The notes under the pieces were generated by a model. That model was not told where the DNA came from. It made no database searches and saw nothing but the letters and a program-made list of their open reading frames with translations. The position numbers and the translations under genes were made by a program. From Flavisolibacter ginsengisoli DSM 18119 (lineage in GTDB: Bacteria > Bacteroidota > Bacteroidia > Chitinophagales > Chitinophagaceae), in NCBI RefSeq assembly GCF_900129295.1, contig NZ_FQUU01000006.1, forward strand, positions 62,001 to 126,000: DNA of 64,000 bases, read 5' to 3'. Shown here piece by piece: positions 1-64,000 of the stretch; the first letter of the stretch is position 1, and each line of letters starts with the position of its first letter.

Positions 1-3000
1 GGCCTTGCCCCTATCTGAACAATTATATTTCTTCCAGCTTTATTAAACTTTACAGCATTGCTCAAGAGGTTTTTAAACAGGTAAAATAATTGATTATCGT
101 TTCCATTTATAATTGGCAATGAATCAGCAATAATTTCAACACTATGCTCTGAAATATATTCCTTCATGTCACTTGTGACTCTATCAAGAATTGCATTAAG
201 ATCAATTGGCTTAAGAACCTTTTTATCAGCCTCGATCTTTGTTAAAACAAGTATATCCTCAATCAACATATCCATCCTGCGCACTGAATTCGCCATTTTC
301 TTTATATAAGACTTACCAGTATCTGAAAGATTTTCCAATTCCCTGTTCAAAAGCCAGTCACTGAAAGTGTATAGTTTTCTTAACGGTTCCTTCAAATCAT
401 GGCTTGCAATAAAAGCAAATGAGGTGATCTCTTCATTTTTCTCTTCCAGCTCTTTGTTCTTCCTTTCCAGGATCATATTTAATTCGCTTAACTTTTCTTT
501 TTGCAGAAAAGTATCAGACACGTCATGCATCAGGTTCAAAACAGCATAGGTTTCACCTTTTTCATTCTTTAAGGGTATAAAGAAACGTTCGTAATATTTA
601 TCTGTATAAGTGCTTTTAGTATTTGGCAAATGAATGTAATGCCCGAGCAAGGCTTTCTTAAAGGCTTTATAGAGTAGTTCATCTTTTTCAATTTTTGGAA
701 AAAGCTCAAAAAGGTTCTTACCTATTGCGTGCTTTTTTGAAACCCCGGTTAATTCGGCTGACCTGCTATTCCAGGCAATGATATTTAGTTGCTGATCATA
801 CAGCATGATACGGTCAACACTGGAGTCTATTATGGCTTCAGCATATTGAGTTCTTTCTATTAATTGATTGCGCAATTCAACTTCATGGGTAATATCCTGT
901 AGAATACTTAAAATATGGGTTGGAACTTTATGCTGATCTCTTTTAAATACTTTGGAACGGTCTCTTATCCAAATGATCTTACCAGTGTAAGCAATCAGAC
1001 GGTATTCAATGGTCCTTATCTCATTGCTTTCAGCATGATGCATATCATTATTGAAAGTGATAAGTTTTTCACGGTCATCGACATGCACCAACTGTAACCT
1101 CCCGGAATAACCCATTTCAGTCATGACATCAGGTGATAAACCTGTCCATTCAGCCAGGCAGTTATTCAAATGAACCGTTTGCCTGGTGGCCACTTCATAA
1201 ATATTAATAGCATCCGGTACAGCCAGTGTAGTTTGAAATAACATCTCCTGGCTTTCCAGTATTTTTTCTTCTGCTAATTGAAGGGCTGAAATATCAATTC
1301 CCACTCCAAGAACTTTATACACATTACCTGAGTGGTCCTTAATTCCCGAGCCTTTAATTTTTAATGTTTTTATTTTGTCATTTACAATAATCTGTATCAA
1401 TTCTTCAAATGATTCTTTTCCATTGCGTATTTGCTCGATTAATTGTTCGGCCTTTGATCTATTCTTATACCTGGTATAATCAAGATATATCTCTGGCTTA
1501 ACTTCAATGCCAGGTTCTATCTCAAACAATTGATACATTCCCTCAGACCAATGGAATGAATTGCTCTCACATTCAAATTCCCAACTTCCCATATGGGCTA
1601 ACTGTTCGGATTGTTGAAGAATTTGTATATGCTTGAGTATGGCCTGTTCGTTGTTTTTCCTGTTTGTAACATCCTCCAGACTTACGACAACACTTTCTCC
1701 CAGTTTCATTGCTTTGATACAATACCAATACTTTGCACCATTGAATTGGAAAGTAAATTCATCTGTAAAATCAATGCCTGTTATAATAACAGTTGTAAGC
1801 TTTTCAAACATACCTGGCATTACTTGTCCATTACCAGCTTCACAGAATCTTTTCCCCTGCAATTCTGTCTTTAATAGAGCACAGGCCATATTGTTTGCCA
1901 GCACAAACTCAAAATCATAAATATCATGTTCTGCATTTCGCAATGCTTTCATTAACATCAAACCATTTGAAGAGGTATTGAATACAGAAGCAAGCAGATC
2001 GTTTGTTTCCTGTATGGCCTTTTGTGCCTTTTTAATATTTTCTATTTCATAAAAGACAACCACTATTCCATCTATTGTAGGAGCAATTGATACATTCAGC
2101 CAAATTTTTTTTGTGGGAGAAATAAATTCGTCTATTGTTGAAATACCTTCTTCCATTGCCTTTTTCATTGCCAGGTAAATAGGCGAAAATTCCAGATCTG
2201 GATAAAGTTCAAGTATAGATCTACCTAATATTTCTTCCTTTTCTATATTAAAAAAGTGAACAGCATTGTGGTTGACATATATTACCCGGTACTCATCATC
2301 CAGTTCGACATAGTTTTCATTGAGCGCATCAAGAACTTCGTTCTCTTTAACTAACCGCTTTTGAAGTTCATATTCCTTTATTAAATCATGGACGATCCAC
2401 AATATCCCTGATACTTCTCCCCTATCATCATACGTAGGTATAAGGTAGGTTTCAAAATATTCATTTTTGGGTCCGTATGTTGCAGGTATGTGGACTGTTC
2501 TACCTTTCAATGCTTCTCTAAATTGCTCATATGATGGATCATTAACAAAGGATGGAAATGTTTCCAGGATATTTTTCCCTATAACATCTTCACTTTTCAA
2601 ACCATAATATTGCTCTGCTTTTTTATTCCAATAAACATAATTCATGTTGTTATCCAGGCTAATAACCCTGTCAACTGAAGCCTCAAGTAAACTACTGATA
2701 ATATTTAACCGTTCATTTAAGCTTTGTCTTAATAGCACCTCCTTTGTTACATCATGCACTATATGCATAATGCCAATAACCTCTTTTCTTTCATCATCCC
2801 ATATTGGTAGCATATTAAGATCGTAATATTCATTTCCCATTATAGACTTGCTGGCTGAGAATGACAGCTTTTCTCCATTCAATACCTTCTCAAATAATGC
2901 CACTTCCTTCTCTGTTCTTAACATGGGAAAAACATCAAAGAAGTTTTTACCCAAGGCTTCATCTTTCAGAATCCTATATGTCACTTCACATTGCTTGTTC

Positions 3001-4679
3001 CAAATAAGAATATTATTGTTCAGATCCGTAACTATTATCCGGTCTACAATATTTTCAGATAAAATATTAACCATCTGAACCTGCTTTTGAAGCCTGGAAC
3101 TTAAATGCTCATAATGAGATACATCTTGAACAATTGCAAACAATAATACCTTATCCTGGATGTATTGAATGCGGAGATCAGCCTTCATATAATGAATGAC
3201 ACCCTTTTTGATCAACCTGAAATCAACAAACCGGTGATTCTTTAACTGCAAAACAGAGTCCCATTCATACAAGAAAATTTTCTGATCCTGGGGATGAATA
3301 TGATTTATCAGTATTTCTTTTTTCAAATCAATAGAATGAGGTTTTATACCCAGGAGGTTATAAAACTGTTCACTCCAATTATAATTTCCAGATTCCGGAT
3401 CAAAAACACACATCGCTAAACCTGCTACGTCTTCTACAAGTTTTTGTGAATTGGAAAGGAGCTCCATCCTGAAAGTAATGTCAGCCACCTTTTTTTCCAG
3501 CATCCTGGGAACAGTCACATCCTGAACTGTAGCAGCAATAATCTGCTCATCTCCATCGATCAACAATTTTGCCTTTTGGGTTAGATATCGAATTTTTCCA
3601 TCTGGTCTTGTAATTCGGAAGTCAATATTTGGCAGAACCTGTTCTGTAAGAAGTCTTTTATTGGCCTGGATAACCAATTCCTGGTCATCATGATGGATGA
3701 AATTTATAAAGCTGTTTAACCCTGCACCAATAGAGGGCGCTTTTATTCCAAACAACCTATATAAATTATCTGAAATGACCACTTTCCTGGTTAATAAATT
3801 GATCTGCCAATGGCCAAGTGAAGCATTCAGCTCATCAAAAACAATTTGTTGCCTGTAAATGCCAGCAAGATCAGCAACAGCTTTTATCTCCTTTTCACTT
3901 GTCTTTAGATCAGTTATATCCTGGAAAGTACCATATAGGATATTGTGTCCTTTTTGTGATTGGGTCCAATGGGATATGTATAGTACTTGTTTTTTCCCTT
4001 GTGTTGTTTGAATGCAAAATTCTATATGCAATGGACATTGTAATTTAAAGGCTTTGTTTATGTATTCAACTACTATATCCCTTTCTTCAGAATCAATGAA
4101 ATGGTTAAAAGTATTTAAATGAGCATTTAAACTTTGAGGTGGTAATTCAAAAATGCGGAAGACCTGGTTGGAATACCATGTCGCATTTGTTGATTGGTTG
4201 AAATACCATATAGCACTTCCAGTATACCGTTCAGATTTGGAATATAGCTCACTAATCAGCTGGAGATTATCTTTTTCTTTTAAAAACTGAGCTTGTAATA
4301 TAAACTGTTCAACAGTTTCGTTTTTTAAATCTTCTAATGTCAAAGTATTATTATCAACGTTCAGCTGATTTCCTTCCAGTTGTTTTACTTCACCAAAAGT
4401 AGTTATGATCCGAAAACACAGCTGGTCAATAACGCGCCCATTGCTTAATTTTTTATGTAGTTCAGTTACATCATCCGGGAAAATGATACTTTTTGTTCCT
4501 TCAAATTGTATTGGTGCATTAATTATAACATCACTGGTAAATACCTTATCGGTAACCAGGTTCCAGGACCATTGGCCGGAAACTATATAGAATTGATTGA
4601 GTAAAAGAATAGTTACACTGCGCTGGAAAGGCTCATCAGTTTTAAGTTTATCTTCTACCTGATCAAGTTTTACCTGCAA
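1..4679 (-). CDS. Multi-PAS sensor histidine kinase, C-terminus cut by window edge
   Basis: About 1,559 residues are visible, reading from a TTG at 4679 off the left edge. An in-frame TAA lies at 4719-4721 and there is no ATG or GTG near the start, so TTG is the only usual start. The protein is a chain of roughly ten or eleven PAS/PAC modules of about 120-130 residues. Several share a pattern such as 'DRIIVTDLNNNILIWNK...GKNFFDVFP'. A HisKA dimerisation helix follows, with the phospho-acceptor His near residue 1427 (motif IASHDLKEP), and the N-box (LFKNLLSNAVKF) near residue 1535. The G-boxes lie beyond the window. No signal peptide or membrane segment is seen, so it should be cytoplasmic and sense internal or diffusible cues such as redox state, ligands or light. 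Whether a receiver domain follows cannot be seen. Family assignment is firm; the signals and target are unknown. Confidence 0.9.
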   Translation of the reverse strand, partial: MQVKLDQVEDKLKTDEPFQRSVTILLLNQFYIVSGQWSWNLVTDKVFTSDVIINAPIQFEGTKSIIFPDDVTELHKKLSNGRVIDQLCFRIITTFGEVKQLEGNQLNVDNNTLTLEDLKNETVEQFILQAQFLKEKDNLQLISELYSKSERYTGSAIWYFNQSTNATWYSNQVFRIFELPPQSLNAHLNTFNHFIDSEERDIVVEYINKAFKLQCPLHIEFCIQTTQGKKQVLYISHWTQSQKGHNILYGTFQDITDLKTSEKEIKAVADLAGIYRQQIVFDELNASLGHWQINLLTRKVVISDNLYRLFGIKAPSIGAGLNSFINFIHHDDQELVIQANKRLLTEQVLPNIDFRITRPDGKIRYLTQKAKLLIDGDEQIIAATVQDVTVPRMLEKKVADITFRMELLSNSQKLVEDVAGLAMCVFDPESGNYNWSEQFYNLLGIKPHSIDLKKEILINHIHPQDQKIFLYEWDSVLQLKNHRFVDFRLIKKGVIHYMKADLRIQYIQDKVLLFAIVQDVSHYEHLSSRLQKQVQMVNILSENIVDRIIVTDLNNNILIWNKQCEVTYRILKDEALGKNFFDVFPMLRTEKEVALFEKVLNGEKLSFSASKSIMGNEYYDLNMLPIWDDERKEVIGIMHIVHDVTKEVLLRQSLNERLNIISSLLEASVDRVISLDNNMNYVYWNKKAEQYYGLKSEDVIGKNILETFPSFVNDPSYEQFREALKGRTVHIPATYGPKNEYFETYLIPTYDDRGEVSGILWIVHDLIKEYELQKRLVKENEVLDALNENYVELDDEYRVIYVNHNAVHFFNIEKEEILGRSILELYPDLEFSPIYLAMKKAMEEGISTIDEFISPTKKIWLNVSIAPTIDGIVVVFYEIENIKKAQKAIQETNDLLASVFNTSSNGLMLMKALRNAEHDIYDFEFVLANNMACALLKTELQGKRFCEAGNGQVMPGMFEKLTTVIITGIDFTDEFTFQFNGAKYWYCIKAMKLGESVVVSLEDVTNRKNNEQAILKHIQILQQSEQLAHMGSWEFECESNSFHWSEGMYQLFEIEPGIEVKPEIYLDYTRYKNRSKAEQLIEQIRNGKESFEELIQIIVNDKIKTLKIKGSGIKDHSGNVYKVLGVGIDISALQLAEEKILESQEMLFQTTLAVPDAINIYEVATRQTVHLNNCLAEWTGLSPDVMTEMGYSGRLQLVHVDDREKLITFNNDMHHAESNEIRTIEYRLIAYTGKIIWIRDRSKVFKRDQHKVPTHILSILQDITHEVELRNQLIERTQYAEAIIDSSVDRIMLYDQQLNIIAWNSRSAELTGVSKKHAIGKNLFELFPKIEKDELLYKAFKKALLGHYIHLPNTKSTYTDKYYERFFIPLKNEKGETYAVLNLMHDVSDTFLQKEKLSELNMILERKNKELEEKNEEITSFAFIASHDLKEPLRKLYTFSDWLLNRELENLSDTGKSYIKKMANSVRRMDMLIEDILVLTKIEADKKVLKPIDLNAILDRVTSDMKEYISEHSVEIIADSLPIINGNDNQLFYLFKNLLSNAVKFNKAGRNIIVQIGAR

Positions 4680-4967
4680 GACAGTCTCTTTTTGAAGGTG
4701 ATAAATAAAAAGCCTTATTTAGAATTCAATAACAACAGGGCAGGATCTATGTTTTGTATATAATACGGATTGACAAGTAAAGGAGTATGGTTAACAACAA
4801 GTTACAAAATGTTTTCAACATTAGATTTTCACTAATATAATTTTTATTAACAAATAGATTGTGGATATCCTAAGAACTAACTGTTCAGAAGATGCAATGT
4901 TGCTATCTGCCTTAATGATGCGTATAAAAACAGGAAAAGAGTTTACTTTAAATATTTCCAAAGAGCC

Positions 4968-5429
4968 TTACCAATTATTCATGTGCTCTTTATTAATTCT
5001 TTCGGATTCAATTATATCCCCCAAATTCCAATTAGGACTATAAGGAACGAAAAATGCTAACCAAATTGTCCTGGAAAGCCTCATCAAGGGGGGCTGCATA
5101 GCTAGTAGTAAGAAGGCATTAAATCCTATCCACCAGAAAAAACGATTATCGTGCAAAGAAAATCCTATAATAATCCACCAAAGAATAAAGCTGAGCACTG
5201 ATATTAATAAAGCCAGGGAATAACTAACCATGTTTGTACCATAATAAAATCCGGGCTCCATATCAAGAGGCTGGCCACATACCTGGCACCTGTCAAACAT
5301 TCTCATAAAGGAACGCAGATGATATGGATTATTACTTTGGTACATTTTACCTCTTCTACACCTGGGGCACTTATTTTGTAAAATCGACAGTATGAAATTG
5401 GGCTTTACTTCTTTTTTAATAGCACACAT
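4968..5429 (-). CDS. DUF983 family zinc-ribbon membrane protein
   Basis: The 153-residue protein begins with a cytoplasmic zinc-ribbon-like region containing two CxxC pairs (Cys21/24 in CPRCRRGKM and Cys48/51 in CQVCGQPL). Two hydrophobic helices follow, at about residues 68-92 and 98-120. This matches the DUF983 family, common in Bacteroidota and alphaproteobacteria and without an assigned biochemical role. The start ATG at 5429 gives the usual family length. It lies between the giant kinase and the MBL-fold gene, both on the same strand; the gap of 68 bases from the MBL stop would allow co-transcription. Confidence 0.85.
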   Translation of the reverse strand: MCAIKKEVKPNFILSILQNKCPRCRRGKMYQSNNPYHLRSFMRMFDRCQVCGQPLDMEPGFYYGTNMVSYSLALLISVLSFILWWIIIGFSLHDNRFFWWIGFNAFLLLAMQPPLMRLSRTIWLAFFVPYSPNWNLGDIIESERINKEHMNNW

Positions 5430-5497
5430 AATATTTCAACTATATAAACTTAGGATGTTCAGCAAAGCTATTAAAACATCAGTCAATGATTAGGTAA

Positions 5498-6307
5498 TTA
5501 ATAATTACTTCCTTTTAATATTTGAAGATATCTCTCTAATGAATAAATTACTGCTTGTTTTGCATTCTGCCGTATATACAAACCGAAGGCTCCATAAATA
5601 GCATCATATTCAAGATCAATAATACTATCCTGGATTTGAAGTATTGATTTTGCAGGAAGCGGTATCATATTGGGGTAACTATACATAAAAGATACTGTCT
5701 TCAGGTTAGGAGCTACCTGGATTGTATCCCCTGAAAAGATAGAACCTTTATCACGGGGCAAGTATAATATTGAAGCCCCGGGAAAATGCCCTCCGCAGCA
5801 TACTAGTCTGATTTCATCCCAAAGCAATTTCTCGTTTCCTTGCCATAATTCTATGGTTTCATCTCTTCTGCCCAACCATTTCTCATCATTGGCATGAATA
5901 AAAACCCGGGCTTTAAATGCATGACTCCATTCCACAATTGATGAATAATAATGCGGGTGGGAAATAGCAATTGCTTTTATACCTCCTAAGCTATGAATGA
6001 TTTCAATTGTTGAGGGATCAAGGTTAGTAATACAATCCCATAAGATATTGCCTCCCGGGGTTCTGATAAGGTGTGCTCTTTGATTAATGCCAAATGCAGG
6101 TGTAGAATATATGGCATACACATCCGGAGCTATTTTTTCAATAATATTTTTATGCTGCCGGTTAATGTTTTGCAAGGTGGTCCAGGATTGACCACCGAAT
6201 CCAATATATTGCCTGTCATCATTACATATGGGGCATAATAACGGAGGAACCTCCGAAGCTTCATATTGAACGCCACAGGTAGAACAGATAAAATTAGACA
6301 AGGACAT
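5498..6307 (-). CDS. MBL-fold metallohydrolase with N-terminal zinc ribbon
   Basis: The 269-residue protein opens with a rubredoxin-like ribbon (Cys8, Cys11, Cys25, Cys28) and continues into a metallo-beta-lactamase fold. The usual HxHxDH zinc motif reads SHPHYYSSIVEW, which keeps His117 and His119 but loses the Asp-His half. Later ligands are recognisable at GGHFPG (His174) and FSGDT (Asp194). The bi-zinc site may therefore be reduced to one metal, or the protein may bind a different ion or serve another purpose. The known superfamily includes hydrolases, flavodiiron proteins and dioxygenases; no substrate can be assigned. No hydrophobic signal is present, so it should be cytoplasmic. Confidence 0.8.
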   Translation of the reverse strand: MSLSNFICSTCGVQYEASEVPPLLCPICNDDRQYIGFGGQSWTTLQNINRQHKNIIEKIAPDVYAIYSTPAFGINQRAHLIRTPGGNILWDCITNLDPSTIEIIHSLGGIKAIAISHPHYYSSIVEWSHAFKARVFIHANDEKWLGRRDETIELWQGNEKLLWDEIRLVCCGGHFPGASILYLPRDKGSIFSGDTIQVAPNLKTVSFMYSYPNMIPLPAKSILQIQDSIIDLEYDAIYGAFGLYIRQNAKQAVIYSLERYLQILKGSNY

Positions 6308-6422
6308 AAAATAATTTAGACGAAAATACCCTTGTTATACTTTAATAATTATTACGGAAGTAATGAATTGAAGAAATTTACTTAGTACTTGTACATATTT
6401 ATACTTTTATTGACTCTATATG

Positions 6423-6459
6423 TAAAGAGCTGGAAAACTTTACATTATCCAGCTCTTTA
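6423..6459 (-). terminator. Terminator-like hairpin downstream of the ScyD/E-like gene
   Basis: A perfect 12-base inverted repeat (TAAAGAGCTGGA and its complement) with a 13-base loop starts 20 bases past the stop of the minus-strand lipoprotein gene. The run after the stem is not strongly U-rich on either strand, so termination is inferred from position and stem quality. Confidence 0.5.
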
Positions 6460-6478
6460 AAATGAATCTTTATTAAGA

Positions 6479-7639
6479 TTATAGGTCAATCTTAACCACT
6501 TGTCCACCTCCAATAGCAGCAGGGCTAAATCCCCAGTTGGAGACATAAAGATTTCCATCTGGCCCCATAGTCATACCAGTTGGCAAACTTAAACCAGTGG
6601 CAATAGTTGTTTTATTTCCCGAAGGATCAATTCTGATAACCTGCCCTAATCCAGGTGTTGGAAAACCTGATGGAGAACCCACTGTATTTTCTAAAACATA
6701 CATGCGGTCTCTCTTATCAATTACTAATCCCAGCACAGTAGTAAGACCGGTAGCCCAAATCTTGACTTCTCCACCCGGGTTAACTTTGTAAATGTTGGAA
6801 CTACCGTCCACAATGGGAAATGGATGAAGATTTCCAATGAAAAAATTCCCCTTGTATGCTAATGCTGTTGGAACCACATGGCCTTGAGTAGCTGAAATAT
6901 CAGCTACCCTGGTAATAGTTCCATCTGTGGTAACCTTTATAAAGTCGCCATGATTTGGCTCTACCACATAAAAGTCTCCCCTCACAACTTCCATGCTATA
7001 AGGTGTTCCATCCGGTTCAAAATCTTCTTCCTCAGGGTGTGCAACGGGGTGAGCCATCAGCCAGGAACTAATATCAGCTATCATTGTCCAGGTTCCATCG
7101 CTGTTTCTTCTTACAATGCCATTAGGCATAGAAGTTACTCCATGCGAACAACCGGCACCTGCTATCAAAGCATATAACGTGTTGCCAATAAATGCTACGT
7201 CTGCAACCCCTTCAACATCACCACCAATGATCTCATTAGCCGAACTTGTAGGCAAACTATTGGTTACTACAGTACGAACTCCAGCAGGGCTGATCATAGA
7301 GACACCAGCACCTGTTGGGCTTCCCAGGTAAGGGCCAACAGGAAATGGAACCTGTAAGCACTGGCCTACAGTTGAGTTGACACCGCCTATGCCACCTTCC
7401 GCCACATAGAGATTACCATCAGGTCCAAATTCCAAACCCCTGGGGTTATTTAGCCCTGTAGCAAAAATGTGCATTGTAGCAGTCATTGCAGTTGCGGGTT
7501 TTTTCATTAAAGAACTTTTCCTAAGAGAGACTGCATTTTCTTTAGATGTAGTACTGGAGTTTGACGATTCCTGCTTCTGACAGGAAATGACAAATAGAGC
7601 AAAAACTAAAGCTCCTAAGCATTTTGATTTTTTTGACAT
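6479..7639 (-). CDS. ScyD/ScyE family beta-propeller lipoprotein
   Basis: The 386-residue protein has a lipoprotein signal with the lipobox ending in VISC (Cys20). A low-complexity Ser/Thr linker leads into a six-bladed-propeller-like body. Repeats of the form 'GLNNPRGLEFGPDGNLYVAEGG', 'GLVIDKRDRMYVLEN' and 'GLSLPTGMTMGPDGNLYVSNWG' resemble NHL/SMP-30 blades and the ScyD/ScyE family, named from cyanobacterial scytonemin clusters. No scytonemin genes are nearby, so a pigment role is not supported. A surface or periplasmic sugar-, lactone- or protein-binding role is only a guess. The start is fixed by a strong Shine-Dalgarno site at 7643-7650, which is unusual for this phylum. Confidence 0.8.
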   Translation of the reverse strand: MSKKSKCLGALVFALFVISCQKQESSNSSTTSKENAVSLRKSSLMKKPATAMTATMHIFATGLNNPRGLEFGPDGNLYVAEGGIGGVNSTVGQCLQVPFPVGPYLGSPTGAGVSMISPAGVRTVVTNSLPTSSANEIIGGDVEGVADVAFIGNTLYALIAGAGCSHGVTSMPNGIVRRNSDGTWTMIADISSWLMAHPVAHPEEEDFEPDGTPYSMEVVRGDFYVVEPNHGDFIKVTTDGTITRVADISATQGHVVPTALAYKGNFFIGNLHPFPIVDGSSNIYKVNPGGEVKIWATGLTTVLGLVIDKRDRMYVLENTVGSPSGFPTPGLGQVIRIDPSGNKTTIATGLSLPTGMTMGPDGNLYVSNWGFSPAAIGGGQVVKIDL

Positions 7640-7642
7640 AAT

Positions 7643-7650
7643 TCCTCCTT
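7643..7650 (-). promoter_or_regulatory. Unusually strong Shine-Dalgarno site
   Basis: On the minus strand AAGGAGGA stands a few bases before the ATG at 7639. Bacteroidota genes generally lack such sites, and most neighbours here have none. It supports the start chosen for the ScyD/ScyE-like gene and may mean high expression or acquisition from outside the phylum. Confidence 0.6.
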
Positions 7651-7860
7651 ATAGTTTTGATGAAATACACTACAGTGAATAGATTACACAGCATTCAAGG
7701 TTATCCTGAGCACTGGAAAGTGAACGGATGCTGTAAATAATCTCCAAAGGGAATAGAAAAAGGGAGGATGAATATATTAGTGGTTATCGAGGATAATTTG
7801 GAATGCTTATTAAAGCTACTATAAATTTATGCGAGTAGGAAAAACATATTGGTCGAATTT

Positions 7861-8691
7861 CTATAGATGATTTTCAAGCTCATCTTTCCATAAAACAAAA
7901 CCATTCATTGGCTTTGTGTATTGATGTATTATCCTGATAAAATTATCACCGGAAGATTTCAAATAAGCTTGTTTACCCTGAGCTTTTATTAAAGAAAGTA
8001 TATCCGGCAAATTAGCCAATGCCAATTTTAAGGATTGCCTGTTTTTTTCTATTGTCCAAATATAAGTAGCTTCTTCAGTATCCAGAGTTTCCCAGACCAG
8101 TAAATAATCTGTAGAGCCTTCTAATAAAAATAGAAATGAAAATGGTTTTAAAATAAAGCGTAACCTCATTAATTGGTGCAAGTGTTGGCCAGAAAGATAC
8201 CGGAGATGGTTATAGTGCCTGCTTTAGGAAACTGTTATTATATCATCAAATAATTCCTGTTCATTATTATATAAATTAGAAAACCCCAGGTCCTGATTCT
8301 CTAAAGAATTAAACAGGTTATCCATTGTTAAAGGAGTAAAACCTGATGGGATTAATATCTTTTTAGAAGAAATTTTTCGCGCCCATTCCAGTTTTATTGC
8401 TTTCATCATTCTTTCATCAATACTGTCAATTTGAGTGGAATGAGCACGGATAATATAATTGCCATTATCAAGTTCTGTTATAACAGCCAATACATCTATC
8501 TTATTTGAACTAAAGATCTGTATAAAATATTCTTTAATAGCATCAAACTCTTCCCTGATATAATAATTTATGATAGTAAAGTCCAATCGCTTATTCAATG
8601 AACTAACAAAGTGCCTAAAACTTACGCCACCATAATGAAAGCGAACATCCTTAATGTAAAATTGAAAATTATGTTGTAATTCCTCAGCCAT
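7861..8691 (-). pseudogene. Hypothetical protein gene split by an in-frame TAA stop
   Basis: Two adjacent ORFs (8691-8224, 155 residues, and 8223-7861) are in exactly the same frame, separated only by a TAA at 8226-8224. The second part reads on from the stop as convincing protein (HYNHLRYLSGQHLHQLMRLR) before its first TTG (8181) or ATG (8169), which suggests one ancestral gene of about 276 codons. I recognise no domain. The first part is acidic and hydrophilic; the second includes a VWETLDTEEATYIW stretch. Alternatives are two separate genes, programmed stop readthrough or an assembly error. I favour a recent nonsense mutation. Confidence 0.6.
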
Positions 8692-8843
8692 TCAGCTTCC
8701 CTTACTTAGTTCAATTTTATAAAATAATTTACACTGTCCCATTATGTTTGAAAGGGGTGTTCTTTTGCAAATTAAATTAAACTGCAAACAGTTTCAATGG
8801 TGGATTTTAATATGCAACAATTAATTTATAATTTAACAGTGTT

Positions 8844-9311
8844 ATGAAACCTTGGTCATCCATACTGCCTGCACTATTTTTTTCCATTTTCACATTTATT
8901 TCATGTTATAAAATTGAAACAGAAAAAAATTCCTTGCCACAGGGATATTCCGTTTCTCAAATTATTGGAACCTGGAAAATAATAGGAGTAACATCTGATA
9001 AATCTTATGACTGGGATGGCAATGGATCTACAGAAAAGGATATTTACAATACCTGGAATGATTGTAAGAAAGATAACCTTTATCAATTTAGAGTTAATTA
9101 TTCAGGCTCCTACAAATTAGATTGCACATCCTCTAAAGAAGGAACATGGTATCTGGGAGGTACAACAATGTTAGTGTGGGGACCTGTTGGGGCCTCGCTT
9201 GAATATGAAAAGATATTTTATATGACTACAGATACCATGAAAACACAGAGCGAGGTAATGAATCCAGACGGCCAAACCTATACCATTATTAAAGTCTGGA
9301 AGCTTCAATAA
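8844..9311 (+). CDS. Lipocalin-like lipoprotein
   Basis: The 155-residue protein has a lipoprotein signal ending in FISC (Cys21). The mature domain begins with a GTWKIIGV motif typical of lipocalin-like proteins of Bacteroidota, then beta-strand-rich sequence with EGTWYLGG and a C-terminal VWKL. Two cysteines (in WNDCKKD and KLDCTSS) could form a disulfide. It is probably anchored in the outer membrane. The ligand is unknown. It stands alone between the divergent interrupted gene and the gluconate operon. Confidence 0.75.
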   Translation: MKPWSSILPALFFSIFTFISCYKIETEKNSLPQGYSVSQIIGTWKIIGVTSDKSYDWDGNGSTEKDIYNTWNDCKKDNLYQFRVNYSGSYKLDCTSSKEGTWYLGGTTMLVWGPVGASLEYEKIFYMTTDTMKTQSEVMNPDGQTYTIIKVWKLQ

Positions 9312-9385
9312 ACAGAATAGAGAGCATTCCAATCTAATTAATAGTTTATAATACTTACTTTCCTACTTCTTTACTAAAGATTACT

Positions 9386-10876
9386 ATGCAAGGCTATATT
9401 ATAGGATTGGATATAGGGACAGGAAGCACCAAAGCTGTGGCTGTTAATTTCCAGGGAGAAATCATTGGCAGCATTCAAGCATCTTATACGATTTTACAGG
9501 AGGATAGCCAAAAAGCAGAACAAGACCCACAAGTTTTACTGAATGCTTTTTATTCATGTATCAGGCAGATGATAGTGCAAATGAAAGATATGCCATTGGC
9601 TGTTTCTTTAAGCAGTGCTATGCATAATATTATGGCTGTAAATGAAAAAGGAGAACCAATATCGAACCTTGTAATTTGGTCAGATAGCCGTAGTACGGAG
9701 ATAGCAAAACTATTGCGAAAGGACAAGGCTGGTCAATCTATTTACATGGCTACGGGTACTCCCCTACATGCCATGTCACCACTTTGCAAGATCATCTGGT
9801 GGAGAGAAAATCAAAAAGATATTTTTACAAAAGCTCATAAGTTTATTTCTATTAAGGAATATATATGGTATAAATTATTTAATGAGTTTATTATTGATCA
9901 CTCCATTGCTTCCGCTACAGGTTTATTTAATATTGAAACCCTATCCTGGAATTCCGAATCCCTGGCGATAGCTCAAATTAATTCCAATAAATTATCCTTT
10001 CCTGTACCCACTGATCATTACAGAAAAGGTATTTCAACTGAAGCCTGTAAATTATCAGGACTTACTTCTTTAATCCCTGTTTGCATTGGAGCCAGTGATG
10101 GATGCCTTGCTAATCTTGGTACTAACTCATTAAAGGAAGGTGTTGCAGCTATTACTATAGGTACAAGTGGGGCCGTGCGCATTGCCTCGCGCTTGCCAAT
10201 ACGCAATCCCGCCACCATGAGTTTTAATTATATACTTGATAATGAATATTTTATTTGTGGCTATCCAATCAATAATGGTGGAAATATAATGGAGTGGCTT
10301 ATGCGGGATTTCCTTGATAATCAGGTAAGTGGACCCGACCAGTATGCAAGTCTTTTTGACATGATACACAAAATTCCTGCAGGTAGTGAAGGACTTATTT
10401 TTCTTCCCTACATTTTTGCAGAGCGTGCCCCGATTTGGGATGAAGAAGCATCCGGTGTATTTATAGGCATTCGAAGTAAGCACACAAGAGCTCACTTTAT
10501 TAGGGCCATTATTGAAGGTGTTTGTTATGCATTAAAAAATGTTCTGGAATTAATTGAACTTTCATCATCTGAGGTAAAGGAAATTCATGCCAGTGGAGGC
10601 TTTATAAAGTCAAATGACTGGGTGCAACTACTTGCTGATGTTACCGGGAAGCCTATTGTAATAGTTGAAAGAGAAGATGCATCTGCAATTGGGGCTGCCT
10701 ATTTAGCATATAGATTATTAAGTATAAATAATGAGAATTTTACAACACACGAAAACAGGTTAATAAATCCTCATAAATCTAATACTAAGGAGTACTTTAA
10801 ATTCTTCCAGGTTTATAAGACAATATATCCAGGAGTCCAGGAATCTATGCACCTGCTTTATAAAAAAGTAAACTAA
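9386..10876 (+). CDS. gntK: Gluconokinase, FGGY family
   Basis: The 496-residue FGGY-type kinase phosphorylates D-gluconate with ATP to 6-phosphogluconate in the cytoplasm. The N-terminal phosphate-binding motif GLDIGTGSTK is at residues 7-16. The middle carries the sugar-binding FGGY region (GASDGCLANLGTN, ITIGTSGAVR), and the C-terminal ATPase domain carries ASGGFIKSNDWVQLLADVTGKP. Length matches the family. It lies four bases upstream of a GntP-type permease, which strongly supports gluconate among the FGGY substrates. No Edd/Eda genes are adjacent, so the product probably enters the pentose phosphate route or a pathway encoded elsewhere. Confidence 0.88.
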   Translation: MQGYIIGLDIGTGSTKAVAVNFQGEIIGSIQASYTILQEDSQKAEQDPQVLLNAFYSCIRQMIVQMKDMPLAVSLSSAMHNIMAVNEKGEPISNLVIWSDSRSTEIAKLLRKDKAGQSIYMATGTPLHAMSPLCKIIWWRENQKDIFTKAHKFISIKEYIWYKLFNEFIIDHSIASATGLFNIETLSWNSESLAIAQINSNKLSFPVPTDHYRKGISTEACKLSGLTSLIPVCIGASDGCLANLGTNSLKEGVAAITIGTSGAVRIASRLPIRNPATMSFNYILDNEYFICGYPINNGGNIMEWLMRDFLDNQVSGPDQYASLFDMIHKIPAGSEGLIFLPYIFAERAPIWDEEASGVFIGIRSKHTRAHFIRAIIEGVCYALKNVLELIELSSSEVKEIHASGGFIKSNDWVQLLADVTGKPIVIVEREDASAIGAAYLAYRLLSINNENFTTHENRLINPHKSNTKEYFKFFQVYKTIYPGVQESMHLLYKKVN

Positions 10877-10879
10877 CAG

Positions 10880-12175
10880 ATGGTTATCATAACAGTCTTG
10901 GCAGGGATCATAATTTTAGTAGCATTAATAATACTGAAGGTAAATCCAATGTTAGCGTTATTACTGGTTTCTATAATTACTGGATTATTATTAAAAATGC
11001 CATTAAGTAAGGTTATAATTTCCATTAATAATGGAATTGGCAATACCCTTGGAGGTACTGTAATGATACTGGCCCTTGGGGCCATGCTTGGAAAATTAGC
11101 CGAGGAAAGTGGTGCAGGGCAAAAACTCGTTCTAGCTCTGGTTAAGATATTTGGTACGAAATATATTGCATGGGCAGTTTTACTTACCGGGATTATTGCA
11201 GGAATACCATTATTCTATAATGCAGGATTTGTAATACTAATACCGCTGGTTTTTGCCATAGCTTCCACACTGAACTACCCATTACTTATGTTGGGGATCC
11301 CCATGGCTGCAGCATTATCGATAACGCATGGATTCTTACCTCCCCATCCTGGACCTGTAACACTTGGTACTATCTTCCATGCTAACATTGGTAAAACTTT
11401 ATTATACGGAATGCTTATTTCTGTTCCAACAGCGATAATTGCAGGTATATTGTTCCCAAGGCTTATTAAAGCTAACAGAATCAGGGTGCAACCCAATATC
11501 AATTTTTCCTTAAAGGAAACGACCGAGCTGCCATCTTTGACCAAAAGTATTTTGATTCTATTGGCTCCAGTTATTTTTATCAGCTGTGGTACTTTGGGAG
11601 TTTACCTTACCAGCAATGCTGTTGCATTAAGTATTCTTAATTTTCTACAGGAACCTACTATAGCATTACTACTGTCCCTGGCTTTAGCTTTTACTTTATT
11701 AAATTGGAACATTAACCACTTTATGAGTACAGGCATTGAAGGTATAAAAGCTATTACTATGATACTTCTCATTATAGCTGCCGGTGGTGCCTTTAAACAA
11801 ATATTACTCGACAGTAATATTGGGATGATCTTAAAAGATAGCACTGCTTCTATGCATTTATCTCCATTGTTTCTAGGGTGGTTAATAGCTGCCTTATTCC
11901 GTATAACGCTTGGTTCGGCCACCGTAGCTGCCCTGAGTGCATCGGGCATAGTGCTACCATTTATAACAGGAGGTATATCTGCAGAACTTATGGTATTATC
12001 TGTAGGTGCAGGGAGTTTAATGTGTTCACATGTTAATGATACAGGATTCTGGATGTTCAAAGAATATTTCGGTTTAAATCTAAAGGACACTTTTCGAACA
12101 TGGACGCTCATGGAGAGTATTATTTCGTTGCTCGGCTTGCTTTTTATTTTAAGTATTCAAGCTTTTATAGCTTAA
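10880..12175 (+). CDS. gntP: Gluconate:H+ symporter, GntP family
   Basis: The 431-residue polytopic inner-membrane protein has about twelve hydrophobic segments. Family motifs include GITAG-type segments, HGFLPPHPGP near residue 150 (a hallmark of GntP permeases) and LGSATVAALSASGIVLPF near residue 350. It imports gluconate or a related sugar acid with protons. It follows gntK by four bases, so the two form an operon. The start ATG at 10880 leaves a short N-terminus directly entering the first helix, as is usual for the family. Confidence 0.9.
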   Translation: MVIITVLAGIIILVALIILKVNPMLALLLVSIITGLLLKMPLSKVIISINNGIGNTLGGTVMILALGAMLGKLAEESGAGQKLVLALVKIFGTKYIAWAVLLTGIIAGIPLFYNAGFVILIPLVFAIASTLNYPLLMLGIPMAAALSITHGFLPPHPGPVTLGTIFHANIGKTLLYGMLISVPTAIIAGILFPRLIKANRIRVQPNINFSLKETTELPSLTKSILILLAPVIFISCGTLGVYLTSNAVALSILNFLQEPTIALLLSLALAFTLLNWNINHFMSTGIEGIKAITMILLIIAAGGAFKQILLDSNIGMILKDSTASMHLSPLFLGWLIAALFRITLGSATVAALSASGIVLPFITGGISAELMVLSVGAGSLMCSHVNDTGFWMFKEYFGLNLKDTFRTWTLMESIISLLGLLFILSIQAFIA

Positions 12176-12472
12176 AACAAACCGAATACTGAATACATCT
12201 TAAGTCCAAAACCATTGTAACCATATCCCTTGGTTGCCGTAATCAATTATAATTAAAATCCGCTACAGTAAAGGATTACAACAGATATTCCCATCATTTG
12301 TATTGTGTAAAACAGGTAAAATTTGGCTTAAAAACCTTAAATGCATGCTCTAACTTTCCAATTCTACGATTTGCACCGCTATAACACAGAAGCCAAAGCG
12401 TTTTATAAGAAAACAGACTTTTTGGTATAGTTCTTTAAAAAAGGAGGTGTAAATTCGTAATACACTTCTATT
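12176..12472 (+). other. Intergenic region with a possible acetyltransferase remnant
   Basis: This stretch between gntP and the ilv leader has no intact gene of ordinary size. An ORF at 12341-12430 encodes 29 residues ending in NTEAKAFYKKTDFLV and stops at a TAG. The pattern N..A..FYKK.xF is the C-terminal signature of GNAT acetyltransferases, so this may be a decayed fragment. I could not choose a convincing promoter for the ilv operon here; several TA-N3-TTTG strings (for example near 12318 and 12373) deviate by one base of spacing. Confidence 0.3.
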
Positions 12473-12571
12473 ATGATAACAAAAGGCACAAATAATATAT
12501 TCTACTCTGTAATTAAAATTATAGTGGTAATTATTATTAGCGGCCTAACTGGAGGTGGATTTTATTTGTAA
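12473..12571 (+). CDS. ilvL: ilv operon leader peptide, Ile/Val-rich
   Basis: A 32-residue ORF too short for routine gene calling: ATG at 12473, TAA at 12569-12571. Residues 13-22 read VIKIIVVIII, nine of ten being Ile or Val, and Leu follows at residue 25. Eight Ile codons (ATA/ATT) and three Val codons occur in all. It sits 19 bases before an intrinsic terminator and directly upstream of the six-gene isoleucine-valine operon. This is the layout of ribosome-mediated attenuation known for E. coli ilvGMEDA. Stalling at the Ile/Val codons would leave 12552-12558 free to form the antiterminator. The symbol is given by analogy. The nearest Shine-Dalgarno-like string (12441-12448) is too far upstream to be the usual site. 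Confidence 0.8.
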   Translation: MITKGTNNIFYSVIKIIVVIIISGLTGGGFYL

Positions 12572-12617
12572 TTGAATAAATTAAAATACAAAACCCGCCT
12601 CAAAGGCGGGTTTTTTT
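12552..12617 (+). promoter_or_regulatory. Transcription attenuator of the ilv operon
   Basis: Two exclusive folds can be drawn. Terminator: AAACCCGCCT (12591-12600) pairs with AGGCGGGTTT (12604-12613) around a three-base loop, followed by TTTT. Antiterminator: GAGGTGG (12552-12558, within the leader peptide's Gly codons) pairs with CCGCCTC (12595-12601), seven pairs with one G-U, destroying the terminator's 5' arm. A ribosome at the leader stop (12569) would cover 12552-12558 and favour termination; one stalled at the Ile codons (12512-12538) would leave it exposed. A possible pre-emptor, CACTTC at 12463-12468, can pair with 12552-12557. Confidence 0.7.
12591..12617 (+). terminator. Intrinsic terminator between leader peptide and ilvE
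   Basis: A perfect 10-bp GC-rich stem with a CAA loop is followed by a T-run. It lies before, not after, the structural genes, only 24 bases upstream of the ilvE ATG, so it must be conditional if the operon is expressed from upstream. Confidence 0.85.
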
Positions 12618-12640
12618 ATGAAGAAAATCGTAATCTAATT

Positions 12641-13534
12641 ATGTATTACAACGAGAACACTATAGTTTATTACAATGGGTCCTTTATAAAAGCCTCTGAA
12701 GCCAGGGGAAATGTTTATGACCAAACATTACATTATGGTTATGGTGTGTTTGAAGGCATCAGGTCATATGCCACTGAAAGTGGAGTTCAAATATTCAAGG
12801 CTAAAGAGCATTTTGAAAGAATGAAATATTCATGCGAAGTCATGAATATTCCATATCCATATAATAATGATGAACTGGTAGCTATTTCTTACGAAGTTTT
12901 AAAACGAAACAACTTAGAAAATGCCTACCTGCGGCCCTTGGTTAGCTGTACTCCAAATATGTCGCTAACCAAAGCTAAGGGTTCACATTTACTTATTGCT
13001 GCATGGGAATGGGGCGCCTACCTGGGAGAAACATTATTACGGTTAAAGACTTCACCTTTCAGGAGAATTACCCCTGCCAGTTTTATGGTAGCAGCAAAGG
13101 TTTGCGGGCATTATGTAAACTCTATTTTAGCTACCCAGGAAGCAAAAGACAATGGCTTTGATGAAGCTCTATTATTAGATATGGAAGGATTTGTTGCTGA
13201 AGGGCCTGGCGCAAATATATTTTTAGAACAGGATAACATTTTATATACTCCTCAATTAGGCAGTATTCTTCCGGGAATTACCCGCGCAACTGTATTAGAG
13301 ATATGTAATGATTTAGGCATTGAGGCTATAGAAAAACAAATTTCCCCTGAAGAATTTAAAGGAGCAGATAGTGCTTTTTTCTGTGGGACTGCTGCAGAAG
13401 TTATTGGTATTGAATCATTGGATTCCATTCCTTTTAAGAAAAACTGGAAGGACAGTCTAGGGTTTCTTATCCAAAAAGCATATAAAGACCGGGTATTAGT
13501 TAAAAAATTTAAACAGGAAGTAGTTTCAGTATGA
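12641..13534 (+). CDS. ilvE: Branched-chain amino acid aminotransferase
   Basis: The 297-residue class IV PLP aminotransferase catalyses the last step of Ile, Val and Leu synthesis. Family signatures include [18 protein letters not shown] near residue 27 and the PLP-site block [28 protein letters not shown] with EGPGANIF downstream. An in-frame TTG at 12572 would place the terminator inside the gene, so the ATG at 12641, giving [13 protein letters not shown], is chosen. It is the first structural gene of the operon and its TGA overlaps the ilvD ATG (ATGA), indicating translational coupling. Confidence 0.93.
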
Positions 13535-15213
13535 CAGAAATAAACAAGTATAGCAAGGTATTGACACAAGACGAAACGCAACCTGCAGCCCAGGCAATGT
13601 TGTATGGAATTGGGTTGACGGATGATGATCTTAAGAAAGCCCAGGTTGGAATCGTTAGCATGGGATATGATGGGAACACCTGTAATATGCACCTTAATGA
13701 TCTGGCAAAGACCATTAAGCAAAGCGTGTGGGATAATGATCTTGTAGGTTTGATATTTAACACGATTGGTGTCAGCGATGGGATGAGTAATGGTACAGAT
13801 GGTATGCGTTATTCATTAGTAAGCAGGGATATTATTGCGGATTCTATTGAAACTGTTTGCGGTGCTCAATATTATGATGCAGTTATTGCTGTTCCTGGAT
13901 GTGATAAGAATATGCCCGGAAGCATAATTGCTATGGGACGTCTTAACAGGCCATCTATAATGGTATATGGCGGAACAATAGCACCCGGACATTATAATGG
14001 GCAAGATCTAAATATTGTTTCTGCCTTTGAAGCGCTGGGTCAGAAAATAGCCGGTACCATATCAGAAGATGATTTTAAATGCGTTATTAAAGCTGCTTGT
14101 CCAGGTGCAGGTGCATGTGGGGGAATGTATACTGCCAATACTATGGCGGCAGCTATTGAGGCATTAGGCATGAGTCTTCCTTTCTCTTCCTCCAATCCGG
14201 CAATTAGTGAGGAAAAAAAGAAAGAGTGCATGAATGCTGGAATTGCTATAAGGCATCTCCTTGAAAAAGATATCAAGCCTAAGGATATCATGACTTACGA
14301 AGCATTTGAAAATGCTATAACTATCGTGATAGCATTGGGCGGATCTACTAATGCTGTATTGCACCTGATTGCTATGGCTAAGAGCGTAGATGTTGACATT
14401 AGCCAAGATGATTTTCAGAGAATAAGCAACAAGGTGCCAGTATTAGCAGATTTTAAACCAAGTGGTAAATACCTGATGCAGGATCTTCACCAGCATGGAG
14501 GTATTCCATCTGTAATGAAATACCTCCTGGAAAAGAATTTCTTACATGGCCATTGTCTTACAGTAACTGGTAAGACCGTTTCAGAAAATCTAGCCGAGGT
14601 TCCTAACCTCGATTTTAATCAACAGAAGATTATCTACCCAACAAGTAATCCACTTAAAGCTACCGGCCATTTACAAATATTATACGGCAATCTAGCAGAA
14701 GGAGGAAGTGTGGCCAAAATAAGCGGAAAAGAAGGTGTAAGATTCGAAGGTCCTGCAAGAGTATTTGATGGAGAATTTGAGTTGATAAAGGGGATCAATT
14801 CTGGTAAGATAAAAGCGGGCGATGTAGTGGTAATCCGTTATGTAGGTCCAAAGGGTGGCCCTGGAATGCCTGAAATGCTTAAACCTACGTCAGCTATTAT
14901 AGGAGCAGGATTAGGTAAATCTGTAGCATTAATTACTGATGGCCGATTCAGCGGAGGTACCCATGGTTTTGTTGTAGGTCACATTACCCCGGAGGCCTAT
15001 GATGGTGGCACAATTGCGCTGGTAAAAGATGATGATAAGATAATCATAGATATTACCTCCAATACTATTACACTAGCCATTTCTGAAAATGAAATTGCTA
15101 AAAGAAAGGAGGATTGGAAACAACCTCCATTGAAAGCACAAAAAGGAATTCTTTATAAATATGCAAAACACGTTACAACAGCAGCAGAAGGATGTGTTAC
15201 TGACGCAAACTGA
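13531..15213 (+). CDS. ilvD: Dihydroxy-acid dehydratase
   Basis: The 560-residue iron-sulfur enzyme dehydrates 2,3-dihydroxy-3-methylbutanoate and its methylpentanoate analogue to the keto acids that IlvE transaminates. Visible signatures are [20 protein letters not shown] and [16 protein letters not shown], which supply the cluster cysteines, and [22 protein letters not shown] near the C-terminus. Length is normal. It overlaps ilvE by four bases and runs 53 bases into ilvB. Confidence 0.96.
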
Positions 15214-16900
15214 AGAAATCAGTGGATCAGAAGCAGTTCTTAAAGCCTTTATAGAGGAAGGTGTAGACACAATTTTTGGTTACCCCGGTGGAGCAATTAT
15301 GCCCATTTACGATGCTTTGTTTGACTTTGATAATAAATTGAAACATATTTTGGTCAGGCATGAGCAAGGTTCAATTCATGCTGCACAGGGATACGCCAGA
15401 ACTTCTGGAAAAACAGGTGTTGTTTTCGCCACTAGCGGCCCGGGGGCTACCAACCTTGTTACCGGACTGGCAGATGCCCAGATAGATAGCACACCAATTG
15501 TTTGTATAACTGGACAAGTTTTTGCGCACCTACTTGGTACTGATGCATTCCAGGAAACTGATATCATAAATATTACTACCCCGGTAACTAAATGGAATTA
15601 CCAGATAACTGATGCCTCAGAAATTCCCGCAGTTTTAGCCAAAGCTTTTTTTATAGCTGGCAGCGGCCGCCCAGGTCCAGTATTAATTGACATTACTAAG
15701 AATGCACAATTGCAGAAGTTTCAATTTGGTGGATATCAAAAATGCAATTTTATAAGAAGTTATAGACCGAAACCAGTTGTTAGAAAAGAGTATATTGAAA
15801 AAGCTGCTTCCCTGATCAATTCTGCTAAAAAGCCTTTTGTCATATTTGGACAGGGAGTAATATTGGGAAAAGCGGAAAAAGAATTCAAAGCTTTTATTGA
15901 AAAAACAGGTATACCTGCAGCATGGACCATAATGGGCTTGAGTGCTTTGCCATCAGATCACCCTTTAGGTGTTGGTATGTTAGGTATGCATGGCAATTAT
16001 GCACCAAATGTTCTGACGAATGAGTGTGATGTTTTGATTGCTGTAGGTATGAGATTTGACGACCGGGTAACAGGAAGATTAGATAAATATGCCAGGCAAG
16101 CCAAAATAATACATTTAGATATTGACCCCGCCGAGATTGATAAAAATGTAAAAACAACAGTTGCAGTATGGGGAGATTGCAAGGAAACCTTGCCACTACT
16201 TACTGAATTAACTGAAAATAAAGTATACCCGCAATGGCTGCAACGGTTTAAGGAATTGGAACAAGATGAAATAGATGCCTGCATTTATGATGAACTACAT
16301 CCTAAAACAGAGCAAATGACCATGGGTGAAGTTATTGATGTTCTAAATGAATTGACTAATGCCCAGGCTGTGATAGTAACGGATGTTGGTCAACACCAAA
16401 TGGTGGCTTGTCGTTACGCAAAATTTAAAGAGAGTAAAAGCAATATCACTTCAGGAGGATTGGGAACAATGGGCTTTGCTTTACCTGCTGCCATAGGAGC
16501 TAAATTAGGCGCCCCTGGAAGAACTGTAGTTGCAATTATTGGAGATGGTGGTTTCCAAATGACCATACAGGAATTAGGTACTATCATGCAATGCAACATA
16601 GATGTGAAACTTCTGATTTTAAATAATCAATTTCTAGGTATGGTAAGACAATGGCAGGAACTATTCCATAGCAAGAGATACTCTTTTGTAAACATTGAAA
16701 GTCCGGATTTTGTCCAGGTTGCTAAAGGTTACCGAATTCAGGGAAAATCCATATCTAAAAGAGAAGAATTAAAAAATTCGCTTAGGGAAATGCTTGAATA
16801 TAAAGGAAGCTATCTTTTGGAAGTAATGGTGGGGAAAGAAAATAATGTATTTCCAATGGTAGAAGCTGGCAGCAGCGTTTCTGATATACGCTTAAAATAA
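15161..16900 (+). CDS. ilvB: Acetolactate synthase, large (catalytic) subunit
   Basis: The 579-residue thiamine-diphosphate enzyme condenses pyruvate with pyruvate or 2-oxobutanoate. Motifs include [14 protein letters not shown], the catalytic-Glu block [15 protein letters not shown], the FAD-region [12 protein letters not shown], and the ThDP/Mg signature [14 protein letters not shown]...[12 protein letters not shown]. The chosen ATG at 15161 lies inside ilvD, a 53-base overlap; a later start would shorten a Gln-rich N-terminal tail that is not conserved. The regulatory subunit gene follows after six bases. Confidence 0.95.
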
Positions 16901-16906
16901 CTTGCA

Positions 16907-17497
16907 ATGGCAAAAGAAGAATACACTATAACTGTATACACTGAAAACCAGATTGGTTTATTGAATCGCATCGCCATAATTTTTTCGCGACGTAAGATCA
17001 ATGTAGAAAGCCTTAATACATCTCCTTCTGAAGTCCCAGGCATACACAGGTTTACCATCGTTATCCATGAAATGGAAGATATTGTACGGAAACTGGTACG
17101 ACAAATAGAAAAACAAGTTGAGGTTTTAAAAGCCTATTATAATACAAGTGATGAAATTGTATGGCAGGAACTGGCATTATATAAGGTGCCAACAAGTGAA
17201 ATTACAGAAAAAGTAAAGGTAGAGCGGTTATTAAGGCAATATGGAGCTAAAGCAGTAGTAATCAGAAAAGATTATACAGTTTTTGAAACAACAGGTCACA
17301 GGGAGGAAACAGATGGGTTGGTAAAGGTGCTTGAACCCTATGGATTAATTGAATTTGTACGTAGTGCCAGGGTTGCCATAATAAAAGGAAGCAGAGGCTT
17401 TCATGAAAAACTCAAAGAATTTGAATCAATGGCAGAAGGCCCTGAACTGGTTGAAAATGAATTCCTGGCACACCAGGAAGAAGTTTTTGATATTTAG
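16907..17497 (+). CDS. ilvN: Acetolactate synthase, small (regulatory) subunit
   Basis: The 196-residue protein carries an N-terminal ACT domain (YTITVYTENQIGLLNRIA through GIHRFTIVI, about residues 5-52), the domain that binds valine for feedback inhibition. A longer C-terminal domain (residues 80-170) resembles that of the IlvH/IlvN group. It starts six bases after ilvB. Length is slightly above the E. coli IlvH size because of an acidic C-terminal extension. Confidence 0.93.
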   Translation: MAKEEYTITVYTENQIGLLNRIAIIFSRRKINVESLNTSPSEVPGIHRFTIVIHEMEDIVRKLVRQIEKQVEVLKAYYNTSDEIVWQELALYKVPTSEITEKVKVERLLRQYGAKAVVIRKDYTVFETTGHREETDGLVKVLEPYGLIEFVRSARVAIIKGSRGFHEKLKEFESMAEGPELVENEFLAHQEEVFDI

Positions 17498-17554
17498 GAT
17501 CAACCTGGAATCAATTATAATTTATATACTAATAAACACTTTAAAACTATAACA

Positions 17555-18685
17555 ATGGCAAAATTAAATTTTGGGGGTGTCGAAGAAAATGTTGTAACAA
17601 GGGAAGAATTTCCTTTATCAAAAGCAAGGCAGGTACTAAGCAATGAAACTGTTGCTGTAATAGGCTATGGCGTTCAGGGTCCTGGCCAGGCATTAAATCA
17701 AAAAGATAATGGAATCAATGTGATTGTTGGACAGCGGCGCAATTCAAAATCCTGGGATAAAGCAGTAAAAGATGGCTTTGTTCCTGGCGAAACCTTGTTT
17801 GATATAGAAGAAGCATTACAAAAGGGAACTATTATTTGCTATTTATTAAGTGATGCTGCCCAAATTCAATTATGGCCCACCGTAAAAAAGCATTTAACTC
17901 CCGGTAAGGCATTGTATTTCTCTCATGGCTTTGGTATTACTTACAGTGACCAAACAGGTATTATTCCTCCCCCAGATGTAGATGTATTTTTAGTAGCGCC
18001 AAAAGGATCAGGAACCTCTTTAAGAAGGATGTTTTTACAAGGAAGAGGATTAAATAGCAGCTATGCAATATTCCAGGATGCGACCGGGCGTGCATTTGAA
18101 AGAGTTATCGCATTAGGAATTGCTGTTGGAAGTGGTTATTTGTTTGAAACCGATTTCCGAAAAGAAGTTTACAGTGACCTGACTGGAGAACGCGGAACAT
18201 TGATGGGAGCTATACAAGGGATCTTTGCTGCTCAATATGAAGTTTTACGTTCAAAAGGACATACGCCTTCTGAAGCATTTAATGAAACGGTAGAGGAACT
18301 AACGCAATCCTTAATGCCTTTAGTGGCTGAGAACGGCATGGATTGGATGTACGCTAATTGTTCTACTACTGCACAAAGGGGTGCACTGGATTGGTGGAAA
18401 AGGTTTCGTGACGCAACGTTGCCAGTATTTAATGAGCTATATGAAAGTGTGGCCACAGGAAAAGAAGCTGCCAAATCGATAGAAAGTAATAGTAAACCTG
18501 ATTATCGGGATAAGCTTGAAGAAGAATTGAAGGAGTTGCGTGAAAGCGAAATTTGGCAGGCAGGCAAAACAGTAAGAAGCTTAAGGCCTGAAAACCAGGA
18601 GCCCGTTGCTCCAGGAAGCGCTGGTGACAATTTTGAAAAGAAATTACAAAAAGTAAAATTCTCCTCCCCTTTATATCGTGATTGA
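17555..18685 (+). CDS. ilvC: Ketol-acid reductoisomerase
   Basis: The 376-residue enzyme isomerises and reduces acetolactate or acetohydroxybutyrate with NAD(P)H. The nucleotide site reads VIGYGVQGPGQALNQKDNG and the loop after it GQRRNSKSW, variants of the usual GYGSQGHAHA and QRR forms. Metal and substrate residues follow in ALGIAVGSGYLFETDFRKEVYSDLTGERG. The sequence is of the longer type seen in Bacteroidota. A 57-base gap separates it from ilvN, the largest inside the operon, and its end overlaps the ilvA start by eight bases. Confidence 0.93.
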   Translation: MAKLNFGGVEENVVTREEFPLSKARQVLSNETVAVIGYGVQGPGQALNQKDNGINVIVGQRRNSKSWDKAVKDGFVPGETLFDIEEALQKGTIICYLLSDAAQIQLWPTVKKHLTPGKALYFSHGFGITYSDQTGIIPPPDVDVFLVAPKGSGTSLRRMFLQGRGLNSSYAIFQDATGRAFERVIALGIAVGSGYLFETDFRKEVYSDLTGERGTLMGAIQGIFAAQYEVLRSKGHTPSEAFNETVEELTQSLMPLVAENGMDWMYANCSTTAQRGALDWWKRFRDATLPVFNELYESVATGKEAAKSIESNSKPDYRDKLEEELKELRESEIWQAGKTVRSLRPENQEPVAPGSAGDNFEKKLQKVKFSSPLYRD

Positions 18686-19934
18686 AACAACAACAATAAA
18701 AGTAAATCTTGACTTCAGGGAAGCTTCCAAAAGATTAAGTACTGTAGTTGTTAAGACTCCATTGGCTTACAGCAGAAGTCTTTCAAAAAAGTATGGTGCA
18801 AACATATATCTTAAAAGAGAAGACCTTCAAATTGTAAGGTCTTATAAACTCAGGGGAGCTTACAATATGTTGAGTAGTTTACCCCAAGAGCAATTAAATA
18901 AAGGTGTTGTTTGTGCAAGTGCTGGAAACCACGCCCAGGGGTTCGCATACAGTTGTAAAAAGCTGGGCGTTAAAGGTGTAGTTTTCATGCCTATCATTAC
19001 ACCATTGCAAAAAGTGCAGCAGACAAGGTTTTTTGGTGAAAACTTTATAGATATCAAATTAACGGGTGACACCTTTGACGATTGTGCAACTGCAGCTAAA
19101 GCATTCACTGTATCTGAAGGGTCTACTTTTATCCCTCCATTTGATGATTATAAGATCATTGAAGGCCAGGGAACTGTTGGTGTAGAGATCCTGGATGAGT
19201 TGTCAGAGATAGATTATTTGTTTGTACCAGTTGGAGGAGGCGGATTGTGTTCAGGCGTTGGAAGCTATTTTAAAATGTATTCTCCCCAAACTAAACTGAT
19301 AGGGGTAGAACCTGAAGGTGCTCCTTCAATGAAACAAGCATTACTCAATGGTTTTCCAGTTACCCTGGATAATATTGACCGTTTTGTAGATGGTGCAGCT
19401 GTCAAAAGAGTGGGTAACATTACCTTTTCAATTTGCAAAGAAGTTTTGCATAAAATGCACACAGTGGCTGAAGGAAAGGTATGTTCGACAATTTTAAAAT
19501 TGTATAATGAAGATGCAATAGTTGTTGAACCCGCAGGTGCATTATCTATTGCTGCCCTGGACGATTTTTCAAATGAGATAAAAGGGAAAAATGTTGTTTG
19601 TATCATTAGTGGCAGTAATAATGACATTGACAGGATGCAGGAGATCAAGGAACGATCGCTACAATATGAAGGGCTTAAACATTATTTTCTAATTAGGTTT
19701 GCTCAAAGGCCAGGTGCATTAAAAGAGTTTGTGAATTTTGTATTAGGGCCAAATGATGATATTACCAGGTTTGAATACATGCAAAAACATAATAAAGAAA
19801 CTGGCCCAGCCTTAGTTGGAATTGAATTACAATCGAGAGAAGATTATGAAAGCCTGCTCAAAAATTTAAATAAATATCATATCAACTTTACAGAACTGAA
19901 TAAAGATGACAACCTTTTCGGATATATAGTCTAA
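18678..19934 (+). CDS. ilvA: Threonine ammonia-lyase, biosynthetic
   Basis: The 418-residue fold-type II PLP enzyme deaminates threonine to 2-oxobutanoate, the entry to isoleucine. The PLP lysine lies in REDLQIVRSYKLRGAYNM, the phosphate-binding glycine loop is PVGGGGLCSGVGSYF, and a single ACT-like regulatory domain occupies about residues 330-418 (YFLIRFAQRPGALKEFVNFV). The start is GTG at 18678, overlapping ilvC by eight bases. One regulatory domain gives the 400-420 residue form rather than the 500-residue E. coli form. Confidence 0.93.
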   Translation: MIETTTIKVNLDFREASKRLSTVVVKTPLAYSRSLSKKYGANIYLKREDLQIVRSYKLRGAYNMLSSLPQEQLNKGVVCASAGNHAQGFAYSCKKLGVKGVVFMPIITPLQKVQQTRFFGENFIDIKLTGDTFDDCATAAKAFTVSEGSTFIPPFDDYKIIEGQGTVGVEILDELSEIDYLFVPVGGGGLCSGVGSYFKMYSPQTKLIGVEPEGAPSMKQALLNGFPVTLDNIDRFVDGAAVKRVGNITFSICKEVLHKMHTVAEGKVCSTILKLYNEDAIVVEPAGALSIAALDDFSNEIKGKNVVCIISGSNNDIDRMQEIKERSLQYEGLKHYFLIRFAQRPGALKEFVNFVLGPNDDITRFEYMQKHNKETGPALVGIELQSREDYESLLKNLNKYHINFTELNKDDNLFGYIV

Positions 19935-19952
19935 TGGAAGTATCATAATAAG

Positions 19953-19987
19953 AATGCCCGGTATTACCCGGGCATTGTCTTATTAAT
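19953..19987 (+). terminator. Terminator at the end of the ilv operon
   Basis: A perfect 9-bp stem (AATGCCCGG with CCGGGCATT, loop TATTAC) stands 19 bases after the ilvA stop and is followed by a T-rich GTCTTATTAAT. It also lies just beyond the convergent minus-strand gene and may serve both directions. Confidence 0.75.
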
Positions 19988-20009
19988 ACTAATTAAATGT
20001 TCTGCTAAA

Positions 20010-20960
20010 TTATTGCTCTTTCTTTTGTACTTCTCCGTTCTTTATTTTCGTTTTTGTTTCTTTTCCATCAGGTGTCTTTGTTTTTATTTTAATGGTTGAA
20101 TTATTATTATTCATACCTGAAACAGTACTATCTGATGTATTTACATTACCTGAAGCCGAAGAATCATTAGAATTCATACTTCTGTTGCTATTCATAGTAG
20201 AAGTAGAATCTGAAGAGCTGTTATTTACATTTAAATTGTTTTGGGTATTAGTAGTGTTCATACTACTATTATTAATTGACGAAGTAGAGTCTGTATGGTT
20301 ATTCAAATTTGAATTGCTTCCTTGTGGGTTATTTGCTTCTGTACTCATTTCTGCACGAAATGGATCCATTATAGAACTACCATCATCTCCAATCCACTGA
20401 GACTTAACCTGACCATTTTCGAGAGTTCTGATCTGATAAATGTTTTGGTGAGTGCTATCGCCTTTCAATGTAGTAACATCATAAACCATTGGACCAAACA
20501 TGGTTGTAACCTTATTCATTATATCATCAGGAACATATGTTTCTGTAACTGGCATCGAAACACTATAAGTATTACCCCTGTCATCGTAATAAATATGTGA
20601 ATACCTGCCATTATTCATATAAGTTCCATGGTACCAGTCACCAGATTGAGTCCATGTTATATTATTTGCAGTAGGGTAATCCTTTTGCAAGTTCATTTGT
20701 GCACGATATGGAATATTTACGGATGTGGTCCCATATGCATTGTAAGCATTATTACTTGACATTGCACTTTTAGTATTTGCTGTATCACCTGAATTTGATA
20801 CAGGTGTTTGAATACCATTATTTATATTGGTATTATTCATAGTCCTGGAGGAATCATATGTATTTGTAGTGGGGCGGGTTGTAGTATCTTTGGTTTCGTT
20901 TTGTGCAAATACCATACAACTACCGCCAATCAAAATCAAGGAAAAAATCGTCTTTTTCAT
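20010..20960 (-). CDS. Secreted Asn/Ser/Thr-rich protein with PepSY-like domain
   Basis: The 316-residue protein has a Sec signal peptide ending near residue 19 (VFAQN). A central segment (about residues 80-190, with NLQKDYPTANNITWTQSGDW and HIYYDDRGN) has the look of the PepSY-like beta-lactamase-inhibitor fold (DUF2874 type) common in this phylum. The flanks are low-complexity Asn/Ser/Thr/Asp, and the C-terminal 30 residues are Lys/Glu-rich (TIKIKTKTPDGKETKTK). It is likely periplasmic or extracellular. Function unknown. It is convergent with the ilv operon. Confidence 0.7.
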   Translation of the reverse strand: MKKTIFSLILIGGSCMVFAQNETKDTTTRPTTNTYDSSRTMNNTNINNGIQTPVSNSGDTANTKSAMSSNNAYNAYGTTSVNIPYRAQMNLQKDYPTANNITWTQSGDWYHGTYMNNGRYSHIYYDDRGNTYSVSMPVTETYVPDDIMNKVTTMFGPMVYDVTTLKGDSTHQNIYQIRTLENGQVKSQWIGDDGSSIMDPFRAEMSTEANNPQGSNSNLNNHTDSTSSINNSSMNTTNTQNNLNVNNSSSDSTSTMNSNRSMNSNDSSASGNVNTSDSTVSGMNNNNSTIKIKTKTPDGKETKTKIKNGEVQKKEQ

Positions 20961-21131
20961 AAATTACTTTTTTTTTAGGTTAGCACTAATAAGAACGATT
21001 CTCCAAATACAACTTTGATGCCCACTAATGGTAAATACTCATCTGTATCTAAAAGAAATTTTTAGAAAGCAGCAGAGTTCGCCATTGATTTATATGATGA
21101 AGCAGGAATATATAAATTCATAAATGATAAT

Positions 21132-21162
21132 TTAAAATAAAAATCCCCTCAAAGGAGGGGAT
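21132..21162 (-). terminator. Intrinsic terminator of a short minus-strand transcript
   Basis: An 8-bp stem (GAGGGGAT pairing with ATCCCCTC, tetraloop) is followed on the minus strand by a T-rich run. It lies 21 bases beyond the stop of the start-less 45-codon ORF. Confidence 0.7.
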
Positions 21163-21183
21163 AAATATGTAAGGCGTTTAGGT

Positions 21184-21321
21184 TTAAATAATACGTTTTT
21201 TCATTGGACGGACGCCTTTACGGTTTTCAAAGGATTGGAAGGATTCAATAGGATCGGATTTAAAACGGGCTTTTCGACTTGGATATTGGTTTTTTAAGGG
21301 TTCACCAACAAGTGGGTTAAT
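21184..21321 (-). other. Short ORF without a standard start, or small RNA
   Basis: On the minus strand 45 codons read INPLVGEPLKNQYPSRKARF and then a Lys/Arg-rich tail ending GVRPMKKRII before TAA. The composition looks protein-like and basic. No ATG, GTG or TTG lies in frame upstream of the internal Met; a TGA at 21325-21327 closes the frame, leaving ATT at 21321 as the only near-cognate start. An upstream frame (…RKPIKYPNPEK) would join it if one A were added to the A-run near 21322. With a promoter at 21382-21412 and a terminator at 21132-21162 it forms an independent unit of about 235 bases. It could be a decayed gene, a rare-start small protein, a sequencing frameshift or a non-coding RNA. 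Confidence 0.4.
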
Positions 21322-21381
21322 TTTTCAGGATTTGGATATTTAATTGGTTTTCTTAGGATAGATAACTTTCGCTATCTGATA

Positions 21382-21412
21382 CAAAAGTAACCAGCAAAAG
21401 CAACCTGTACAA
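21382..21412 (-). promoter_or_regulatory. Bacteroidota-type promoter for the short transcript
   Basis: On the minus strand the -7 element TACTTTTG matches TAnnTTTG (21382-21389), with TTG at 21410-21412 after a 20-base spacer. Transcription would begin near 21375 and run to the terminator at 21132-21162. Confidence 0.5.
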
Positions 21413-21532
21413 TTGCAAATTCACCCTAATTTTTGTCTATGGTATTTACTTAAGCAGCCATAAATCATTCAAATATTGAAAAGGAATACTACGAAAAAAT
21501 TCTAGTAGATCTACGCTTCCCCGGGCTGGATA

Positions 21533-22807
21533 TCAAAATAATGATTTAGTAACCCCTATCTGAATGCCTGCACTTTGTAATGAAATAGAGCCCACCCCAA
21601 CCCCTTTAACCGGAATTTTGAGATAAGGTTCCACCCTTAGGTCTATTGTTTTATTGATGGGATTTGTGAAGCCTGCAGACAAGGTTATAACAGAAAAGAA
21701 ATGCTTTGATGCATTATTATAAGATCTGTATTTATCGTAAGTCTGGCCTGTGGAAATGTAAGAGTATGTATAATCATAATTCTCCTTTTTCATAAAATAA
21801 GAAGACAAACCCAACGTGGAAAACCACTCCTTTTTCTTAGAATATTTAAAATTATAACGTGCCTGCAAAGGTATTTCCCACATACTGCAATTTCCATCCA
21901 GGGAATTGATTTTTGTTCCCGGAAGTATATACATTTTGGCTGTATTTAAATATTGCCCCTCACTGTAGTAATATTTTTTATCATGAAATAAACCAGACTC
22001 AATGCTCCATTTGTCATTTAGTTTATACCCAAGAAGTACTCCAAATGAATAGCCTGCATTGCTCACCTTTTGAAACTTAATTGTTGTAGCATCAATACCT
22101 CCTATAATTCCTGCATAGATCTTTTTTTGTCTGTCATTTGGCTTTTCTAATAACTTATTGACTTCTTCCTTAACAACGAGATCCCGAAATATTGAAGGCA
22201 AATTCACAACAGGCGAAGGATAAATGTTTGCTGATACAAAAGCCATATTATCCTTTACCAATACTTTCTCAAATTCTTCATGATTTTCAACTTGTAATTC
22301 AATCCTGTCCATATTTGATTGCCTCCCATTTCTCAGGGTTGGCCCAATCTGCTTGGCAATAAGAGCAGTATTCATTTTTAACCTACCTAGTTGTGTACTT
22401 CTGGAATTGGAATTTGATATTGATCTGACATGGTCTATTGAATTATCTATTGGATTATTTATGCTCCTTTTATTTATAGTACTTACATTTTTTTGATCCA
22501 TATGTAAATCTTTCCCAGTAGCAACTGTTCCTTTTTCATTTTTTAAAATATTAACTGATTCATTTTGATCTGTATTCGACAAGACTGGTGAACCTGCATT
22601 AAAAATATGGTTACACAGGAAGCTTAAAGGAAGTAATAACAATAGCCATAAAAACCTGCGGTCTCTGAAAACACTATCTTTAGTTTTTTCAGGTTTTATA
22701 TCAAGTTCTGCGGCTATTTTATCCCAATCTGCACTCTTCGTGTCAAGAGGATAATTCTCAGCAGCCCTTCGAAACAGATCATCCATATCGTCATTTACAT
22801 ATTGCAT
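21533..22807 (-). CDS. Anti-sigma-like membrane protein with C-terminal barrel-like domain
   Basis: The 424-residue protein begins with an acidic cytoplasmic segment (DDMDDLFRRAAENYPLDTKSADWDKIAAEL), typical of proteins encoded after ECF sigma factors in Chitinophagaceae. One membrane helix follows at about residues 52-69. The C-terminal half (residues 210-424) has the alternating Gly/aromatic strands of an outer-membrane beta-barrel-like domain (YSFGVLLGYKLNDKWSIESGLFHDKKYYY) and ends in F. The start overlaps the sigma gene by 13 bases. It is inferred to hold the sigma factor at the membrane. How a barrel-like part fits an inner-membrane-anchored protein is unclear. Confidence 0.72.
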   Translation of the reverse strand: MQYVNDDMDDLFRRAAENYPLDTKSADWDKIAAELDIKPEKTKDSVFRDRRFLWLLLLLPLSFLCNHIFNAGSPVLSNTDQNESVNILKNEKGTVATGKDLHMDQKNVSTINKRSINNPIDNSIDHVRSISNSNSRSTQLGRLKMNTALIAKQIGPTLRNGRQSNMDRIELQVENHEEFEKVLVKDNMAFVSANIYPSPVVNLPSIFRDLVVKEEVNKLLEKPNDRQKKIYAGIIGGIDATTIKFQKVSNAGYSFGVLLGYKLNDKWSIESGLFHDKKYYYSEGQYLNTAKMYILPGTKINSLDGNCSMWEIPLQARYNFKYSKKKEWFSTLGLSSYFMKKENYDYTYSYISTGQTYDKYRSYNNASKHFFSVITLSAGFTNPINKTIDLRVEPYLKIPVKGVGVGSISLQSAGIQIGVTKSLF

Positions 22808-23370
22808 GCTTCAATCTGCTCATCGTTGTTTTTAATTATTTTTTGTAAAATAACTCTCGCTTTGGAAAGGTTGGATTTTGAAGTGCCCACAGAAATGCCC
22901 AAGCTATTGGCAATTTCCTGGTGAGTAAGTCCGTCAATAACATACATATTAAAAACAGTCCTGTATGAAGGGGGCAACTTTTTTATTTGCTTAATCAATT
23001 CTTTATACAATAACGCCTGGTCAGCTCCCTGGGATTTATCCTCATGCATCCAAATGCTTTCTGAAATATCTCCAATTTCGGGTAAGAAATTGTTTTTGCG
23101 AAGGTCATCAATTGCAGTATTGATCATTATGGTCCGCATCCAACCCATTAACATCATTTCTGCATGTTCATTTGATTTGTACTGGAAACGCGAAAAGCTC
23201 CTGAAAATCTTTACAAAACCATCATTTACTATATCTACAGCTTTATCATACCGGTAGATATAGCGGAATACAATCTTTAGACAATACCCAAAATATTTCT
23301 CATAAAGCCATTTCTGGTCGCGGGAATTATTTTGAGCACAGCCTTGTATAATTGTGAGCAGCGGTTCCAA
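22795..23370 (-). CDS. ECF-type RNA polymerase sigma factor
   Basis: The 191-residue protein has sigma-70 region 2 (YLYEKYFGYCLKIV-like start, then YDKAVDIVNDGFVKIFRSFSRF) and region 4 (LPPSYRTVFNMYVIDGLTHQEIANSLG, then a helix-turn-helix GTSKSNLSKARVILQKII). It directs RNA polymerase to a small regulon. The following gene overlaps it and has an anti-sigma-like N-terminus, so the pair probably forms one signalling unit. No other regulon member can be identified from the window. Confidence 0.92.
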   Translation of the reverse strand: MEPLLTIIQGCAQNNSRDQKWLYEKYFGYCLKIVFRYIYRYDKAVDIVNDGFVKIFRSFSRFQYKSNEHAEMMLMGWMRTIMINTAIDDLRKNNFLPEIGDISESIWMHEDKSQGADQALLYKELIKQIKKLPPSYRTVFNMYVIDGLTHQEIANSLGISVGTSKSNLSKARVILQKIIKNNDEQIEACNM

Positions 23371-23497
23371 ACTCTTTAGATTAACCAGTAAATACGGTAC
23401 TTCTGGGGTATTGGTTGCTTTACTATAAAAAATCTTATATAAAAGTAATATTTCCCGCCCATTTAGCTATTCAAATGGAATGAAAGATTTCACCTTT

Positions 23498-24505
23498 TCA
23501 AAGGGTAAGCAAACTACAACCCCGGATATCAGTATTATCCATCCTTCCCAGGACCTCAAAACTTCCATTTGTATAAAGTTTGCCTACATCCTCTGTTGCA
23601 ATAAAGCTGCAGGAATAAATATTGGCCAGATCAATTATATTAAGCGCCCCGGAAAAGGCTTGACCTGGTGCTTTCAAACTTAAGGGATCGGTTTCATCTC
23701 TGACCAGGATCTTCATCCAGGGAGGACACTGGAAAAGGCCGTCGATTGAATAAGCCTGGGAAAGTAATTCTGTCATTCCATATTCTGAATGGATTTCCGC
23801 CACTCCGAAGGATCTGCATAGATCTTTGTTTAACTCCTGTCTTGTCAACTCTCTTCCCCTACCTTTCATACCACCTGTTTCAATAATGATCATACTATCA
23901 AAGAAAACAGGATAACGTTTTGCAAAATCTAAAAGTGCATAGGTTACACCAAATAATATTACTTTCTGATTCTCTTTTTTTAGCTCTTCTAGTGTCTGGT
24001 ATAGATCATTAAGTTCATATAAATAAAACCCGCTTCGTGAATGGTTGCTTTGTTGAATTAAGCTATTAACCATGTATACTAATGAAGAATTGCCCTTTTC
24101 CAAGTATGAAGGCAACAAACCCAGGATGCAATATTGTTCAACCTTTCCATAAAATAGCTCAAAGCACCTATTAAAACTCTTTTCATAAAGCTCACTCCTT
24201 TTTACATAATGAGAACTAGTGTTAGGGCCTGTTGTTCCACTGCTTTGGAAAATTAATTCAGGTTGAAAAACTGTTGTAACTATTCTATGAGTTTTAAAAA
24301 AAGATATAGGGAGAAAGGGTATTTCAGTCAAATTTCTAACAACATCAGGATTTTTGCCCAGAATCTTACAAAATTTGCCATAAACTGGGTTATTATCAAA
24401 CTGATAACGAAATATCTCCAAAGCAATAGTTTCAAATGTACTTTCGTTATTTATAGTAAATACCTTATTTTCAAAATCATGCATTTTAGGTATTTCACTA
24501 TCCAT
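23498..24505 (-). CDS. LuxE/PaaK-like acyl-protein synthetase
   Basis: The 335-residue protein belongs to the adenylate-forming superfamily. The ATP-binding loop reads FQSSGTTGPNTSSHY, then a VILFGVTYALLDFAKRYP region, an acidic ETGGMKGRGRELTR motif and SEYGMTELLSQAY, all as in LuxE acyl-protein synthetases and phenylacetate-CoA ligase relatives. LuxE activates a fatty acid as acyl-AMP and passes it to a protein thiol. No LuxC or LuxD is present, so it is not a light-emission system. In Bacteroidota such stand-alone proteins have no settled role; lipid or surface-polymer acylation is a guess. It diverges from the lipoprotein gene at 24532. Confidence 0.78.
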   Translation of the reverse strand: MDSEIPKMHDFENKVFTINNESTFETIALEIFRYQFDNNPVYGKFCKILGKNPDVVRNLTEIPFLPISFFKTHRIVTTVFQPELIFQSSGTTGPNTSSHYVKRSELYEKSFNRCFELFYGKVEQYCILGLLPSYLEKGNSSLVYMVNSLIQQSNHSRSGFYLYELNDLYQTLEELKKENQKVILFGVTYALLDFAKRYPVFFDSMIIIETGGMKGRGRELTRQELNKDLCRSFGVAEIHSEYGMTELLSQAYSIDGLFQCPPWMKILVRDETDPLSLKAPGQAFSGALNIIDLANIYSCSFIATEDVGKLYTNGSFEVLGRMDNTDIRGCSLLTL

Positions 24506-24509
24506 ATTG

Positions 24510-24517
24510 TAAATTTG
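24510..24517 (+). promoter_or_regulatory. -7 promoter element in a 26-base divergent gap
   Basis: TAAATTTG matches TAnnTTTG and lies 14 bases before the ATG at 24532, which would give a very short 5' leader. The -33 element would fall inside the start of the divergent LuxE-like gene and is not clear. Confidence 0.35.
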
Positions 24518-24531
24518 GTTTGTAGATAAAT

Positions 24532-25002
24532 ATGAAAAGAATAATTGCTATTACTTTATTGGCAGCAGTCATAGTAGCCTGCAACAAAGATAAATTTCAA
24601 ACTAAACCCCAGATAAAAATAAAATCTGTTACACCTAATATAGTTCCCGTTAATGGAACATTAAGTGTGATTCTACAGTTTACAGACAAGGAAGGAGATG
24701 TCAGTGATTCAATTATTGTGGTCCGTGAGCGAACCAATCAAAAATCTCCTATTACTCCTGCAATAATTAAAACCCCTATTCCTTCATTTCCTAACACCAC
24801 TGAAGGGGAAATCCAGGTATATATGCCTTACCAGACAAGTCAAACTGCTCTTATAGCAGGTATACCGTCCATACCAATACCAGGCACAGGAAATCCACCT
24901 GAAAAAGAGCCAGACACTTTAAGTTTGAAATTTGTTGTAAGAGATAAAGCTGGCAATAAAAGTGATACCGCAGTAACAAGTGTTATAGTAATCAGGCAAT
25001 AA
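24532..25002 (+). CDS. Small lipoprotein with Ig-like domain
   Basis: The 156-residue protein has a lipoprotein signal with lipobox VIVAC (Cys17). The mature part is predicted beta-rich: SVTPNIVPVNGTLSVILQFTDKEGD, then a Pro-rich insertion, and a closing LSLKFVVRDKAGNKSD typical of bacterial Ig or cadherin-like folds. The ligand is unknown. Its TAA is followed directly by the TTG of the UbiA-like gene, so the two are almost certainly co-translated. Confidence 0.72.
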   Translation: MKRIIAITLLAAVIVACNKDKFQTKPQIKIKSVTPNIVPVNGTLSVILQFTDKEGDVSDSIIVVRERTNQKSPITPAIIKTPIPSFPNTTEGEIQVYMPYQTSQTALIAGIPSIPIPGTGNPPEKEPDTLSLKFVVRDKAGNKSDTAVTSVIVIRQ

Positions 25003-25854
25003 TTGACAAGACTACTAAAAAAGGCGTTTGACTTCTTTGTTTTCAGCAGTTTATTTATTGCTTTTTGTGCCATATTCATGGTTTATCAAACTGATCTGTT
25101 GTTTGATCTTCAACCTTCTTTCAAAATTCTTGGTTTTGTATTTTCAGGAACCGTCTGTAGCTATAATTTTCACTGGTATCTTACCCCACCAAACGTGGGG
25201 GGACCTACTGAAAAAGTTATTTGGAACATAAAAAACAAGCAACTTCACCTTATCTTATTCTTTATTGGGTTATCAGGGTCTTTTATCTTTTCTATTTTAT
25301 TAATCCATCAATGGTTTTGGCTTGGTGTAACTGCATTTGTAACATTTTTATATTCTGCACCTAAAATCCCTTATCCTTTATTTACACATCTAAGAAAAAT
25401 CGCAGTGGGAAAGACTATTTTCCTGGCATTTTCATGGACACATGTTACTGCACTTTTGCCCATGGTCATTGAAGATCCTGTCTTATCGGATTCTCAGATT
25501 TGGTTTGTAGTAAACAGATTCTTTTTTATCTATGCCATTTGCATATTATTTGATTATAGGGACCGGGAATCAGATAAGAATGACCAGATTAGATCATTGA
25601 TCACTATGTTGAATGAAAAAGGCATTGATATTCTATTTTGGGGAACGATAGCTGTGTTTTTTATAACATTGTTACTATTAATACCGTTAATGGATATTGG
25701 TCTCATTGGTGCATTAGCTTTACCTGGTCTATTACTTTGTTTTCTTTACTATCCGTCTAAAAATAATTCTTCAGATTACCTATATTATTTTGTTTTAGAT
25801 GGGTTTATGATGTTATCAGCACCTTTGGTTGTTTTATTTAAATTTGTCCGATAA
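25003..25854 (+). CDS. UbiA-like integral membrane protein
   Basis: The 283-residue protein has seven or eight hydrophobic helices. The second Asp-rich motif of UbiA prenyltransferases is visible as LFDYRDRESDK near residue 190. The first motif, normally NxxxDxxxD after helix 1-2, reads SYNFHWYLTPP and lacks the aspartates. The protein may not bind a prenyl-pyrophosphate-Mg cluster in the usual way. Start is TTG at 25003, directly after the upstream stop; an ATG at 25078 would lose the first helix. An alternative is a diverged member with another substrate. Confidence 0.65.
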   Translation: MTRLLKKAFDFFVFSSLFIAFCAIFMVYQTDLLFDLQPSFKILGFVFSGTVCSYNFHWYLTPPNVGGPTEKVIWNIKNKQLHLILFFIGLSGSFIFSILLIHQWFWLGVTAFVTFLYSAPKIPYPLFTHLRKIAVGKTIFLAFSWTHVTALLPMVIEDPVLSDSQIWFVVNRFFFIYAICILFDYRDRESDKNDQIRSLITMLNEKGIDILFWGTIAVFFITLLLLIPLMDIGLIGALALPGLLLCFLYYPSKNNSSDYLYYFVLDGFMMLSAPLVVLFKFVR

Positions 25855-25863
25855 ATTGAAAGC

Positions 25864-26970
25864 ATGGCAAAAACTGTAAAAAAAAGCAAGTCTATTCTTA
25901 CAGAAAAATCTCTGAACTTCTTCAGAAACTATATTAATACACCTTCTCCAGTTGGGTTTGAATATACAGGCCAAAAACTTTGGATTGACTACGTAAAACC
26001 ATATGTTGATGATATAATTACTGATCCCTATGGATCGGCGGTTGGTGTTATAAATCCAACTAACTCATTTAAGGTAGTATTAGAAGCCCATGTTGATGAA
26101 ATAAGCTGGTTTGTAAATTACATAACCAATGAAGGCCTTATGTATCTCAAACGAAATGGTGGTGTTGACCACCAGATAGCCCCTGGGCAAAGAGTTTGGA
26201 TACATGGAAAAGATGGACCTGTAAAGGCTGTTTTTGGATGGCCGGCCATACATACAAGAATTGGCAATTCTGATAAAGAGCCCGTGCCAAAAGTTGAAAA
26301 TCTATTTCTTGATTGTGGCGCCAGGAATAAGAAGGAAATTGAAGACCTGGGTATTCATGTGGGTGCTGTGGTTACCTATCAGGATGGTTTTGATGAATTG
26401 GCTTATGATTATTTTATAGGACGTGCATTTGATAATCGTATAGGAGGGTTCATGATCGCTGAAGTCGCCCGACTTTTAAAAGAGAACAGGCAGAAACTTC
26501 CTTTTGGATTATATATAGTAAATTCTGTCCAGGAAGAAATTGGATTAAGAGGTGCAGAAATGATGGCCCGTAGAATAAAACCTAATATTGCCATTATTAC
26601 AGATGTAACTCATGATACCGGAACGCCAATGATTAATAAAATGGTAGAAGGTGATACAAGTTGCGGAAAAGGACCATCGCTGTCTTATGGACCCGCTGTG
26701 CATAATAAATTATTACAACTGGTAGAAGCTGTGGCTCAAAAAGCAGATATTCCAGTTCAGCTTAGAGCGGTGTCCAGAAGCACTGGAACTGACACTGATT
26801 CATTTGCATATGCAAATGATGGTTGTCCTTCGGTTTTAGTATCAATTCCTTTACGATATATGCATACTACCGTTGAAATGCTTCATAAAAATGATATTGA
26901 GCAAACTATTCGTCTCATGTATGAAACAGCCCTATCTTTAAATCCTAATACAAACCTTAGTTATTTTTAA
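25864..26970 (+). CDS. M42 family metallo-aminopeptidase
   Basis: The 368-residue co-catalytic zinc peptidase has the M42 ligands and catalytic residues in order: EAHVDEISW (His-Asp), RAFDNRIGG (Asp), VQEEIGLRGAE (Glu-Glu), IITDVTHDTGTP (Asp) and RYMHTTVEM (His). M42 enzymes are cytoplasmic, form large tetrahedral assemblies and trim peptides from the N-terminus. Length fits the family. Its TAA overlaps the ATG of the small membrane protein that follows. Confidence 0.9.
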   Translation: MAKTVKKSKSILTEKSLNFFRNYINTPSPVGFEYTGQKLWIDYVKPYVDDIITDPYGSAVGVINPTNSFKVVLEAHVDEISWFVNYITNEGLMYLKRNGGVDHQIAPGQRVWIHGKDGPVKAVFGWPAIHTRIGNSDKEPVPKVENLFLDCGARNKKEIEDLGIHVGAVVTYQDGFDELAYDYFIGRAFDNRIGGFMIAEVARLLKENRQKLPFGLYIVNSVQEEIGLRGAEMMARRIKPNIAIITDVTHDTGTPMINKMVEGDTSCGKGPSLSYGPAVHNKLLQLVEAVAQKADIPVQLRAVSRSTGTDTDSFAYANDGCPSVLVSIPLRYMHTTVEMLHKNDIEQTIRLMYETALSLNPNTNLSYF

Positions 26971-27131
26971 TGCATAATTATTTACTTTATATAGATCCTG
27001 GAAGTGGAAGTTACCTTGTACAGGCGATAATAGCCGCAGTGTTGGGAGTTGCATTTTTTTTCAAAAACATACTAATATTTATTAAACACTGGTGGTATAA
27101 AATAATTAGAAAGAAAACGAATACACCTTAA
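26970..27131 (+). CDS. 53-residue membrane protein with YIDPGSGS motif
   Basis: The ORF begins at an ATG sharing its A with the TAA of the M42 gene and ends in a TAA sharing its A with the ATG of the methyltransferase gene, so it is overlapped at both ends. The peptide is MHNYLLYIDPGSGSYLVQAI, one membrane helix to about residue 40, then a basic tail KHWWYKIIRKK. The 'YIDPGSGS' start followed by a single helix recurs in small bacterial membrane proteins of unknown role that I have seen near methyltransferase and sulfatase-type genes. Function unknown, but translation coupling and the conserved motif make it a real gene. Confidence 0.8.
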   Translation: MHNYLLYIDPGSGSYLVQAIIAAVLGVAFFFKNILIFIKHWWYKIIRKKTNTP

Positions 27132-28510
27132 TGCCGGTATCAAAAATCCACCCTGCTTCTTTTAGGGATCCGTCAGGTTTTATTTTCAAAGCAAATGATG
27201 GAATATTATATAGGCAAGTAAATAAGAATTTTCAGAAAGATTTTGATGAGTTCAAATCTTGTGGACTTTATGATGTTCTTGTTTCGAATAAAATTCTTAT
27301 TCCCCACCAACAAATCGATGAAAACCTTACAGGTTCAGAAGATTACTATACAACGCTTAAACCTATTTTAATTCCTTTTATAAGCTATACCTATGAATGG
27401 AGTTTTGACATGCTTAAGGAAGCTGCATTGTTAACTTTACAGGCAGCAAAAGAAGCAATGAAATTTAACATGATGCTTAAAGATGCATCAAGTTATAATG
27501 TTCAATGGTTTGATGGTAAAATGATCTTTATAGATACTTTATCCTTTGAAAAATGGGATACTACAAAACCTTGGGTGGCTTACAGGCAATTTTGTGAACA
27601 CTTTTTAGCGCCGCTGGCGTTAATGCATTATCTCCAAATACCCTTCCAAAATCTGTTGTTATCGTATCCGGATGGCATTCCTCTATCACTTGTAAAAAAA
27701 TTACTTCCTTTCAGAAGCAGGTTCAATTTAAATACTTACCTCCATTTGCATTTACATGCAGCTTATTCTTCAAAACCATCTACAAAATCTGAAAAAACAA
27801 TTGCTTTTTCTAAAACCAAACAGGAAAATTTAATACTAAGCCTGGAACAATCTATCCAATCTTTTTCGCTAAATGCAATTTCAGGAGTATGGTCAGGATA
27901 TTATAACGAAGCAAGGGAAAGAGAAGATTACCTGATAGAAAAGAAAAAGATAATTCAAAGCTGGCTTTCCTCCTTATCTATAAAGTCTGCTATCGATATT
28001 GGAGCGAACGAAGGAGAGTTTTCATTACTACTTGCTGGGAATAATATTTCCACAATAAGCGTAGATTTCGATCATTATTCAATTAATCAACTATACAGGA
28101 AGATCAAGGAAAGTAATGTTTTAAACTGCACCCCGTTAATTATAGATTTCAGCAATCCTTCTCCAGCTATTGGTCTAAATAACGAGGAACATAGTTCATT
28201 TTTAGAAAGAATCAAGGTTGATTTAGTAATGGCTTTGGCTGTGGTTCACCATCTTGCTATAGGAAAAAATATTCCATTAGAAAAAATCGGCAAGATTTTA
28301 TCAGCTATGGGCAAGTACCTGATTATTGAATTTGTTCCAAAAGAAGATGAAAAAGTTGAGTTGATGCTCAATAGTGGTGCCCGCATTTATCATGAATACA
28401 GTGAAGAAAAATTCCTTAGAGCTTTTGGGGAATATTTCTCTATTTTAAAAAAGGAGTATATATCTGATACAAAAAGGACAATATATTTAATGCATAAACA
28501 TGAATTATAG
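27131..28510 (+). CDS. Class I SAM-dependent methyltransferase, two-domain
   Basis: The 459-residue protein has a C-terminal Rossmann methyltransferase domain: motif I AIDIGANEGEFSLLLAGN near residue 288, motif II ISVDFD, and a VMALAVVHHLAIG segment near residue 365. The N-terminal 200 residues include LKDASSYNVQWFDGKMIFID, which resembles a kinase-type loop (D..xxN...iD); this resemblance is my inference. Partner and substrate are unknown. Overlap with the 53-residue membrane protein suggests an envelope-associated job such as polysaccharide modification. Confidence 0.75.
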   Translation: MPVSKIHPASFRDPSGFIFKANDGILYRQVNKNFQKDFDEFKSCGLYDVLVSNKILIPHQQIDENLTGSEDYYTTLKPILIPFISYTYEWSFDMLKEAALLTLQAAKEAMKFNMMLKDASSYNVQWFDGKMIFIDTLSFEKWDTTKPWVAYRQFCEHFLAPLALMHYLQIPFQNLLLSYPDGIPLSLVKKLLPFRSRFNLNTYLHLHLHAAYSSKPSTKSEKTIAFSKTKQENLILSLEQSIQSFSLNAISGVWSGYYNEAREREDYLIEKKKIIQSWLSSLSIKSAIDIGANEGEFSLLLAGNNISTISVDFDHYSINQLYRKIKESNVLNCTPLIIDFSNPSPAIGLNNEEHSSFLERIKVDLVMALAVVHHLAIGKNIPLEKIGKILSAMGKYLIIEFVPKEDEKVELMLNSGARIYHEYSEEKFLRAFGEYFSILKKEYISDTKRTIYLMHKHEL

Positions 28511-28550
28511 TCTAAAATCAATCTATTAAAAGGGATTATTTATGCAGTTG

Positions 28551-29582
28551 TTACAAGTTTCCGGACGAAAAAAAAGAATTCATTCCAAGATTTATTCCAA
28601 TTTGGTTTAGTGTTACATTTCTTTGATAGACGGACCTGGCATATAACACTTGCAAATTTTGAAATGTAATCTTCAATCCTGTAGAAAATCCATTTAAACC
28701 ATTTCCTGATAATCCCGTATTTAATTCCATCCGGCGCAAATGGTTATACCCAACAACTGCTTCGAGGTTCTTACTTAAATAAATATGTCCGGCTATAACG
28801 AAATGATTTAAGATATTATTTAAGGCGGGGTGTTTTTCCAAATTCCCATTTTCCATATTAAATAAAGTATCCTTGTAGGTTAAATTAAATTTATTTATGT
28901 GATAGGCTGTAAGCGAAATTCCCAATGGTGCATTTTGCAGTCGTTTGGAAATCCCAACTTGAATATCGAAGGGCAGGTCTTCATTTTCTCCGCCAAAATT
29001 TTCAATCTGGAAACCCATATTCTTTGCAAGCAGAGAAGCTGAAAAATTATGAAGAGAATCTTTATATAACACTCCTACATCGAAAGCAATTCCACTTGCC
29101 TTGTATTGATTGTATATGGAATTTATCATTTTAAGGCTTACTCCATAACTCCAGTTTTCCAGGTAGGTCCTTGCAGCTTCGAATTGAATTACAAAATCTA
29201 TTGGGCGAAAATAACCATAAGACACCCCTGAAGCATCTGTTTGAGTAATGGAGCCATAATCTATAAAGTTTATATGCCCACCAAATGTTGTATTTGTTTT
29301 GCGATTATAGTATGCCCCCGTTGCATTATAAGATTTTACACCCTTTAAAAAACTACTGAAACTTACTAACAACTGAGCGTTTACTGCAGGATGTAGTAAT
29401 GACGGATTATTTGCTGTAAGACCTACTTCGTTTGTTACATAAGATGTATTTATACCTCCAGCACCGGTAAGCATGGGATCTGCTGACAGCTTTAAAAAAT
29501 TAAAAGCAACCCTGCCCCTAATGCTTTGAGAATTGCATGGTATCCAGAATAAAATAAGTATTATTAATCCTATGAATCGCAA
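28551..29582 (-). CDS. porQ: Type IX secretion system protein PorQ
   Basis: The 343-residue outer-membrane protein has a signal peptide to about residue 18 and a PorV/PorQ-type 14-strand barrel pattern. It opens with FNFLKLSADPMLTGAGGINTSY and TNEVGLTANNPSLLHP, typical of PorQ. PorQ works with PorU, PorV and PorZ in the attachment complex that processes T9SS cargo with C-terminal sorting domains. No other T9SS gene is in the window. It ends convergent with the methyltransferase gene. Confidence 0.85.
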   Translation of the reverse strand: MRFIGLIILILFWIPCNSQSIRGRVAFNFLKLSADPMLTGAGGINTSYVTNEVGLTANNPSLLHPAVNAQLLVSFSSFLKGVKSYNATGAYYNRKTNTTFGGHINFIDYGSITQTDASGVSYGYFRPIDFVIQFEAARTYLENWSYGVSLKMINSIYNQYKASGIAFDVGVLYKDSLHNFSASLLAKNMGFQIENFGGENEDLPFDIQVGISKRLQNAPLGISLTAYHINKFNLTYKDTLFNMENGNLEKHPALNNILNHFVIAGHIYLSKNLEAVVGYNHLRRMELNTGLSGNGLNGFSTGLKITFQNLQVLYARSVYQRNVTLNQIGINLGMNSFFSSGNL

Positions 29583-29614
29583 AAGACATAATTATAATTC
29601 AAGTAACAATTTGA

Positions 29615-32011
29615 TTATTCCTGTAATGCCAGGTCAATTACCTGACTCATTGTCTTAACATAATGAAATCTAACGCCTTTAATGTAATCAGGATTGATCT
29701 CTTGAACATCCTTTTCATTTTGTGAACATAAGATAATATCTTTTAAACCTGCTCTCTTTGCAGCCAGAACTTTTTCCTTTATTCCTCCTACAGGCAATAC
29801 TTGCCCACGTAATGTTATTTCACCTGTCATGCCGAGAAATGGTTTAATTTTTTTCCCTGTAAATGCTGATGTCAAAGCTGTTAACATGGTGACCCCTGCA
29901 CTCGGCCCATCTTTAGGTACAGCTCCCTCAGGAACATGAATATGCACCGTTTTCTTTTCTATCATTGCAGGATCAACACCAAACTTTCTTGCATTAGCAC
30001 TCAAATAGGATAACGCAGTAGCTGCACTTTCTTTCATCACATTTCCCAAATTTCCAGTCAATCTTAATTCAGGTTTACCATCACTCAAAGATGCTTCTAT
30101 AAATAGAATATCTCCACCAACATACGTATAAGCCAGCCCTACCGCAACTCCCGGTATATTTGCAGATTTATATATCTCATTGTTATATTTAGAGCGTCCT
30201 AATATTTTTTCAATATCCTCGATAGCAAGGGTTGCTTTTACCTTTCCTTTCATGGCTAATTGCCTGGCGAGGTTTCTCATAATGGCTGCTAGCAACCGGT
30301 CCAATTCTCTAACTCCACTTTCCCTTGTATAGTCCTGAATAATTTTTTCAAGAACCTTGTCAGATATTTTAAATTTAGTTGATTTCAGTCCATGCGCTTC
30401 CTTTTGTTTTGGTATAAGGTGTCTTTTAGCGATTTCAATTTTTTCTTCAACCGCATAACCACTTAATTCAATTATTTCCAAACGGTCACGTAAAGCAGGT
30501 TGAATCGTTTGCAGATTATTTGCAGTGGCAATAAATAATACCTTGCTTAGATCATATTCCAGCTCTAAATAATTATCATAAAAAGAATGATTTTGTTCGG
30601 GATCTAAAACTTCTAAAAGAGCACTGCTGGGATCTCCACGAAAATCACTTCCCACCTTATCGATTTCATCAAGAATCATTACAGGGTTTGATGACTGAAT
30701 TTTCCGAATATTTTGAACAATCCTACCCGGCATAGCACCTATATAAGTCTTTCTATGGCCCCTGATCTCGCTTTCATCATGAATTCCACCAAGGCTTAAT
30801 CTTACATATTTTCTTCCAATGGCGTTAGCAATACTTCTTCCAAGAGAAGTCTTTCCGATTCCAGGAGGTCCATAAAAACATAAAATCGGGCTTTTCATAT
30901 CGCCTTTTAATTTTAATACGGCGAGATATTCCAAAATACGTTCCTTGATTTTCTGCATACCATAGTGGTCATGATCAAGAATTTCTTTTGCTTTATCCAG
31001 ATCATAAACATCATGTGTGTAATCCAACCAGGGCAGATCCAGCAATAGATCTAAATGATTATACACTACCGAATAATCAGGCGTACTTGGATGCATTCTT
31101 TCAAGTTTCTCAATACCTTTCCTGAAAGTTTCCTTTGCAGTATCCGGCCATTTTTTTCCCTCAGCCCTCTTTTGTAATTCTTTTATTTCTCTTTCATTCG
31201 GATCACCCCCTAACTCCTCTTTTATACTTTTTAATTGTTGTTGAAGGAAATATTCTCTTTGTTGTTTATCAATTTCTGCTCTTGTCTTATTAGTAACCTT
31301 GTTTTTTAATTCAGCAAACTGTAGCTCCTTTTGTAAGAATTGCATTAAAAGATCAGCTCTTTCGCGGATATTATTAAGCTCTAATATTTTTTGTTTTTCC
31401 CGAATGTCAATTGTTAGATTACTTGAAACAAAGTGAATTAGAAAAGAAGGATTTTCTATATTTTTTAGTATTACAGAAGCTTCTGTCGGAATATTCGGAG
31501 ATAATTGAATTATTTCAGTTGCCAGATCCTTTATGTTTGACACATAGGCTTCAAAGTCGGGATCTTTGGGAGGTTCCTCTTCAAAAATCAAGTTGATGTT
31601 TGCCTTAAAGTAAGGTTCCTCCATTATAACGGAATCAATAGCAAATCGACTTTTCCCCTGAATGATTATTGTTGTACCTCCATCAGGCATTTTTATTTGC
31701 TTAACAATCTTAGCAACCGTACCAACATTCTCAAGATCTTTGGCGGTTGGATCTTCAACACTGCTATCTTTTTGAGCTACAACTCCTATTAATTTATGAG
31801 CTTTATAAGCATCAGTAACAGCTTTTATGCTTTTATCCCTGCCAACAGTGATAGGCAAAACAACACCTGGAAATAAAACTGTGTTGCGTAATGGCAATAA
31901 ACTTAATTCTGAGGGTATATCTATCTTTTCATTTGCTTCCGCATCTGTCTCATTAAGAGGAATAATGGGAATAAAATCCATCTCTTCTTCTGATTTCAAA
32001 TTAAAATTCAC
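29615..32011 (-). CDS. lon: Lon protease, ATP-dependent
   Basis: The 798-residue LonA has an N-terminal substrate-binding domain beginning about residue 36 (LSLLPLRNTVLFPGVVLP), a coiled-coil region, an AAA+ module with Walker A GPPGIGKT (381-388) and Walker B ILDEID (446-451), and the Ser-Lys protease domain with Ser704 in KDGPSAG and Lys747 in GGIKEK. It degrades misfolded and regulatory proteins in the cytoplasm. Length is normal. The start at 32011 adds an acidic N-terminal tail (KSEEEMDF); a second Met at residue 11 is an alternative. Confidence 0.97.
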   Translation of the reverse strand: MNFNLKSEEEMDFIPIIPLNETDAEANEKIDIPSELSLLPLRNTVLFPGVVLPITVGRDKSIKAVTDAYKAHKLIGVVAQKDSSVEDPTAKDLENVGTVAKIVKQIKMPDGGTTIIIQGKSRFAIDSVIMEEPYFKANINLIFEEEPPKDPDFEAYVSNIKDLATEIIQLSPNIPTEASVILKNIENPSFLIHFVSSNLTIDIREKQKILELNNIRERADLLMQFLQKELQFAELKNKVTNKTRAEIDKQQREYFLQQQLKSIKEELGGDPNEREIKELQKRAEGKKWPDTAKETFRKGIEKLERMHPSTPDYSVVYNHLDLLLDLPWLDYTHDVYDLDKAKEILDHDHYGMQKIKERILEYLAVLKLKGDMKSPILCFYGPPGIGKTSLGRSIANAIGRKYVRLSLGGIHDESEIRGHRKTYIGAMPGRIVQNIRKIQSSNPVMILDEIDKVGSDFRGDPSSALLEVLDPEQNHSFYDNYLELEYDLSKVLFIATANNLQTIQPALRDRLEIIELSGYAVEEKIEIAKRHLIPKQKEAHGLKSTKFKISDKVLEKIIQDYTRESGVRELDRLLAAIMRNLARQLAMKGKVKATLAIEDIEKILGRSKYNNEIYKSANIPGVAVGLAYTYVGGDILFIEASLSDGKPELRLTGNLGNVMKESAATALSYLSANARKFGVDPAMIEKKTVHIHVPEGAVPKDGPSAGVTMLTALTSAFTGKKIKPFLGMTGEITLRGQVLPVGGIKEKVLAAKRAGLKDIILCSQNEKDVQEINPDYIKGVRFHYVKTMSQVIDLALQE

Positions 32012-32125
32012 TCGTGATAATTTATTAATTATAACTAACTCCTTTTATAAGGCAAGACTGCAAATTTACATAAGGAATTAATGGTGTTCAAGTATTATAC
32101 CCCTTGATTCTTTCTTTAGGCTATT

Positions 32126-32162
32126 TTCTAAAAAAGAAAAATCCCTCTTTTGGAGGGATTTT
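32126..32162 (-). terminator. Terminator of the 32182-32769 barrel gene
   Basis: A 10-bp stem (GAGGGATTTT with AAAATCCCTC, five-base loop) is followed on the minus strand by TTCTTTTTTAG. It starts 20 bases past the barrel gene stop and separates it from lon. Confidence 0.8.
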
Positions 32163-32181
32163 CAATAATGAAGAAAATGAG

Positions 32182-32769
32182 TTATAAGGCTATCCCAAGA
32201 GATAACTGGTATCCCTGATTATTCCATTTATTTTGATCGCCAACATCACTAATATTATTTAATCCAACAAAATACCTTCCTGTCAGGCGAAGCTTACTTA
32301 TATTTATCTGAGCACCTCCTGTCAATGAAAAGTCCCCGGATTTAAATGCTTCCTTGCCATTTTCTAATAAGTTTTTGTCCTGTGAGATTAAAATTCCAAA
32401 TTGTGGGCCAGCCTGAAGAGACAGGATGTTTCCCAACTTATAGTTTAATAAAATGGGAATTGTCAAATAGTTCAGCTTTACATCTTTATAATTACTAAAA
32501 TTTGTTGCATTCTGATAAACATTTTTAAAGCTGCTATCAGCGCGGGTCTGGTATTGATTGAATAATACCTCAGGTTGAATACCTAACCTTCCTCCTAACC
32601 CAATCTCAGCAAATCCACCCAAATGATATCCATACCTAAATTCATCTCTAAAGGCTTTCCCTTCCACTTTTGTAATGTTAGTTCCGCCTTTAATACCAAC
32701 CGTAAATTGAGCAAAAGCAGCCTGTGCAAATAATATGCAAGCAGCCAGAACATAAAATCTAGTTTTCAT
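32182..32769 (-). CDS. Outer-membrane beta-barrel protein, PorT-like family
   Basis: The 195-residue protein has a signal peptide ending near AFAQF (residue 21) and an eight-stranded barrel pattern. GIKGGTNITKVEG and YGYHLGGFAEIGLGGRLGIQPEVLF are the usual openings of the Bacteroidota porin-family/PorT barrel, and the C-terminus YQLSLGIAL has alternating hydrophobics. The role is unknown; many such barrels are general structural proteins. It has its own terminator. Confidence 0.8.
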   Translation of the reverse strand: MKTRFYVLAACILFAQAAFAQFTVGIKGGTNITKVEGKAFRDEFRYGYHLGGFAEIGLGGRLGIQPEVLFNQYQTRADSSFKNVYQNATNFSNYKDVKLNYLTIPILLNYKLGNILSLQAGPQFGILISQDKNLLENGKEAFKSGDFSLTGGAQINISKLRLTGRYFVGLNNISDVGDQNKWNNQGYQLSLGIAL

Positions 32770-32847
32770 AACAATTGTTTGATAAGATTGTTAGAAGCCA
32801 AGATTGATGCCATGTAAAATCTGTGAATGTTAAATAAAATCAAACAA

Positions 32848-33855
32848 CTAAAAAATAATACCTGTATTTAGTAAAAAAGCTGTTCCAAAATTTCCATCCT
32901 TTGCAGGGAAGTAATAATCAACCATGAACTGGGGCTGGACAAAAAATTTACCTTTTGAATATTCTGTCTTTATAAAACCTGCTAAGGACAATGGTTGAAA
33001 ATATTGGCTATCGTCGAGATAAGAATTTTCTGAATTAAATAAAACATTTGCCCCTGTACCCTTAACAATACCATAAGTATCACTACTTTGATTGATACCA
33101 AATTTTTGAGTTCCGCTTATGAAACTTACCTGAGGCGTAAGTCGGATATATTCTTTATTAGAAAAAACATTTAACCAGTAAAAATCATGTCTAATTGATG
33201 CTGTAAAAGTCAGGTCATTTAAACTCTCTAAAGTATTTACCCTGGTATAACCTCTTTTCTTTAACCTGATAGCGTTTATTAACTCTTTCCTCTCTGTATA
33301 GGCTGACCTGGTACCCCAGCCATAGTTAACAGAAATAGTAGGTTTAATTAATAGGTCTCTGTATGTAAAATAAGCAAATGCTCCATTTTGAAGAGGTGAC
33401 GTGTAAAAGGGAACATTACTTTTTGTAAAAAAACGTGTTAATGAAATACCGGTTAAAAACTTTCTGTTTTTTAAATAGTCATAAGAACCTGAAATAGAAA
33501 ATTGATAAGGATTAAATTTCTGTCCATCATGTACAACACTTACTGACCCGCTAATACCTAAACCTGTTTTGGAAAAATAAGAAATAGAGGGAGATATTAA
33601 TACTTTTTTTACTGGCTCAGCCACATAGCTTTCTTTCGTACTAAAATTATAATAACCAGTACTCAAACCAACATTTGCTAACAAAAAACTCCTTGGAACA
33701 GTTAATGAATCCAGGAAGGAACTTAAATCATTGAACAAAGCATCATAATCGGTAAACGTAGTATCTATTTCTGCTTGCCTGGAAGTTTTTTGACTAAAGC
33801 TCAAAATAACCAAACAAAAATTACAAACAAGAAACAGTATAATTTTTTTAGGCAT
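32848..33855 (-). CDS. Hypothetical outer-membrane barrel protein
   Basis: The 335-residue protein has a signal peptide (residues 1-21, ending LSFSQ) and then an acidic linker. From residue 60 there are repeated amphipathic strands (FLLANVGLSTGYYNF, YFSKTGLGISGSVSVVHDGQ, FAYFTYRDLLIKPTISVNYGWG) and a C-terminal FLLNTGIIF. The pattern indicates an outer-membrane barrel of about 12-16 strands. I do not recognise the family. It lies alone between the PorT-like gene and the phosphoesterase, all on the minus strand. Confidence 0.65.
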   Translation of the reverse strand: MPKKIILFLVCNFCLVILSFSQKTSRQAEIDTTFTDYDALFNDLSSFLDSLTVPRSFLLANVGLSTGYYNFSTKESYVAEPVKKVLISPSISYFSKTGLGISGSVSVVHDGQKFNPYQFSISGSYDYLKNRKFLTGISLTRFFTKSNVPFYTSPLQNGAFAYFTYRDLLIKPTISVNYGWGTRSAYTERKELINAIRLKKRGYTRVNTLESLNDLTFTASIRHDFYWLNVFSNKEYIRLTPQVSFISGTQKFGINQSSDTYGIVKGTGANVLFNSENSYLDDSQYFQPLSLAGFIKTEYSKGKFFVQPQFMVDYYFPAKDGNFGTAFLLNTGIIF

Positions 33856-33954
33856 TCAAAAACATTTTGATACTTAATTGATAAAATACAAGCTATAGAT
33901 ATAAGTCTTAAATTGCAAAATCTTTGTTGCGATAAAAATATTCAATATATTGAA

Positions 33955-35220
33955 TCAAGACAATTCAATGAGTGTAATCTCTGGCAAAATACCAACTCTA
34001 CCAGGATATCCTATAAATCCATAACCTGAATTAACATATAGTTTTTGATTCCCTTCTTCATATAGCCCCATCCATTGTTTATATACATATTGTACAGGAC
34101 TCCATTTGAACCCTGGAATTTCTATTCCAAATTGCATACCATGTGTGTGTCCAGACAACATTAGATCTATATCACTATAATCGGGCCTAACTTCTGCATC
34201 CCAATGGGTTGGATCGTGACTCATTAATATTTTGAAAGGTATATGTTCGGCTCCTTGATAAGCCTTTTTTAGATTACCATACTTTGGAAAGCGTTTTAAA
34301 GCACTCCAGTTCTGAATACCTATGAGGGCTATTTTTTCTTCGTTTTTCTCTAACAATACATGTTCATCAAGTAAAAGGGACCACCCCATGGACTTATGAA
34401 CTCCCTTTAGTGCATCCAGATTTTTCTTTTTAGCTTCCAAACTGGGCCACTTGTAATAATCCCCATAATCGTGATTTCCAAGAATCGAATAAACACCCAT
34501 AGGAGCGCTTAATTGATTAAAAACTTTTTGATAAAAATCCATTTCATCTGCTGTATTATTAACCAGGTCCCCAGTGAATAAAATTATATCTGGTTTAAGA
34601 GATTGTACTTCTTTTACACCTTTTTCTACCGCCTTTATATCTGTGAAACTGCCGCTATGTATATCAGATAATTGAACAATTTTCAATCCCTTAAACGAAT
34701 CTGGCAAATTAGAAAAAGAGAGCTTTATTTTTTTTATTTCATAATTATATTTATTTGAAAAGCCGTATAAAAGTGTTGAAAATAGTGTACCGCCAAATGC
34801 CAGGCCTAGCCAACTTAAAAATACTGATCGGGTGATTTTGCCAGAATCCTGAATTTCTTCACCCTCCGTGTTTCTAAATAAAAGTTTGGCTGCCAGCCAT
34901 TGAGTAGCCCTCCTTATATCATCAATAAGGAAAAAAATGGAGGCAATCAATTTACCTAGAAATATTCCAATAACTACTGAAAATAGAATGCTTCTTGATG
35001 CCTTAGGAATATTTTCAAACAAAGGCAATAAAAAAAGAATAAGTAGAGCTATAACAGATACAGTCCAATAAGAAAAAAATATTATTGCTCGTACCCTACT
35101 TCCAGAAGAATTCGATACAAGTTTTATAATCTGAAATACATATAAATCAAGTAAAAGCATCAATCCGGCCAATATGATAAAAAAAGGAGAATTTCTCATA
35201 TCCACATTTATAACATGCAA
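33955..35220 (-). CDS. Membrane-anchored metallophosphoesterase, YkuE-like
   Basis: The 421-residue protein has about four N-terminal membrane helices (residues 10-110, then 145-165) and a calcineurin-like phosphoesterase domain. The metal motifs are VQLSDIHSGSF (DxH), ILFTGDLVNN (GD), SILGNHDYGDY (GNHD), LMSHDPTHWD and LMLSGHTHGMQ (GHTH). This family cleaves phosphodiesters; YkuE/LpxH-like relatives act on lipids or nucleotides. The domain probably faces the periplasm given the N-terminal helices. Substrate unknown. Confidence 0.82.
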   Translation of the reverse strand: MHVINVDMRNSPFFIILAGLMLLLDLYVFQIIKLVSNSSGSRVRAIIFFSYWTVSVIALLILFLLPLFENIPKASRSILFSVVIGIFLGKLIASIFFLIDDIRRATQWLAAKLLFRNTEGEEIQDSGKITRSVFLSWLGLAFGGTLFSTLLYGFSNKYNYEIKKIKLSFSNLPDSFKGLKIVQLSDIHSGSFTDIKAVEKGVKEVQSLKPDIILFTGDLVNNTADEMDFYQKVFNQLSAPMGVYSILGNHDYGDYYKWPSLEAKKKNLDALKGVHKSMGWSLLLDEHVLLEKNEEKIALIGIQNWSALKRFPKYGNLKKAYQGAEHIPFKILMSHDPTHWDAEVRPDYSDIDLMLSGHTHGMQFGIEIPGFKWSPVQYVYKQWMGLYEEGNQKLYVNSGYGFIGYPGRVGILPEITLIELS

Positions 35221-35318
35221 ATAACTAAAGTTTTATAAATCAGATACATTATCTTTCGCACGGCTTCTTTTTGGCTACATAACCCTTATTTTTGCTAACT
35301 GTGTGATAAAGCATTCTC

Positions 35319-35999
35319 ATGAAATTGACATATTATGGCCAATCTTGTTTTGCTGTTGAGGTAGAAGGTAAAAATCTTTTATTCGACCCATTCATTACTC
35401 CAAATGAACTTGCTAAAAACATAAGTTTGGATTCAATCAAAGCAGATTACCTCCTGGTTTCTCATGGACATACGGATCACATAGCTGATGGGGTTTCCCT
35501 GGCAAAACAAACCGGAGCAACTGTAATTGGAGCATTCGAAGTTATAAATTGGTTTGCGGGAAAAGGAATAGATAAAGTCCATCCCATGAATATAGGTGGA
35601 CAATGGCTTTTTGATTTTGGCAAGGTACGCTGTACTAATGCCATACACTCCTCAGCCATGCCAGACGGAAGTTATGGAGGTAACCCAATGGGATTTCTCA
35701 TCATTACAAATGACAAATCGTTTTATTACAGCGGAGATACTGCATTAACTTTGGACCTACAATTAATTCCACGTTGGGCTAAGCCAGACTTTGCTATTCT
35801 CCCATTAGGAGATAATTTCACCATGGGCTATGAAGATGCTATTATTGCAGCGGAAATGATAGGCTGTAAAAATATTGTAGGTGTACATTTCGACACCTTT
35901 GGATATATTAAAATTGATCACGAAAAGGTTAAAAATGCTTTTAAAGCTGCAGGCTTGAATTTATTCCTTCCTGCAATTGGTGAAAGTATTGAACTATAA
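35319..35999 (+). CDS. MBL-fold metal-dependent hydrolase, UPF0173/YtkL-like
   Basis: The 226-residue protein is a compact metallo-beta-lactamase-fold hydrolase. It has the usual N-terminus LTYYGQSCFAVEVEGKNLLFDPF, the zinc motif VSHGHTDHIADG and later ligands IHSSAMPDG, YYSGDTALTLD and GVHFDTFG. The family has no settled physiological substrate. It ends 14 bases before parA, so it probably shares the parA transcript. Confidence 0.88.
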   Translation: MKLTYYGQSCFAVEVEGKNLLFDPFITPNELAKNISLDSIKADYLLVSHGHTDHIADGVSLAKQTGATVIGAFEVINWFAGKGIDKVHPMNIGGQWLFDFGKVRCTNAIHSSAMPDGSYGGNPMGFLIITNDKSFYYSGDTALTLDLQLIPRWAKPDFAILPLGDNFTMGYEDAIIAAEMIGCKNIVGVHFDTFGYIKIDHEKVKNAFKAAGLNLFLPAIGESIEL

Positions 36000-36013
36000 A
36001 ATAAGTGGGATAA

Positions 36014-36817
36014 ATGGCCAGAATTATAGGAGTTGCCAATCAAAAAGGAGGAGTAGGGAAAACTACTACTGCTATTAATTTAGCGGCCTCTTTTGCTGTT
36101 CTTGAATACAAAACATTATTGGTAGATGCTGACCCCCAGGCAAACAGCACAACCGGTGTAGGCTTTGATTTGCAAAATGTAACTCAAAGTCTATATGACT
36201 GCATGGTAAATAATGCTGAGGCCAGAGACGTAATTTTAAAAACTGATATTCCGAATCTGGATCTTATCCCCTCTCACATAGACCTGGTAGGTGCTGAAAT
36301 TGAAATGATCAATTATCCTAACAGGGAAATGGTTTTAAAATTCATGATCGATGAAATTAAAAGCAATTATGATTTTATAATTATTGATTGTTCCCCTTCC
36401 CTGGGATTGATCACTGTTAATGCTTTAACAGCAGCTGATTCAGTTATTGTACCTGTACAATGTGAATTTTTTGCCCTTGAAGGACTAGGTAAGTTATTAA
36501 ATACAATAAAAATTGTTCAAAGTCGCTTAAACACTTCTCTCTTAATAGAAGGAATATTAATGACCATGTATGATGGGAGGCTTAGATTATGCAACCAGGT
36601 AGTTGCTGAGGTTAGGAGGCATTTTGAAGAGTTGGTATTCAGCACGATTATTCATAGGAACGCTCGTCTCAGTGAAGCTCCAAGTGTCGGAAAACCTGTT
36701 ATACTTTATGATGCAAACAGTAAAGGATCAATGAATTACCTGAACCTTGCAAAGGAAATCCTTCAAAAAAACAATCTTACCAAAATTCCTCAGGAAGAAA
36801 GAACGCTCGAGTTATAA
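36014..36817 (+). CDS. parA: Chromosome-partitioning ATPase ParA/Soj
   Basis: The 267-residue P-loop ATPase has a deviant Walker A KGGVGKTT near residue 11, Walker A' VDADPQANST and Walker B FIIIDCSPSLG. With ParB it moves replication origins apart. The short N-terminus without a DNA-binding extension is the chromosomal type (ParA Ib/Soj). parB follows 160 bases downstream. I did not see a convincing parS palindrome in the window. Confidence 0.94.
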   Translation: MARIIGVANQKGGVGKTTTAINLAASFAVLEYKTLLVDADPQANSTTGVGFDLQNVTQSLYDCMVNNAEARDVILKTDIPNLDLIPSHIDLVGAEIEMINYPNREMVLKFMIDEIKSNYDFIIIDCSPSLGLITVNALTAADSVIVPVQCEFFALEGLGKLLNTIKIVQSRLNTSLLIEGILMTMYDGRLRLCNQVVAEVRRHFEELVFSTIIHRNARLSEAPSVGKPVILYDANSKGSMNYLNLAKEILQKNNLTKIPQEERTLEL

Positions 36818-36978
36818 TGATTATTAGTTAATTATTATAGTCAATAGTGAACTTAGGGCAAAAGTTTACAGTTTTAGCCTATTTGATTATGGTTTCAAAA
36901 TGATTTGGAAACTGGATAATATCTTTGAATCAATGTCATAAAAATTGAACATTTACCTTTGAATTTTTAAACAATTAC

Positions 36979-37893
36979 ATGAGCGCACCAAAACAAAATA
37001 AAGATGCTTTAGGAAAAGGGATAAGATCTCTTTTACAAAGTATTGATTCAGATCTAAAAAACACTTCTGGTCAGCTAAAACCTCAGGCCGTAGAAGCAGC
37101 CACGGGGATTATGCGCCTTCCTCTGGAAAATATTGAAACAAATCCTAAACAACCCAGAAAAGATTTTGATGAGGTAGCATTACAGGAATTGGCTCAGTCA
37201 ATAAGGCTTCATGATATTATTCAACCAGTAACTGTTTCCAAATTACATGGTAATAAATACCGTCTTATCTCTGGGGAAAGAAGACTTAGAGCAGCAAAAC
37301 TTGCTGGTTTAAAAGATATTCCCGCTTATATACGTCTTGCTAATGACCAGGAATTACTTGAATTAGCACTATTAGAAAATCTTCAAAGAGAAGATTTAAA
37401 TGCTATGGAAGTAGCTCTTAGTTATAAGAGAATGATGGAAGAATTATCACACACCCAAGAAGAAGTTGCTGAAAGAATGGGAAAAGACAGGAGTACTGTC
37501 ACTAATTACTTACGTCTTTTAAAGCTTCCTCCTGACATACAGGTTGCTGTTCGCAATGGAGAAATCAGTATGGGGCATGCCCGTGCTTTGATTAATGTTG
37601 ATACAATAGATAAACAATTATACATTTTTGATGAGATCAAATCAAAAGATTTATCCGTAAGACAAACAGAAAATCTAGTCAGGGCTTTATATAAAGAAAA
37701 AGAGGGTAAGAAACCAACAGTTAATTCACTACCAGATGGCTATAAAAAAGTTGAAGATAAACTTGCTTCTCATTTTAGCACACGTGTTAAAATGAAGCAT
37801 AGTAAAAATGGTAGTGGGCAAATAACTTTTGATTATTACTCATTAGAAGAATTAAACAAGTTATTAGATCAAATGAATGTAAGCATTGATTAA
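36979..37893 (+). CDS. parB: Chromosome-partitioning protein ParB
   Basis: The 304-residue protein has the ParB/Spo0J CTPase domain (LPLENIETNPKQPRKDFDE, GERRLRAAKLAGLKDIPAYI, ENLQREDLNAMEVALSYK) and a central helix-turn-helix (TQEEVAERMGKDRSTVTNYLRLLKLP, GHARAL). A C-terminal dimerisation domain follows. It clamps on parS and is handled by ParA. The 160-base gap from parA has no gene or clear signal. Its stop overlaps the TTG of the DUF5683 gene. Confidence 0.95.
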   Translation: MSAPKQNKDALGKGIRSLLQSIDSDLKNTSGQLKPQAVEAATGIMRLPLENIETNPKQPRKDFDEVALQELAQSIRLHDIIQPVTVSKLHGNKYRLISGERRLRAAKLAGLKDIPAYIRLANDQELLELALLENLQREDLNAMEVALSYKRMMEELSHTQEEVAERMGKDRSTVTNYLRLLKLPPDIQVAVRNGEISMGHARALINVDTIDKQLYIFDEIKSKDLSVRQTENLVRALYKEKEGKKPTVNSLPDGYKKVEDKLASHFSTRVKMKHSKNGSGQITFDYYSLEELNKLLDQMNVSID

Positions 37894-38575
37894 CCAAGCC
37901 TATAAAGTAAAAACTATCTTTATTGCAATACTTTTATTGCAATGTTTATTTAGCTATGCCCAGGTTGACACTGTAAAGTCTGTTACATTTGATTCAACCA
38001 AGCCTCGCATTCTTATTGACTCATTACCTAAACTAGACAGTCCTACTGTTGCTAATAAGCCTACTGTAGATTCAATACTTAAACTTCATTCACCCAAAAA
38101 AGCAGCTATTCGTTCAGCTATCATACCTGGATGGGGGCAATTTTATAATAAGAAATATTGGAAGATTCCCATTGTTTATGCTGCCTTAGGATTATCGGGT
38201 AGCGTTTTTGTTTTTAATTTACAAAACTATAGAGAACTGCGTTTTGCCTATAAGGCAAAATTTGAGGCTCAGCCTAAGAGCAGCTCAACTGGTCAAACAA
38301 TTCCTGGGGACTCAACCAACTATTTTAAAATAAAACCTGAATTAGTACCCCTTGATATTAATGCATTGAGAACTTACCGGGATGAATATAGGAGAAACAT
38401 TGATTACTCAGCCCTGGTATTTATTCTTTTGTGGGGCTTGAATGTAGTTGATGCAACAGTTGATGCTCATTTAAAAGCATTTGATGTGAGCCCTGACCTC
38501 AGTTTTCATATGAAATTTGGGCATAGCCAATTTGCAGGCACCACAGGTTTAAGCTTTATACTTGCATTTCATTGA
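37886..38575 (+). CDS. DUF5683 domain membrane protein
   Basis: The 229-residue protein starts at TTG 37886, eight bases inside parB. A hydrophobic segment near residues 9-25 ends in YAQVD, a signal peptide. The DUF5683 core contains KAAIRSAIIPGWGQFYNKKYWKIPIVYAALGLSGSVFVFN and a second helix VFILLWGLNVVDATVDAHL. The family is restricted to Bacteroidota and often lies by parAB and dapB, as here; the role is unknown. Confidence 0.88.
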   Translation: MINQAYKVKTIFIAILLLQCLFSYAQVDTVKSVTFDSTKPRILIDSLPKLDSPTVANKPTVDSILKLHSPKKAAIRSAIIPGWGQFYNKKYWKIPIVYAALGLSGSVFVFNLQNYRELRFAYKAKFEAQPKSSSTGQTIPGDSTNYFKIKPELVPLDINALRTYRDEYRRNIDYSALVFILLWGLNVVDATVDAHLKAFDVSPDLSFHMKFGHSQFAGTTGLSFILAFH

Positions 38576-38610
38576 CAAGAATTTGTTGATTTAATTATAG
38601 AAAATAACTT

Positions 38611-39333
38611 ATGAAAATTGCACTGATAGGATATGGCAAAATGGGTCAATTGATTGAAAAACTGGCAATGGGAAGAGGGCATGAAATTGTGGTAAAAATC
38701 CATATCGACAATACAGAAGAATTTACAAGACCTAATCTACAAAAAGCCAATGTAGCTATAGAATTTACAGGTCCCGATAGCGCTTTTGAAAATATTAAAA
38801 GATGCATTGATTATAACTTACCGGTTGTAAGCGGATCTACAGGGTGGAATGAAAACCTAGAATCTATCAGGGCCTATTGTAAAGAAAAAAATGGATCATT
38901 TCTTCACGCCAGCAACTTTAGTATTGGTGTTAATATCTTCTTTGAAGTTAACAAATACCTTGCAAAATTAATGGCTTCACATAATCAAGAATATGATGTT
39001 TCGTTAAAGGAGATACATCATACGCAAAAGAAGGATTCACCAAGCGGCACTGCTGTTACTTTAGCTGAACAAGTCCTTGAAATTTTTAAAACAAAGAAAA
39101 ATTGGGTAAAGGGATATTCATCCAATCGGGAAGATTTATCAATTATAAGTGAACGAATTGATCCAGCCCCAGGAACTCACCAGGTAAAATATAGCTCTGG
39201 AATTGATGATATTGAGATAATTCATACAGCCCATAATAGAGGAGGATTTGCCTTAGGAGCTATCCAGGCAGCTGAATATATCCATGACAAAAAAGGAATA
39301 TTTACTATGCAAGATGTTTTGCAAATAAAATAA
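38611..39333 (+). CDS. dapB: 4-hydroxy-tetrahydrodipicolinate reductase
   Basis: The 240-residue NAD(P)H enzyme acts in the lysine and meso-diaminopimelate pathway. The nucleotide loop is IGYGKMGQLIEKLA (normally G.G.MG). The catalytic signature is EIHHTQKKDSPSGTAVTLAE, with the paired His and the KxxPSGTA lysine, and a C-terminal HTAHNRGGFALGAIQAAEY. It is the shorter form usual in Bacteroidota. It is the last gene of the MBL-parA-parB-DUF5683-dapB group and meets a minus-strand gene head to head. Confidence 0.94.
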   Translation: MKIALIGYGKMGQLIEKLAMGRGHEIVVKIHIDNTEEFTRPNLQKANVAIEFTGPDSAFENIKRCIDYNLPVVSGSTGWNENLESIRAYCKEKNGSFLHASNFSIGVNIFFEVNKYLAKLMASHNQEYDVSLKEIHHTQKKDSPSGTAVTLAEQVLEIFKTKKNWVKGYSSNREDLSIISERIDPAPGTHQVKYSSGIDDIEIIHTAHNRGGFALGAIQAAEYIHDKKGIFTMQDVLQIK

Positions 39334-39344
39334 CTACACCCTTT

Positions 39345-40289
39345 TTAAGATTTTAAGTTAGTTAGCATATCAATTGTCATAGCTGAAAGGTCAAATTTTG
39401 GATTCCATCCCCAATCATTTCTTGCTACATTGTCATCTATACTGCCAGGCCAGCTATTAGCAATTGTCTGCCTGTAATCTGGTTCATAATTTATTGTAAA
39501 TTCAGGAATATGTTTTTTTATCTCCGCAGCAATATTTTCGGGGGAAAAGCTCATTGCGGAAATATTATAGGACGTTCTTGTTTTTATTTTTTCACTTGGG
39601 GCTTCCATTAACTCAATCGTGGCTCTTATAGCATCTGGCATATACATCATAGGAAGAAAAGTATCTTTCTGCAGGAAACAATCATAATGTTTATTCTCTA
39701 TTGCTTCATGAAAGATCTCGATTGCGTAATCTGTGGTCCCTCCTCCAGGAGCTGACTTGTATGATATCAACCCTGGATACCGAAGGCTCCTGACATCAAC
39801 ACCATATTTATTAAAAAAGTAATTACACCAAAATTCCCCAGCATATTTGGATATGCCATAAACAGTAGTGGGTTCTATGATGGTACGTTGGGGACAGTCA
39901 TTCTTGGGAGATGTAGGGCCAAATACAGCAATTGAACTTGGCCAGTATACTTTTGATAACTTTTCTTCACGGGCTATATCCAACACATTTAAAAGGCCTT
40001 GCATATTCAAATGCCAGGCAAGGTTTGGATTCTTTTCGCCCGTTGCAGAAAGAATAGCTGCGAGTAAATAAATTTGGGTAATACCCTGACGAATTACCTG
40101 CACATGAAGCATTTCTTTATTCATTACATCAAGGCTTACATATGGCCCGGTGCCTTGTAACAATTCATTTTGTTCTCTTAAGTCTGAGGCTACTACATTT
40201 CCAGCACCATATATTTTCCTTAATGCCAATGTAAGCTCTACCCCTATCTGACCTGATGCACCTATAACAAGTATCTTTTCCTGTTTCAT
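39345..40289 (-). CDS. NAD-dependent epimerase/dehydratase, L-threonine 3-dehydrogenase-like
   Basis: The 314-residue SDR-extended protein has the nucleotide loop VIGASGQIGVEL and the catalytic triad in SSIAVFGPTSP with YGISKYAGE. The match to the short-chain-type L-threonine 3-dehydrogenases known from Flavobacterium rests on the QIGVELTLALRKIYG start, the absence of sugar-epimerase motifs and WPGSIDDNVARNDWGWNPKFDL near the C-terminus. It would oxidise threonine to 2-amino-3-oxobutanoate. An in-frame TTG at 40310 is rejected in favour of ATG 40289, which places MKQEKILVIGASG at the N-terminus. Confidence 0.8.
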   Translation of the reverse strand: MKQEKILVIGASGQIGVELTLALRKIYGAGNVVASDLREQNELLQGTGPYVSLDVMNKEMLHVQVIRQGITQIYLLAAILSATGEKNPNLAWHLNMQGLLNVLDIAREEKLSKVYWPSSIAVFGPTSPKNDCPQRTIIEPTTVYGISKYAGEFWCNYFFNKYGVDVRSLRYPGLISYKSAPGGGTTDYAIEIFHEAIENKHYDCFLQKDTFLPMMYMPDAIRATIELMEAPSEKIKTRTSYNISAMSFSPENIAAEIKKHIPEFTINYEPDYRQTIANSWPGSIDDNVARNDWGWNPKFDLSAMTIDMLTNLKS

Positions 40290-40397
40290 GGCAATTAAAA
40301 TTGGGAGCAAATATAAGTTAGACAGATGTCATCAATAAACATCCTAATGAGAATCTATGGCTCAAAAGAATTAGCTAACTAACAATAAACTATGGAT

Positions 40398-40405
40398 TAT
40401 TTTTG
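40398..40405 (+). promoter_or_regulatory. -7 element placing kdsA mRNA start at its ATG
   Basis: TATTTTTG matches TAnnTTTG and ends six bases before the kdsA ATG. If it is used, transcription would start at or next to the ATG and the mRNA would be leaderless. The -33 element is weak (TTAG at 40371). Confidence 0.4.
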
Positions 40406-40410
40406 CAACC

Positions 40411-41235
40411 ATGGTTAAATTTTTGGCGGACACCTTTTCTTCCCAAGTTTATAACAAGGACGCATTTTTTCTTATTGCAGGCCCCTGTGTTGTTGAAAGT
40501 GAAAACCTGGTTTTTGAGGTTGCAGAGAAAGTAGCTGAGATATGCAAGAAGCTTCAAATTCCATTAATATTTAAGGCGTCTTACCGCAAAGCCAATAGAA
40601 CAAGTTTATCCTCTTTTACAGGTCTTGGTGATGAAGTTGGATTGGACATAATCCGTAAGGCTGGGGAAAAATATAGTTTGCCAACCACTACTGATATTCA
40701 TACCGAACATGAAGCTTTATTAGCGGCAAAATATGTGGATATACTTCAAATCCCTGCATTTTTGTGCCGTCAAACAGACTTATTAGTCGCTGCAGGAAAT
40801 ACAGGAAAAATCGTAAATGTAAAAAAAGGTCAGTTTGTTAGTGGGGAATCAATGAAATTTGCTGTCGAAAAAATAAAGGCAACCGGGAACCAAAAAATAA
40901 TGCTAACTGAGCGAGGAACTACATTTGGTTACCAGGATCTCGTTGTTGATTATCGTAATATTCCAATAATGCAACAATTTGATGCTCCGGTAATTATGGA
41001 TTGTACCCATAGTTTGCAACAACCAAATCAGGTTACTGGCGTAACAGGTGGTAACCCTAAATTAATTGGCACAATCGCAAGTGCTGCTATTGCAGCAGGT
41101 GCAGATGGGCTGTTTATTGAAACACATCCTGATCCTTCATGTGCGAAAAGTGATGGGGCAAATATGCTAAGACTGGATCTTTTAGAGGAATTATTAATAA
41201 AGTTGATAAAAATCAGGAAAGCGGTCAAAGAATAA
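40411..41235 (+). CDS. kdsA: 3-deoxy-8-phosphooctulonate synthase
   Basis: The 274-residue enzyme joins phosphoenolpyruvate and arabinose 5-phosphate to make Kdo-8-phosphate for lipopolysaccharide. Family blocks are FLIAGPCVVESENL, FKASYRKANRTS, TTTDIHTEHEALLAAKYVDILQIPAFLCRQTDLL, and CTHSLQQPNQVTGVTGG. No later Met fits the N-terminus, so ATG 40411 stands even though a promoter element lies close to it. The DIL.IPAFLCRQT sequence separates it from DAHP synthases. Confidence 0.95.
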   Translation: MVKFLADTFSSQVYNKDAFFLIAGPCVVESENLVFEVAEKVAEICKKLQIPLIFKASYRKANRTSLSSFTGLGDEVGLDIIRKAGEKYSLPTTTDIHTEHEALLAAKYVDILQIPAFLCRQTDLLVAAGNTGKIVNVKKGQFVSGESMKFAVEKIKATGNQKIMLTERGTTFGYQDLVVDYRNIPIMQQFDAPVIMDCTHSLQQPNQVTGVTGGNPKLIGTIASAAIAAGADGLFIETHPDPSCAKSDGANMLRLDLLEELLIKLIKIRKAVKE

Positions 41236-41347
41236 AAATCACAGGTAAAATTCCTTTTTTAGACGTTAAAGTAAGGAAGATACCCTATGCGTTTCAATTG
41301 AGAAACTTAAAAAAATGTGTAGCATATACACACTAAATACAAAACCT

Positions 41348-41355
41348 TATTTTTG
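41348..41355 (+). promoter_or_regulatory. -7 promoter element upstream of pfkA
   Basis: TATTTTTG matches TAnnTTTG and is 57 bases upstream of the pfkA ATG. A good -33 TTG at normal spacing is not present, so this is a weak call. Confidence 0.35.
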
Positions 41356-41412
41356 AGGTTTATTGAATGAGATTACATATTAATAATCTCAATAGAAATA
41401 AGGATAAAGAAA

Positions 41413-42396
41413 ATGGCAAAAAAAGTTAGCCGAATAGGTGTTTTAACCTCAGGCGGTGATTCTCCGGGGATGAATGCAGCCATCAGGGCGGTAGTTCGTA
41501 CGGGAATCTACAATGGACTGGAAGTATATGGTATCATGAGAGGCTACCAGGGTCTTATAGAAGATGATATCTACAAAATGGAAGGAAGGTCAGTTGCTAA
41601 TATCATTCAAAGAGGAGGCACCATTCTGAAAACTGCTCGATGCAAAATATTTCACACTGCGGAAGGAAGGAGAAAAGCTTATGAAATTTTGCAACGTAGA
41701 GGTATTGATGGATTAGTTATTATAGGAGGAGATGGATCCTTTCGGGGTGCCGTAGAGTTTAGTAAAGAATTCGATATACCATGCATAGGTATTGCTGGTA
41801 CAATTGATAAGGATATTGCCGGGACAGACTTTACAATTGGTTTCGATACTGCAGTCAATACTGCAGTAGAGGCAATTGATAAAATCAGGGATACTGCAGA
41901 TGCCCATGACCGCCTGTTTATTATAGAAGTAATGGGTAGAGATGCTGGTTATATTGCCTTACACAGCGGAATTGCCACAGGAGCTGAAAACATACTGATC
42001 CCAGAGCAGAAAACTGATATTGAAGATGTCATCGCTTCCCTTCAGGAAAAAGAAAGAAGAAAAAAATTAGTGAATCTTATAGTAGTAGCTGAAGGTGACG
42101 AGTTTGGCGGGGCAAATGAAGTTGCGAAAGCAGTTAAAGAAAGGTTACCACAAACAGAAACAAGGGTTTGTATACTTGGTCATATTCAAAGAGGTGGAGC
42201 ACCTACTTGCCTGGACCGGTTGATTGCGAGCAGAATGGGTTATCATGCAGTTGAATCTTTAATTGAAGGTCGACATAATGTATTTGTTGGTATTCAGAAC
42301 AATAAGATGAACTATGTGCCTTTGGACAAGGTCCACAAAAAAAAGAGCACCATTAGCGATGAATGGATGAAGATTGTTAAGATACTTGCTAGTTGA
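41413..42396 (+). CDS. pfkA: ATP-dependent 6-phosphofructokinase
   Basis: The 327-residue glycolytic enzyme phosphorylates fructose 6-phosphate. Motifs are LTSGGDSPGMNAAIRAVVR (ATP site near residue 10), GGDGSFRGA, GTIDKDIAGTDFTIGFDTA with the catalytic Asp, MGRDAGYIAL, and GHIQRGGAPTCLDRL. The Gly in GGDG at the ATP site suggests ATP rather than pyrophosphate as donor. It is followed 107 bases later by pyruvate kinase, pairing the two committed steps of glycolysis. Confidence 0.96.
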   Translation: MAKKVSRIGVLTSGGDSPGMNAAIRAVVRTGIYNGLEVYGIMRGYQGLIEDDIYKMEGRSVANIIQRGGTILKTARCKIFHTAEGRRKAYEILQRRGIDGLVIIGGDGSFRGAVEFSKEFDIPCIGIAGTIDKDIAGTDFTIGFDTAVNTAVEAIDKIRDTADAHDRLFIIEVMGRDAGYIALHSGIATGAENILIPEQKTDIEDVIASLQEKERRKKLVNLIVVAEGDEFGGANEVAKAVKERLPQTETRVCILGHIQRGGAPTCLDRLIASRMGYHAVESLIEGRHNVFVGIQNNKMNYVPLDKVHKKKSTISDEWMKIVKILAS

Positions 42397-42503
42397 TCTA
42401 ATTAAGTATATAGTTCTTTTGTTCAAAAAAGTAAAGTATTTGAACCATAATTGATGTAATTCTATTCAATAACAAGTAAACTGCCTGTTTGGGTTAGTAA
42501 AAT

Positions 42504-43994
42504 ATGAGCAAAAACGTCGACAAGTATTTTCATAAGCAAATGGATAAGACCGCTGGGCTGGAACACTCCTACCATCGGACTAAGATTGTAGCCACTGTTG
42601 GACCAGCCTGTGACACCTATGATAAACTCTTAGACCTGGTAAAATGTGGTGTCAATGTATTCCGTTTAAACTTTTCTCATGGTTCACATGAAGATAAAAA
42701 ACAGATTATTGAATATATAAGGCAGATCAATGATAGAGAGCCTTACAATATTGCAATCCTGGGTGACCTACAAGGACCTAAGTTGCGCGTAGGGGAAATG
42801 GAAAATGGTGGTATAGATGTTCAGCCGGGAGATATTCTGACATTCACCAATGAAAAATTGGTAGGTAATAAAGAAAGGATCTATGTTTCCTATCCTAATC
42901 TGCATGCTGATGTAAGGGTTGGTAATAAAATATTGATCGATGATGGAAAACTAGAAGTCCAGGTTAAAAAAATTCTAAAGAACAATGATGTCCAGGTTGA
43001 AGTAACAATGGGCGGATTACTTTCTTCCAAAAAGGGTGTAAATCTTCCGGATACCAAGATTTCTCTTCCCGCACTTACAGACAAAGACCTGGTAGACCTT
43101 GAATTTATCATAGAACAACAATTGGACTGGGTGGCGCTTTCGTTCGTCAGAAGTGTGAGGGACATTACCTTACTTCGTTATAAACTTGATGAAAAGAAAA
43201 GCAAAACCAAGATCATTGCAAAAATTGAAAAACCGGAAGCGCTTAATAATTTAAGAGATATAATAGTAGAAAGTGATGCTATTATGATCGCACGGGGTGA
43301 TCTTGGGGTAGAATTACCAATTGAACAAATTCCATTAATTCAAAGAAACATCATTAGGAAATCACTCCACAGGGCAAAACCTGTAATTGTAGCTACCCAA
43401 ATGATGGAAAGCATGATTGACAGAAGCAAACCCAACAGAAGTGAGATAACTGACGTTGCAAATGCAGTTTTGGAAGGCGCAGATGCGGTTATGCTTAGTG
43501 GCGAAACTGCCACTGGGCAACATCCTAAATTGGTTGTTGAAACAATGCGCAAGATTATAATGGAAGTTGAAAGAACTGAATATAGGTATAACCTTGAAGA
43601 AGTGTTAACTCCTCAACCCCACTCTCCTTCTTTCTTAAGTGATGCTATTTGTTACAATGCGTGCAAACTTTCACAAGATGTACAATCAGATGCGCTTATT
43701 GGAATGACTCAGAGTGGCTATACTGCTTTTATGCTGAGCAGTTATAGACCTAAAGCACCTTTATTTATATTTACTAAGGAGCGCTCACTTGTTAATCAAT
43801 TAAGCCTTAGCTGGGGCGTTAGAGCCTTCCATTACGGTGAAGAAGAAAGCCTTGATGACATTATTTTTGATCAAATAGATATTTTAAAAGAAAGAGCGTT
43901 TCTGAAAAGCGGTGACATTGTTGTAAATACTGGCAGCACACCTGTTCATTTACATTTACCTACTAATATTGTCAAGATAACTAAGGTTGAATAA
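42504..43994 (+). CDS. pyk: Pyruvate kinase
   Basis: The 496-residue enzyme makes pyruvate and ATP from phosphoenolpyruvate. Motifs are KIVATVGPACDTYDKLLDL, NFSHGSHED, LGDLQGPKLRVG, KIIAKIEKPEAL (the Lys-Glu active-site block), MIARGDLGVELP, and VIVATQMMESMI. The N-terminal 25 residues precede the usual start but contain no better Met at the family boundary than 42504. The C-terminal allosteric domain is complete. A strong terminator follows at 44010. Confidence 0.96.
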   Translation: MSKNVDKYFHKQMDKTAGLEHSYHRTKIVATVGPACDTYDKLLDLVKCGVNVFRLNFSHGSHEDKKQIIEYIRQINDREPYNIAILGDLQGPKLRVGEMENGGIDVQPGDILTFTNEKLVGNKERIYVSYPNLHADVRVGNKILIDDGKLEVQVKKILKNNDVQVEVTMGGLLSSKKGVNLPDTKISLPALTDKDLVDLEFIIEQQLDWVALSFVRSVRDITLLRYKLDEKKSKTKIIAKIEKPEALNNLRDIIVESDAIMIARGDLGVELPIEQIPLIQRNIIRKSLHRAKPVIVATQMMESMIDRSKPNRSEITDVANAVLEGADAVMLSGETATGQHPKLVVETMRKIIMEVERTEYRYNLEEVLTPQPHSPSFLSDAICYNACKLSQDVQSDALIGMTQSGYTAFMLSSYRPKAPLFIFTKERSLVNQLSLSWGVRAFHYGEEESLDDIIFDQIDILKERAFLKSGDIVVNTGSTPVHLHLPTNIVKITKVE

Positions 43995-44009
43995 AAAAAA
44001 CTTAACTAT

Positions 44010-44048
44010 AAAAAAAGGCTTTGTCAACTTATGATAAAGCCTTTTTTT
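44010..44048 (+). terminator. Terminator after pyk
   Basis: A 13-bp stem (an AAAAAAAGGCTTT arm and its complement) with a 13-base loop ends in a run of T's. It starts 16 bases past the pyk stop. Confidence 0.85.
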
Positions 44049-44052
44049 TATA

Positions 44053-44299
44053 AATAGAAAGATAATTTACAGTAACTTATCTAGCAGGCCCATACATTTA
44101 ATTTTCTCCATAAAGGAAAAGGCAAATTATTCTTCCAGTTTTTTTTTAAAAATCATTGGAGATGATGTATTCCTCATTTCATCTATCATTCCTCATACAG
44201 CAAATAATTAGAACTGTGGAAATATCGTTACAAATAGTATTTAGATAGTAACAAATAACTTAAATAGTAAGTAGGTATAATATTAGCTCAGGTATTTGA
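44053..44299. other. Gene-free stretch between pyk and the beta-CASP gene
   Basis: AT-rich sequence after the pyk terminator. I see no ORF with protein-like composition, no RNA gene and no clear repeat. A promoter for the downstream MBL gene is expected near its end but no good TAnnTTTG match is visible. Confidence 0.5.
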
Positions 44300-45727
44300 A
44301 TGAATATAAAATTTCATGGCGCAGCCCGTACTGTGACAGGTTCCTGTCATTTACTAACATTAGATAATGGACTGAATGTTCTGCTCGATTGTGGAATGTT
44401 TCAAGGTATGGGTGTAGAAACAGATGATCTGAATGAAAAATTTGGATTTGATCCGTCATCAATTGATTTTTTACTGTTATCGCATGCACATATTGACCAT
44501 ACTGGTCTTATACCTAAATTGGTAAAAGAAGGATTTAAAGGTAAGATCGTTTGCACTCCTGCGACCAAAGATCTTACCGAAATTCTATTATATGATAGCG
44601 CAGAAATTCAAACATATGAGATAGAATACAAAAACAAAAAGAGATCATTAAGGAATTTGCCTCCGTATGAACCTCTTTTTACTTCTGAGCATGTTCAACT
44701 TTCTTTAAATCTTTTTGAAACAATAGACTATGATCAATTGACAGAATTAAGTGAAGGTTTGCAATTATTGTTCATTAATACCGGGCATTTAATAGGTAGT
44801 GCCGGCATTTATTTAAAAATAACTGAACAGGGTAAAGAAAACACCCTATTTTATTCAGGAGATATAGGAAGATACCGGTCCGTACTGCTAAAACCTCCAG
44901 CAGAATTCCCACAAGCTAACCATATAATAATGGAAAGTACATATGGGGATAAGCACCATGATATCAAATTTAATACAATCGAAAAGTTACACAAATGGAT
45001 AAAAAATATATGTATTGAAAATGGGGGGCAATTAATAATTCCAGCCTTTAGTGTAGGTAGAACACAGGAAGTGCTGTATGCATTAAACCAATTAAGTCTC
45101 GAAAAAAGACTTCCTGAAATTCCGTACTTTGTAGACAGTCCATTAAGTTCTAAAGCAACTGGTGTAATTAAAAAATATACAGATCAATTCAATGATCGTT
45201 TGCAACAAGTATTATCCATTGATGATGACCCTTTTGATTTTCCGGGGTTAAAATATATTGACAATGTCGAGGATAGTAAAAGATTAACGGAATCCACTTT
45301 GCCATGTGTTATTATATCAGCAAGTGGCACCGCGGATGCAGGTAGAGTACGCCATCATATCAATAGTTGTATTAGTAAAGAAAATTGCGGTGTTTTGCTT
45401 GTTGGTTATTGCAGCCCTAATTCTTTAGGAGGACAACTATTAATTGGAACTAAAGAAGTTGAAATATTTAATGACCCATGTGCTGTTCTCTGTGAGGTAG
45501 GACAGATCAAAGGAATGAGCGCTCATGCAGATACAGACGACCTCCTAAAATTTATCAGTTGTCAGGATCCAGAACAAGTAAAGTCTATATACCTGGTTCA
45601 TGGAGAATACAGTGTACAACAAGCATTTGCTAAACGCTTACAATTAAAGGGCTATAAAAATGTAGAAATACCCGGTCAACACCAGTCATATATTATAGTA
45701 TCAAATCTGATAGCTAAAAGGGCCTAA
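44300..45727 (+). CDS. MBL-fold beta-CASP exonuclease-like protein
   Basis: The 475-residue protein has a metallo-beta-lactamase N-terminal half (HGAARTVTGSCHLL, LSHAHIDHTGLIPKL, NTGHLIGSAGIYL, YSGDIGRY), the beta-CASP insertion (IPAFSVGRTQEVLY near residue 250) and the RNA-metabolising C-terminal motif (GMSAHADTDDLLKFI, IYLVHGE). This is the CPSF-like group (YSH1/YpdK type) of nucleases acting on RNA. A cytoplasmic role in RNA processing is likely; the substrate is unknown. Confidence 0.9.
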   Translation: MNIKFHGAARTVTGSCHLLTLDNGLNVLLDCGMFQGMGVETDDLNEKFGFDPSSIDFLLLSHAHIDHTGLIPKLVKEGFKGKIVCTPATKDLTEILLYDSAEIQTYEIEYKNKKRSLRNLPPYEPLFTSEHVQLSLNLFETIDYDQLTELSEGLQLLFINTGHLIGSAGIYLKITEQGKENTLFYSGDIGRYRSVLLKPPAEFPQANHIIMESTYGDKHHDIKFNTIEKLHKWIKNICIENGGQLIIPAFSVGRTQEVLYALNQLSLEKRLPEIPYFVDSPLSSKATGVIKKYTDQFNDRLQQVLSIDDDPFDFPGLKYIDNVEDSKRLTESTLPCVIISASGTADAGRVRHHINSCISKENCGVLLVGYCSPNSLGGQLLIGTKEVEIFNDPCAVLCEVGQIKGMSAHADTDDLLKFISCQDPEQVKSIYLVHGEYSVQQAFAKRLQLKGYKNVEIPGQHQSYIIVSNLIAKRA

Positions 45728-45806
45728 GTCAGGGTTACGCAATCTTCAATGATAATTAATGAATCCGATTACAAAAATTGCTTCATTAAATAATTATTAC
45801 TATAAT

Positions 45807-46763
45807 TTAATTTCTAAATTCCTGGGATATCATTAAGCCATGCATGCCCCCATCTAAAATGCCTATACCAACGCGGTTATAATTAGGCCGCAGAATGTTT
45901 GCCCGATGTCCTGGTGAGTTCATTAAACCTTGGTGACAAATAGGAAGTGTTTGTCCCAAAGCTAAGTTTTCCCCTGCTGCCACAAATTGAACATTTGCAG
46001 CTTTCATACGATCAAAAGGATCTTTGCCCTCTGGTGTATAATGTGAAAAATATCCTCTTTCAAACATATCCTTTGAATGTTTACGTGCTACAATAGTTAA
46101 TTCAGGATCAGCCGTTAAAGGTTGCAATCCACGTTTGGTCCTTTCCTCATTTACCATAGCAAGCATTTCTTTTTCAAGATCAGGTCTTTGACGAGCATTA
46201 GATACGGTAAAATGTAAATCAACAGTTTCATCGGATTTAGGCTCAACTGTTAAATTGTTTAAGGTTTGCCGGGTAGCATCTTTAAATATAGGAGTTAACT
46301 TATTATCCAGCCATTCAACACCTGAGGTCAGCCTACCCGCAAATTCACTCTTTTTCGTAAGAGTGCTAAGGTTATTGGAAACTGGTATAGCGAATAAAAT
46401 AGCCGCCGCTATTGTGCTATATAATAATCCATTAACCAAACCAGGCAATAAACCCATAGCATGATTGACTTCATGATGATGTGTTTCATTCGATGTAACC
46501 TTCAGAAACTGGTTAAAAATAAAAGTCAGAATGATTCGTGCTAGTATTATTGTAATTAAGAACGCCAGCGGTAGTGTCCAAACACCTAAACGCGGAAAAC
46601 TATCACGGAGGAAGGAACCAAAAAATTTATAACAAAAGAACCCAGCAACCAAACTTCCTATCCATACCAATAGATCAACGACCCCAAGAATAAAGCCTTT
46701 TTGCCATCCAGCCCACATTGCAAAAACTACAATTAGCAATAAGGCAGCATCTATCCAATTCAT
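45807..46763 (-). CDS. CvpA-CAP domain fusion protein
   Basis: The 318-residue protein has a CvpA-type N-terminus with four membrane helices (NWIDAALLLIVVFAMWAGWQ, VDLLVWIGSLVAGFFCYKFFG, LPLAFLITIILARIILTFIF and ALLPGLVNGLLYSTIAAAIL-like). A linker leads to a CAP/SCP domain (about residues 195-318) with ARKHSKDMFERGYFSHYTPEG, GENLALG and SPGHRANILRPNYNRVGIG. The CAP His/Glu cluster is intact. CvpA-like proteins relate to colicin V and membrane organisation; CAP domains are usually exported. The fusion places a CAP domain outside the inner membrane. Function unknown. Confidence 0.85.
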   Translation of the reverse strand: MNWIDAALLLIVVFAMWAGWQKGFILGVVDLLVWIGSLVAGFFCYKFFGSFLRDSFPRLGVWTLPLAFLITIILARIILTFIFNQFLKVTSNETHHHEVNHAMGLLPGLVNGLLYSTIAAAILFAIPVSNNLSTLTKKSEFAGRLTSGVEWLDNKLTPIFKDATRQTLNNLTVEPKSDETVDLHFTVSNARQRPDLEKEMLAMVNEERTKRGLQPLTADPELTIVARKHSKDMFERGYFSHYTPEGKDPFDRMKAANVQFVAAGENLALGQTLPICHQGLMNSPGHRANILRPNYNRVGIGILDGGMHGLMISQEFRN

Positions 46764-46859
46764 ATCTAAGCCTTTCTTATATAAAACTCAAAAAACATGC
46801 TACGATAAAAGTATCTTTTTGCCAAATGTGATCCCACTATAATGCACTCACATATCTAC

Positions 46860-46902
46860 GAAAACAAAACAGGCTGCTTAAACTTTTAAGACAGCCTGTT
46901 TT
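46860..46902 (-). terminator. Terminator of the S41 peptidase gene
   Basis: An 11-bp stem (AAAACAGGCTG and its complement) with a 15-base loop is followed on the minus strand by a T-rich GTTTTCG. It begins 16 bases past the S41 stop at 46918. Confidence 0.8.
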
Positions 46903-46917
46903 ACTATTAAAGATGGT

Positions 46918-48318
46918 CTACTTAAATCTTTTAGTATCAATGGCGCCTTTAAAAGATGTTTGGTCTAATACAATATTGCCTGATTTAACTTCTGGCTGCT
47001 CATTGTAGATCAGTCCATGATTTCCGGAACCAGCAGCCTGGCTTCTAAAAGTTCCAGAAGTGATATAGCTTATTGCACTATGCAAACTGCTTTCCTGGAT
47101 ATCTCCCCAGTCTTTATCTAAACCATCTGCAACCTGGCTATTTACCGGAATACCGTTAAAATAATTTCCTTCGCCATTTTTATTAGTTGTTCTAAATGAA
47201 ACTGGGAAAATATACCAGTCACCCACTGGGATAGGAAAGAATCCAACAGGTTTTCCATATGTTTTACTGGGACCTACAAGGAAAACATCCATATATGGCT
47301 TTAAGTTATTAATGAGCAATTCACTTGCCGAAGCTGTACTACTGCTTACAATAAAGAACACTCTATTTAGATTTAAATTTCCAAGTTTACTAAACCTATC
47401 CTCGCTATTATATTGCGTATACTTATTATTAAATTGTTGCTCCATCATCACCTGCCCATTTGCGGATTGAGGTGCAAGCCAGTCAGCCATTTTTTCCTGA
47501 ACAGAAACATAACCCCCACCGTTGTAGCGAAGATCAATGATAACATCATTTACATTTGCAGCAGCAAATTTTCCAAATATGCGGGAATACTGATTAAAAA
47601 TCTCAGTAGTATCGCCCAGAAAAGAATTAAAAGCCAAATACCCAATTTTCTTTGAATTAATTGAATAAACAGTATCAATAATAACTGGCTGATCATTGTA
47701 ATTGGAAGCGGACAGATCCATAGTAACAGTACTATTATCTGGTTTCAGAAATGTAATTTTAGCATTATTGCTTTGATAAATATTCTGAACAATAAATGTT
47801 GCATTTCCTGTCGTAATATTTGTATTTCCGTTGATTGAAGTTATACGCCATCCCCTATGTACTCCCGCTAATCCAGCAGGTGATTGCTTCTCTACAAGCT
47901 TTACACGGAGATCCCCTTCTGACATAAAAAATACATTTAACCCAAAATCTCCTGTTGAAACTCCTGAACTAACATTATCCCATTCAGCTTTTTTAACTGC
48001 AAAACTCCATTTATCAACTGCTCCGGAAAAGCCTGGTTCGGTACTATATTGGCGTAAGCCAATCATTAGCTTATCCATATCGCTGTAACTCCTGGCATTA
48101 AAACTGGAAGGAATTTGGTTATACCATAAATAAATATCTTTTGAATACAAAAGAGCAGAATCCTTTAATGCATCTGCTGTTGCAACTGAAGGTGTTGAAG
48201 TATTAGTTGGCGTAGGTGGATTTACAGCGCCCGCAGTAACATCTGTTTTTTTGCAGGATGTAAAAAATACTAAACCCACCAATGCTGCTATGAACAGGTA
48301 GCTCTTAATAGATTGCAT
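46918..48318 (-). CDS. S41 family peptidase lipoprotein
   Basis: The 466-residue protein has a lipoprotein signal ending FFTSC (Cys22). A short Pro/Thr linker leads into an N-terminal helical cap, a PDZ-like segment (AGVHRGWRITSINGN near residue 155), and the S41 core with DLRYNGGGYV, SSSTASASELLINNL (nucleophile Ser) and KTYGKPVG (Lys). It probably cleaves proteins on the periplasmic side or at the outer membrane. The family includes C-terminal processing and Tricorn-like peptidases; the target is unknown. Confidence 0.86.
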   Translation of the reverse strand: MQSIKSYLFIAALVGLVFFTSCKKTDVTAGAVNPPTPTNTSTPSVATADALKDSALLYSKDIYLWYNQIPSSFNARSYSDMDKLMIGLRQYSTEPGFSGAVDKWSFAVKKAEWDNVSSGVSTGDFGLNVFFMSEGDLRVKLVEKQSPAGLAGVHRGWRITSINGNTNITTGNATFIVQNIYQSNNAKITFLKPDNSTVTMDLSASNYNDQPVIIDTVYSINSKKIGYLAFNSFLGDTTEIFNQYSRIFGKFAAANVNDVIIDLRYNGGGYVSVQEKMADWLAPQSANGQVMMEQQFNNKYTQYNSEDRFSKLGNLNLNRVFFIVSSSTASASELLINNLKPYMDVFLVGPSKTYGKPVGFFPIPVGDWYIFPVSFRTTNKNGEGNYFNGIPVNSQVADGLDKDWGDIQESSLHSAISYITSGTFRSQAAGSGNHGLIYNEQPEVKSGNIVLDQTSFKGAIDTKRFK

Positions 48319-48477
48319 AATATTATTGGATTGTTTTAGAGGTGATGGATAATAACTGCAAACAATGGGCTCAAATTGTAGCTCAATATCTATTTAACAA
48401 GTGTTTATAAGGAAAAAATTGTTAATATAATTCATTTAGAAAATGATAGTCTTAGCCCGTAATATAAAATATTGGAT

Positions 48478-48507
48478 ATAAAAAAAGCCCTGACTATGTC
48501 AGAGCTT
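48478..48507 (-). terminator. Terminator of the RRM protein gene
   Basis: A 10-bp stem with one G-U pair (AAGCTCTGAC/GTCAGGGCTT on the minus strand, loop ATA) is followed by TTTTTT. It starts 23 bases past the stop at 48531. Confidence 0.85.
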
Positions 48508-48530
48508 AATTTCTCACAAAGGCAAATATA

Positions 48531-48869
48531 TTAGTACCTGCTCTTGTTATAACCGCCACCGCCGTTATAACCGCCGCCACCGCCGTTGTTACCACGAAAA
48601 CCACCACCGGAACGTGCAGGTTTATCTTCTTTAGGCTTTGCTTCCATTACACGAATGGATCTTCCTTCAACAGTTGCCTGGTCTAATTCGGCAATCGCTT
48701 TTTTAGCTGCTTCATCATCTGACATTTCAACAAATCCAAATCCACGGCTCTTGCCAGTAAATTTGTCTGTGATCACCTTAGCAGAAGTAACTTCACCATA
48801 CTCAGTGAAAAATTCTTTTAAGTCTTCATCCTGCACATTGAAGCTTAAATTGGAAACATAAATGTTCAT
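48531..48869 (-). CDS. RRM RNA-binding protein with Gly-rich tail
   Basis: The 112-residue protein has one RNA recognition motif (residues 1-79). RNP2 is NIYVSNL and RNP1 is KSRGFGFVEM. The tail is glycine-rich with repeats of GGGGGYN. This is the small cold-responsive or stress RNA-binding type common in Bacteroidota and cyanobacteria. It probably binds single-stranded RNA in the cytoplasm as a chaperone. The 200-base region upstream (48870-49069) has no gene and could contain a regulatory 5' leader, but I saw no specific structure. Confidence 0.92.
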   Translation of the reverse strand: MNIYVSNLSFNVQDEDLKEFFTEYGEVTSAKVITDKFTGKSRGFGFVEMSDDEAAKKAIAELDQATVEGRSIRVMEAKPKEDKPARSGGGFRGNNGGGGGYNGGGGYNKSRY

Positions 48870-49069
48870 ACTTTCTTTTAATAAATTTTAAATTAAATTG
48901 AGACGAGGCAAGAAAGTAAAGGGTCAAACTAACAGCGGAAAAAGTAGCAGATTAATTGTACACTTACCAAATGCGAAGCTCAAATAACGGTGCAAATATA
49001 AGAGAATGTGATTAAAATCATTTCCATATGACAAGAATCATTTGTTAAGTTCCCATCAAAAACAATTAG

Positions 49070-50137
49070 CTAGGCACGCCCCATTTGCTTTAAAAATAAG
49101 ACGTGGGATATAACTGCATGGCTCATTTTCTTATATTCAGTGTAAGGAACATTAAACTCACTACAAGCCTGTTTAATAATCTTACGAATGGCCGGGTAAT
49201 GAACATGTGAAATCTTTGGAAAAAGATGATGTTCTATTTGATAATTTAATCCTCCTACCAGCCAGCTGATCAATTTGTTCTTAGGGGCGAAATTGGCAGT
49301 CGTCTTTAATTGATGAATTGCCCACTCGTCGTCCAGTTTACCGCTTTCATCATGAGGAACAGGAAAATGTGTATGCTCAACGGTATGAGCCAATTGGAAT
49401 ACAATACTTAATATAAAACCAGCTATAACTGAAAAAATTAAAAACCCAATGATTGTTGGAACGAATCCAACAGTATAAAACGGTACCAGAAAGAATAAAA
49501 AAAGATAGATAGCTTTAAATCCCCAGAAAACTATATGATCCCAAGCGGTCATTTTTTTCAATGGCATATCCCCTATTTTCCTTTTAAAATATTTTTGATA
49601 GTCTAAAACAAACACCCAAAGGATATACAACATGGAATATAAAAACCAAAAATAGAAATGCTGATATTTATGCATTTTCAATTTAGGCTGTGTTGAACTC
49701 ATTCTCATCCATGGCTGGATGTCAATGTCATCATCTACCCCATCTATATTAGTATAAGCATGATGTATTACATTATGCTTTACATTCCACATAAAGGAAC
49801 TGCCTCCTAAAAGATTTAATGAAAAAGCGGCAACATTATTTACCCATTTATATTTACTAAAACTACCATGGGCACCATCATGCATTATATTAAATCCAAT
49901 TCCTGCCACTACAAGCCCTAAAATCACACATTCTAAAACAGCCCATAACGTTGAAGGGGTAAAAAATACCAGGTGAATGTAAAGACCTAAAAAAGCAGTA
50001 AAAAGAACACCTGCTTTTATAAAGAGTTGTTTATTCCCTGTAACTGATTTTCCAGAAGTTTCAAAGTAGTCGTTGATTCTCTTTTTTAATTCTACGTGAA
50101 AAGATTGTTTAACTGAGGGGAATTTGGGAATTGCCAT
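49070..50137 (-). CDS. Membrane fatty-acid desaturase, acyl-CoA/front-end type
   Basis: The 355-residue di-iron membrane enzyme has the three His boxes NIMHDGAHGSF near residue 85, NVIHHAYTN near residue 121 and NYQIEHHLFP near residue 306. The QxxHH third box and the four membrane helices fit the linoleoyl-CoA or front-end desaturase family that acts on membrane acyl chains. There is no fused cytochrome b5 domain. It is likely involved in membrane fluidity control. Confidence 0.9.
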   Translation of the reverse strand: MAIPKFPSVKQSFHVELKKRINDYFETSGKSVTGNKQLFIKAGVLFTAFLGLYIHLVFFTPSTLWAVLECVILGLVVAGIGFNIMHDGAHGSFSKYKWVNNVAAFSLNLLGGSSFMWNVKHNVIHHAYTNIDGVDDDIDIQPWMRMSSTQPKLKMHKYQHFYFWFLYSMLYILWVFVLDYQKYFKRKIGDMPLKKMTAWDHIVFWGFKAIYLFLFFLVPFYTVGFVPTIIGFLIFSVIAGFILSIVFQLAHTVEHTHFPVPHDESGKLDDEWAIHQLKTTANFAPKNKLISWLVGGLNYQIEHHLFPKISHVHYPAIRKIIKQACSEFNVPYTEYKKMSHAVISHVLFLKQMGRA

Positions 50138-50351
50138 ACTAATTTCTAACCAAAACTTTTAAAATTCTTATCTGATTGAATGGCAAATTTACAAAATGTA
50201 AACGATCACTCAAGTTAAAGTTCCCTACAGTGTAAGTATTGATAACAAATAGATCTTGTATTATATGTTTAACTGGCAATATTTAGTAGTCTTATGAAAT
50301 TTTTAATGAATTGTTGCACGGGAATTGCTTAAATAGCAGCCAAATACTGCC

Positions 50352-50615
50352 ATGAACTTCAATTTCACCAGGAATATTCATTTCACCAAGCTTATCAAAG
50401 CGGCTAATAGATTAAGAGAATTCAATTTCCGGATGCTTCCAGGAACCTCCAACTCGTTATTCCATGTTGATGTACCAGATGATAGGGGAAACAGAATAAT
50501 GTTTAAAATGCAGAAAGCCGATAATCAATGGAAAATTGTAGATGAAGGACTTCCGGTATGGGTTTCCGGGAATGAGAACCTTCTCAATGATGCCATTTGT
50601 GAAGAAGTTAGCTGA
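50352..50615 (+). CDS. Hypothetical 87-residue protein
   Basis: The small soluble protein begins MNFNFTRNIHFTKLIKAANR and has a beta-rich middle (FHVDVPDDRGNRIMFKMQKADNQWKIVDEGLPVWV). No signal or membrane segment. I do not recognise a named domain, though the composition and compact length suggest a conserved Bacteroidota hypothetical. The stop lies two bases before the end of the convergent DUF421 gene. Confidence 0.65.
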   Translation: MNFNFTRNIHFTKLIKAANRLREFNFRMLPGTSNSLFHVDVPDDRGNRIMFKMQKADNQWKIVDEGLPVWVSGNENLLNDAICEEVS

Positions 50616-50617
50616 GG

Positions 50618-51106
50618 TCAATCCATTTCAATAAAGCTCAGCCCTCCTGTCCTTTCCATATATATTTCAGAGATTTTATCAAGGCTTGAAGAATTTGTTT
50701 GAATTCTGAGCTCTTCATATATGTCTCTTAAGGAAACATTTGCTTTTTTCATATTACCCTGATTAAACTCATGGTTGCTATATAGTAAATAGCTTTCCCC
50801 CTTTACCACTTTTTCAATCCCTGGATTGAATAGTGAAAATTTGGTCATTATTTTATGGATAAGAAGAATTACAACAACAGAAAGAACTGTTGAAAAGAAT
50901 GGTGTAGCTCCAACAATACCACGGCTTAATATCGCACCTATTAGAAAGGTAATAATTGTGTCCACACCATCACCTTTCCCAAATGGTCTCATACCCGAGA
51001 TCCGAATTAATATCAAGGCAATCAAAAACATGACTGCAGATCGTTCAGATATTTCTAACGGGGTTATATTTTCATTAATACCCCACCATTGATTTAAAAA
51101 TTCCAT
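50618..51106 (-). CDS. DUF421 (YetF-like) membrane protein
   Basis: The 162-residue protein has about three N-terminal helices (VMFLIALILIRISGMRPFGKGDG with the conserved RxxGxRxFG-type motif, then DTIITFLIGAILSRGIVG and FFSTVLSVVVILLIHKI). A small C-terminal cytoplasmic domain begins EKVVKGESYLLYSNHEFNQ. It matches YetF/DUF421 proteins, whose physiological role is unsettled. It is shorter than the Bacillus form. Confidence 0.82.
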   Translation of the reverse strand: MEFLNQWWGINENITPLEISERSAVMFLIALILIRISGMRPFGKGDGVDTIITFLIGAILSRGIVGATPFFSTVLSVVVILLIHKIMTKFSLFNPGIEKVVKGESYLLYSNHEFNQGNMKKANVSLRDIYEELRIQTNSSSLDKISEIYMERTGGLSFIEMD

Positions 51107-51242
51107 TATATCTTTTTTAAAGAACTATAATAAAAAAAATGCCATACTTCAAAGTGAGATTCTTTGACTATAATAGCGAAGAGATAAAAAGCTTAATTAA
51201 ATTACTAATGAGCAATAATATATTTATAAATGAAAGAGCTTT

Positions 51243-51686
51243 ATGAAAAGACGCAGCGTTTACCTTTTGATTCTGTCTTTTTTTTCCCTGGTTGCTGCAT
51301 ACTTTTTATCACAACTTTCTCTGACAGGTAGAGTTGGGATCAATCTTATTTATACACAATACAAGTTTTTAAAACATCCCTATATAGGATTCCTTGTGAT
51401 GTTTTTAGTGTTTTTAATCCTTTTCTTCATATTACATTTCTTATATAAAAGATTGAAAAGCAATAATGCTAACAAGATTTCTTTAACCATCCTATTTTTA
51501 GGAGTGATAGGTACCCTCTTTACCTTTTATGACTTTACAAATAACCTTTCCCATAAACTCCTGGGATGGAGATTTCATTTTGGTACATATTTATTCTGGT
51601 TGGGTTGGATATCTATTCCCATTTATTACCTTACTTCAAGGGGAAAAAACAACAATGAGAAAAAGCGCTGGAATCATATTGTTTAG
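51243..51686 (+). CDS. Small four-helix membrane protein
   Basis: The 147-residue protein has about four hydrophobic segments (residues 6-22, 50-70, 78-96 and 116-130) and a basic C-terminus. I do not recognise a family. Its end overlaps the start of the Nudix gene by 32 bases, which suggests co-translation but does not show a shared function. Confidence 0.6.
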   Translation: MKRRSVYLLILSFFSLVAAYFLSQLSLTGRVGINLIYTQYKFLKHPYIGFLVMFLVFLILFFILHFLYKRLKSNNANKISLTILFLGVIGTLFTFYDFTNNLSHKLLGWRFHFGTYLFWLGWISIPIYYLTSRGKNNNEKKRWNHIV

Positions 51687-52113
51687 AAAAAAGAAATCTC
51701 AAATAGAAGTCTTTTTAGTGCATCCCGGTGGCCCAATATGGAAAAAGAAAGATGCTGGTGCCTGGTCTATTCCAAAGGGCGAATTCTCAGAAGATGAAGA
51801 ACCGCTCTCAGCAGCTATAAGGGAATTTAAAGAAGAAACAGGTCATGATCTAAAAGGCATTCCATTTTCATTAAATCCAATAAAACAAAAAGGTGGAAAA
51901 TGGGTATATGCATGGGGAATAGAGGGAGATATTGATGCGGATGCAATAATTTCCAATAGCTTTAAAATGGAATGGCCTTACAAGTCTGGCAAATGGCTAA
52001 CTTTTCCAGAAGTAGACAAAGCTGCCTGGTTTGATATACAAGAAGCAAAAATTAAAATTAATCCCGCACAGGCAGTCCTTATAGAAGATCTAATCTCTAA
52101 AGTAGAAGTATGA
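51655..52113 (+). CDS. Nudix hydrolase
   Basis: The 152-residue protein starts at ATG 51655 (MRKSAGIILFRKK); an earlier in-frame start at 51529 only reads through the membrane gene in another frame. The Nudix box is clear: GEFSEDEEPLSAAIREFKEETG. The fold matches NTP-type or dinucleoside polyphosphate hydrolases, and the substrate is unknown. It is a typical house-cleaning enzyme in size and sequence. Confidence 0.88.
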   Translation: MRKSAGIILFRKKKSQIEVFLVHPGGPIWKKKDAGAWSIPKGEFSEDEEPLSAAIREFKEETGHDLKGIPFSLNPIKQKGGKWVYAWGIEGDIDADAIISNSFKMEWPYKSGKWLTFPEVDKAAWFDIQEAKIKINPAQAVLIEDLISKVEV

Positions 52114-52190
52114 GAAGATCTTGAAACCTACCAATTGGGATCTGTATATCAACTTTTTTCACTCCCCTGACTCTATCTTCGCACCCCATT

Positions 52191-52967
52191 ATGAATTTGG
52201 AAGTTTACCACTTGGCTTTACTTTGTCTAATTGCTTTTTGTGCAGGATTTGTTGATGCAATAGTTGGAGGCGGTGGCTTGATCCAAACGCCAGCAGCCCT
52301 GGTTATTCTACCTTCGTTTCCTGTTGCTTCTGTAATAGCTTCCTTAAAGATCCCTTCTTTTAGTGGCACCAGCCTGGCCATGGTCCAATATCTCAAAAAG
52401 GTAAATTTAAATTGGCGGCTGATCACGATTATTTGTACAATAGCTTTTTTTTCATCTTTCGCGGGATCCCAACTCCTAACAATAATAAGCAATCAGTTTA
52501 TGAAACCGGTTTTATTGGTGGTGTTGGCCCTGGTAGCTATTTATACATTCAGCAAAAAAAAATTTGGTGAGCACCAGGCTAAGGAACTTTCAGATAAAAA
52601 GGAATTGTTGTACGCAATTTTCATAAGTGTAATCATAGGATTTTATGATGGTTTTATTGGACCAGGGGCGGGCAGTTTTTTGATTCTGGCTTTTGTCAGC
52701 CTGCTAGGTTTTGATTTTCTTCATTCTTCAGCTCATGCCAAATTAGTGAACCTTGCAACGAATCTTGGTTCTATAACATTATTTCTCTTAAAGGGTAAAA
52801 TCATATGGGCCATTGCAATTCCAATGGCAGTTTGTAATGCAGCAGGAGGCGCAATTGGGGCTAACCTGGCAATAGCAAAAGGCAATCGTTTTATCCGTAC
52901 TCTTTTCCTTTTCATCGTAATAGCAACCTTACTTCGTTTTATGTACGATATTTTTGTTAAAGCTTAA
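52191..52967 (+). CDS. TauE/SafE family permease
   Basis: The 258-residue protein has about eight hydrophobic segments. Family features are AGFVDAIVGGGGLIQTPAALV near residue 20 and the second half repeat GFYDGFIGPGAGSFLILAFV near residue 145. TauE/SafE (TSUP) members move sulfite, sulfoacetate or other organic anions; the substrate here is unknown and no sulfur genes are adjacent. Confidence 0.88.
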   Translation: MNLEVYHLALLCLIAFCAGFVDAIVGGGGLIQTPAALVILPSFPVASVIASLKIPSFSGTSLAMVQYLKKVNLNWRLITIICTIAFFSSFAGSQLLTIISNQFMKPVLLVVLALVAIYTFSKKKFGEHQAKELSDKKELLYAIFISVIIGFYDGFIGPGAGSFLILAFVSLLGFDFLHSSAHAKLVNLATNLGSITLFLLKGKIIWAIAIPMAVCNAAGGAIGANLAIAKGNRFIRTLFLFIVIATLLRFMYDIFVKA

Positions 52968-53027
52968 ATAGTATTTCCATTTAAATAATCAAACCTTCAT
53001 TTTTGTATTTCATTACCATTAAATTGT

Positions 53028-53915
53028 ATGAAAAGCCTTACTTTCTTCCTGACTGCTACATTATCATTATTTATTTTCAGTTGCAGCAACCAATCTACTG
53101 TAACAGAAAAAGAGTCTACTGTCGTCAAATCCAAAATAGACAGCAGCAAAGTTTCTGAACCCGCTAAAACCCCTGCTACAGCTGCAGAAATTATGGCAAA
53201 AAAAGAGGTTCCGGTTCTTTGTTATCATCATATACGAAATGTAGCTTCTACAAGGGAACTAAAAAATGAGTATGAAGTAAGTGTAACTGAATTTAAGTCC
53301 CAATTAAAAGCCCTCGCAGATAGCGGATATAAATCTATTACACCAGATCAGCTTTATAATTACCTGGTATTTGGTGGAAGTTTACCAGAGAAGCCTTTTT
53401 TGATCACTTATGATGATACCGATCAGGAGCAGTTTTCAGTTGCTAAACCAGAAATGGACAAATATGGCTTTAAAGGTGTTTATTTTATTATGACCATATC
53501 AATAGGAAGACCTAATTACATGACAAAAGAGCAAATCAAACAATTGTCAGATGAAGGTCATGTAATAGCATCTCATACATGGGATCATAGCAGAGTTGAC
53601 CGGTATACTTATGAACATGCTATAGAAGAAGGTGGAAAGAAAAAAGTAGTAAATGATTGGGATCAGCAATTAGTAAAAACAAAAACAAAGCTGGAAGGAA
53701 TAATAGGTAAACCAGTTGACTATTTCGCCTATCCTTTTGGTATTTGGAGTAAATCTGGTATCCCTGAAATAGAGAAAAGAGGTTATAAAATGGCTTTCCA
53801 GCTTGCCACAAAAAGAGATTCCTTACAACCTTTATATACTGTGCGCCGGGTTATAGTAGCACCCCAATGGTCGGCTGATGGACTTTTAAAAGTTATGAGA
53901 TCTTCTTTTAAATAA
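53028..53915 (+). CDS. Polysaccharide deacetylase lipoprotein
   Basis: The 295-residue protein has a lipoprotein signal ending LFIFSC (Cys19), a Lys/Ser/Thr linker and a NodB-homology domain. The metal-binding motifs are LITYDDTDQEQF (Asp-Asp) and SHTWDHSRVD (His-x3-His), and a C-terminal FAYPFG segment completes the barrel. It should deacetylate a carbohydrate polymer at the outer membrane or periplasm. It is also close to the PgaB/IcaB type, though no pga genes are near. Confidence 0.85.
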   Translation: MKSLTFFLTATLSLFIFSCSNQSTVTEKESTVVKSKIDSSKVSEPAKTPATAAEIMAKKEVPVLCYHHIRNVASTRELKNEYEVSVTEFKSQLKALADSGYKSITPDQLYNYLVFGGSLPEKPFLITYDDTDQEQFSVAKPEMDKYGFKGVYFIMTISIGRPNYMTKEQIKQLSDEGHVIASHTWDHSRVDRYTYEHAIEEGGKKKVVNDWDQQLVKTKTKLEGIIGKPVDYFAYPFGIWSKSGIPEIEKRGYKMAFQLATKRDSLQPLYTVRRVIVAPQWSADGLLKVMRSSFK

Positions 53916-54078
53916 ACTGTAGAAAACTGTTCCACTTTTTTGATTCTATAAAAAAGCGGTTTCTGTATACAGGTGAAATTAATAACTTTTTGCTTTTACT
54001 TTCACAGTCAAAAAAAGGCAAATAATTACAACCAACATTTGGAACGGTCTTTGGTTTTATAAACTCAAATCAGAGTTT

Positions 54079-54228
54079 ATGTTTCCAATGTGGTTTTTTA
54101 TAGTGCTGATGGCAATAATCTGTTACCTTTTATACGTTACCCGTACTACAGAAGAATCTTTTTTGAACATCAGTAAAAATAATTTTAGAAAGATCCATTT
54201 TTGGATGAAAAGTATTTCAGAGAAATAA
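54079..54228 (+). CDS. Possible 49-residue single-helix membrane protein
   Basis: A short ORF in the gap between the deacetylase and the 54331 gene reads MFPMWFFIVLMAIICYLLYV as one helix, then a basic polar tail (NNFRKIHFWMKSISEK). No clear ribosome binding site or promoter is seen, and the frame stays open some way upstream without a start. Its end is followed by a long hairpin. Plausible but unproven. Confidence 0.35.
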   Translation: MFPMWFFIVLMAIICYLLYVTRTTEESFLNISKNNFRKIHFWMKSISEK

Positions 54229-54265
54229 CCTTATACAGATTTTTAAAACATTTAAGAATCTTATA

Positions 54266-54305
54266 GAAAAAGAAAAGATGTCCATTAGAACATCTTTTCT
54301 TTTTC
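54266..54305. terminator. Bidirectional terminator, 16-bp stem
   Basis: A perfect 16-base inverted repeat (GAAAAAGAAAAGATGT and its complement) with an 8-base loop. A/T-runs on each side of the stem give U-rich 3' ends on both strands. It lies between the convergent small ORF and the 54331 gene. Confidence 0.75.
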
Positions 54306-54330
54306 TATATATATAATAAATAAATCTATT

Positions 54331-54537
54331 TTAATCTGCCCTGCGGCCACTTCCACGTGTTAATGCAACTAATAACAAAATAAACACAGCGGCTCCAACC
54401 ACCCATACCCAAGGTGATGCGTACCAGTTACCTCCATCGCCTTTTGTATTAATATCAACATCTACTTTTTTCGTGTCCTGCGCAAAAGATAAAAGGCTTA
54501 AGAAAGCTGCTACTAAAGAAAAATATACTTTTTTCAT
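54331..54537 (-). CDS. Small membrane protein with signal sequence
   Basis: A 68-residue protein starting at ATG 54537 (MKKVYFSLVAAFLSLLSFAQ). The earlier in-frame start at 54612 would add a non-conserved basic extension. A signal peptide is followed by an acidic/Gly-rich segment (DINTKGDGGNWYASPWVW) and a helix (VVGAAVFILLLVALTR) with a basic end. I recognise no family, though this layout of a short GNWYASP-like linker before one helix is common in Chitinophagaceae. Confidence 0.7.
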   Translation of the reverse strand: MKKVYFSLVAAFLSLLSFAQDTKKVDVDINTKGDGGNWYASPWVWVVGAAVFILLLVALTRGSGRRAD

Positions 54538-54623
54538 GATTAAGGGTTTACCAATTAATTTAAAAAAAGCATGCCAGCCTCTGCCGGAAATGGATTTCTG
54601 CCTTGAAATCATACAAACCAGCT

Positions 54624-55304
54624 TTAATAATGCCTTTCGCCAAATAGCAAACTGCCTATACGAACCATATTACTGCCTTGTTCAACCGCAATTTTGTAAT
54701 CACTACTCATCCCCATTGATAAAATTGAAAAAGAAGGAATCAGGAGCCTATATTTTTCATAAAGCAGCTTTAGCTGTTTGAACTCATTTTGTACCTGGTC
54801 AAGGTCTTCGGTTAAAGAAGCCATTCCCATCATACCTTTTATATTCAAGTAATTGCACCCAGGAAGATATTGAACAACTTCATCTAATTCTTTTGTATCA
54901 AGACCAAATTTTGTTTCTTCCCTGGCAATATGAACTTGTAACAAAACATCGATCTTACGTTGAACCTTTTGCCCCTGCTTTTCTACTTCACGTAAGACCT
55001 TTAAACTATCAATACCATGAATTAATTGAACAAATGGAGCAATATATTTTACTTTATTAGATTGTAAATGACCTATGAAGTGCCAACGGATATCATTTGG
55101 TAACGCAGAGTGTTTTTCCAGTAATTCCTGAACATAGTTTTCACCAAAGTCCCTTTGGCCCAATTCATATAGCTCAAGAATATCTTCCGCCGGCTTTGTT
55201 TTAGAAACAGCAATAAGAACAACTCCTTTTAAAGAAAGCTCATTTTGAAGTTCGAAATACTTTTCTTTATCTACACTCATGTTCCTGCATTCTTCCCATT
55301 TCAT
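54624..55304 (-). CDS. YggS/PROSC family pyridoxal phosphate-binding protein
   Basis: The protein binds PLP on Lys in LIAVSKTKP near residue 34 and carries the family blocks FGENYVQELLEKH, WHFIGHLQSNKVKYI, IHGIDSLKVL and GMMGMASLTEDLDQV, with SMGMSSDYKIAVEQGSNMVRIG at the C-terminus. It keeps cellular PLP and amino/keto acid pools in balance. ATG 55304 overlaps the end of the acyl-CoA dehydrogenase gene in an ATGA arrangement; ATG 55280 (MSVDKEKYF) fits the family N-terminus better and could be the true start. Confidence 0.92.
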   Translation of the reverse strand: MKWEECRNMSVDKEKYFELQNELSLKGVVLIAVSKTKPAEDILELYELGQRDFGENYVQELLEKHSALPNDIRWHFIGHLQSNKVKYIAPFVQLIHGIDSLKVLREVEKQGQKVQRKIDVLLQVHIAREETKFGLDTKELDEVVQYLPGCNYLNIKGMMGMASLTEDLDQVQNEFKQLKLLYEKYRLLIPSFSILSMGMSSDYKIAVEQGSNMVRIGSLLFGERHY

Positions 55305-56455
55305 TTCAATATCGACCTGCTGATTACTATCCTCTGCACCTCGCTGGTACCTTCATATATCTGCGTGATTTTGGCATCCCTCATCAAACGTTCTACATGA
55401 TACTCTTTAACAAAACCATAGCCTCCATGTATTTGAACGGCTTCAACGGTTGTCCACATAGCCGTTTCTGAAGCATAAACCTTAGCCATAGAAGAACTTA
55501 GGGTATAATCCTTTTTTTGATCCTTATCAAATGCTGCCTGCATGCATAATAACCTTGCTGCCTCAATCCGGGTTGCCATGTCTGCCAATTTAAAAGCTAT
55601 AGCCTGGTGATTAGAAATTTCTGTACCAAATGCCTTTCTTTCTTTAGAGTATTTTAGTGAAAGTTCGTAAGCCCCGGAAGCTATACCTAAAGCCTGTGAA
55701 GCGATGCCAATTCTGCCTCCGGCAAGCGTTTTCATGGCAAATTTAAACCCAAATCCATCCTCCCCTATTCGATTTTCTTTTGGCACTTTTACATCATTAA
55801 ACAAAATGGTATGGGTATCACTTGCACGAATACCTAACTTATTTTCTTTTGCTGCTACCACTACCCCCGGCCAACTTTTCTCAACAATAAATACATTAAT
55901 TCCTTTTGGCCCTTTTGCTACATCAGTCTGGGCTATTACAAGGTATACTGACGCTGTACCACCATTAGTTATCCAGTTTTTAGTACCATTTAATACATAA
56001 TGATCTCCTTTATCTTCAGCGGTGGTTCTTTGAGACGTTGCATCACTTCCAGCCTCCGGTTCACTAAGCAAAAAAGCACCAATATATAACTCGTCATTCT
56101 TTTTTCCTTGTGCAAGCGGCGTCAGGTATTTTTGCTTTTGCTCCTCTGTGCCATATGCTTCAAGACCATAACATACCAGGCTGTTATTAACACTCATACA
56201 CACTGATACGCTAGCGTCAATCTTACTGATCTCTTCCATTGCCAGCACATAACTTATAGTATCCAGACCTGCCCCTCCATATTCCTGGCTTACCATCATC
56301 CCTAAAAAACCGAGGTCAGCAAGTTTCATGATTTGTTCCCTGGGAAACTGCATTTTTTCATCCCGTTCGATAACCCCTGGCAAACATTCAGTCCTGGCAA
56401 AATCCCTGGCAGCCTGTTGAATCATCAAGTGTTCTTCACTTAGCTCAAAATTCAT
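55301..56455 (-). CDS. Acyl-CoA dehydrogenase
   Basis: The 384-residue FAD enzyme oxidises acyl-CoA to enoyl-CoA. Signatures are AFLLSEPEAGSDATSQ near residue 128, GTKNWITNGG, GRIGIASQALGIA, the helix KERKAFGTEISNHQAIAFKLADMA and the C-terminal QIHGGYGFVKEYHVERLMRDAKITQIYEGTSE with the catalytic Glu in YEGTSE. The short-chain (butyryl-type) subgroup is most likely. It is upstream of the YggS gene and overlapped with it, so they are co-transcribed. Confidence 0.94.
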   Translation of the reverse strand: MNFELSEEHLMIQQAARDFARTECLPGVIERDEKMQFPREQIMKLADLGFLGMMVSQEYGGAGLDTISYVLAMEEISKIDASVSVCMSVNNSLVCYGLEAYGTEEQKQKYLTPLAQGKKNDELYIGAFLLSEPEAGSDATSQRTTAEDKGDHYVLNGTKNWITNGGTASVYLVIAQTDVAKGPKGINVFIVEKSWPGVVVAAKENKLGIRASDTHTILFNDVKVPKENRIGEDGFGFKFAMKTLAGGRIGIASQALGIASGAYELSLKYSKERKAFGTEISNHQAIAFKLADMATRIEAARLLCMQAAFDKDQKKDYTLSSSMAKVYASETAMWTTVEAVQIHGGYGFVKEYHVERLMRDAKITQIYEGTSEVQRIVISRSILK

Positions 56456-56613
56456 AGCAATCGTTTATTTGTGCGCAAATATAATTGATGGTTTCCTTTA
56501 TTTTGGGGGCTTGCAGTTATGATATCCCTCATCTATTTCCAGTTCTGTTCTACATAAATAAATCCTTAACATCTTTTTGTCGAAGAAATAGCCTTGTTGG
56601 TCGAGGGCGACTA

Positions 56614-56643
56614 TTGTTGAAACCCAGGCCTGTATTATATTTG
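56614..56643 (+). promoter_or_regulatory. Bacteroidota-type promoter for the 56676 gene
   Basis: TTG at 56614-56616 and TATATTTG (matching TAnnTTTG) at 56636-56643 are separated by 19 bases. Transcription would begin near 56650, about 26 bases before the small gene's ATG. Confidence 0.5.
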
Positions 56644-56675
56644 TTGACCTCGAATCGCGTAAACTTCCTATCAGA

Positions 56676-56849
56676 ATGAAAAAGTATTTTTCTGAAAAAA
56701 ATGCCCTTACAGTAATGACCAGCTTATTTTGCCTGGTCATGATGATCATTGCTTTAAGCAAACAGTCAATTTGGGAATCTGTTGCCTTCGCATTAGCATT
56801 TAGTTTTTCCATCGAAATTCTTTGTCACAGGGTTAAAGAAAATAAGTAA
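56676..56849 (+). CDS. 57-residue membrane protein
   Basis: A short ORF on the plus strand starting MKKYFSEKNALTVMTSLFCL and running through two hydrophobic stretches (about residues 11-27 and 33-49) to a basic end HRVKENK. A promoter of the phylum's type lies just upstream, which supports it over the antisense ORF on the other strand. No known family; function unknown. Confidence 0.6.
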   Translation: MKKYFSEKNALTVMTSLFCLVMMIIALSKQSIWESVAFALAFSFSIEILCHRVKENK

Positions 56850-56931
56850 CCACTTCTCATAATTACAGAATTAAGGATATTCATCTTTCTTAAATAAAGA
56901 CATCTTGCATGTTATTTGAATAAGAAAAAGA

Positions 56932-58221
56932 ATGGATCAATCTCCATATGACGTTATTATTATTGGAGCAGGTGCTTCAGGCTTAATCGCAGCCTATGAA
57001 CTTTCTTTAACTGGCAGAAAGGTAGCAGTACTTGAGGCAAGGGCCCGTCTCGGTGGTCGTATTCACACCATAGCAAATAAAAAGTTTTCCGTTCCAGTTG
57101 AATCAGGAGCAGAATTTATTCATGGTAATCTTAACCTAACAAAAACCCTTTTAAAGCAGGCGGGAATTTCTTTCTCAGAGGTTAAAGGGGAATTGTGGCA
57201 AAAAAAATCCGGTAAGTTGTCACGCCAGGAAGATTTTATTGAAGACTATAATGACCTTGAAAAAAAATTCAAACAGCTGAAAAATGACCTGCCTGTTTCG
57301 GCCTTTGTTGAAAAATACTTAACGGATGATAAATATGAAGAGCTACGGTTTACGTTAAAAAATTATGTGGAAGGCTATTATGCCGCAGAACTCTCAAAAG
57401 CCAGTACTTATGCCTTATGCGAAGAATTAAATACTTCTGATGAAGAACAATATAGAATTGATGGAGGTTACAGCCAATTAATGTGCTACCTGGCTCAACA
57501 GTCCGAAGAACATGGTTGCATTTTTTACTATTCACATGTAGCAGAACAAATAAACTGGGGCGAAAATAAAACGGAGGTGGTCACTCAATCAGGTACTTTC
57601 TATGCTGCCAAACTGCTTATAACTGTCCCTTTAGGTGTTCTTCAGCAAGATAAAATCCAGTTCAATCCGGGTATTCCTGAAAAAATTAATGCTATTAAGG
57701 AATTAGGTTTTGGGCCTGTCATAAAAGTAATTCTGGAATTCAGGGAGGCTTTTTGGAAAAGCAAGGAATACACAAGAAACCAGGATCTTAGCAAGTTGTC
57801 ATTTTTATTCTCTAGGCAAGAAATACCAACCTGGTGGACAAGCTTTCCTCAGGATTCTACAATTTTAACCGGGTGGATAGCAGGACCACGGGCTGCAGAA
57901 ATGAAAAATAGTACGAAAAATGAAATTTTACTGAAATCTTTAAAATCTCTCCAATTAATATTTGACCTCGAAATCAGGTTCCTTGAACAAAATCTGAAGG
58001 AGTGGGATGTCTTTAACTGGGCAATCGATGAATTTAATTTAGGTGGTTATGCCTATGAAGTGGTCAATGGTCCATATTTCAGGAAAATAGTAAAAGAACC
58101 AGTTTACAACAGTATTTATTTTGCAGGGGAAGCCTTATTTGATGGTCCCGAGATTGGTACTGTGGAGGCTGCCCTTGTTTCAGGCAGAGATACAGCTCAT
58201 ACTATAATCGCTTCATTTTAA
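56932..58221 (+). CDS. FAD-dependent amine oxidase-like protein
   Basis: The 429-residue flavoenzyme has a Rossmann FAD motif DVIIIGAGASGLIAAYEL near residue 7, the second motif EARARLGGRIHTI, the substrate-domain middle LAGGIN-type region and a C-terminal FAD site YFAGEALFDGPEIGTVEAALVSGRDTA. This is the flavin-containing monoamine oxidase superfamily, which also includes polyamine oxidases and phytoene desaturase relatives. No signal sequence is seen. Substrate unknown. Confidence 0.88.
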   Translation: MDQSPYDVIIIGAGASGLIAAYELSLTGRKVAVLEARARLGGRIHTIANKKFSVPVESGAEFIHGNLNLTKTLLKQAGISFSEVKGELWQKKSGKLSRQEDFIEDYNDLEKKFKQLKNDLPVSAFVEKYLTDDKYEELRFTLKNYVEGYYAAELSKASTYALCEELNTSDEEQYRIDGGYSQLMCYLAQQSEEHGCIFYYSHVAEQINWGENKTEVVTQSGTFYAAKLLITVPLGVLQQDKIQFNPGIPEKINAIKELGFGPVIKVILEFREAFWKSKEYTRNQDLSKLSFLFSRQEIPTWWTSFPQDSTILTGWIAGPRAAEMKNSTKNEILLKSLKSLQLIFDLEIRFLEQNLKEWDVFNWAIDEFNLGGYAYEVVNGPYFRKIVKEPVYNSIYFAGEALFDGPEIGTVEAALVSGRDTAHTIIASF

Positions 58222-58266
58222 AGAGTTTTGGTATGATTTTTCTAATACTTTAAAAAACCGATTATT

Positions 58267-58464
58267 ATGAAAGGAAGCAGAGCACAAAACAACTTACAAA
58301 ATAAACAGATGGCGGGTCATAGACCAAAGCCAGACGTGCGGGATGACCTGGATAGCAGAAGTAATGAAGAACAGGATACTAAAGGTTCGGATATAACCCA
58401 TAACGAAAAAGATACCCGCAATAACAAACCTGTAAGCACAAATAATCAGAAGCCCTTTAAATAG
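58267..58464 (+). CDS. Small hydrophilic disordered-looking protein
   Basis: A 65-residue ORF rich in Asn, Asp, Lys and Arg (MKGSRAQNNLQNKQMAGHRP), with no hydrophobic segment and a C-terminal KPVSTNNQKPFK. Composition suggests a disordered protein, possibly desiccation- or stress-related by analogy. It is followed by a terminator that overlaps its last codons. The antisense ORF here is less plausible. Confidence 0.6.
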   Translation: MKGSRAQNNLQNKQMAGHRPKPDVRDDLDSRSNEEQDTKGSDITHNEKDTRNNKPVSTNNQKPFK

Positions 58465-58471
58465 GGCTTTT
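58450..58471 (+). terminator. Terminator overlapping the end of the 58267 gene
   Basis: A 7-bp stem (AAGCCCT/AGGGCTT) with a short AT loop and a following T-run. The 5' arm contains the last codons and the stop codon TAG is inside the hairpin. Confidence 0.75.
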
Positions 58472-58657
58472 TTGTGTTTTTCAAACCGCACTTACATCCA
58501 TAGCCTTTAACTCCCCATTAATACATTATCAAATACACCGGTGCCTTATATGCTATTGACATTAGCATGCCCGTTCTCAACTTAAACATCGACGACCCAT
58601 CCAAACCTGAGGTAAAAGCTAAACGGCATATATTTGCGCTAAACCAAATTGGAATAA

Positions 58658-59572
58658 ATGCTCCAACAGTTTGAAGATTTTGATGCCAATCTTGCAGGGG
58701 AAGAAGGAAAAACACAGGAAACAAAAACTTCCTGGTTCAAAAGATTAAAAAAAGGGATCACTACTCCCAGCTCAGAAAGAAAGGAAACCCCTGAGGGCTT
58801 ATGGACTAAATGCCCCGAATGTAATTACATATGCACTGTAAATGATTTGAGAGAAGCTTTATTTGTTTGTCCCAAATGCAATTACCATCACAGGATCGGA
58901 AGCAATGAATATTATGAGATCCTTTTTGATGACAACCAGTATGAAGAGCTTTTTGATAATATTATCTCCAGGGACTTTCTCAATTTCACTGATCTAAAGC
59001 CCTATCAGCAAAGATTGGAAGAAACCTGGTCCAAATCAGACCTCCGGGACTCGATGAGAGTGGTAACCGGCCAGGTAAATGGCAATCCAATAGTTATTGC
59101 ATGTATGGATTTTGAATTTATCGGTGGTTCCCTTGGAAGTGTAATGGGCGAAAAATTCAGTAGGGCAATTGATTACTGTCTTGAACACAAACTTCCATAC
59201 ATGGTAATTAGTAAAAGTGGCGGGGCAAGGATGATGGAAAGTGCTTTTTCATTGATGCAATTGGCTAAAACCAGTGGCAAGCTTTCACAACTTTCCGATG
59301 CTAAACTTCCTTACATTTCACTATTGACCGACCCTACTTTTGGAGGTATTTCTGCATCCTTTGGAATGTTGGGTGATCTTAATATAGCAGAACCGGGGGC
59401 ACTGATAGGTTTTGCTGGTCCCAGGGTCATTAAGGAAACAATAAAGAAAGATCTGCCTCCAGGCTTTCAGCGAAGTGAATTTATTCTGGAACACGGTTTT
59501 TTAGACTTTATAGTAAACCGGAAAGAACTTAAGCAAAAGCTTGCTACTGTTCTTACGCTTTTCAAGAACTAG
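58658..59572 (+). CDS. accD: Acetyl-CoA carboxylase carboxyltransferase, beta subunit
   Basis: The 304-residue protein has the N-terminal zinc ribbon (CPECNYI and CPKCNYHH, two CxxC pairs) and the carboxyltransferase crotonase fold with GGSLGSVMGEKFSRAID and KSGGARMMESAFSLMQLAK, and LTDPTFGGISASFGMLGD. It joins AccA to transfer carboxyl from biotin to acetyl-CoA, the first step of fatty-acid synthesis. The 30-residue N-terminal tail before SWFKRLKKG is longer than typical; a later Met at the family start is not available, so 58658 is kept. accA is not in the window. Confidence 0.94.
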   Translation: MLQQFEDFDANLAGEEGKTQETKTSWFKRLKKGITTPSSERKETPEGLWTKCPECNYICTVNDLREALFVCPKCNYHHRIGSNEYYEILFDDNQYEELFDNIISRDFLNFTDLKPYQQRLEETWSKSDLRDSMRVVTGQVNGNPIVIACMDFEFIGGSLGSVMGEKFSRAIDYCLEHKLPYMVISKSGGARMMESAFSLMQLAKTSGKLSQLSDAKLPYISLLTDPTFGGISASFGMLGDLNIAEPGALIGFAGPRVIKETIKKDLPPGFQRSEFILEHGFLDFIVNRKELKQKLATVLTLFKN

Positions 59573-59574
59573 AG

Positions 59575-60009
59575 ATGGAAATTAAAAATCGCTCCGCTTA
59601 TTACGAGTATTTTATTGATGATAAATACACGGCAGGTATCATGCTCACGGGTACCGAGGTGAAATCACTTAGAGAAGGAAAGGCTAATTTTAATGACAGC
59701 TATTGCCTTTTTATAAATGGCGAACTTTATATAAGATCCCTGCATATTTCGGAATACTCTCATGGTACAGTAAATAACCATGACCCAATTCGGGAACGGA
59801 AATTGCTATTGAACCGCCGTGAGTTAAAAAAAATGGAATCCAAACTGAAAGATAAAGGTTATACTATTGTTCCTCTCCGCATGTTCTTTAATGAAAAGAA
59901 TTTGGCAAAAGTTGAAATTGGCCTTGGCAAAGGAAAGAAGTTACATGATAAAAGAGATACCATTAAGCAAAGAGATACTGAAAGAGAGATCAAGCGTTAC
60001 ATCAAATAA
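59575..60009 (+). CDS. smpB: SsrA-binding protein SmpB
   Basis: The 144-residue protein delivers tmRNA to stalled ribosomes. The OB-fold signature is KNRSAYYEYFIDDKYTAGIMLTGTEVKSLREGKANF near the N-terminus, followed by FINGELYIRSLHISEYSHG and the C-terminal basic tail GKGKKLHDKRDTIKQRD, which is the typical disordered end. It starts two bases after the accD stop, so it is co-transcribed with accD. Confidence 0.95.
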   Translation: MEIKNRSAYYEYFIDDKYTAGIMLTGTEVKSLREGKANFNDSYCLFINGELYIRSLHISEYSHGTVNNHDPIRERKLLLNRRELKKMESKLKDKGYTIVPLRMFFNEKNLAKVEIGLGKGKKLHDKRDTIKQRDTEREIKRYIK

Positions 60010-60030
60010 AATATAATAAGCCACCACTTC

Positions 60031-60951
60031 ATGAAAAAAATCCTTCTTGTTTTTTTATTAGGCATTACTATATCCTCACAGGCACAGAATGTTGTAGGAT
60101 ATTGGTATGGTACTGCCACAGCTGAAAATGGCGGCGGCAATAACTACCTTGTAGAATTGATACTAAAGCAGAATAATACCTCGGTTCAGGCCATAATGAA
60201 TTATTATTTTAGGAATACATTCAGAAGTATGAAACTAAATGGTGCCTATAACGCTAAAACAAGGGAATTATCCCTGTTCAATGTTCCGGTGCCATATTTC
60301 GGTTCCAATACAAATATGTCTGTGGATTGTATAATGGATTTTCACGCCACACACCGTATAGCTAAAGCTGGCTCAAATCTTAATGGAAAATTTTATGCAC
60401 GTGATGCTTATAAGTATACCTGCCAAAATATAACCTTTGATCTTCAATTGAATAAAGAAGCAGGTAACCAGGATTCCATATTAACGGCACTTAAAAATTT
60501 TAAGGAAACATACCAGGTTTGGACACCCTCTGCAACGGATACATTAGTTGCAGCTACAGTTCAGCAAAGGCCTATACAGAACATTGTAGTAAACAATGAA
60601 TATAAAGAAAGAGCACTGGATGTTCAAAGGGAGATCGAAGTGGAATCAGACTCATTACAAATAGACTTTTATGATAATGGTGAAGTTGATGGAGACTCCA
60701 TTTCAGTTTTCTTTAATGACAAATTATTGGGCGCTAATCTTAGATTAAGTACACGTTCTGTTCATATGACTATTGGTCTTGACCCGGCAATGGAAGCCAA
60801 TACGCTATCTATGTTTGCCAATAATCTTGGTTCCATTCCTCCCAATACTGCCTTGATGCTAATCTATGATGGCAAAAAAAGGTATGAAGTACGACTTTCC
60901 AGCAATTTTGAAAAAAATGCTGCAGTTAAAATAAAAAGGAAGAAGCCCTGA
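60031..60951 (+). CDS. Secreted protein of unknown function
   Basis: The 306-residue protein has a signal peptide ending SSQAQ (residue 19). The N-terminal region (residues 22-150) has beta-strands of the form VVGYWYGTATAENGG...LVELILKQNN, and the C-terminal region (residues 195-300) reads like a small beta-sandwich (IDFYDNGEVDGDSISVFFNDKLLG). I do not recognise the family. A terminator overlaps its Lys-rich last codons (KRKKP). Confidence 0.7.
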   Translation: MKKILLVFLLGITISSQAQNVVGYWYGTATAENGGGNNYLVELILKQNNTSVQAIMNYYFRNTFRSMKLNGAYNAKTRELSLFNVPVPYFGSNTNMSVDCIMDFHATHRIAKAGSNLNGKFYARDAYKYTCQNITFDLQLNKEAGNQDSILTALKNFKETYQVWTPSATDTLVAATVQQRPIQNIVVNNEYKERALDVQREIEVESDSLQIDFYDNGEVDGDSISVFFNDKLLGANLRLSTRSVHMTIGLDPAMEANTLSMFANNLGSIPPNTALMLIYDGKKRYEVRLSSNFEKNAAVKIKRKKP

Positions 60952-60963
60952 CTTCTTCCTTTT
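60934..60963 (+). terminator. Terminator overlapping the 60031 gene stop
   Basis: A perfect 12-bp stem (AAAAGGAAGAAG and its complement) with a 6-base loop (CCCTGA) that includes the gene's stop codon. The 3' side is T-rich (TTTT then CCTTAAG). Confidence 0.8.
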
Positions 60964-61074
60964 CCTTAAGAATACTCTATTAGAAAGTTACTTAATATTG
61001 AGGGTAATCCGCCTGTCTGACTTCTAAAACAGTTACCCCAAAACTTATTTATACAACTTACTTAAGACTATTAT

Positions 61075-63609
61075 TTAAAACAAAGTAGTCTTTTGAGGTT
61101 GATCGGGTGATATAGCAGGGCGATTTGAAGTTTCCCACTCCATCATGATATTTTTATTAAAGTCAACCAGTTTAGCTCCAACTGCCTTCCATCCCATGAC
61201 ATCCACCATTTTGGCTATTTTAAATTTTGCTTTACGAACCTGTGCACCTTTTCCTGTTTGAACAATTAAAACTGGTTCTTCTTCAGTAGATACTGCCTCT
61301 AGCAAATTCCCTTTTCCTTCTTTTATAAAAAGGAACTTGCTTCTCAAGGTTGTTGTTTCTATCCTGAATCTTTTTACATTGTATTGAACCTTATCATTAT
61401 CAAGGTAAACAGCTGTAATTATCCTTTCGGGGTCAAACTTTTCTACAAGCATCACTTCCTCTGGATTAAAACGCTGTGTTAATTCCTGGTCAGTAATTTC
61501 ATATGTACCATCGCTGTACAGAACAAGCACCCTGTCTTCTGCATCAAAGTCTCCCAGTTCTAATCCTTTACCTTCATGATTTAAACGGCCGAATTTATCG
61601 TCAAACCACAATTTGATACTTCCCAGTGTTGCTACTCCTGCTTCTTTGAATTTCACAGCACGCACAGGATATTTAGTAACCTGGTTTCCCATACTCCCCC
61701 TGCTCTTTATCTCAAGCTCTTCAAAATAGAATTCAAATTCTTTATTCCTTGCAGTGCAATTAGGACTAAGAATTACTCTAACAACTTCAGCTTCACCATT
61801 AGGGTTAACAGTCAGGTAGTGCACTTTACTTTTATCATGACCTTTGGTAAGGTCGTATTCCTTATCCCTGGTAATACCTGTAACATTGAATCTTTTCGCA
61901 TATGAAATTCCGGAACCCCCATCTGTATACAGCATGTTGTAGGTGGTTCTTTCATCTCCTTTGCGAAAAACAGCGGCATATAATATATCCTTACCAATAA
62001 ATACTTTATCCTGCACCTTCACCACTTTCATAATACCCCTTTTGGTAAAGGCTATGATATCATCCAGGTCAGAACATTCTACCAGGAATTCATCCTTTTT
62101 AAGTGAGGTACCTATAAATCCTTCCTCCCGGTTTAAGTAAAGCCTTGTATTGGCAATAGCTACGTGTTTGGCTTCAATAACTTCAAAGATCTTTATCTCG
62201 GTCTTCCTTTCCTTTCCTTTACCGTATTTCTTCAATAAGCCTTCAAAATAAGTGATAGCATAGTCATTTAAGTATTCAAGGTCATGCTTCACTTGCTTTA
62301 TCTGTGCTTCCAGGTCCTTGATCTGCGCATTCAACTCCTCTATATCTAATTTATAAATGCGGCGTACAGGCTTTTCGGTAAGTTTTAAAATATCCTCCCG
62401 CGTAACAGGCCTTCTTAATTGCTTTGTAAACGGACCAAATGCCTTATCAATGGATTGTATTACTTTTTCCCAGGTCTCATGTTTTTTCTCCAGCTCTTTG
62501 TAGATCTTTTCTTCAAAGAATATTTTTTCCAATGAGGTATAGTGCCATTTATCCTGCAGTTCACCAAGCCTGATCTCAAGCTCTTTTTGCAAAAGCTCCT
62601 TTGTATTTTCCGCAGATATCTTTAATAATTCATTGACAGAAACAAAATGTGGCTTTTGATCTATAATGACACAGGTATTGGGCGAAATAGAAACCTCGCA
62701 ATCAGTGAATTTATATAAGGCATCAATAGTAATATCCGGGGATATCCCTGGTGCAAGGTCCACCTGGATCTCAACTTCTGCTGCAGTATTATCTGTTACT
62801 TTTTTGATCTTGATCTTTCCATTATCATTTGCCTTCACTATGCTGTCCATAAGGCTTGAAGTGGTCACTCCGTATGGCACGCTCTTGATCAATAAAGTCT
62901 TTTTATCCAATTCCTCAATATGAGCCCGCACTTTTACCTTGCCCCCTCTCATACCCTGGTTATAGTCACTTACATCTGCCATGGCACCAGTAAGGAAGTC
63001 TGGGTATAGGTCAAATTTTCTGCCCTTTAAATATTTAATAGCGGCTTCACAGATCTCGCAGAAATTATGTGGTAATACCTTGGTGGCCAAACCCACAGCT
63101 ATGCCTTCCGCCCCGTGTGCCAGCAATAAAGGAAATTTAACTGGTAGCGTTATTGGTTCATTTTTACGACCATCATAGCTCAATTGCCAGTTGGTTGTTT
63201 TTGGATTAAAGACCACCTCAAGCGCAAACTTGCTCAGGCGCCCTTCAATATACCTCGATGCTGCTGCATCATCACCTGTGCGTATATCTCCCCAATTCCC
63301 CTGGGTATCAATCAACAGGTCCTTCTGGCCCATATTTACCAAGGCATCTCCAATTGATGCATCTCCATGCGGATGGTATTGCATGGTTTGCCCTATAACA
63401 TTAGCCACCTTATTAAAACGGCCGTCATCCATTTCCTTCATTGCATGTAATATCCGTCGTTGTACAGGTTTTAGCCCATCTTCAACAGCAGGTACAGCCC
63501 TTTCCAGGATCACGTAGGAAGCATAATCAAGAAACCATGTTTTATACTGACCATTGATACCATGGTCATTTTGAAGATGTTCGTAGTTTTTGTTTTTCGT
63601 AGTACTCAT
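61075..63609 (-). CDS. parC: DNA topoisomerase IV / gyrase subunit A
   Basis: The 844-residue type IIA topoisomerase subunit cleaves and religates DNA. The N-terminal winged-helix block DGLKPVQRRILHAMKEM and the active-site Tyr120 in AAASRYIEG are clear. A coiled-coil arm (residues 370-470) and a C-terminal beta-pinwheel follow, but there is no GyrA box (QRRGGKG). That, and the Bacteroidota length, favour topoisomerase IV, though annotators often call it 'gyrase/topoisomerase IV A'. The partner parE is not in the window and could lie to the right. Confidence 0.9.
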   Translation of the reverse strand: MSTTKNKNYEHLQNDHGINGQYKTWFLDYASYVILERAVPAVEDGLKPVQRRILHAMKEMDDGRFNKVANVIGQTMQYHPHGDASIGDALVNMGQKDLLIDTQGNWGDIRTGDDAAASRYIEGRLSKFALEVVFNPKTTNWQLSYDGRKNEPITLPVKFPLLLAHGAEGIAVGLATKVLPHNFCEICEAAIKYLKGRKFDLYPDFLTGAMADVSDYNQGMRGGKVKVRAHIEELDKKTLLIKSVPYGVTTSSLMDSIVKANDNGKIKIKKVTDNTAAEVEIQVDLAPGISPDITIDALYKFTDCEVSISPNTCVIIDQKPHFVSVNELLKISAENTKELLQKELEIRLGELQDKWHYTSLEKIFFEEKIYKELEKKHETWEKVIQSIDKAFGPFTKQLRRPVTREDILKLTEKPVRRIYKLDIEELNAQIKDLEAQIKQVKHDLEYLNDYAITYFEGLLKKYGKGKERKTEIKIFEVIEAKHVAIANTRLYLNREEGFIGTSLKKDEFLVECSDLDDIIAFTKRGIMKVVKVQDKVFIGKDILYAAVFRKGDERTTYNMLYTDGGSGISYAKRFNVTGITRDKEYDLTKGHDKSKVHYLTVNPNGEAEVVRVILSPNCTARNKEFEFYFEELEIKSRGSMGNQVTKYPVRAVKFKEAGVATLGSIKLWFDDKFGRLNHEGKGLELGDFDAEDRVLVLYSDGTYEITDQELTQRFNPEEVMLVEKFDPERIITAVYLDNDKVQYNVKRFRIETTTLRSKFLFIKEGKGNLLEAVSTEEEPVLIVQTGKGAQVRKAKFKIAKMVDVMGWKAVGAKLVDFNKNIMMEWETSNRPAISPDQPQKTTLF

Positions 63610-63663
63610 TGCATTTTATTTTCTTTCCACGGTACCCTATACCAGGAAAATCAGGATAGGTTG

Positions 63664-64000
63664 TTATTTGGTTTCCAGGCTTACTTCTTCTACTGTATTA
63701 TTTTTCAGACGCACCTCAAAATCTTTCCAGCCTTTATTAGTGTCGCCATGAATCTCCATTTTATCTTCTTCAGCCATTTTTTTCATACGCCATAAAAGAA
63801 ATACATCCCCGGTCTTAATTTTCATTTTACCAAGAATTCCACTCATGGCTTTGTTGCCTTTCTGCCATTCATTTGTTAACCCTTTCAGTATCTCAGCATC
63901 ATAAAAATCTTCTTTCTTTCCAGCTATCTTTTTGCCTCCCTCCAGCATACGTACCATATCATTTTCAGAACAAAGCTTTTTCCATTCATCCGGATCCACT
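63664..64000 (-). CDS. DUF1835/DUF3658-like protein, 5' truncated
   Basis: The visible C-terminal 111 residues run from the right window edge. DEWKKLCSENDMVRMLEGGK, EDFYDAEILKGLTNEWQKG and TGDVFLLWRMKKMAEEDKMEIHGDT fit the DUF3658 C-terminal half of DUF1835 proteins. A GTG at 63999 is a chance edge codon; the true start lies to the right. The family function is unknown. It is 54 bases from parC on the same strand. Confidence 0.7.
   Translation of the reverse strand, partial: VDPDEWKKLCSENDMVRMLEGGKKIAGKKEDFYDAEILKGLTNEWQKGNKAMSGILGKMKIKTGDVFLLWRMKKMAEEDKMEIHGDTNKGWKDFEVRLKNNTVEEVSLETK

Follow-up and report, generated by a model that had tools for sequence, protein, structure and literature searches.

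A putative ribosome-mediated attenuator in front of the ilvEDBNCA operon of Flavisolibacter ginsengisoli and its counterparts in other Bacteroidota

The locus and its features

The window, i.e. the whole stretch of 64,000 nucleotides that was analysed, carries on its forward strand six ilv genes in the order ilvE-D-B-N-C-A. They are preceded by a short reading frame rich in Ile and Val codons and by an intrinsic terminator. Four segments of this leader, named here regions 1 to 4, can pair in alternative ways (denoted 1:2, 2:3 and 3:4). The features are as follows.

12429 to 12436, forward strand: element AGTTCTTT upstream of the promoter box, probably part of the promoter; GTTCTTT or GCTCTTT recurs in relatives
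12450 to 12457, forward strand: putative Bacteroidota -7 box TAAATTCG, agreeing with TAnnTTTG in 5 of its 6 informative positions; transcription predicted to start at about 12462
12463 to 12470, forward strand: region 1, segment of the 5'UTR beside the start codon, able to pair with region 2 (12550-12557)
12473 to 12571, forward strand: leader peptide reading frame MITKGTNNIFYSVIKIIVVIIISGLTGGGFYL, 32 codons plus stop, seen from its translation and from similarly placed leaders in relatives
12509 to 12538, forward strand: control codons, residues 13-22 (VIKIIVVIII), Ile or Val at 9 of 10 positions
12550 to 12558, forward strand: region 2, segment with the Gly codons at the end of the leader, partner of region 1 (with 12550-12557) or of region 3 (with 12552-12558)
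12590 to 12617, forward strand: intrinsic terminator, 11-bp hairpin (12590-12600 with 12604-12614), 3-nt loop, T tract to 12617
12594 to 12601, forward strand: region 3, core of the terminator 5' arm, partner of region 2 (with 12595-12601, antiterminator) or of region 4
12604 to 12614, forward strand: region 4, terminator 3' arm, pairing with region 3
12641 to 13534, forward strand: ilvE, branched-chain aminotransferase, ATG at 12641 (NCBIfam NF005146 and TIGR01122 above cut-off)
13531 to 15213, forward strand: ilvD, dihydroxy-acid dehydratase (TIGR00110 above cut-off)
15161 to 16900, forward strand: ilvB, acetolactate synthase large subunit (TIGR00118 above cut-off)
16907 to 17497, forward strand: ilvN, acetolactate synthase small subunit (TIGR00119 above cut-off)
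17555 to 18685, forward strand: ilvC, ketol-acid reductoisomerase (TIGR00465 above cut-off)
18678 to 19934, forward strand: ilvA, threonine ammonia-lyase (TIGR02079 above cut-off)

The initial annotation had described a leader of 32 codons with nine Ile or Val residues among residues 13-22, located just before ilvE-D-B-N-C-A. Sequence and translation agree with this description, and all six genes pass the curated NCBIfam cut-offs. Its terminator hairpin is indeed perfect, with a predicted energy of -16.3 kcal/mol; the stem length of 10 bp and the gap of 19 bases given there have to be corrected to 11 bp and 18 bases after the leader stop codon, the outermost A-U pair having been omitted.

Upstream of the leader and on the same strand two further genes are encoded: a kinase resembling gluconokinase, for which the best model, gntK, stays below its cut-off, and a symporter of the GntP type, which exceeds the model cut-off. 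The symporter reading frame ends at 12175, leaving about 415 nt to the hairpin. The leader peptide matched no family in NCBIfam, and in the 64-kb window no Rfam 15 covariance model reached its gathering score. A corresponding Rfam scan of 18 related loci gave a single match, to an unrelated Flavo-1 RNA, and revealed neither a T-box nor a His, Leu, Thr or Trp leader. This Flavo-1 RNA (RF01705) exceeds the gathering score at positions 9447-9546 of a Pedobacter ilv locus (L075). A Shine-Dalgarno candidate in the window, GGAGGTG at 12443-12449, was rejected: it is 23 nt away from the ATG, just 5' of the putative -7 box and outside the predicted transcript. It repeats the Gly-codon segment of the leader, which is treated here as chance.

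Occurrence in the phylum

Both strands of 1,484,712 bases, comprising the best 80 of 589 ilvD loci plus the window, were scanned for reading frames that contain an Ile/Leu/Val-rich run of ten codons and are followed within about 65 nt by a hairpin plus T-run. With at least nine Ile, Leu or Val in ten codons all 22 matches are located on the sense strand and upstream of ilvD, no farther than 1,500 nt away; if eight suffice, this holds for 29 of 31 matches. In stretches upstream of ilvD or ilvE a second, looser detector recovered 68 elements in 64 loci, namely in 34 of the best 80 ilvD loci, the window, 16 of the 30 loci L081-L110, 12 of the 40 loci L111-L150 and L158. The 70 phylum-sample loci L081-L150 are part of the listed sample places. 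From L081-L110, where the window's own locus is one of the 30 and is not counted as an element, the detector was given the 16 loci with an earlier match, and from L151-L180 it was given L158 only. L034, L120 and L175 were removed by hand as spurious, and the doubtful L033 and L111 are retained among the 68. With the same looser detector no element was found in 46 of the 80 ilvD loci, including all 11 titled Mucilaginibacter and both titled Sphingobacterium; some of these 46 end short upstream, and a separate scan shows a leader in L019, L026, L040 and L060.

In the phylum sample genomes with the element carry seven family labels. The group names used here (Chitinophagaceae type, flavobacteria-like, others) are labels taken from few named records and are not based on a tree. 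Across groups the leader ends diverge strongly (e.g., ILVVVVIIPALHGGG, IIVVVIISHQYGG, LLLLNILLGKKPGCF, LVIIRVIGITYRPGKALC and VVIILVILILKPIGAMMM) and so do the terminators. Within the window's genus an ilvE match below 1e-100 occurs in 8 of 18 genomes (13 of the 18 being at least 90% complete), and in two of these eight, the window's genome and G158, the leader stands directly before ilvE. In three others of the eight (L154-L156) the sequence before ilvE resembles, by eye, the end of leuB, so that the operon start seems to have moved. One member of the genus (G033) contains an orphan leader of the ilv type, MSGKRLYSIAAFITAIIIVVVIVIPALHGGENYL, together with a terminator, on the reverse strand at 717-821 of L321 (G033 C1:2560000-2568600); the six ilv proteins gave no match in the 8.6 kb around it. 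The next long reading frame on the strand of this orphan leader encodes 425 aa.

A covariance model was built from an alignment (A1) of 25 of the 29 listed elements, four Chitinophaga elements being excluded. In this alignment 6 of the 11 stem pairs of the terminator show double changes that preserve pairing. Searched against 146 family genomes, the model had a match at E <= 0.01 in 99 and at E <= 2e-5 in 81 of them. The model itself contains neither ilvE nor ilvD, and among its best 30 loci all 30 have an ilvE or ilvD match that starts at most 600 nt downstream. A held-out set was derived from 30 loci by removal of L292, L310 and L320, with no reading frame plus hairpin detected, and of L295, L314 and L316, which are copies of training peptides. 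The remaining 24 elements, in which L303/L311 and L291/L294 are close relatives and L306 is near L003, were all found via the leader model, and the 5'UTR is not part of this model.

In four loci of groups other than the Chitinophagaceae type two Ile/Val-rich leader-plus-terminator units are arranged in series upstream of ilvD:

L093, 173-226 and 293-355: tandem leaders
L101, 198-263 and 341-400, reverse strand: tandem leaders
L119, 1338-1391 and 1447-1518, reverse strand: tandem leaders
L056, 2634-2699 and 2776-2823: tandem leaders

Antiterminator and terminator as exclusive folds

In the window a helix of 7 bp, one of them G-U, is possible between 12552-12558 and 12595-12601. The energy of this own-arm duplex is -13.8 kcal/mol (p = 0.03 with 200 shuffles), which is moderately improbable when the window is taken alone. 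Much more can be learned from the comparison of all 68 elements, for which the last leader codons plus at most 14 bases past the stop codon were tested against the 5' half of the terminator hairpin. The mean duplex energy with the own arm is -14.46 kcal/mol versus -8.28 kcal/mol for dinucleotide-shuffled leader ends and about -8.9 kcal/mol for swaps between unlike terminators. Own-arm pairing reaches p <= 0.05 singly in 52 of 68 elements and is not significant in the other 16. If the arms are permuted among the 68 elements, the summed energy averages -707.5 (sd 21.5), and the observed sum of -983.6 was reached in none of 20,000 permutations. In addition, the leader end pairs better than the segment just upstream of it in 66 of 68 elements. 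Since own-arm pairing exceeds both the permutations and the upstream segment, leader end and terminator arm have changed together. The same preference is seen in the 24 held-out elements (-16.95 versus -8.25 for mononucleotide shuffles).

Within A1 (25 sequences) no compensatory double change was found at any of the seven 2:3 pairs, where pairing is kept to 89.7% and is nearly invariant; the covariation of 2:3 therefore rests on the comparison between groups. In window RNA starting at 12540 the predicted probability of 2:3 is 0.996 before the 3' arm of the terminator exists, and that of the terminator is 0.989 afterwards, so that the decision would be a kinetic one. The antiterminator is exclusive with the terminator and, judged from these sequence comparisons, apparently kept by selection. 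The pairing of the Gly codons with the terminator 5' arm, postulated at the outset from the window alone, is thus recovered as a 7-bp helix that recurs in relatives in the form of exclusive folds. The initial annotation had also named missing conservation in relatives as the outcome that would speak against it; leader, control codons, terminator and alternative pairing all recur there and change together.

Ribosome geometry and control codons

Over the 68 elements a median of 16 nt separates the last control codon from the pairing segment, and the start of the latter is a median of 11 nt away from the stop codon. With these spacings, and with a ribosome footprint of generally known size, a ribosome at 12536 would just clear 12552-12558 and one at the stop codon (12569) would cover this segment. 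The geometry fits a scheme in which a stalled ribosome frees the antiterminator arm and a terminating ribosome covers it, and the medians agree with the ribosome stalling that had been proposed for the window.

The control runs also differ in codon choice from ilvD, as seen when all 68 leaders are compared with the ilvD genes of those 34 of the best 80 loci that have an element; the P values of this comparison take no account of relatedness. Ile is encoded by ATT in 270 of 323 cases (635 of 1,480 in ilvD) and Val by GTC in 91 of 190 (110 of 1,208 in ilvD). The latter preference varies among groups: GTC makes up 42 of 58 Val codons in the control runs of the flavobacteria-like group, and the Chitinophagaceae type has GTG 55 times and GTC 38 times among 114 Val codons (57 and 20 of 90 in the held-out set). 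In the window itself the control run contains GTA twice, GTG once and no GTC. Among the 30 tRNA loci inspected out of 43 matches in its genome there are tRNA-Val genes with GAC and with TAC anticodons. One reading of the codon preference is that starvation-sensitive codons were chosen, another is that it reflects RNA structure.

Predicted short 5'UTR and possible pairing of the start region

The TAnnTTTG box of Bacteroidota promoters spans positions -12 to -5 (excerpt of PMC9723704). A box with this spacing would place the transcription start of the window near 12462 and leave a 5'UTR of about 11 nt, the median 5'UTR being 24 nt in Flavobacterium psychrophilum (excerpt of PMC9723704) and 32 nt in Bacteroides thetaiotaomicron (excerpt of PMC7366714). 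Boxes that agree with this motif in at least 5 of the 6 informative positions begin 22-30 nt ahead of the leader ATG in 25 of 31 Chitinophagaceae-type elements. The best box of the 24 held-out elements starts 22-33 nt before the ATG, 23 of them having at least 5 of 6 positions and one having 4. In the other groups such a box was matched in only 4 of 37 elements, and the short-5'UTR promoter was therefore rejected as a feature of all groups. Of the 31 Chitinophagaceae-type elements, 27 have GTTCTTT or GCTCTTT no more than 75 nt away from the leader start, and its spacing to the -7 box varies (roughly 19-26 nt as judged by eye); this AGTTCTTT-like element is perhaps a -33 element or the site of a regulator.

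The start region is a further candidate partner of the leader end. In the predicted window RNA 12462-12589 the probability of 1:2 is 0.86-1.0, with p = 0.07 for the window alone. For the 31 Chitinophagaceae-type elements the mean energies are -12.73 kcal/mol for the own partner, -10.63 for swapped and -8.51 for shuffled ones, with none of 20,000 permutations reaching the observed value; singly, 1:2 is significant in only 12 of the 31. Similar values were obtained for the 24 held-out elements (own -13.0, swapped -11.1, shuffled -8.7; 0 of 20,000 permutations), and the complementarity of the leader end to the start region peaks at the ATG. Shuffling was mononucleotide in these tests as well as in those on his and trp leaders and on a classical region 1. 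No 1:2 pairing was detected in the 37 elements of other groups, nor in the his and trp leaders described below. From these energies, pairing of the start region with the leader end is a possible third fold of Chitinophagaceae-type elements; the initial annotation names neither this fold nor the short 5'UTR. As it uses antiterminator bases, an untranslated leader could default to termination.

A classical region 1 built from the control codons was also considered and found no general support. In the flavobacteria-like group region 2 finds its best partner within the control run in 20 of 27 elements, but at energies hardly better than those of shuffled sequences (-7.78 versus -6.94).

Leaders of his, trp and other operons

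The genome of the window contains two further leaders of this kind. Before hisG (L185) a His-run leader, VKKILVHIHHHVLALG, includes VHIHHH and begins with GTG or TTG, not with ATG; before a gene of the trpE type (L232) a Trp-run leader, MVQLINKQWWWHTNSNGVL, includes WWW. Each is followed by a complementary terminator, and by eye a -7-like box is seen 7-8 nt upstream of each start codon, which would make both mRNAs almost leaderless. In the relatives searched 15 his loci yielded 12 elements, and 12 more came from the 12 trp loci that were included out of 15, the hairpin of L231 being spurious. Own-arm pairing amounts to -15.1 versus -8.3 (shuffled) for his and to -14.0 versus -9.3 (shuffled) for trp. 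Many of these leaders likewise have such a box 7-8 nt ahead of their start codon (by eye, uncounted), which would correspond to a 5'UTR of about 3-4 nt.

Leu-run leaders before leuA and Thr/Ile/Met-run leaders before homoserine dehydrogenase were tried as candidates and rejected, as only one weak and unconvincing reading frame (L204) came up when 14 leuA-type loci, out of 26 retrieved, and 24 loci of the homoserine dehydrogenase type were scanned.

Proposed mechanism and alternative explanations

We suggest that the element very probably controls the ilvEDBNCA operon as a ribosome-mediated transcription attenuator. Transcription would start about 11 nt before the leader AUG, and a ribosome would load without a Shine-Dalgarno site and translate the Ile/Val-rich leader. 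With ample charged Ile- and Val-tRNA this ribosome would reach the stop codon and cover region 2, so that 3:4 forms and transcription terminates near 12617. If Ile or Val were short, the ribosome would stall in the control run with its front edge just short of region 2, free region 2 would capture the terminator 5' arm (2:3), and RNA polymerase would continue into ilvE. If no ribosome were loaded, 1:2 might form and leave the terminator free, which is the least certain step.

It could be objected that the hairpin is the ordinary terminator of the upstream gluconate kinase and permease genes with a chance reading frame in front of it, as these genes lie on the same strand and A+T-rich DNA should often contain Ile/Val-rich frames. 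Such an origin is extremely unlikely given the distance of about 415 nt from the symporter end at 12175 with a promoter-like box in between, the position of 22 out of 22 strong matches (80 loci plus the window) upstream of ilvD on the ilvD strand, and the ilvE or ilvD gene that follows each of the best 30 model matches within 600 nt. Nascent-peptide arrest would provide a different explanation, with a leader peptide that stalls the ribosome on a metabolite and an Ile/Val run that is part of the arrest sequence; metabolite-responsive arrest is known from TnaC-type leaders, and many Chitinophagaceae-type leaders do share the end ...IIPA.HGGG, one form of it in relatives being IIPALHGGG. However, the window lacks the IIP motif (IISGLTGGG), and in other groups unrelated ends (SHQYGG, GKKPGCF, YRPGKAL, KPIGAMMM) are found in the same architecture, where codon run and pairing persist. 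Moreover, his and trp loci in the window's genus carry His and Trp runs instead, and the Gly codons are accounted for by RNA pairing. We regard peptide arrest as very improbable.

The role of 1:2 within the attenuator is less clear-cut. This helix may mainly shut leader translation in finished transcripts without favouring termination, in which case the switch would have only two states, 2:3 versus 3:4; we consider this a serious possibility, if somewhat on the improbable side. In the E. coli trp leader region 1 is covered by the ribosome stalled at the control codons, whereas the region 1 discussed here is the initiation region and is left uncovered by a ribosome stalled in the control run. 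Furthermore, the unmasked window RNA up to 12603 has 2:3 and not 1:2 as its minimum-energy fold, 1:2 returns only in the finished RNA, and no 1:2 was detected in other groups or in his and trp leaders. Against a two-state switch stands the near certainty of 1:2 in the RNA that ends at 12589, when region 3 has yet to be transcribed. As 1:2 and 2:3 share 12552-12557, 1:2 must compete with the antiterminator for as long as it exists. An additional action in trans of the terminated leader RNA or of the peptide, for which the roles proposed for rnTrpL and peTrpL of Sinorhizobium meliloti are a precedent (excerpt of PMC7298713), could be seen in the complete orphan leader of G033, located about 508 kb from the ilv operon of this genome. 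But there is one such orphan only, which may be a relic of operon rearrangement, and a trans-acting role of the window's leader is hardly to be expected.

For the phylum as a whole we tentatively propose a joint view, whose probability we judge to be just short of even. Attenuation would be a general, retained control of ilv, his and trp operons in Bacteroidota. In Chitinophagaceae it would operate via almost leaderless leader mRNAs, with a first gate at which ribosome loading at the 5' end races against the closing of a 5'-end helix; this helix would conceal the start region together with the antiterminator arm. Elsewhere in the phylum, some genomes would use two attenuators in series.

Comparison with known attenuators

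The mechanism of attenuation itself is classical and not new. In the trp, his, thr and ilvGMEDA operons of E. coli a leader with control codons is combined with an exclusive antiterminator and terminator, and transcription terminates when charged tRNA is plentiful. These attenuators have Shine-Dalgarno-driven leaders, a longer 5'UTR and control codons within region 1. In contrast, the Chitinophagaceae type has its initiation region as candidate region 1, and its region 2 is part of the reading frame. Classical attenuation needs a leading ribosome close behind RNA polymerase, and the occurrence of leaders before three operons (ilv, his, trp) in one genus, and of the ilv leader under seven family labels, suggests coupling of transcription and translation. 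The same spread suggests a prompt start of leader translation without Shine-Dalgarno pairing. According to the covariance model the element is present in more than half of the family genomes sampled (81 of 146), and in the window and 18 related loci it was matched by none of the Rfam 15 families.

Candidate attenuators were reportedly listed also for Bacteroidetes/Chlorobi in the comparative genomics of amino acid operons by Vitreschak et al. in 2004. Within the same phylum leader-peptide attenuation has been suspected in F. psychrophilum (PMC9723704), a case resembling ours that the excerpted text describes without leader sequence, operon name or pairing. Small reading frames reminiscent of leader peptides were reported for B. 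thetaiotaomicron in a paper that also describes Bacteroidota as lacking Shine-Dalgarno sites (excerpts of PMC7366714). The almost leaderless his and trp leaders predicted for the window's genus are similar to trpL of S. meliloti, where a leaderless leader-peptide mRNA is part of a transcription attenuator; this alphaproteobacterial example differs in concerning trp only and in the trans-acting roles claimed for it (excerpt of PMC7298713).

Among the papers considered the closest likeness is offered by ilvBNC of Corynebacterium glutamicum, a leader attenuator that was studied by mutation (PMC11857589, excerpt, as for all details given here). Its short leader contains Ile, Val and Leu codons and has an ATG that is 1 nt away from the transcription start. 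Three alternative hairpins can form, the first of which shields the ribosome landing site and frees the terminator. The system belongs to another phylum, and its leader has 15 residues. Unlike in ilvBNC, the antiterminator arm of the window is formed by the leader's own C-terminal Gly codons, and the 5'UTR is predicted to have about 11 nt. The precedents in Flavobacterium and Corynebacterium (excerpts of PMC9723704 and PMC11857589) show that it was overstated to present the locus as an outpost of a gammaproteobacterial mechanism; the attenuator in Bacteroidota as such is well supported. The added value of the present case is the anatomy of an attenuator in a phylum said to lack Shine-Dalgarno sites.
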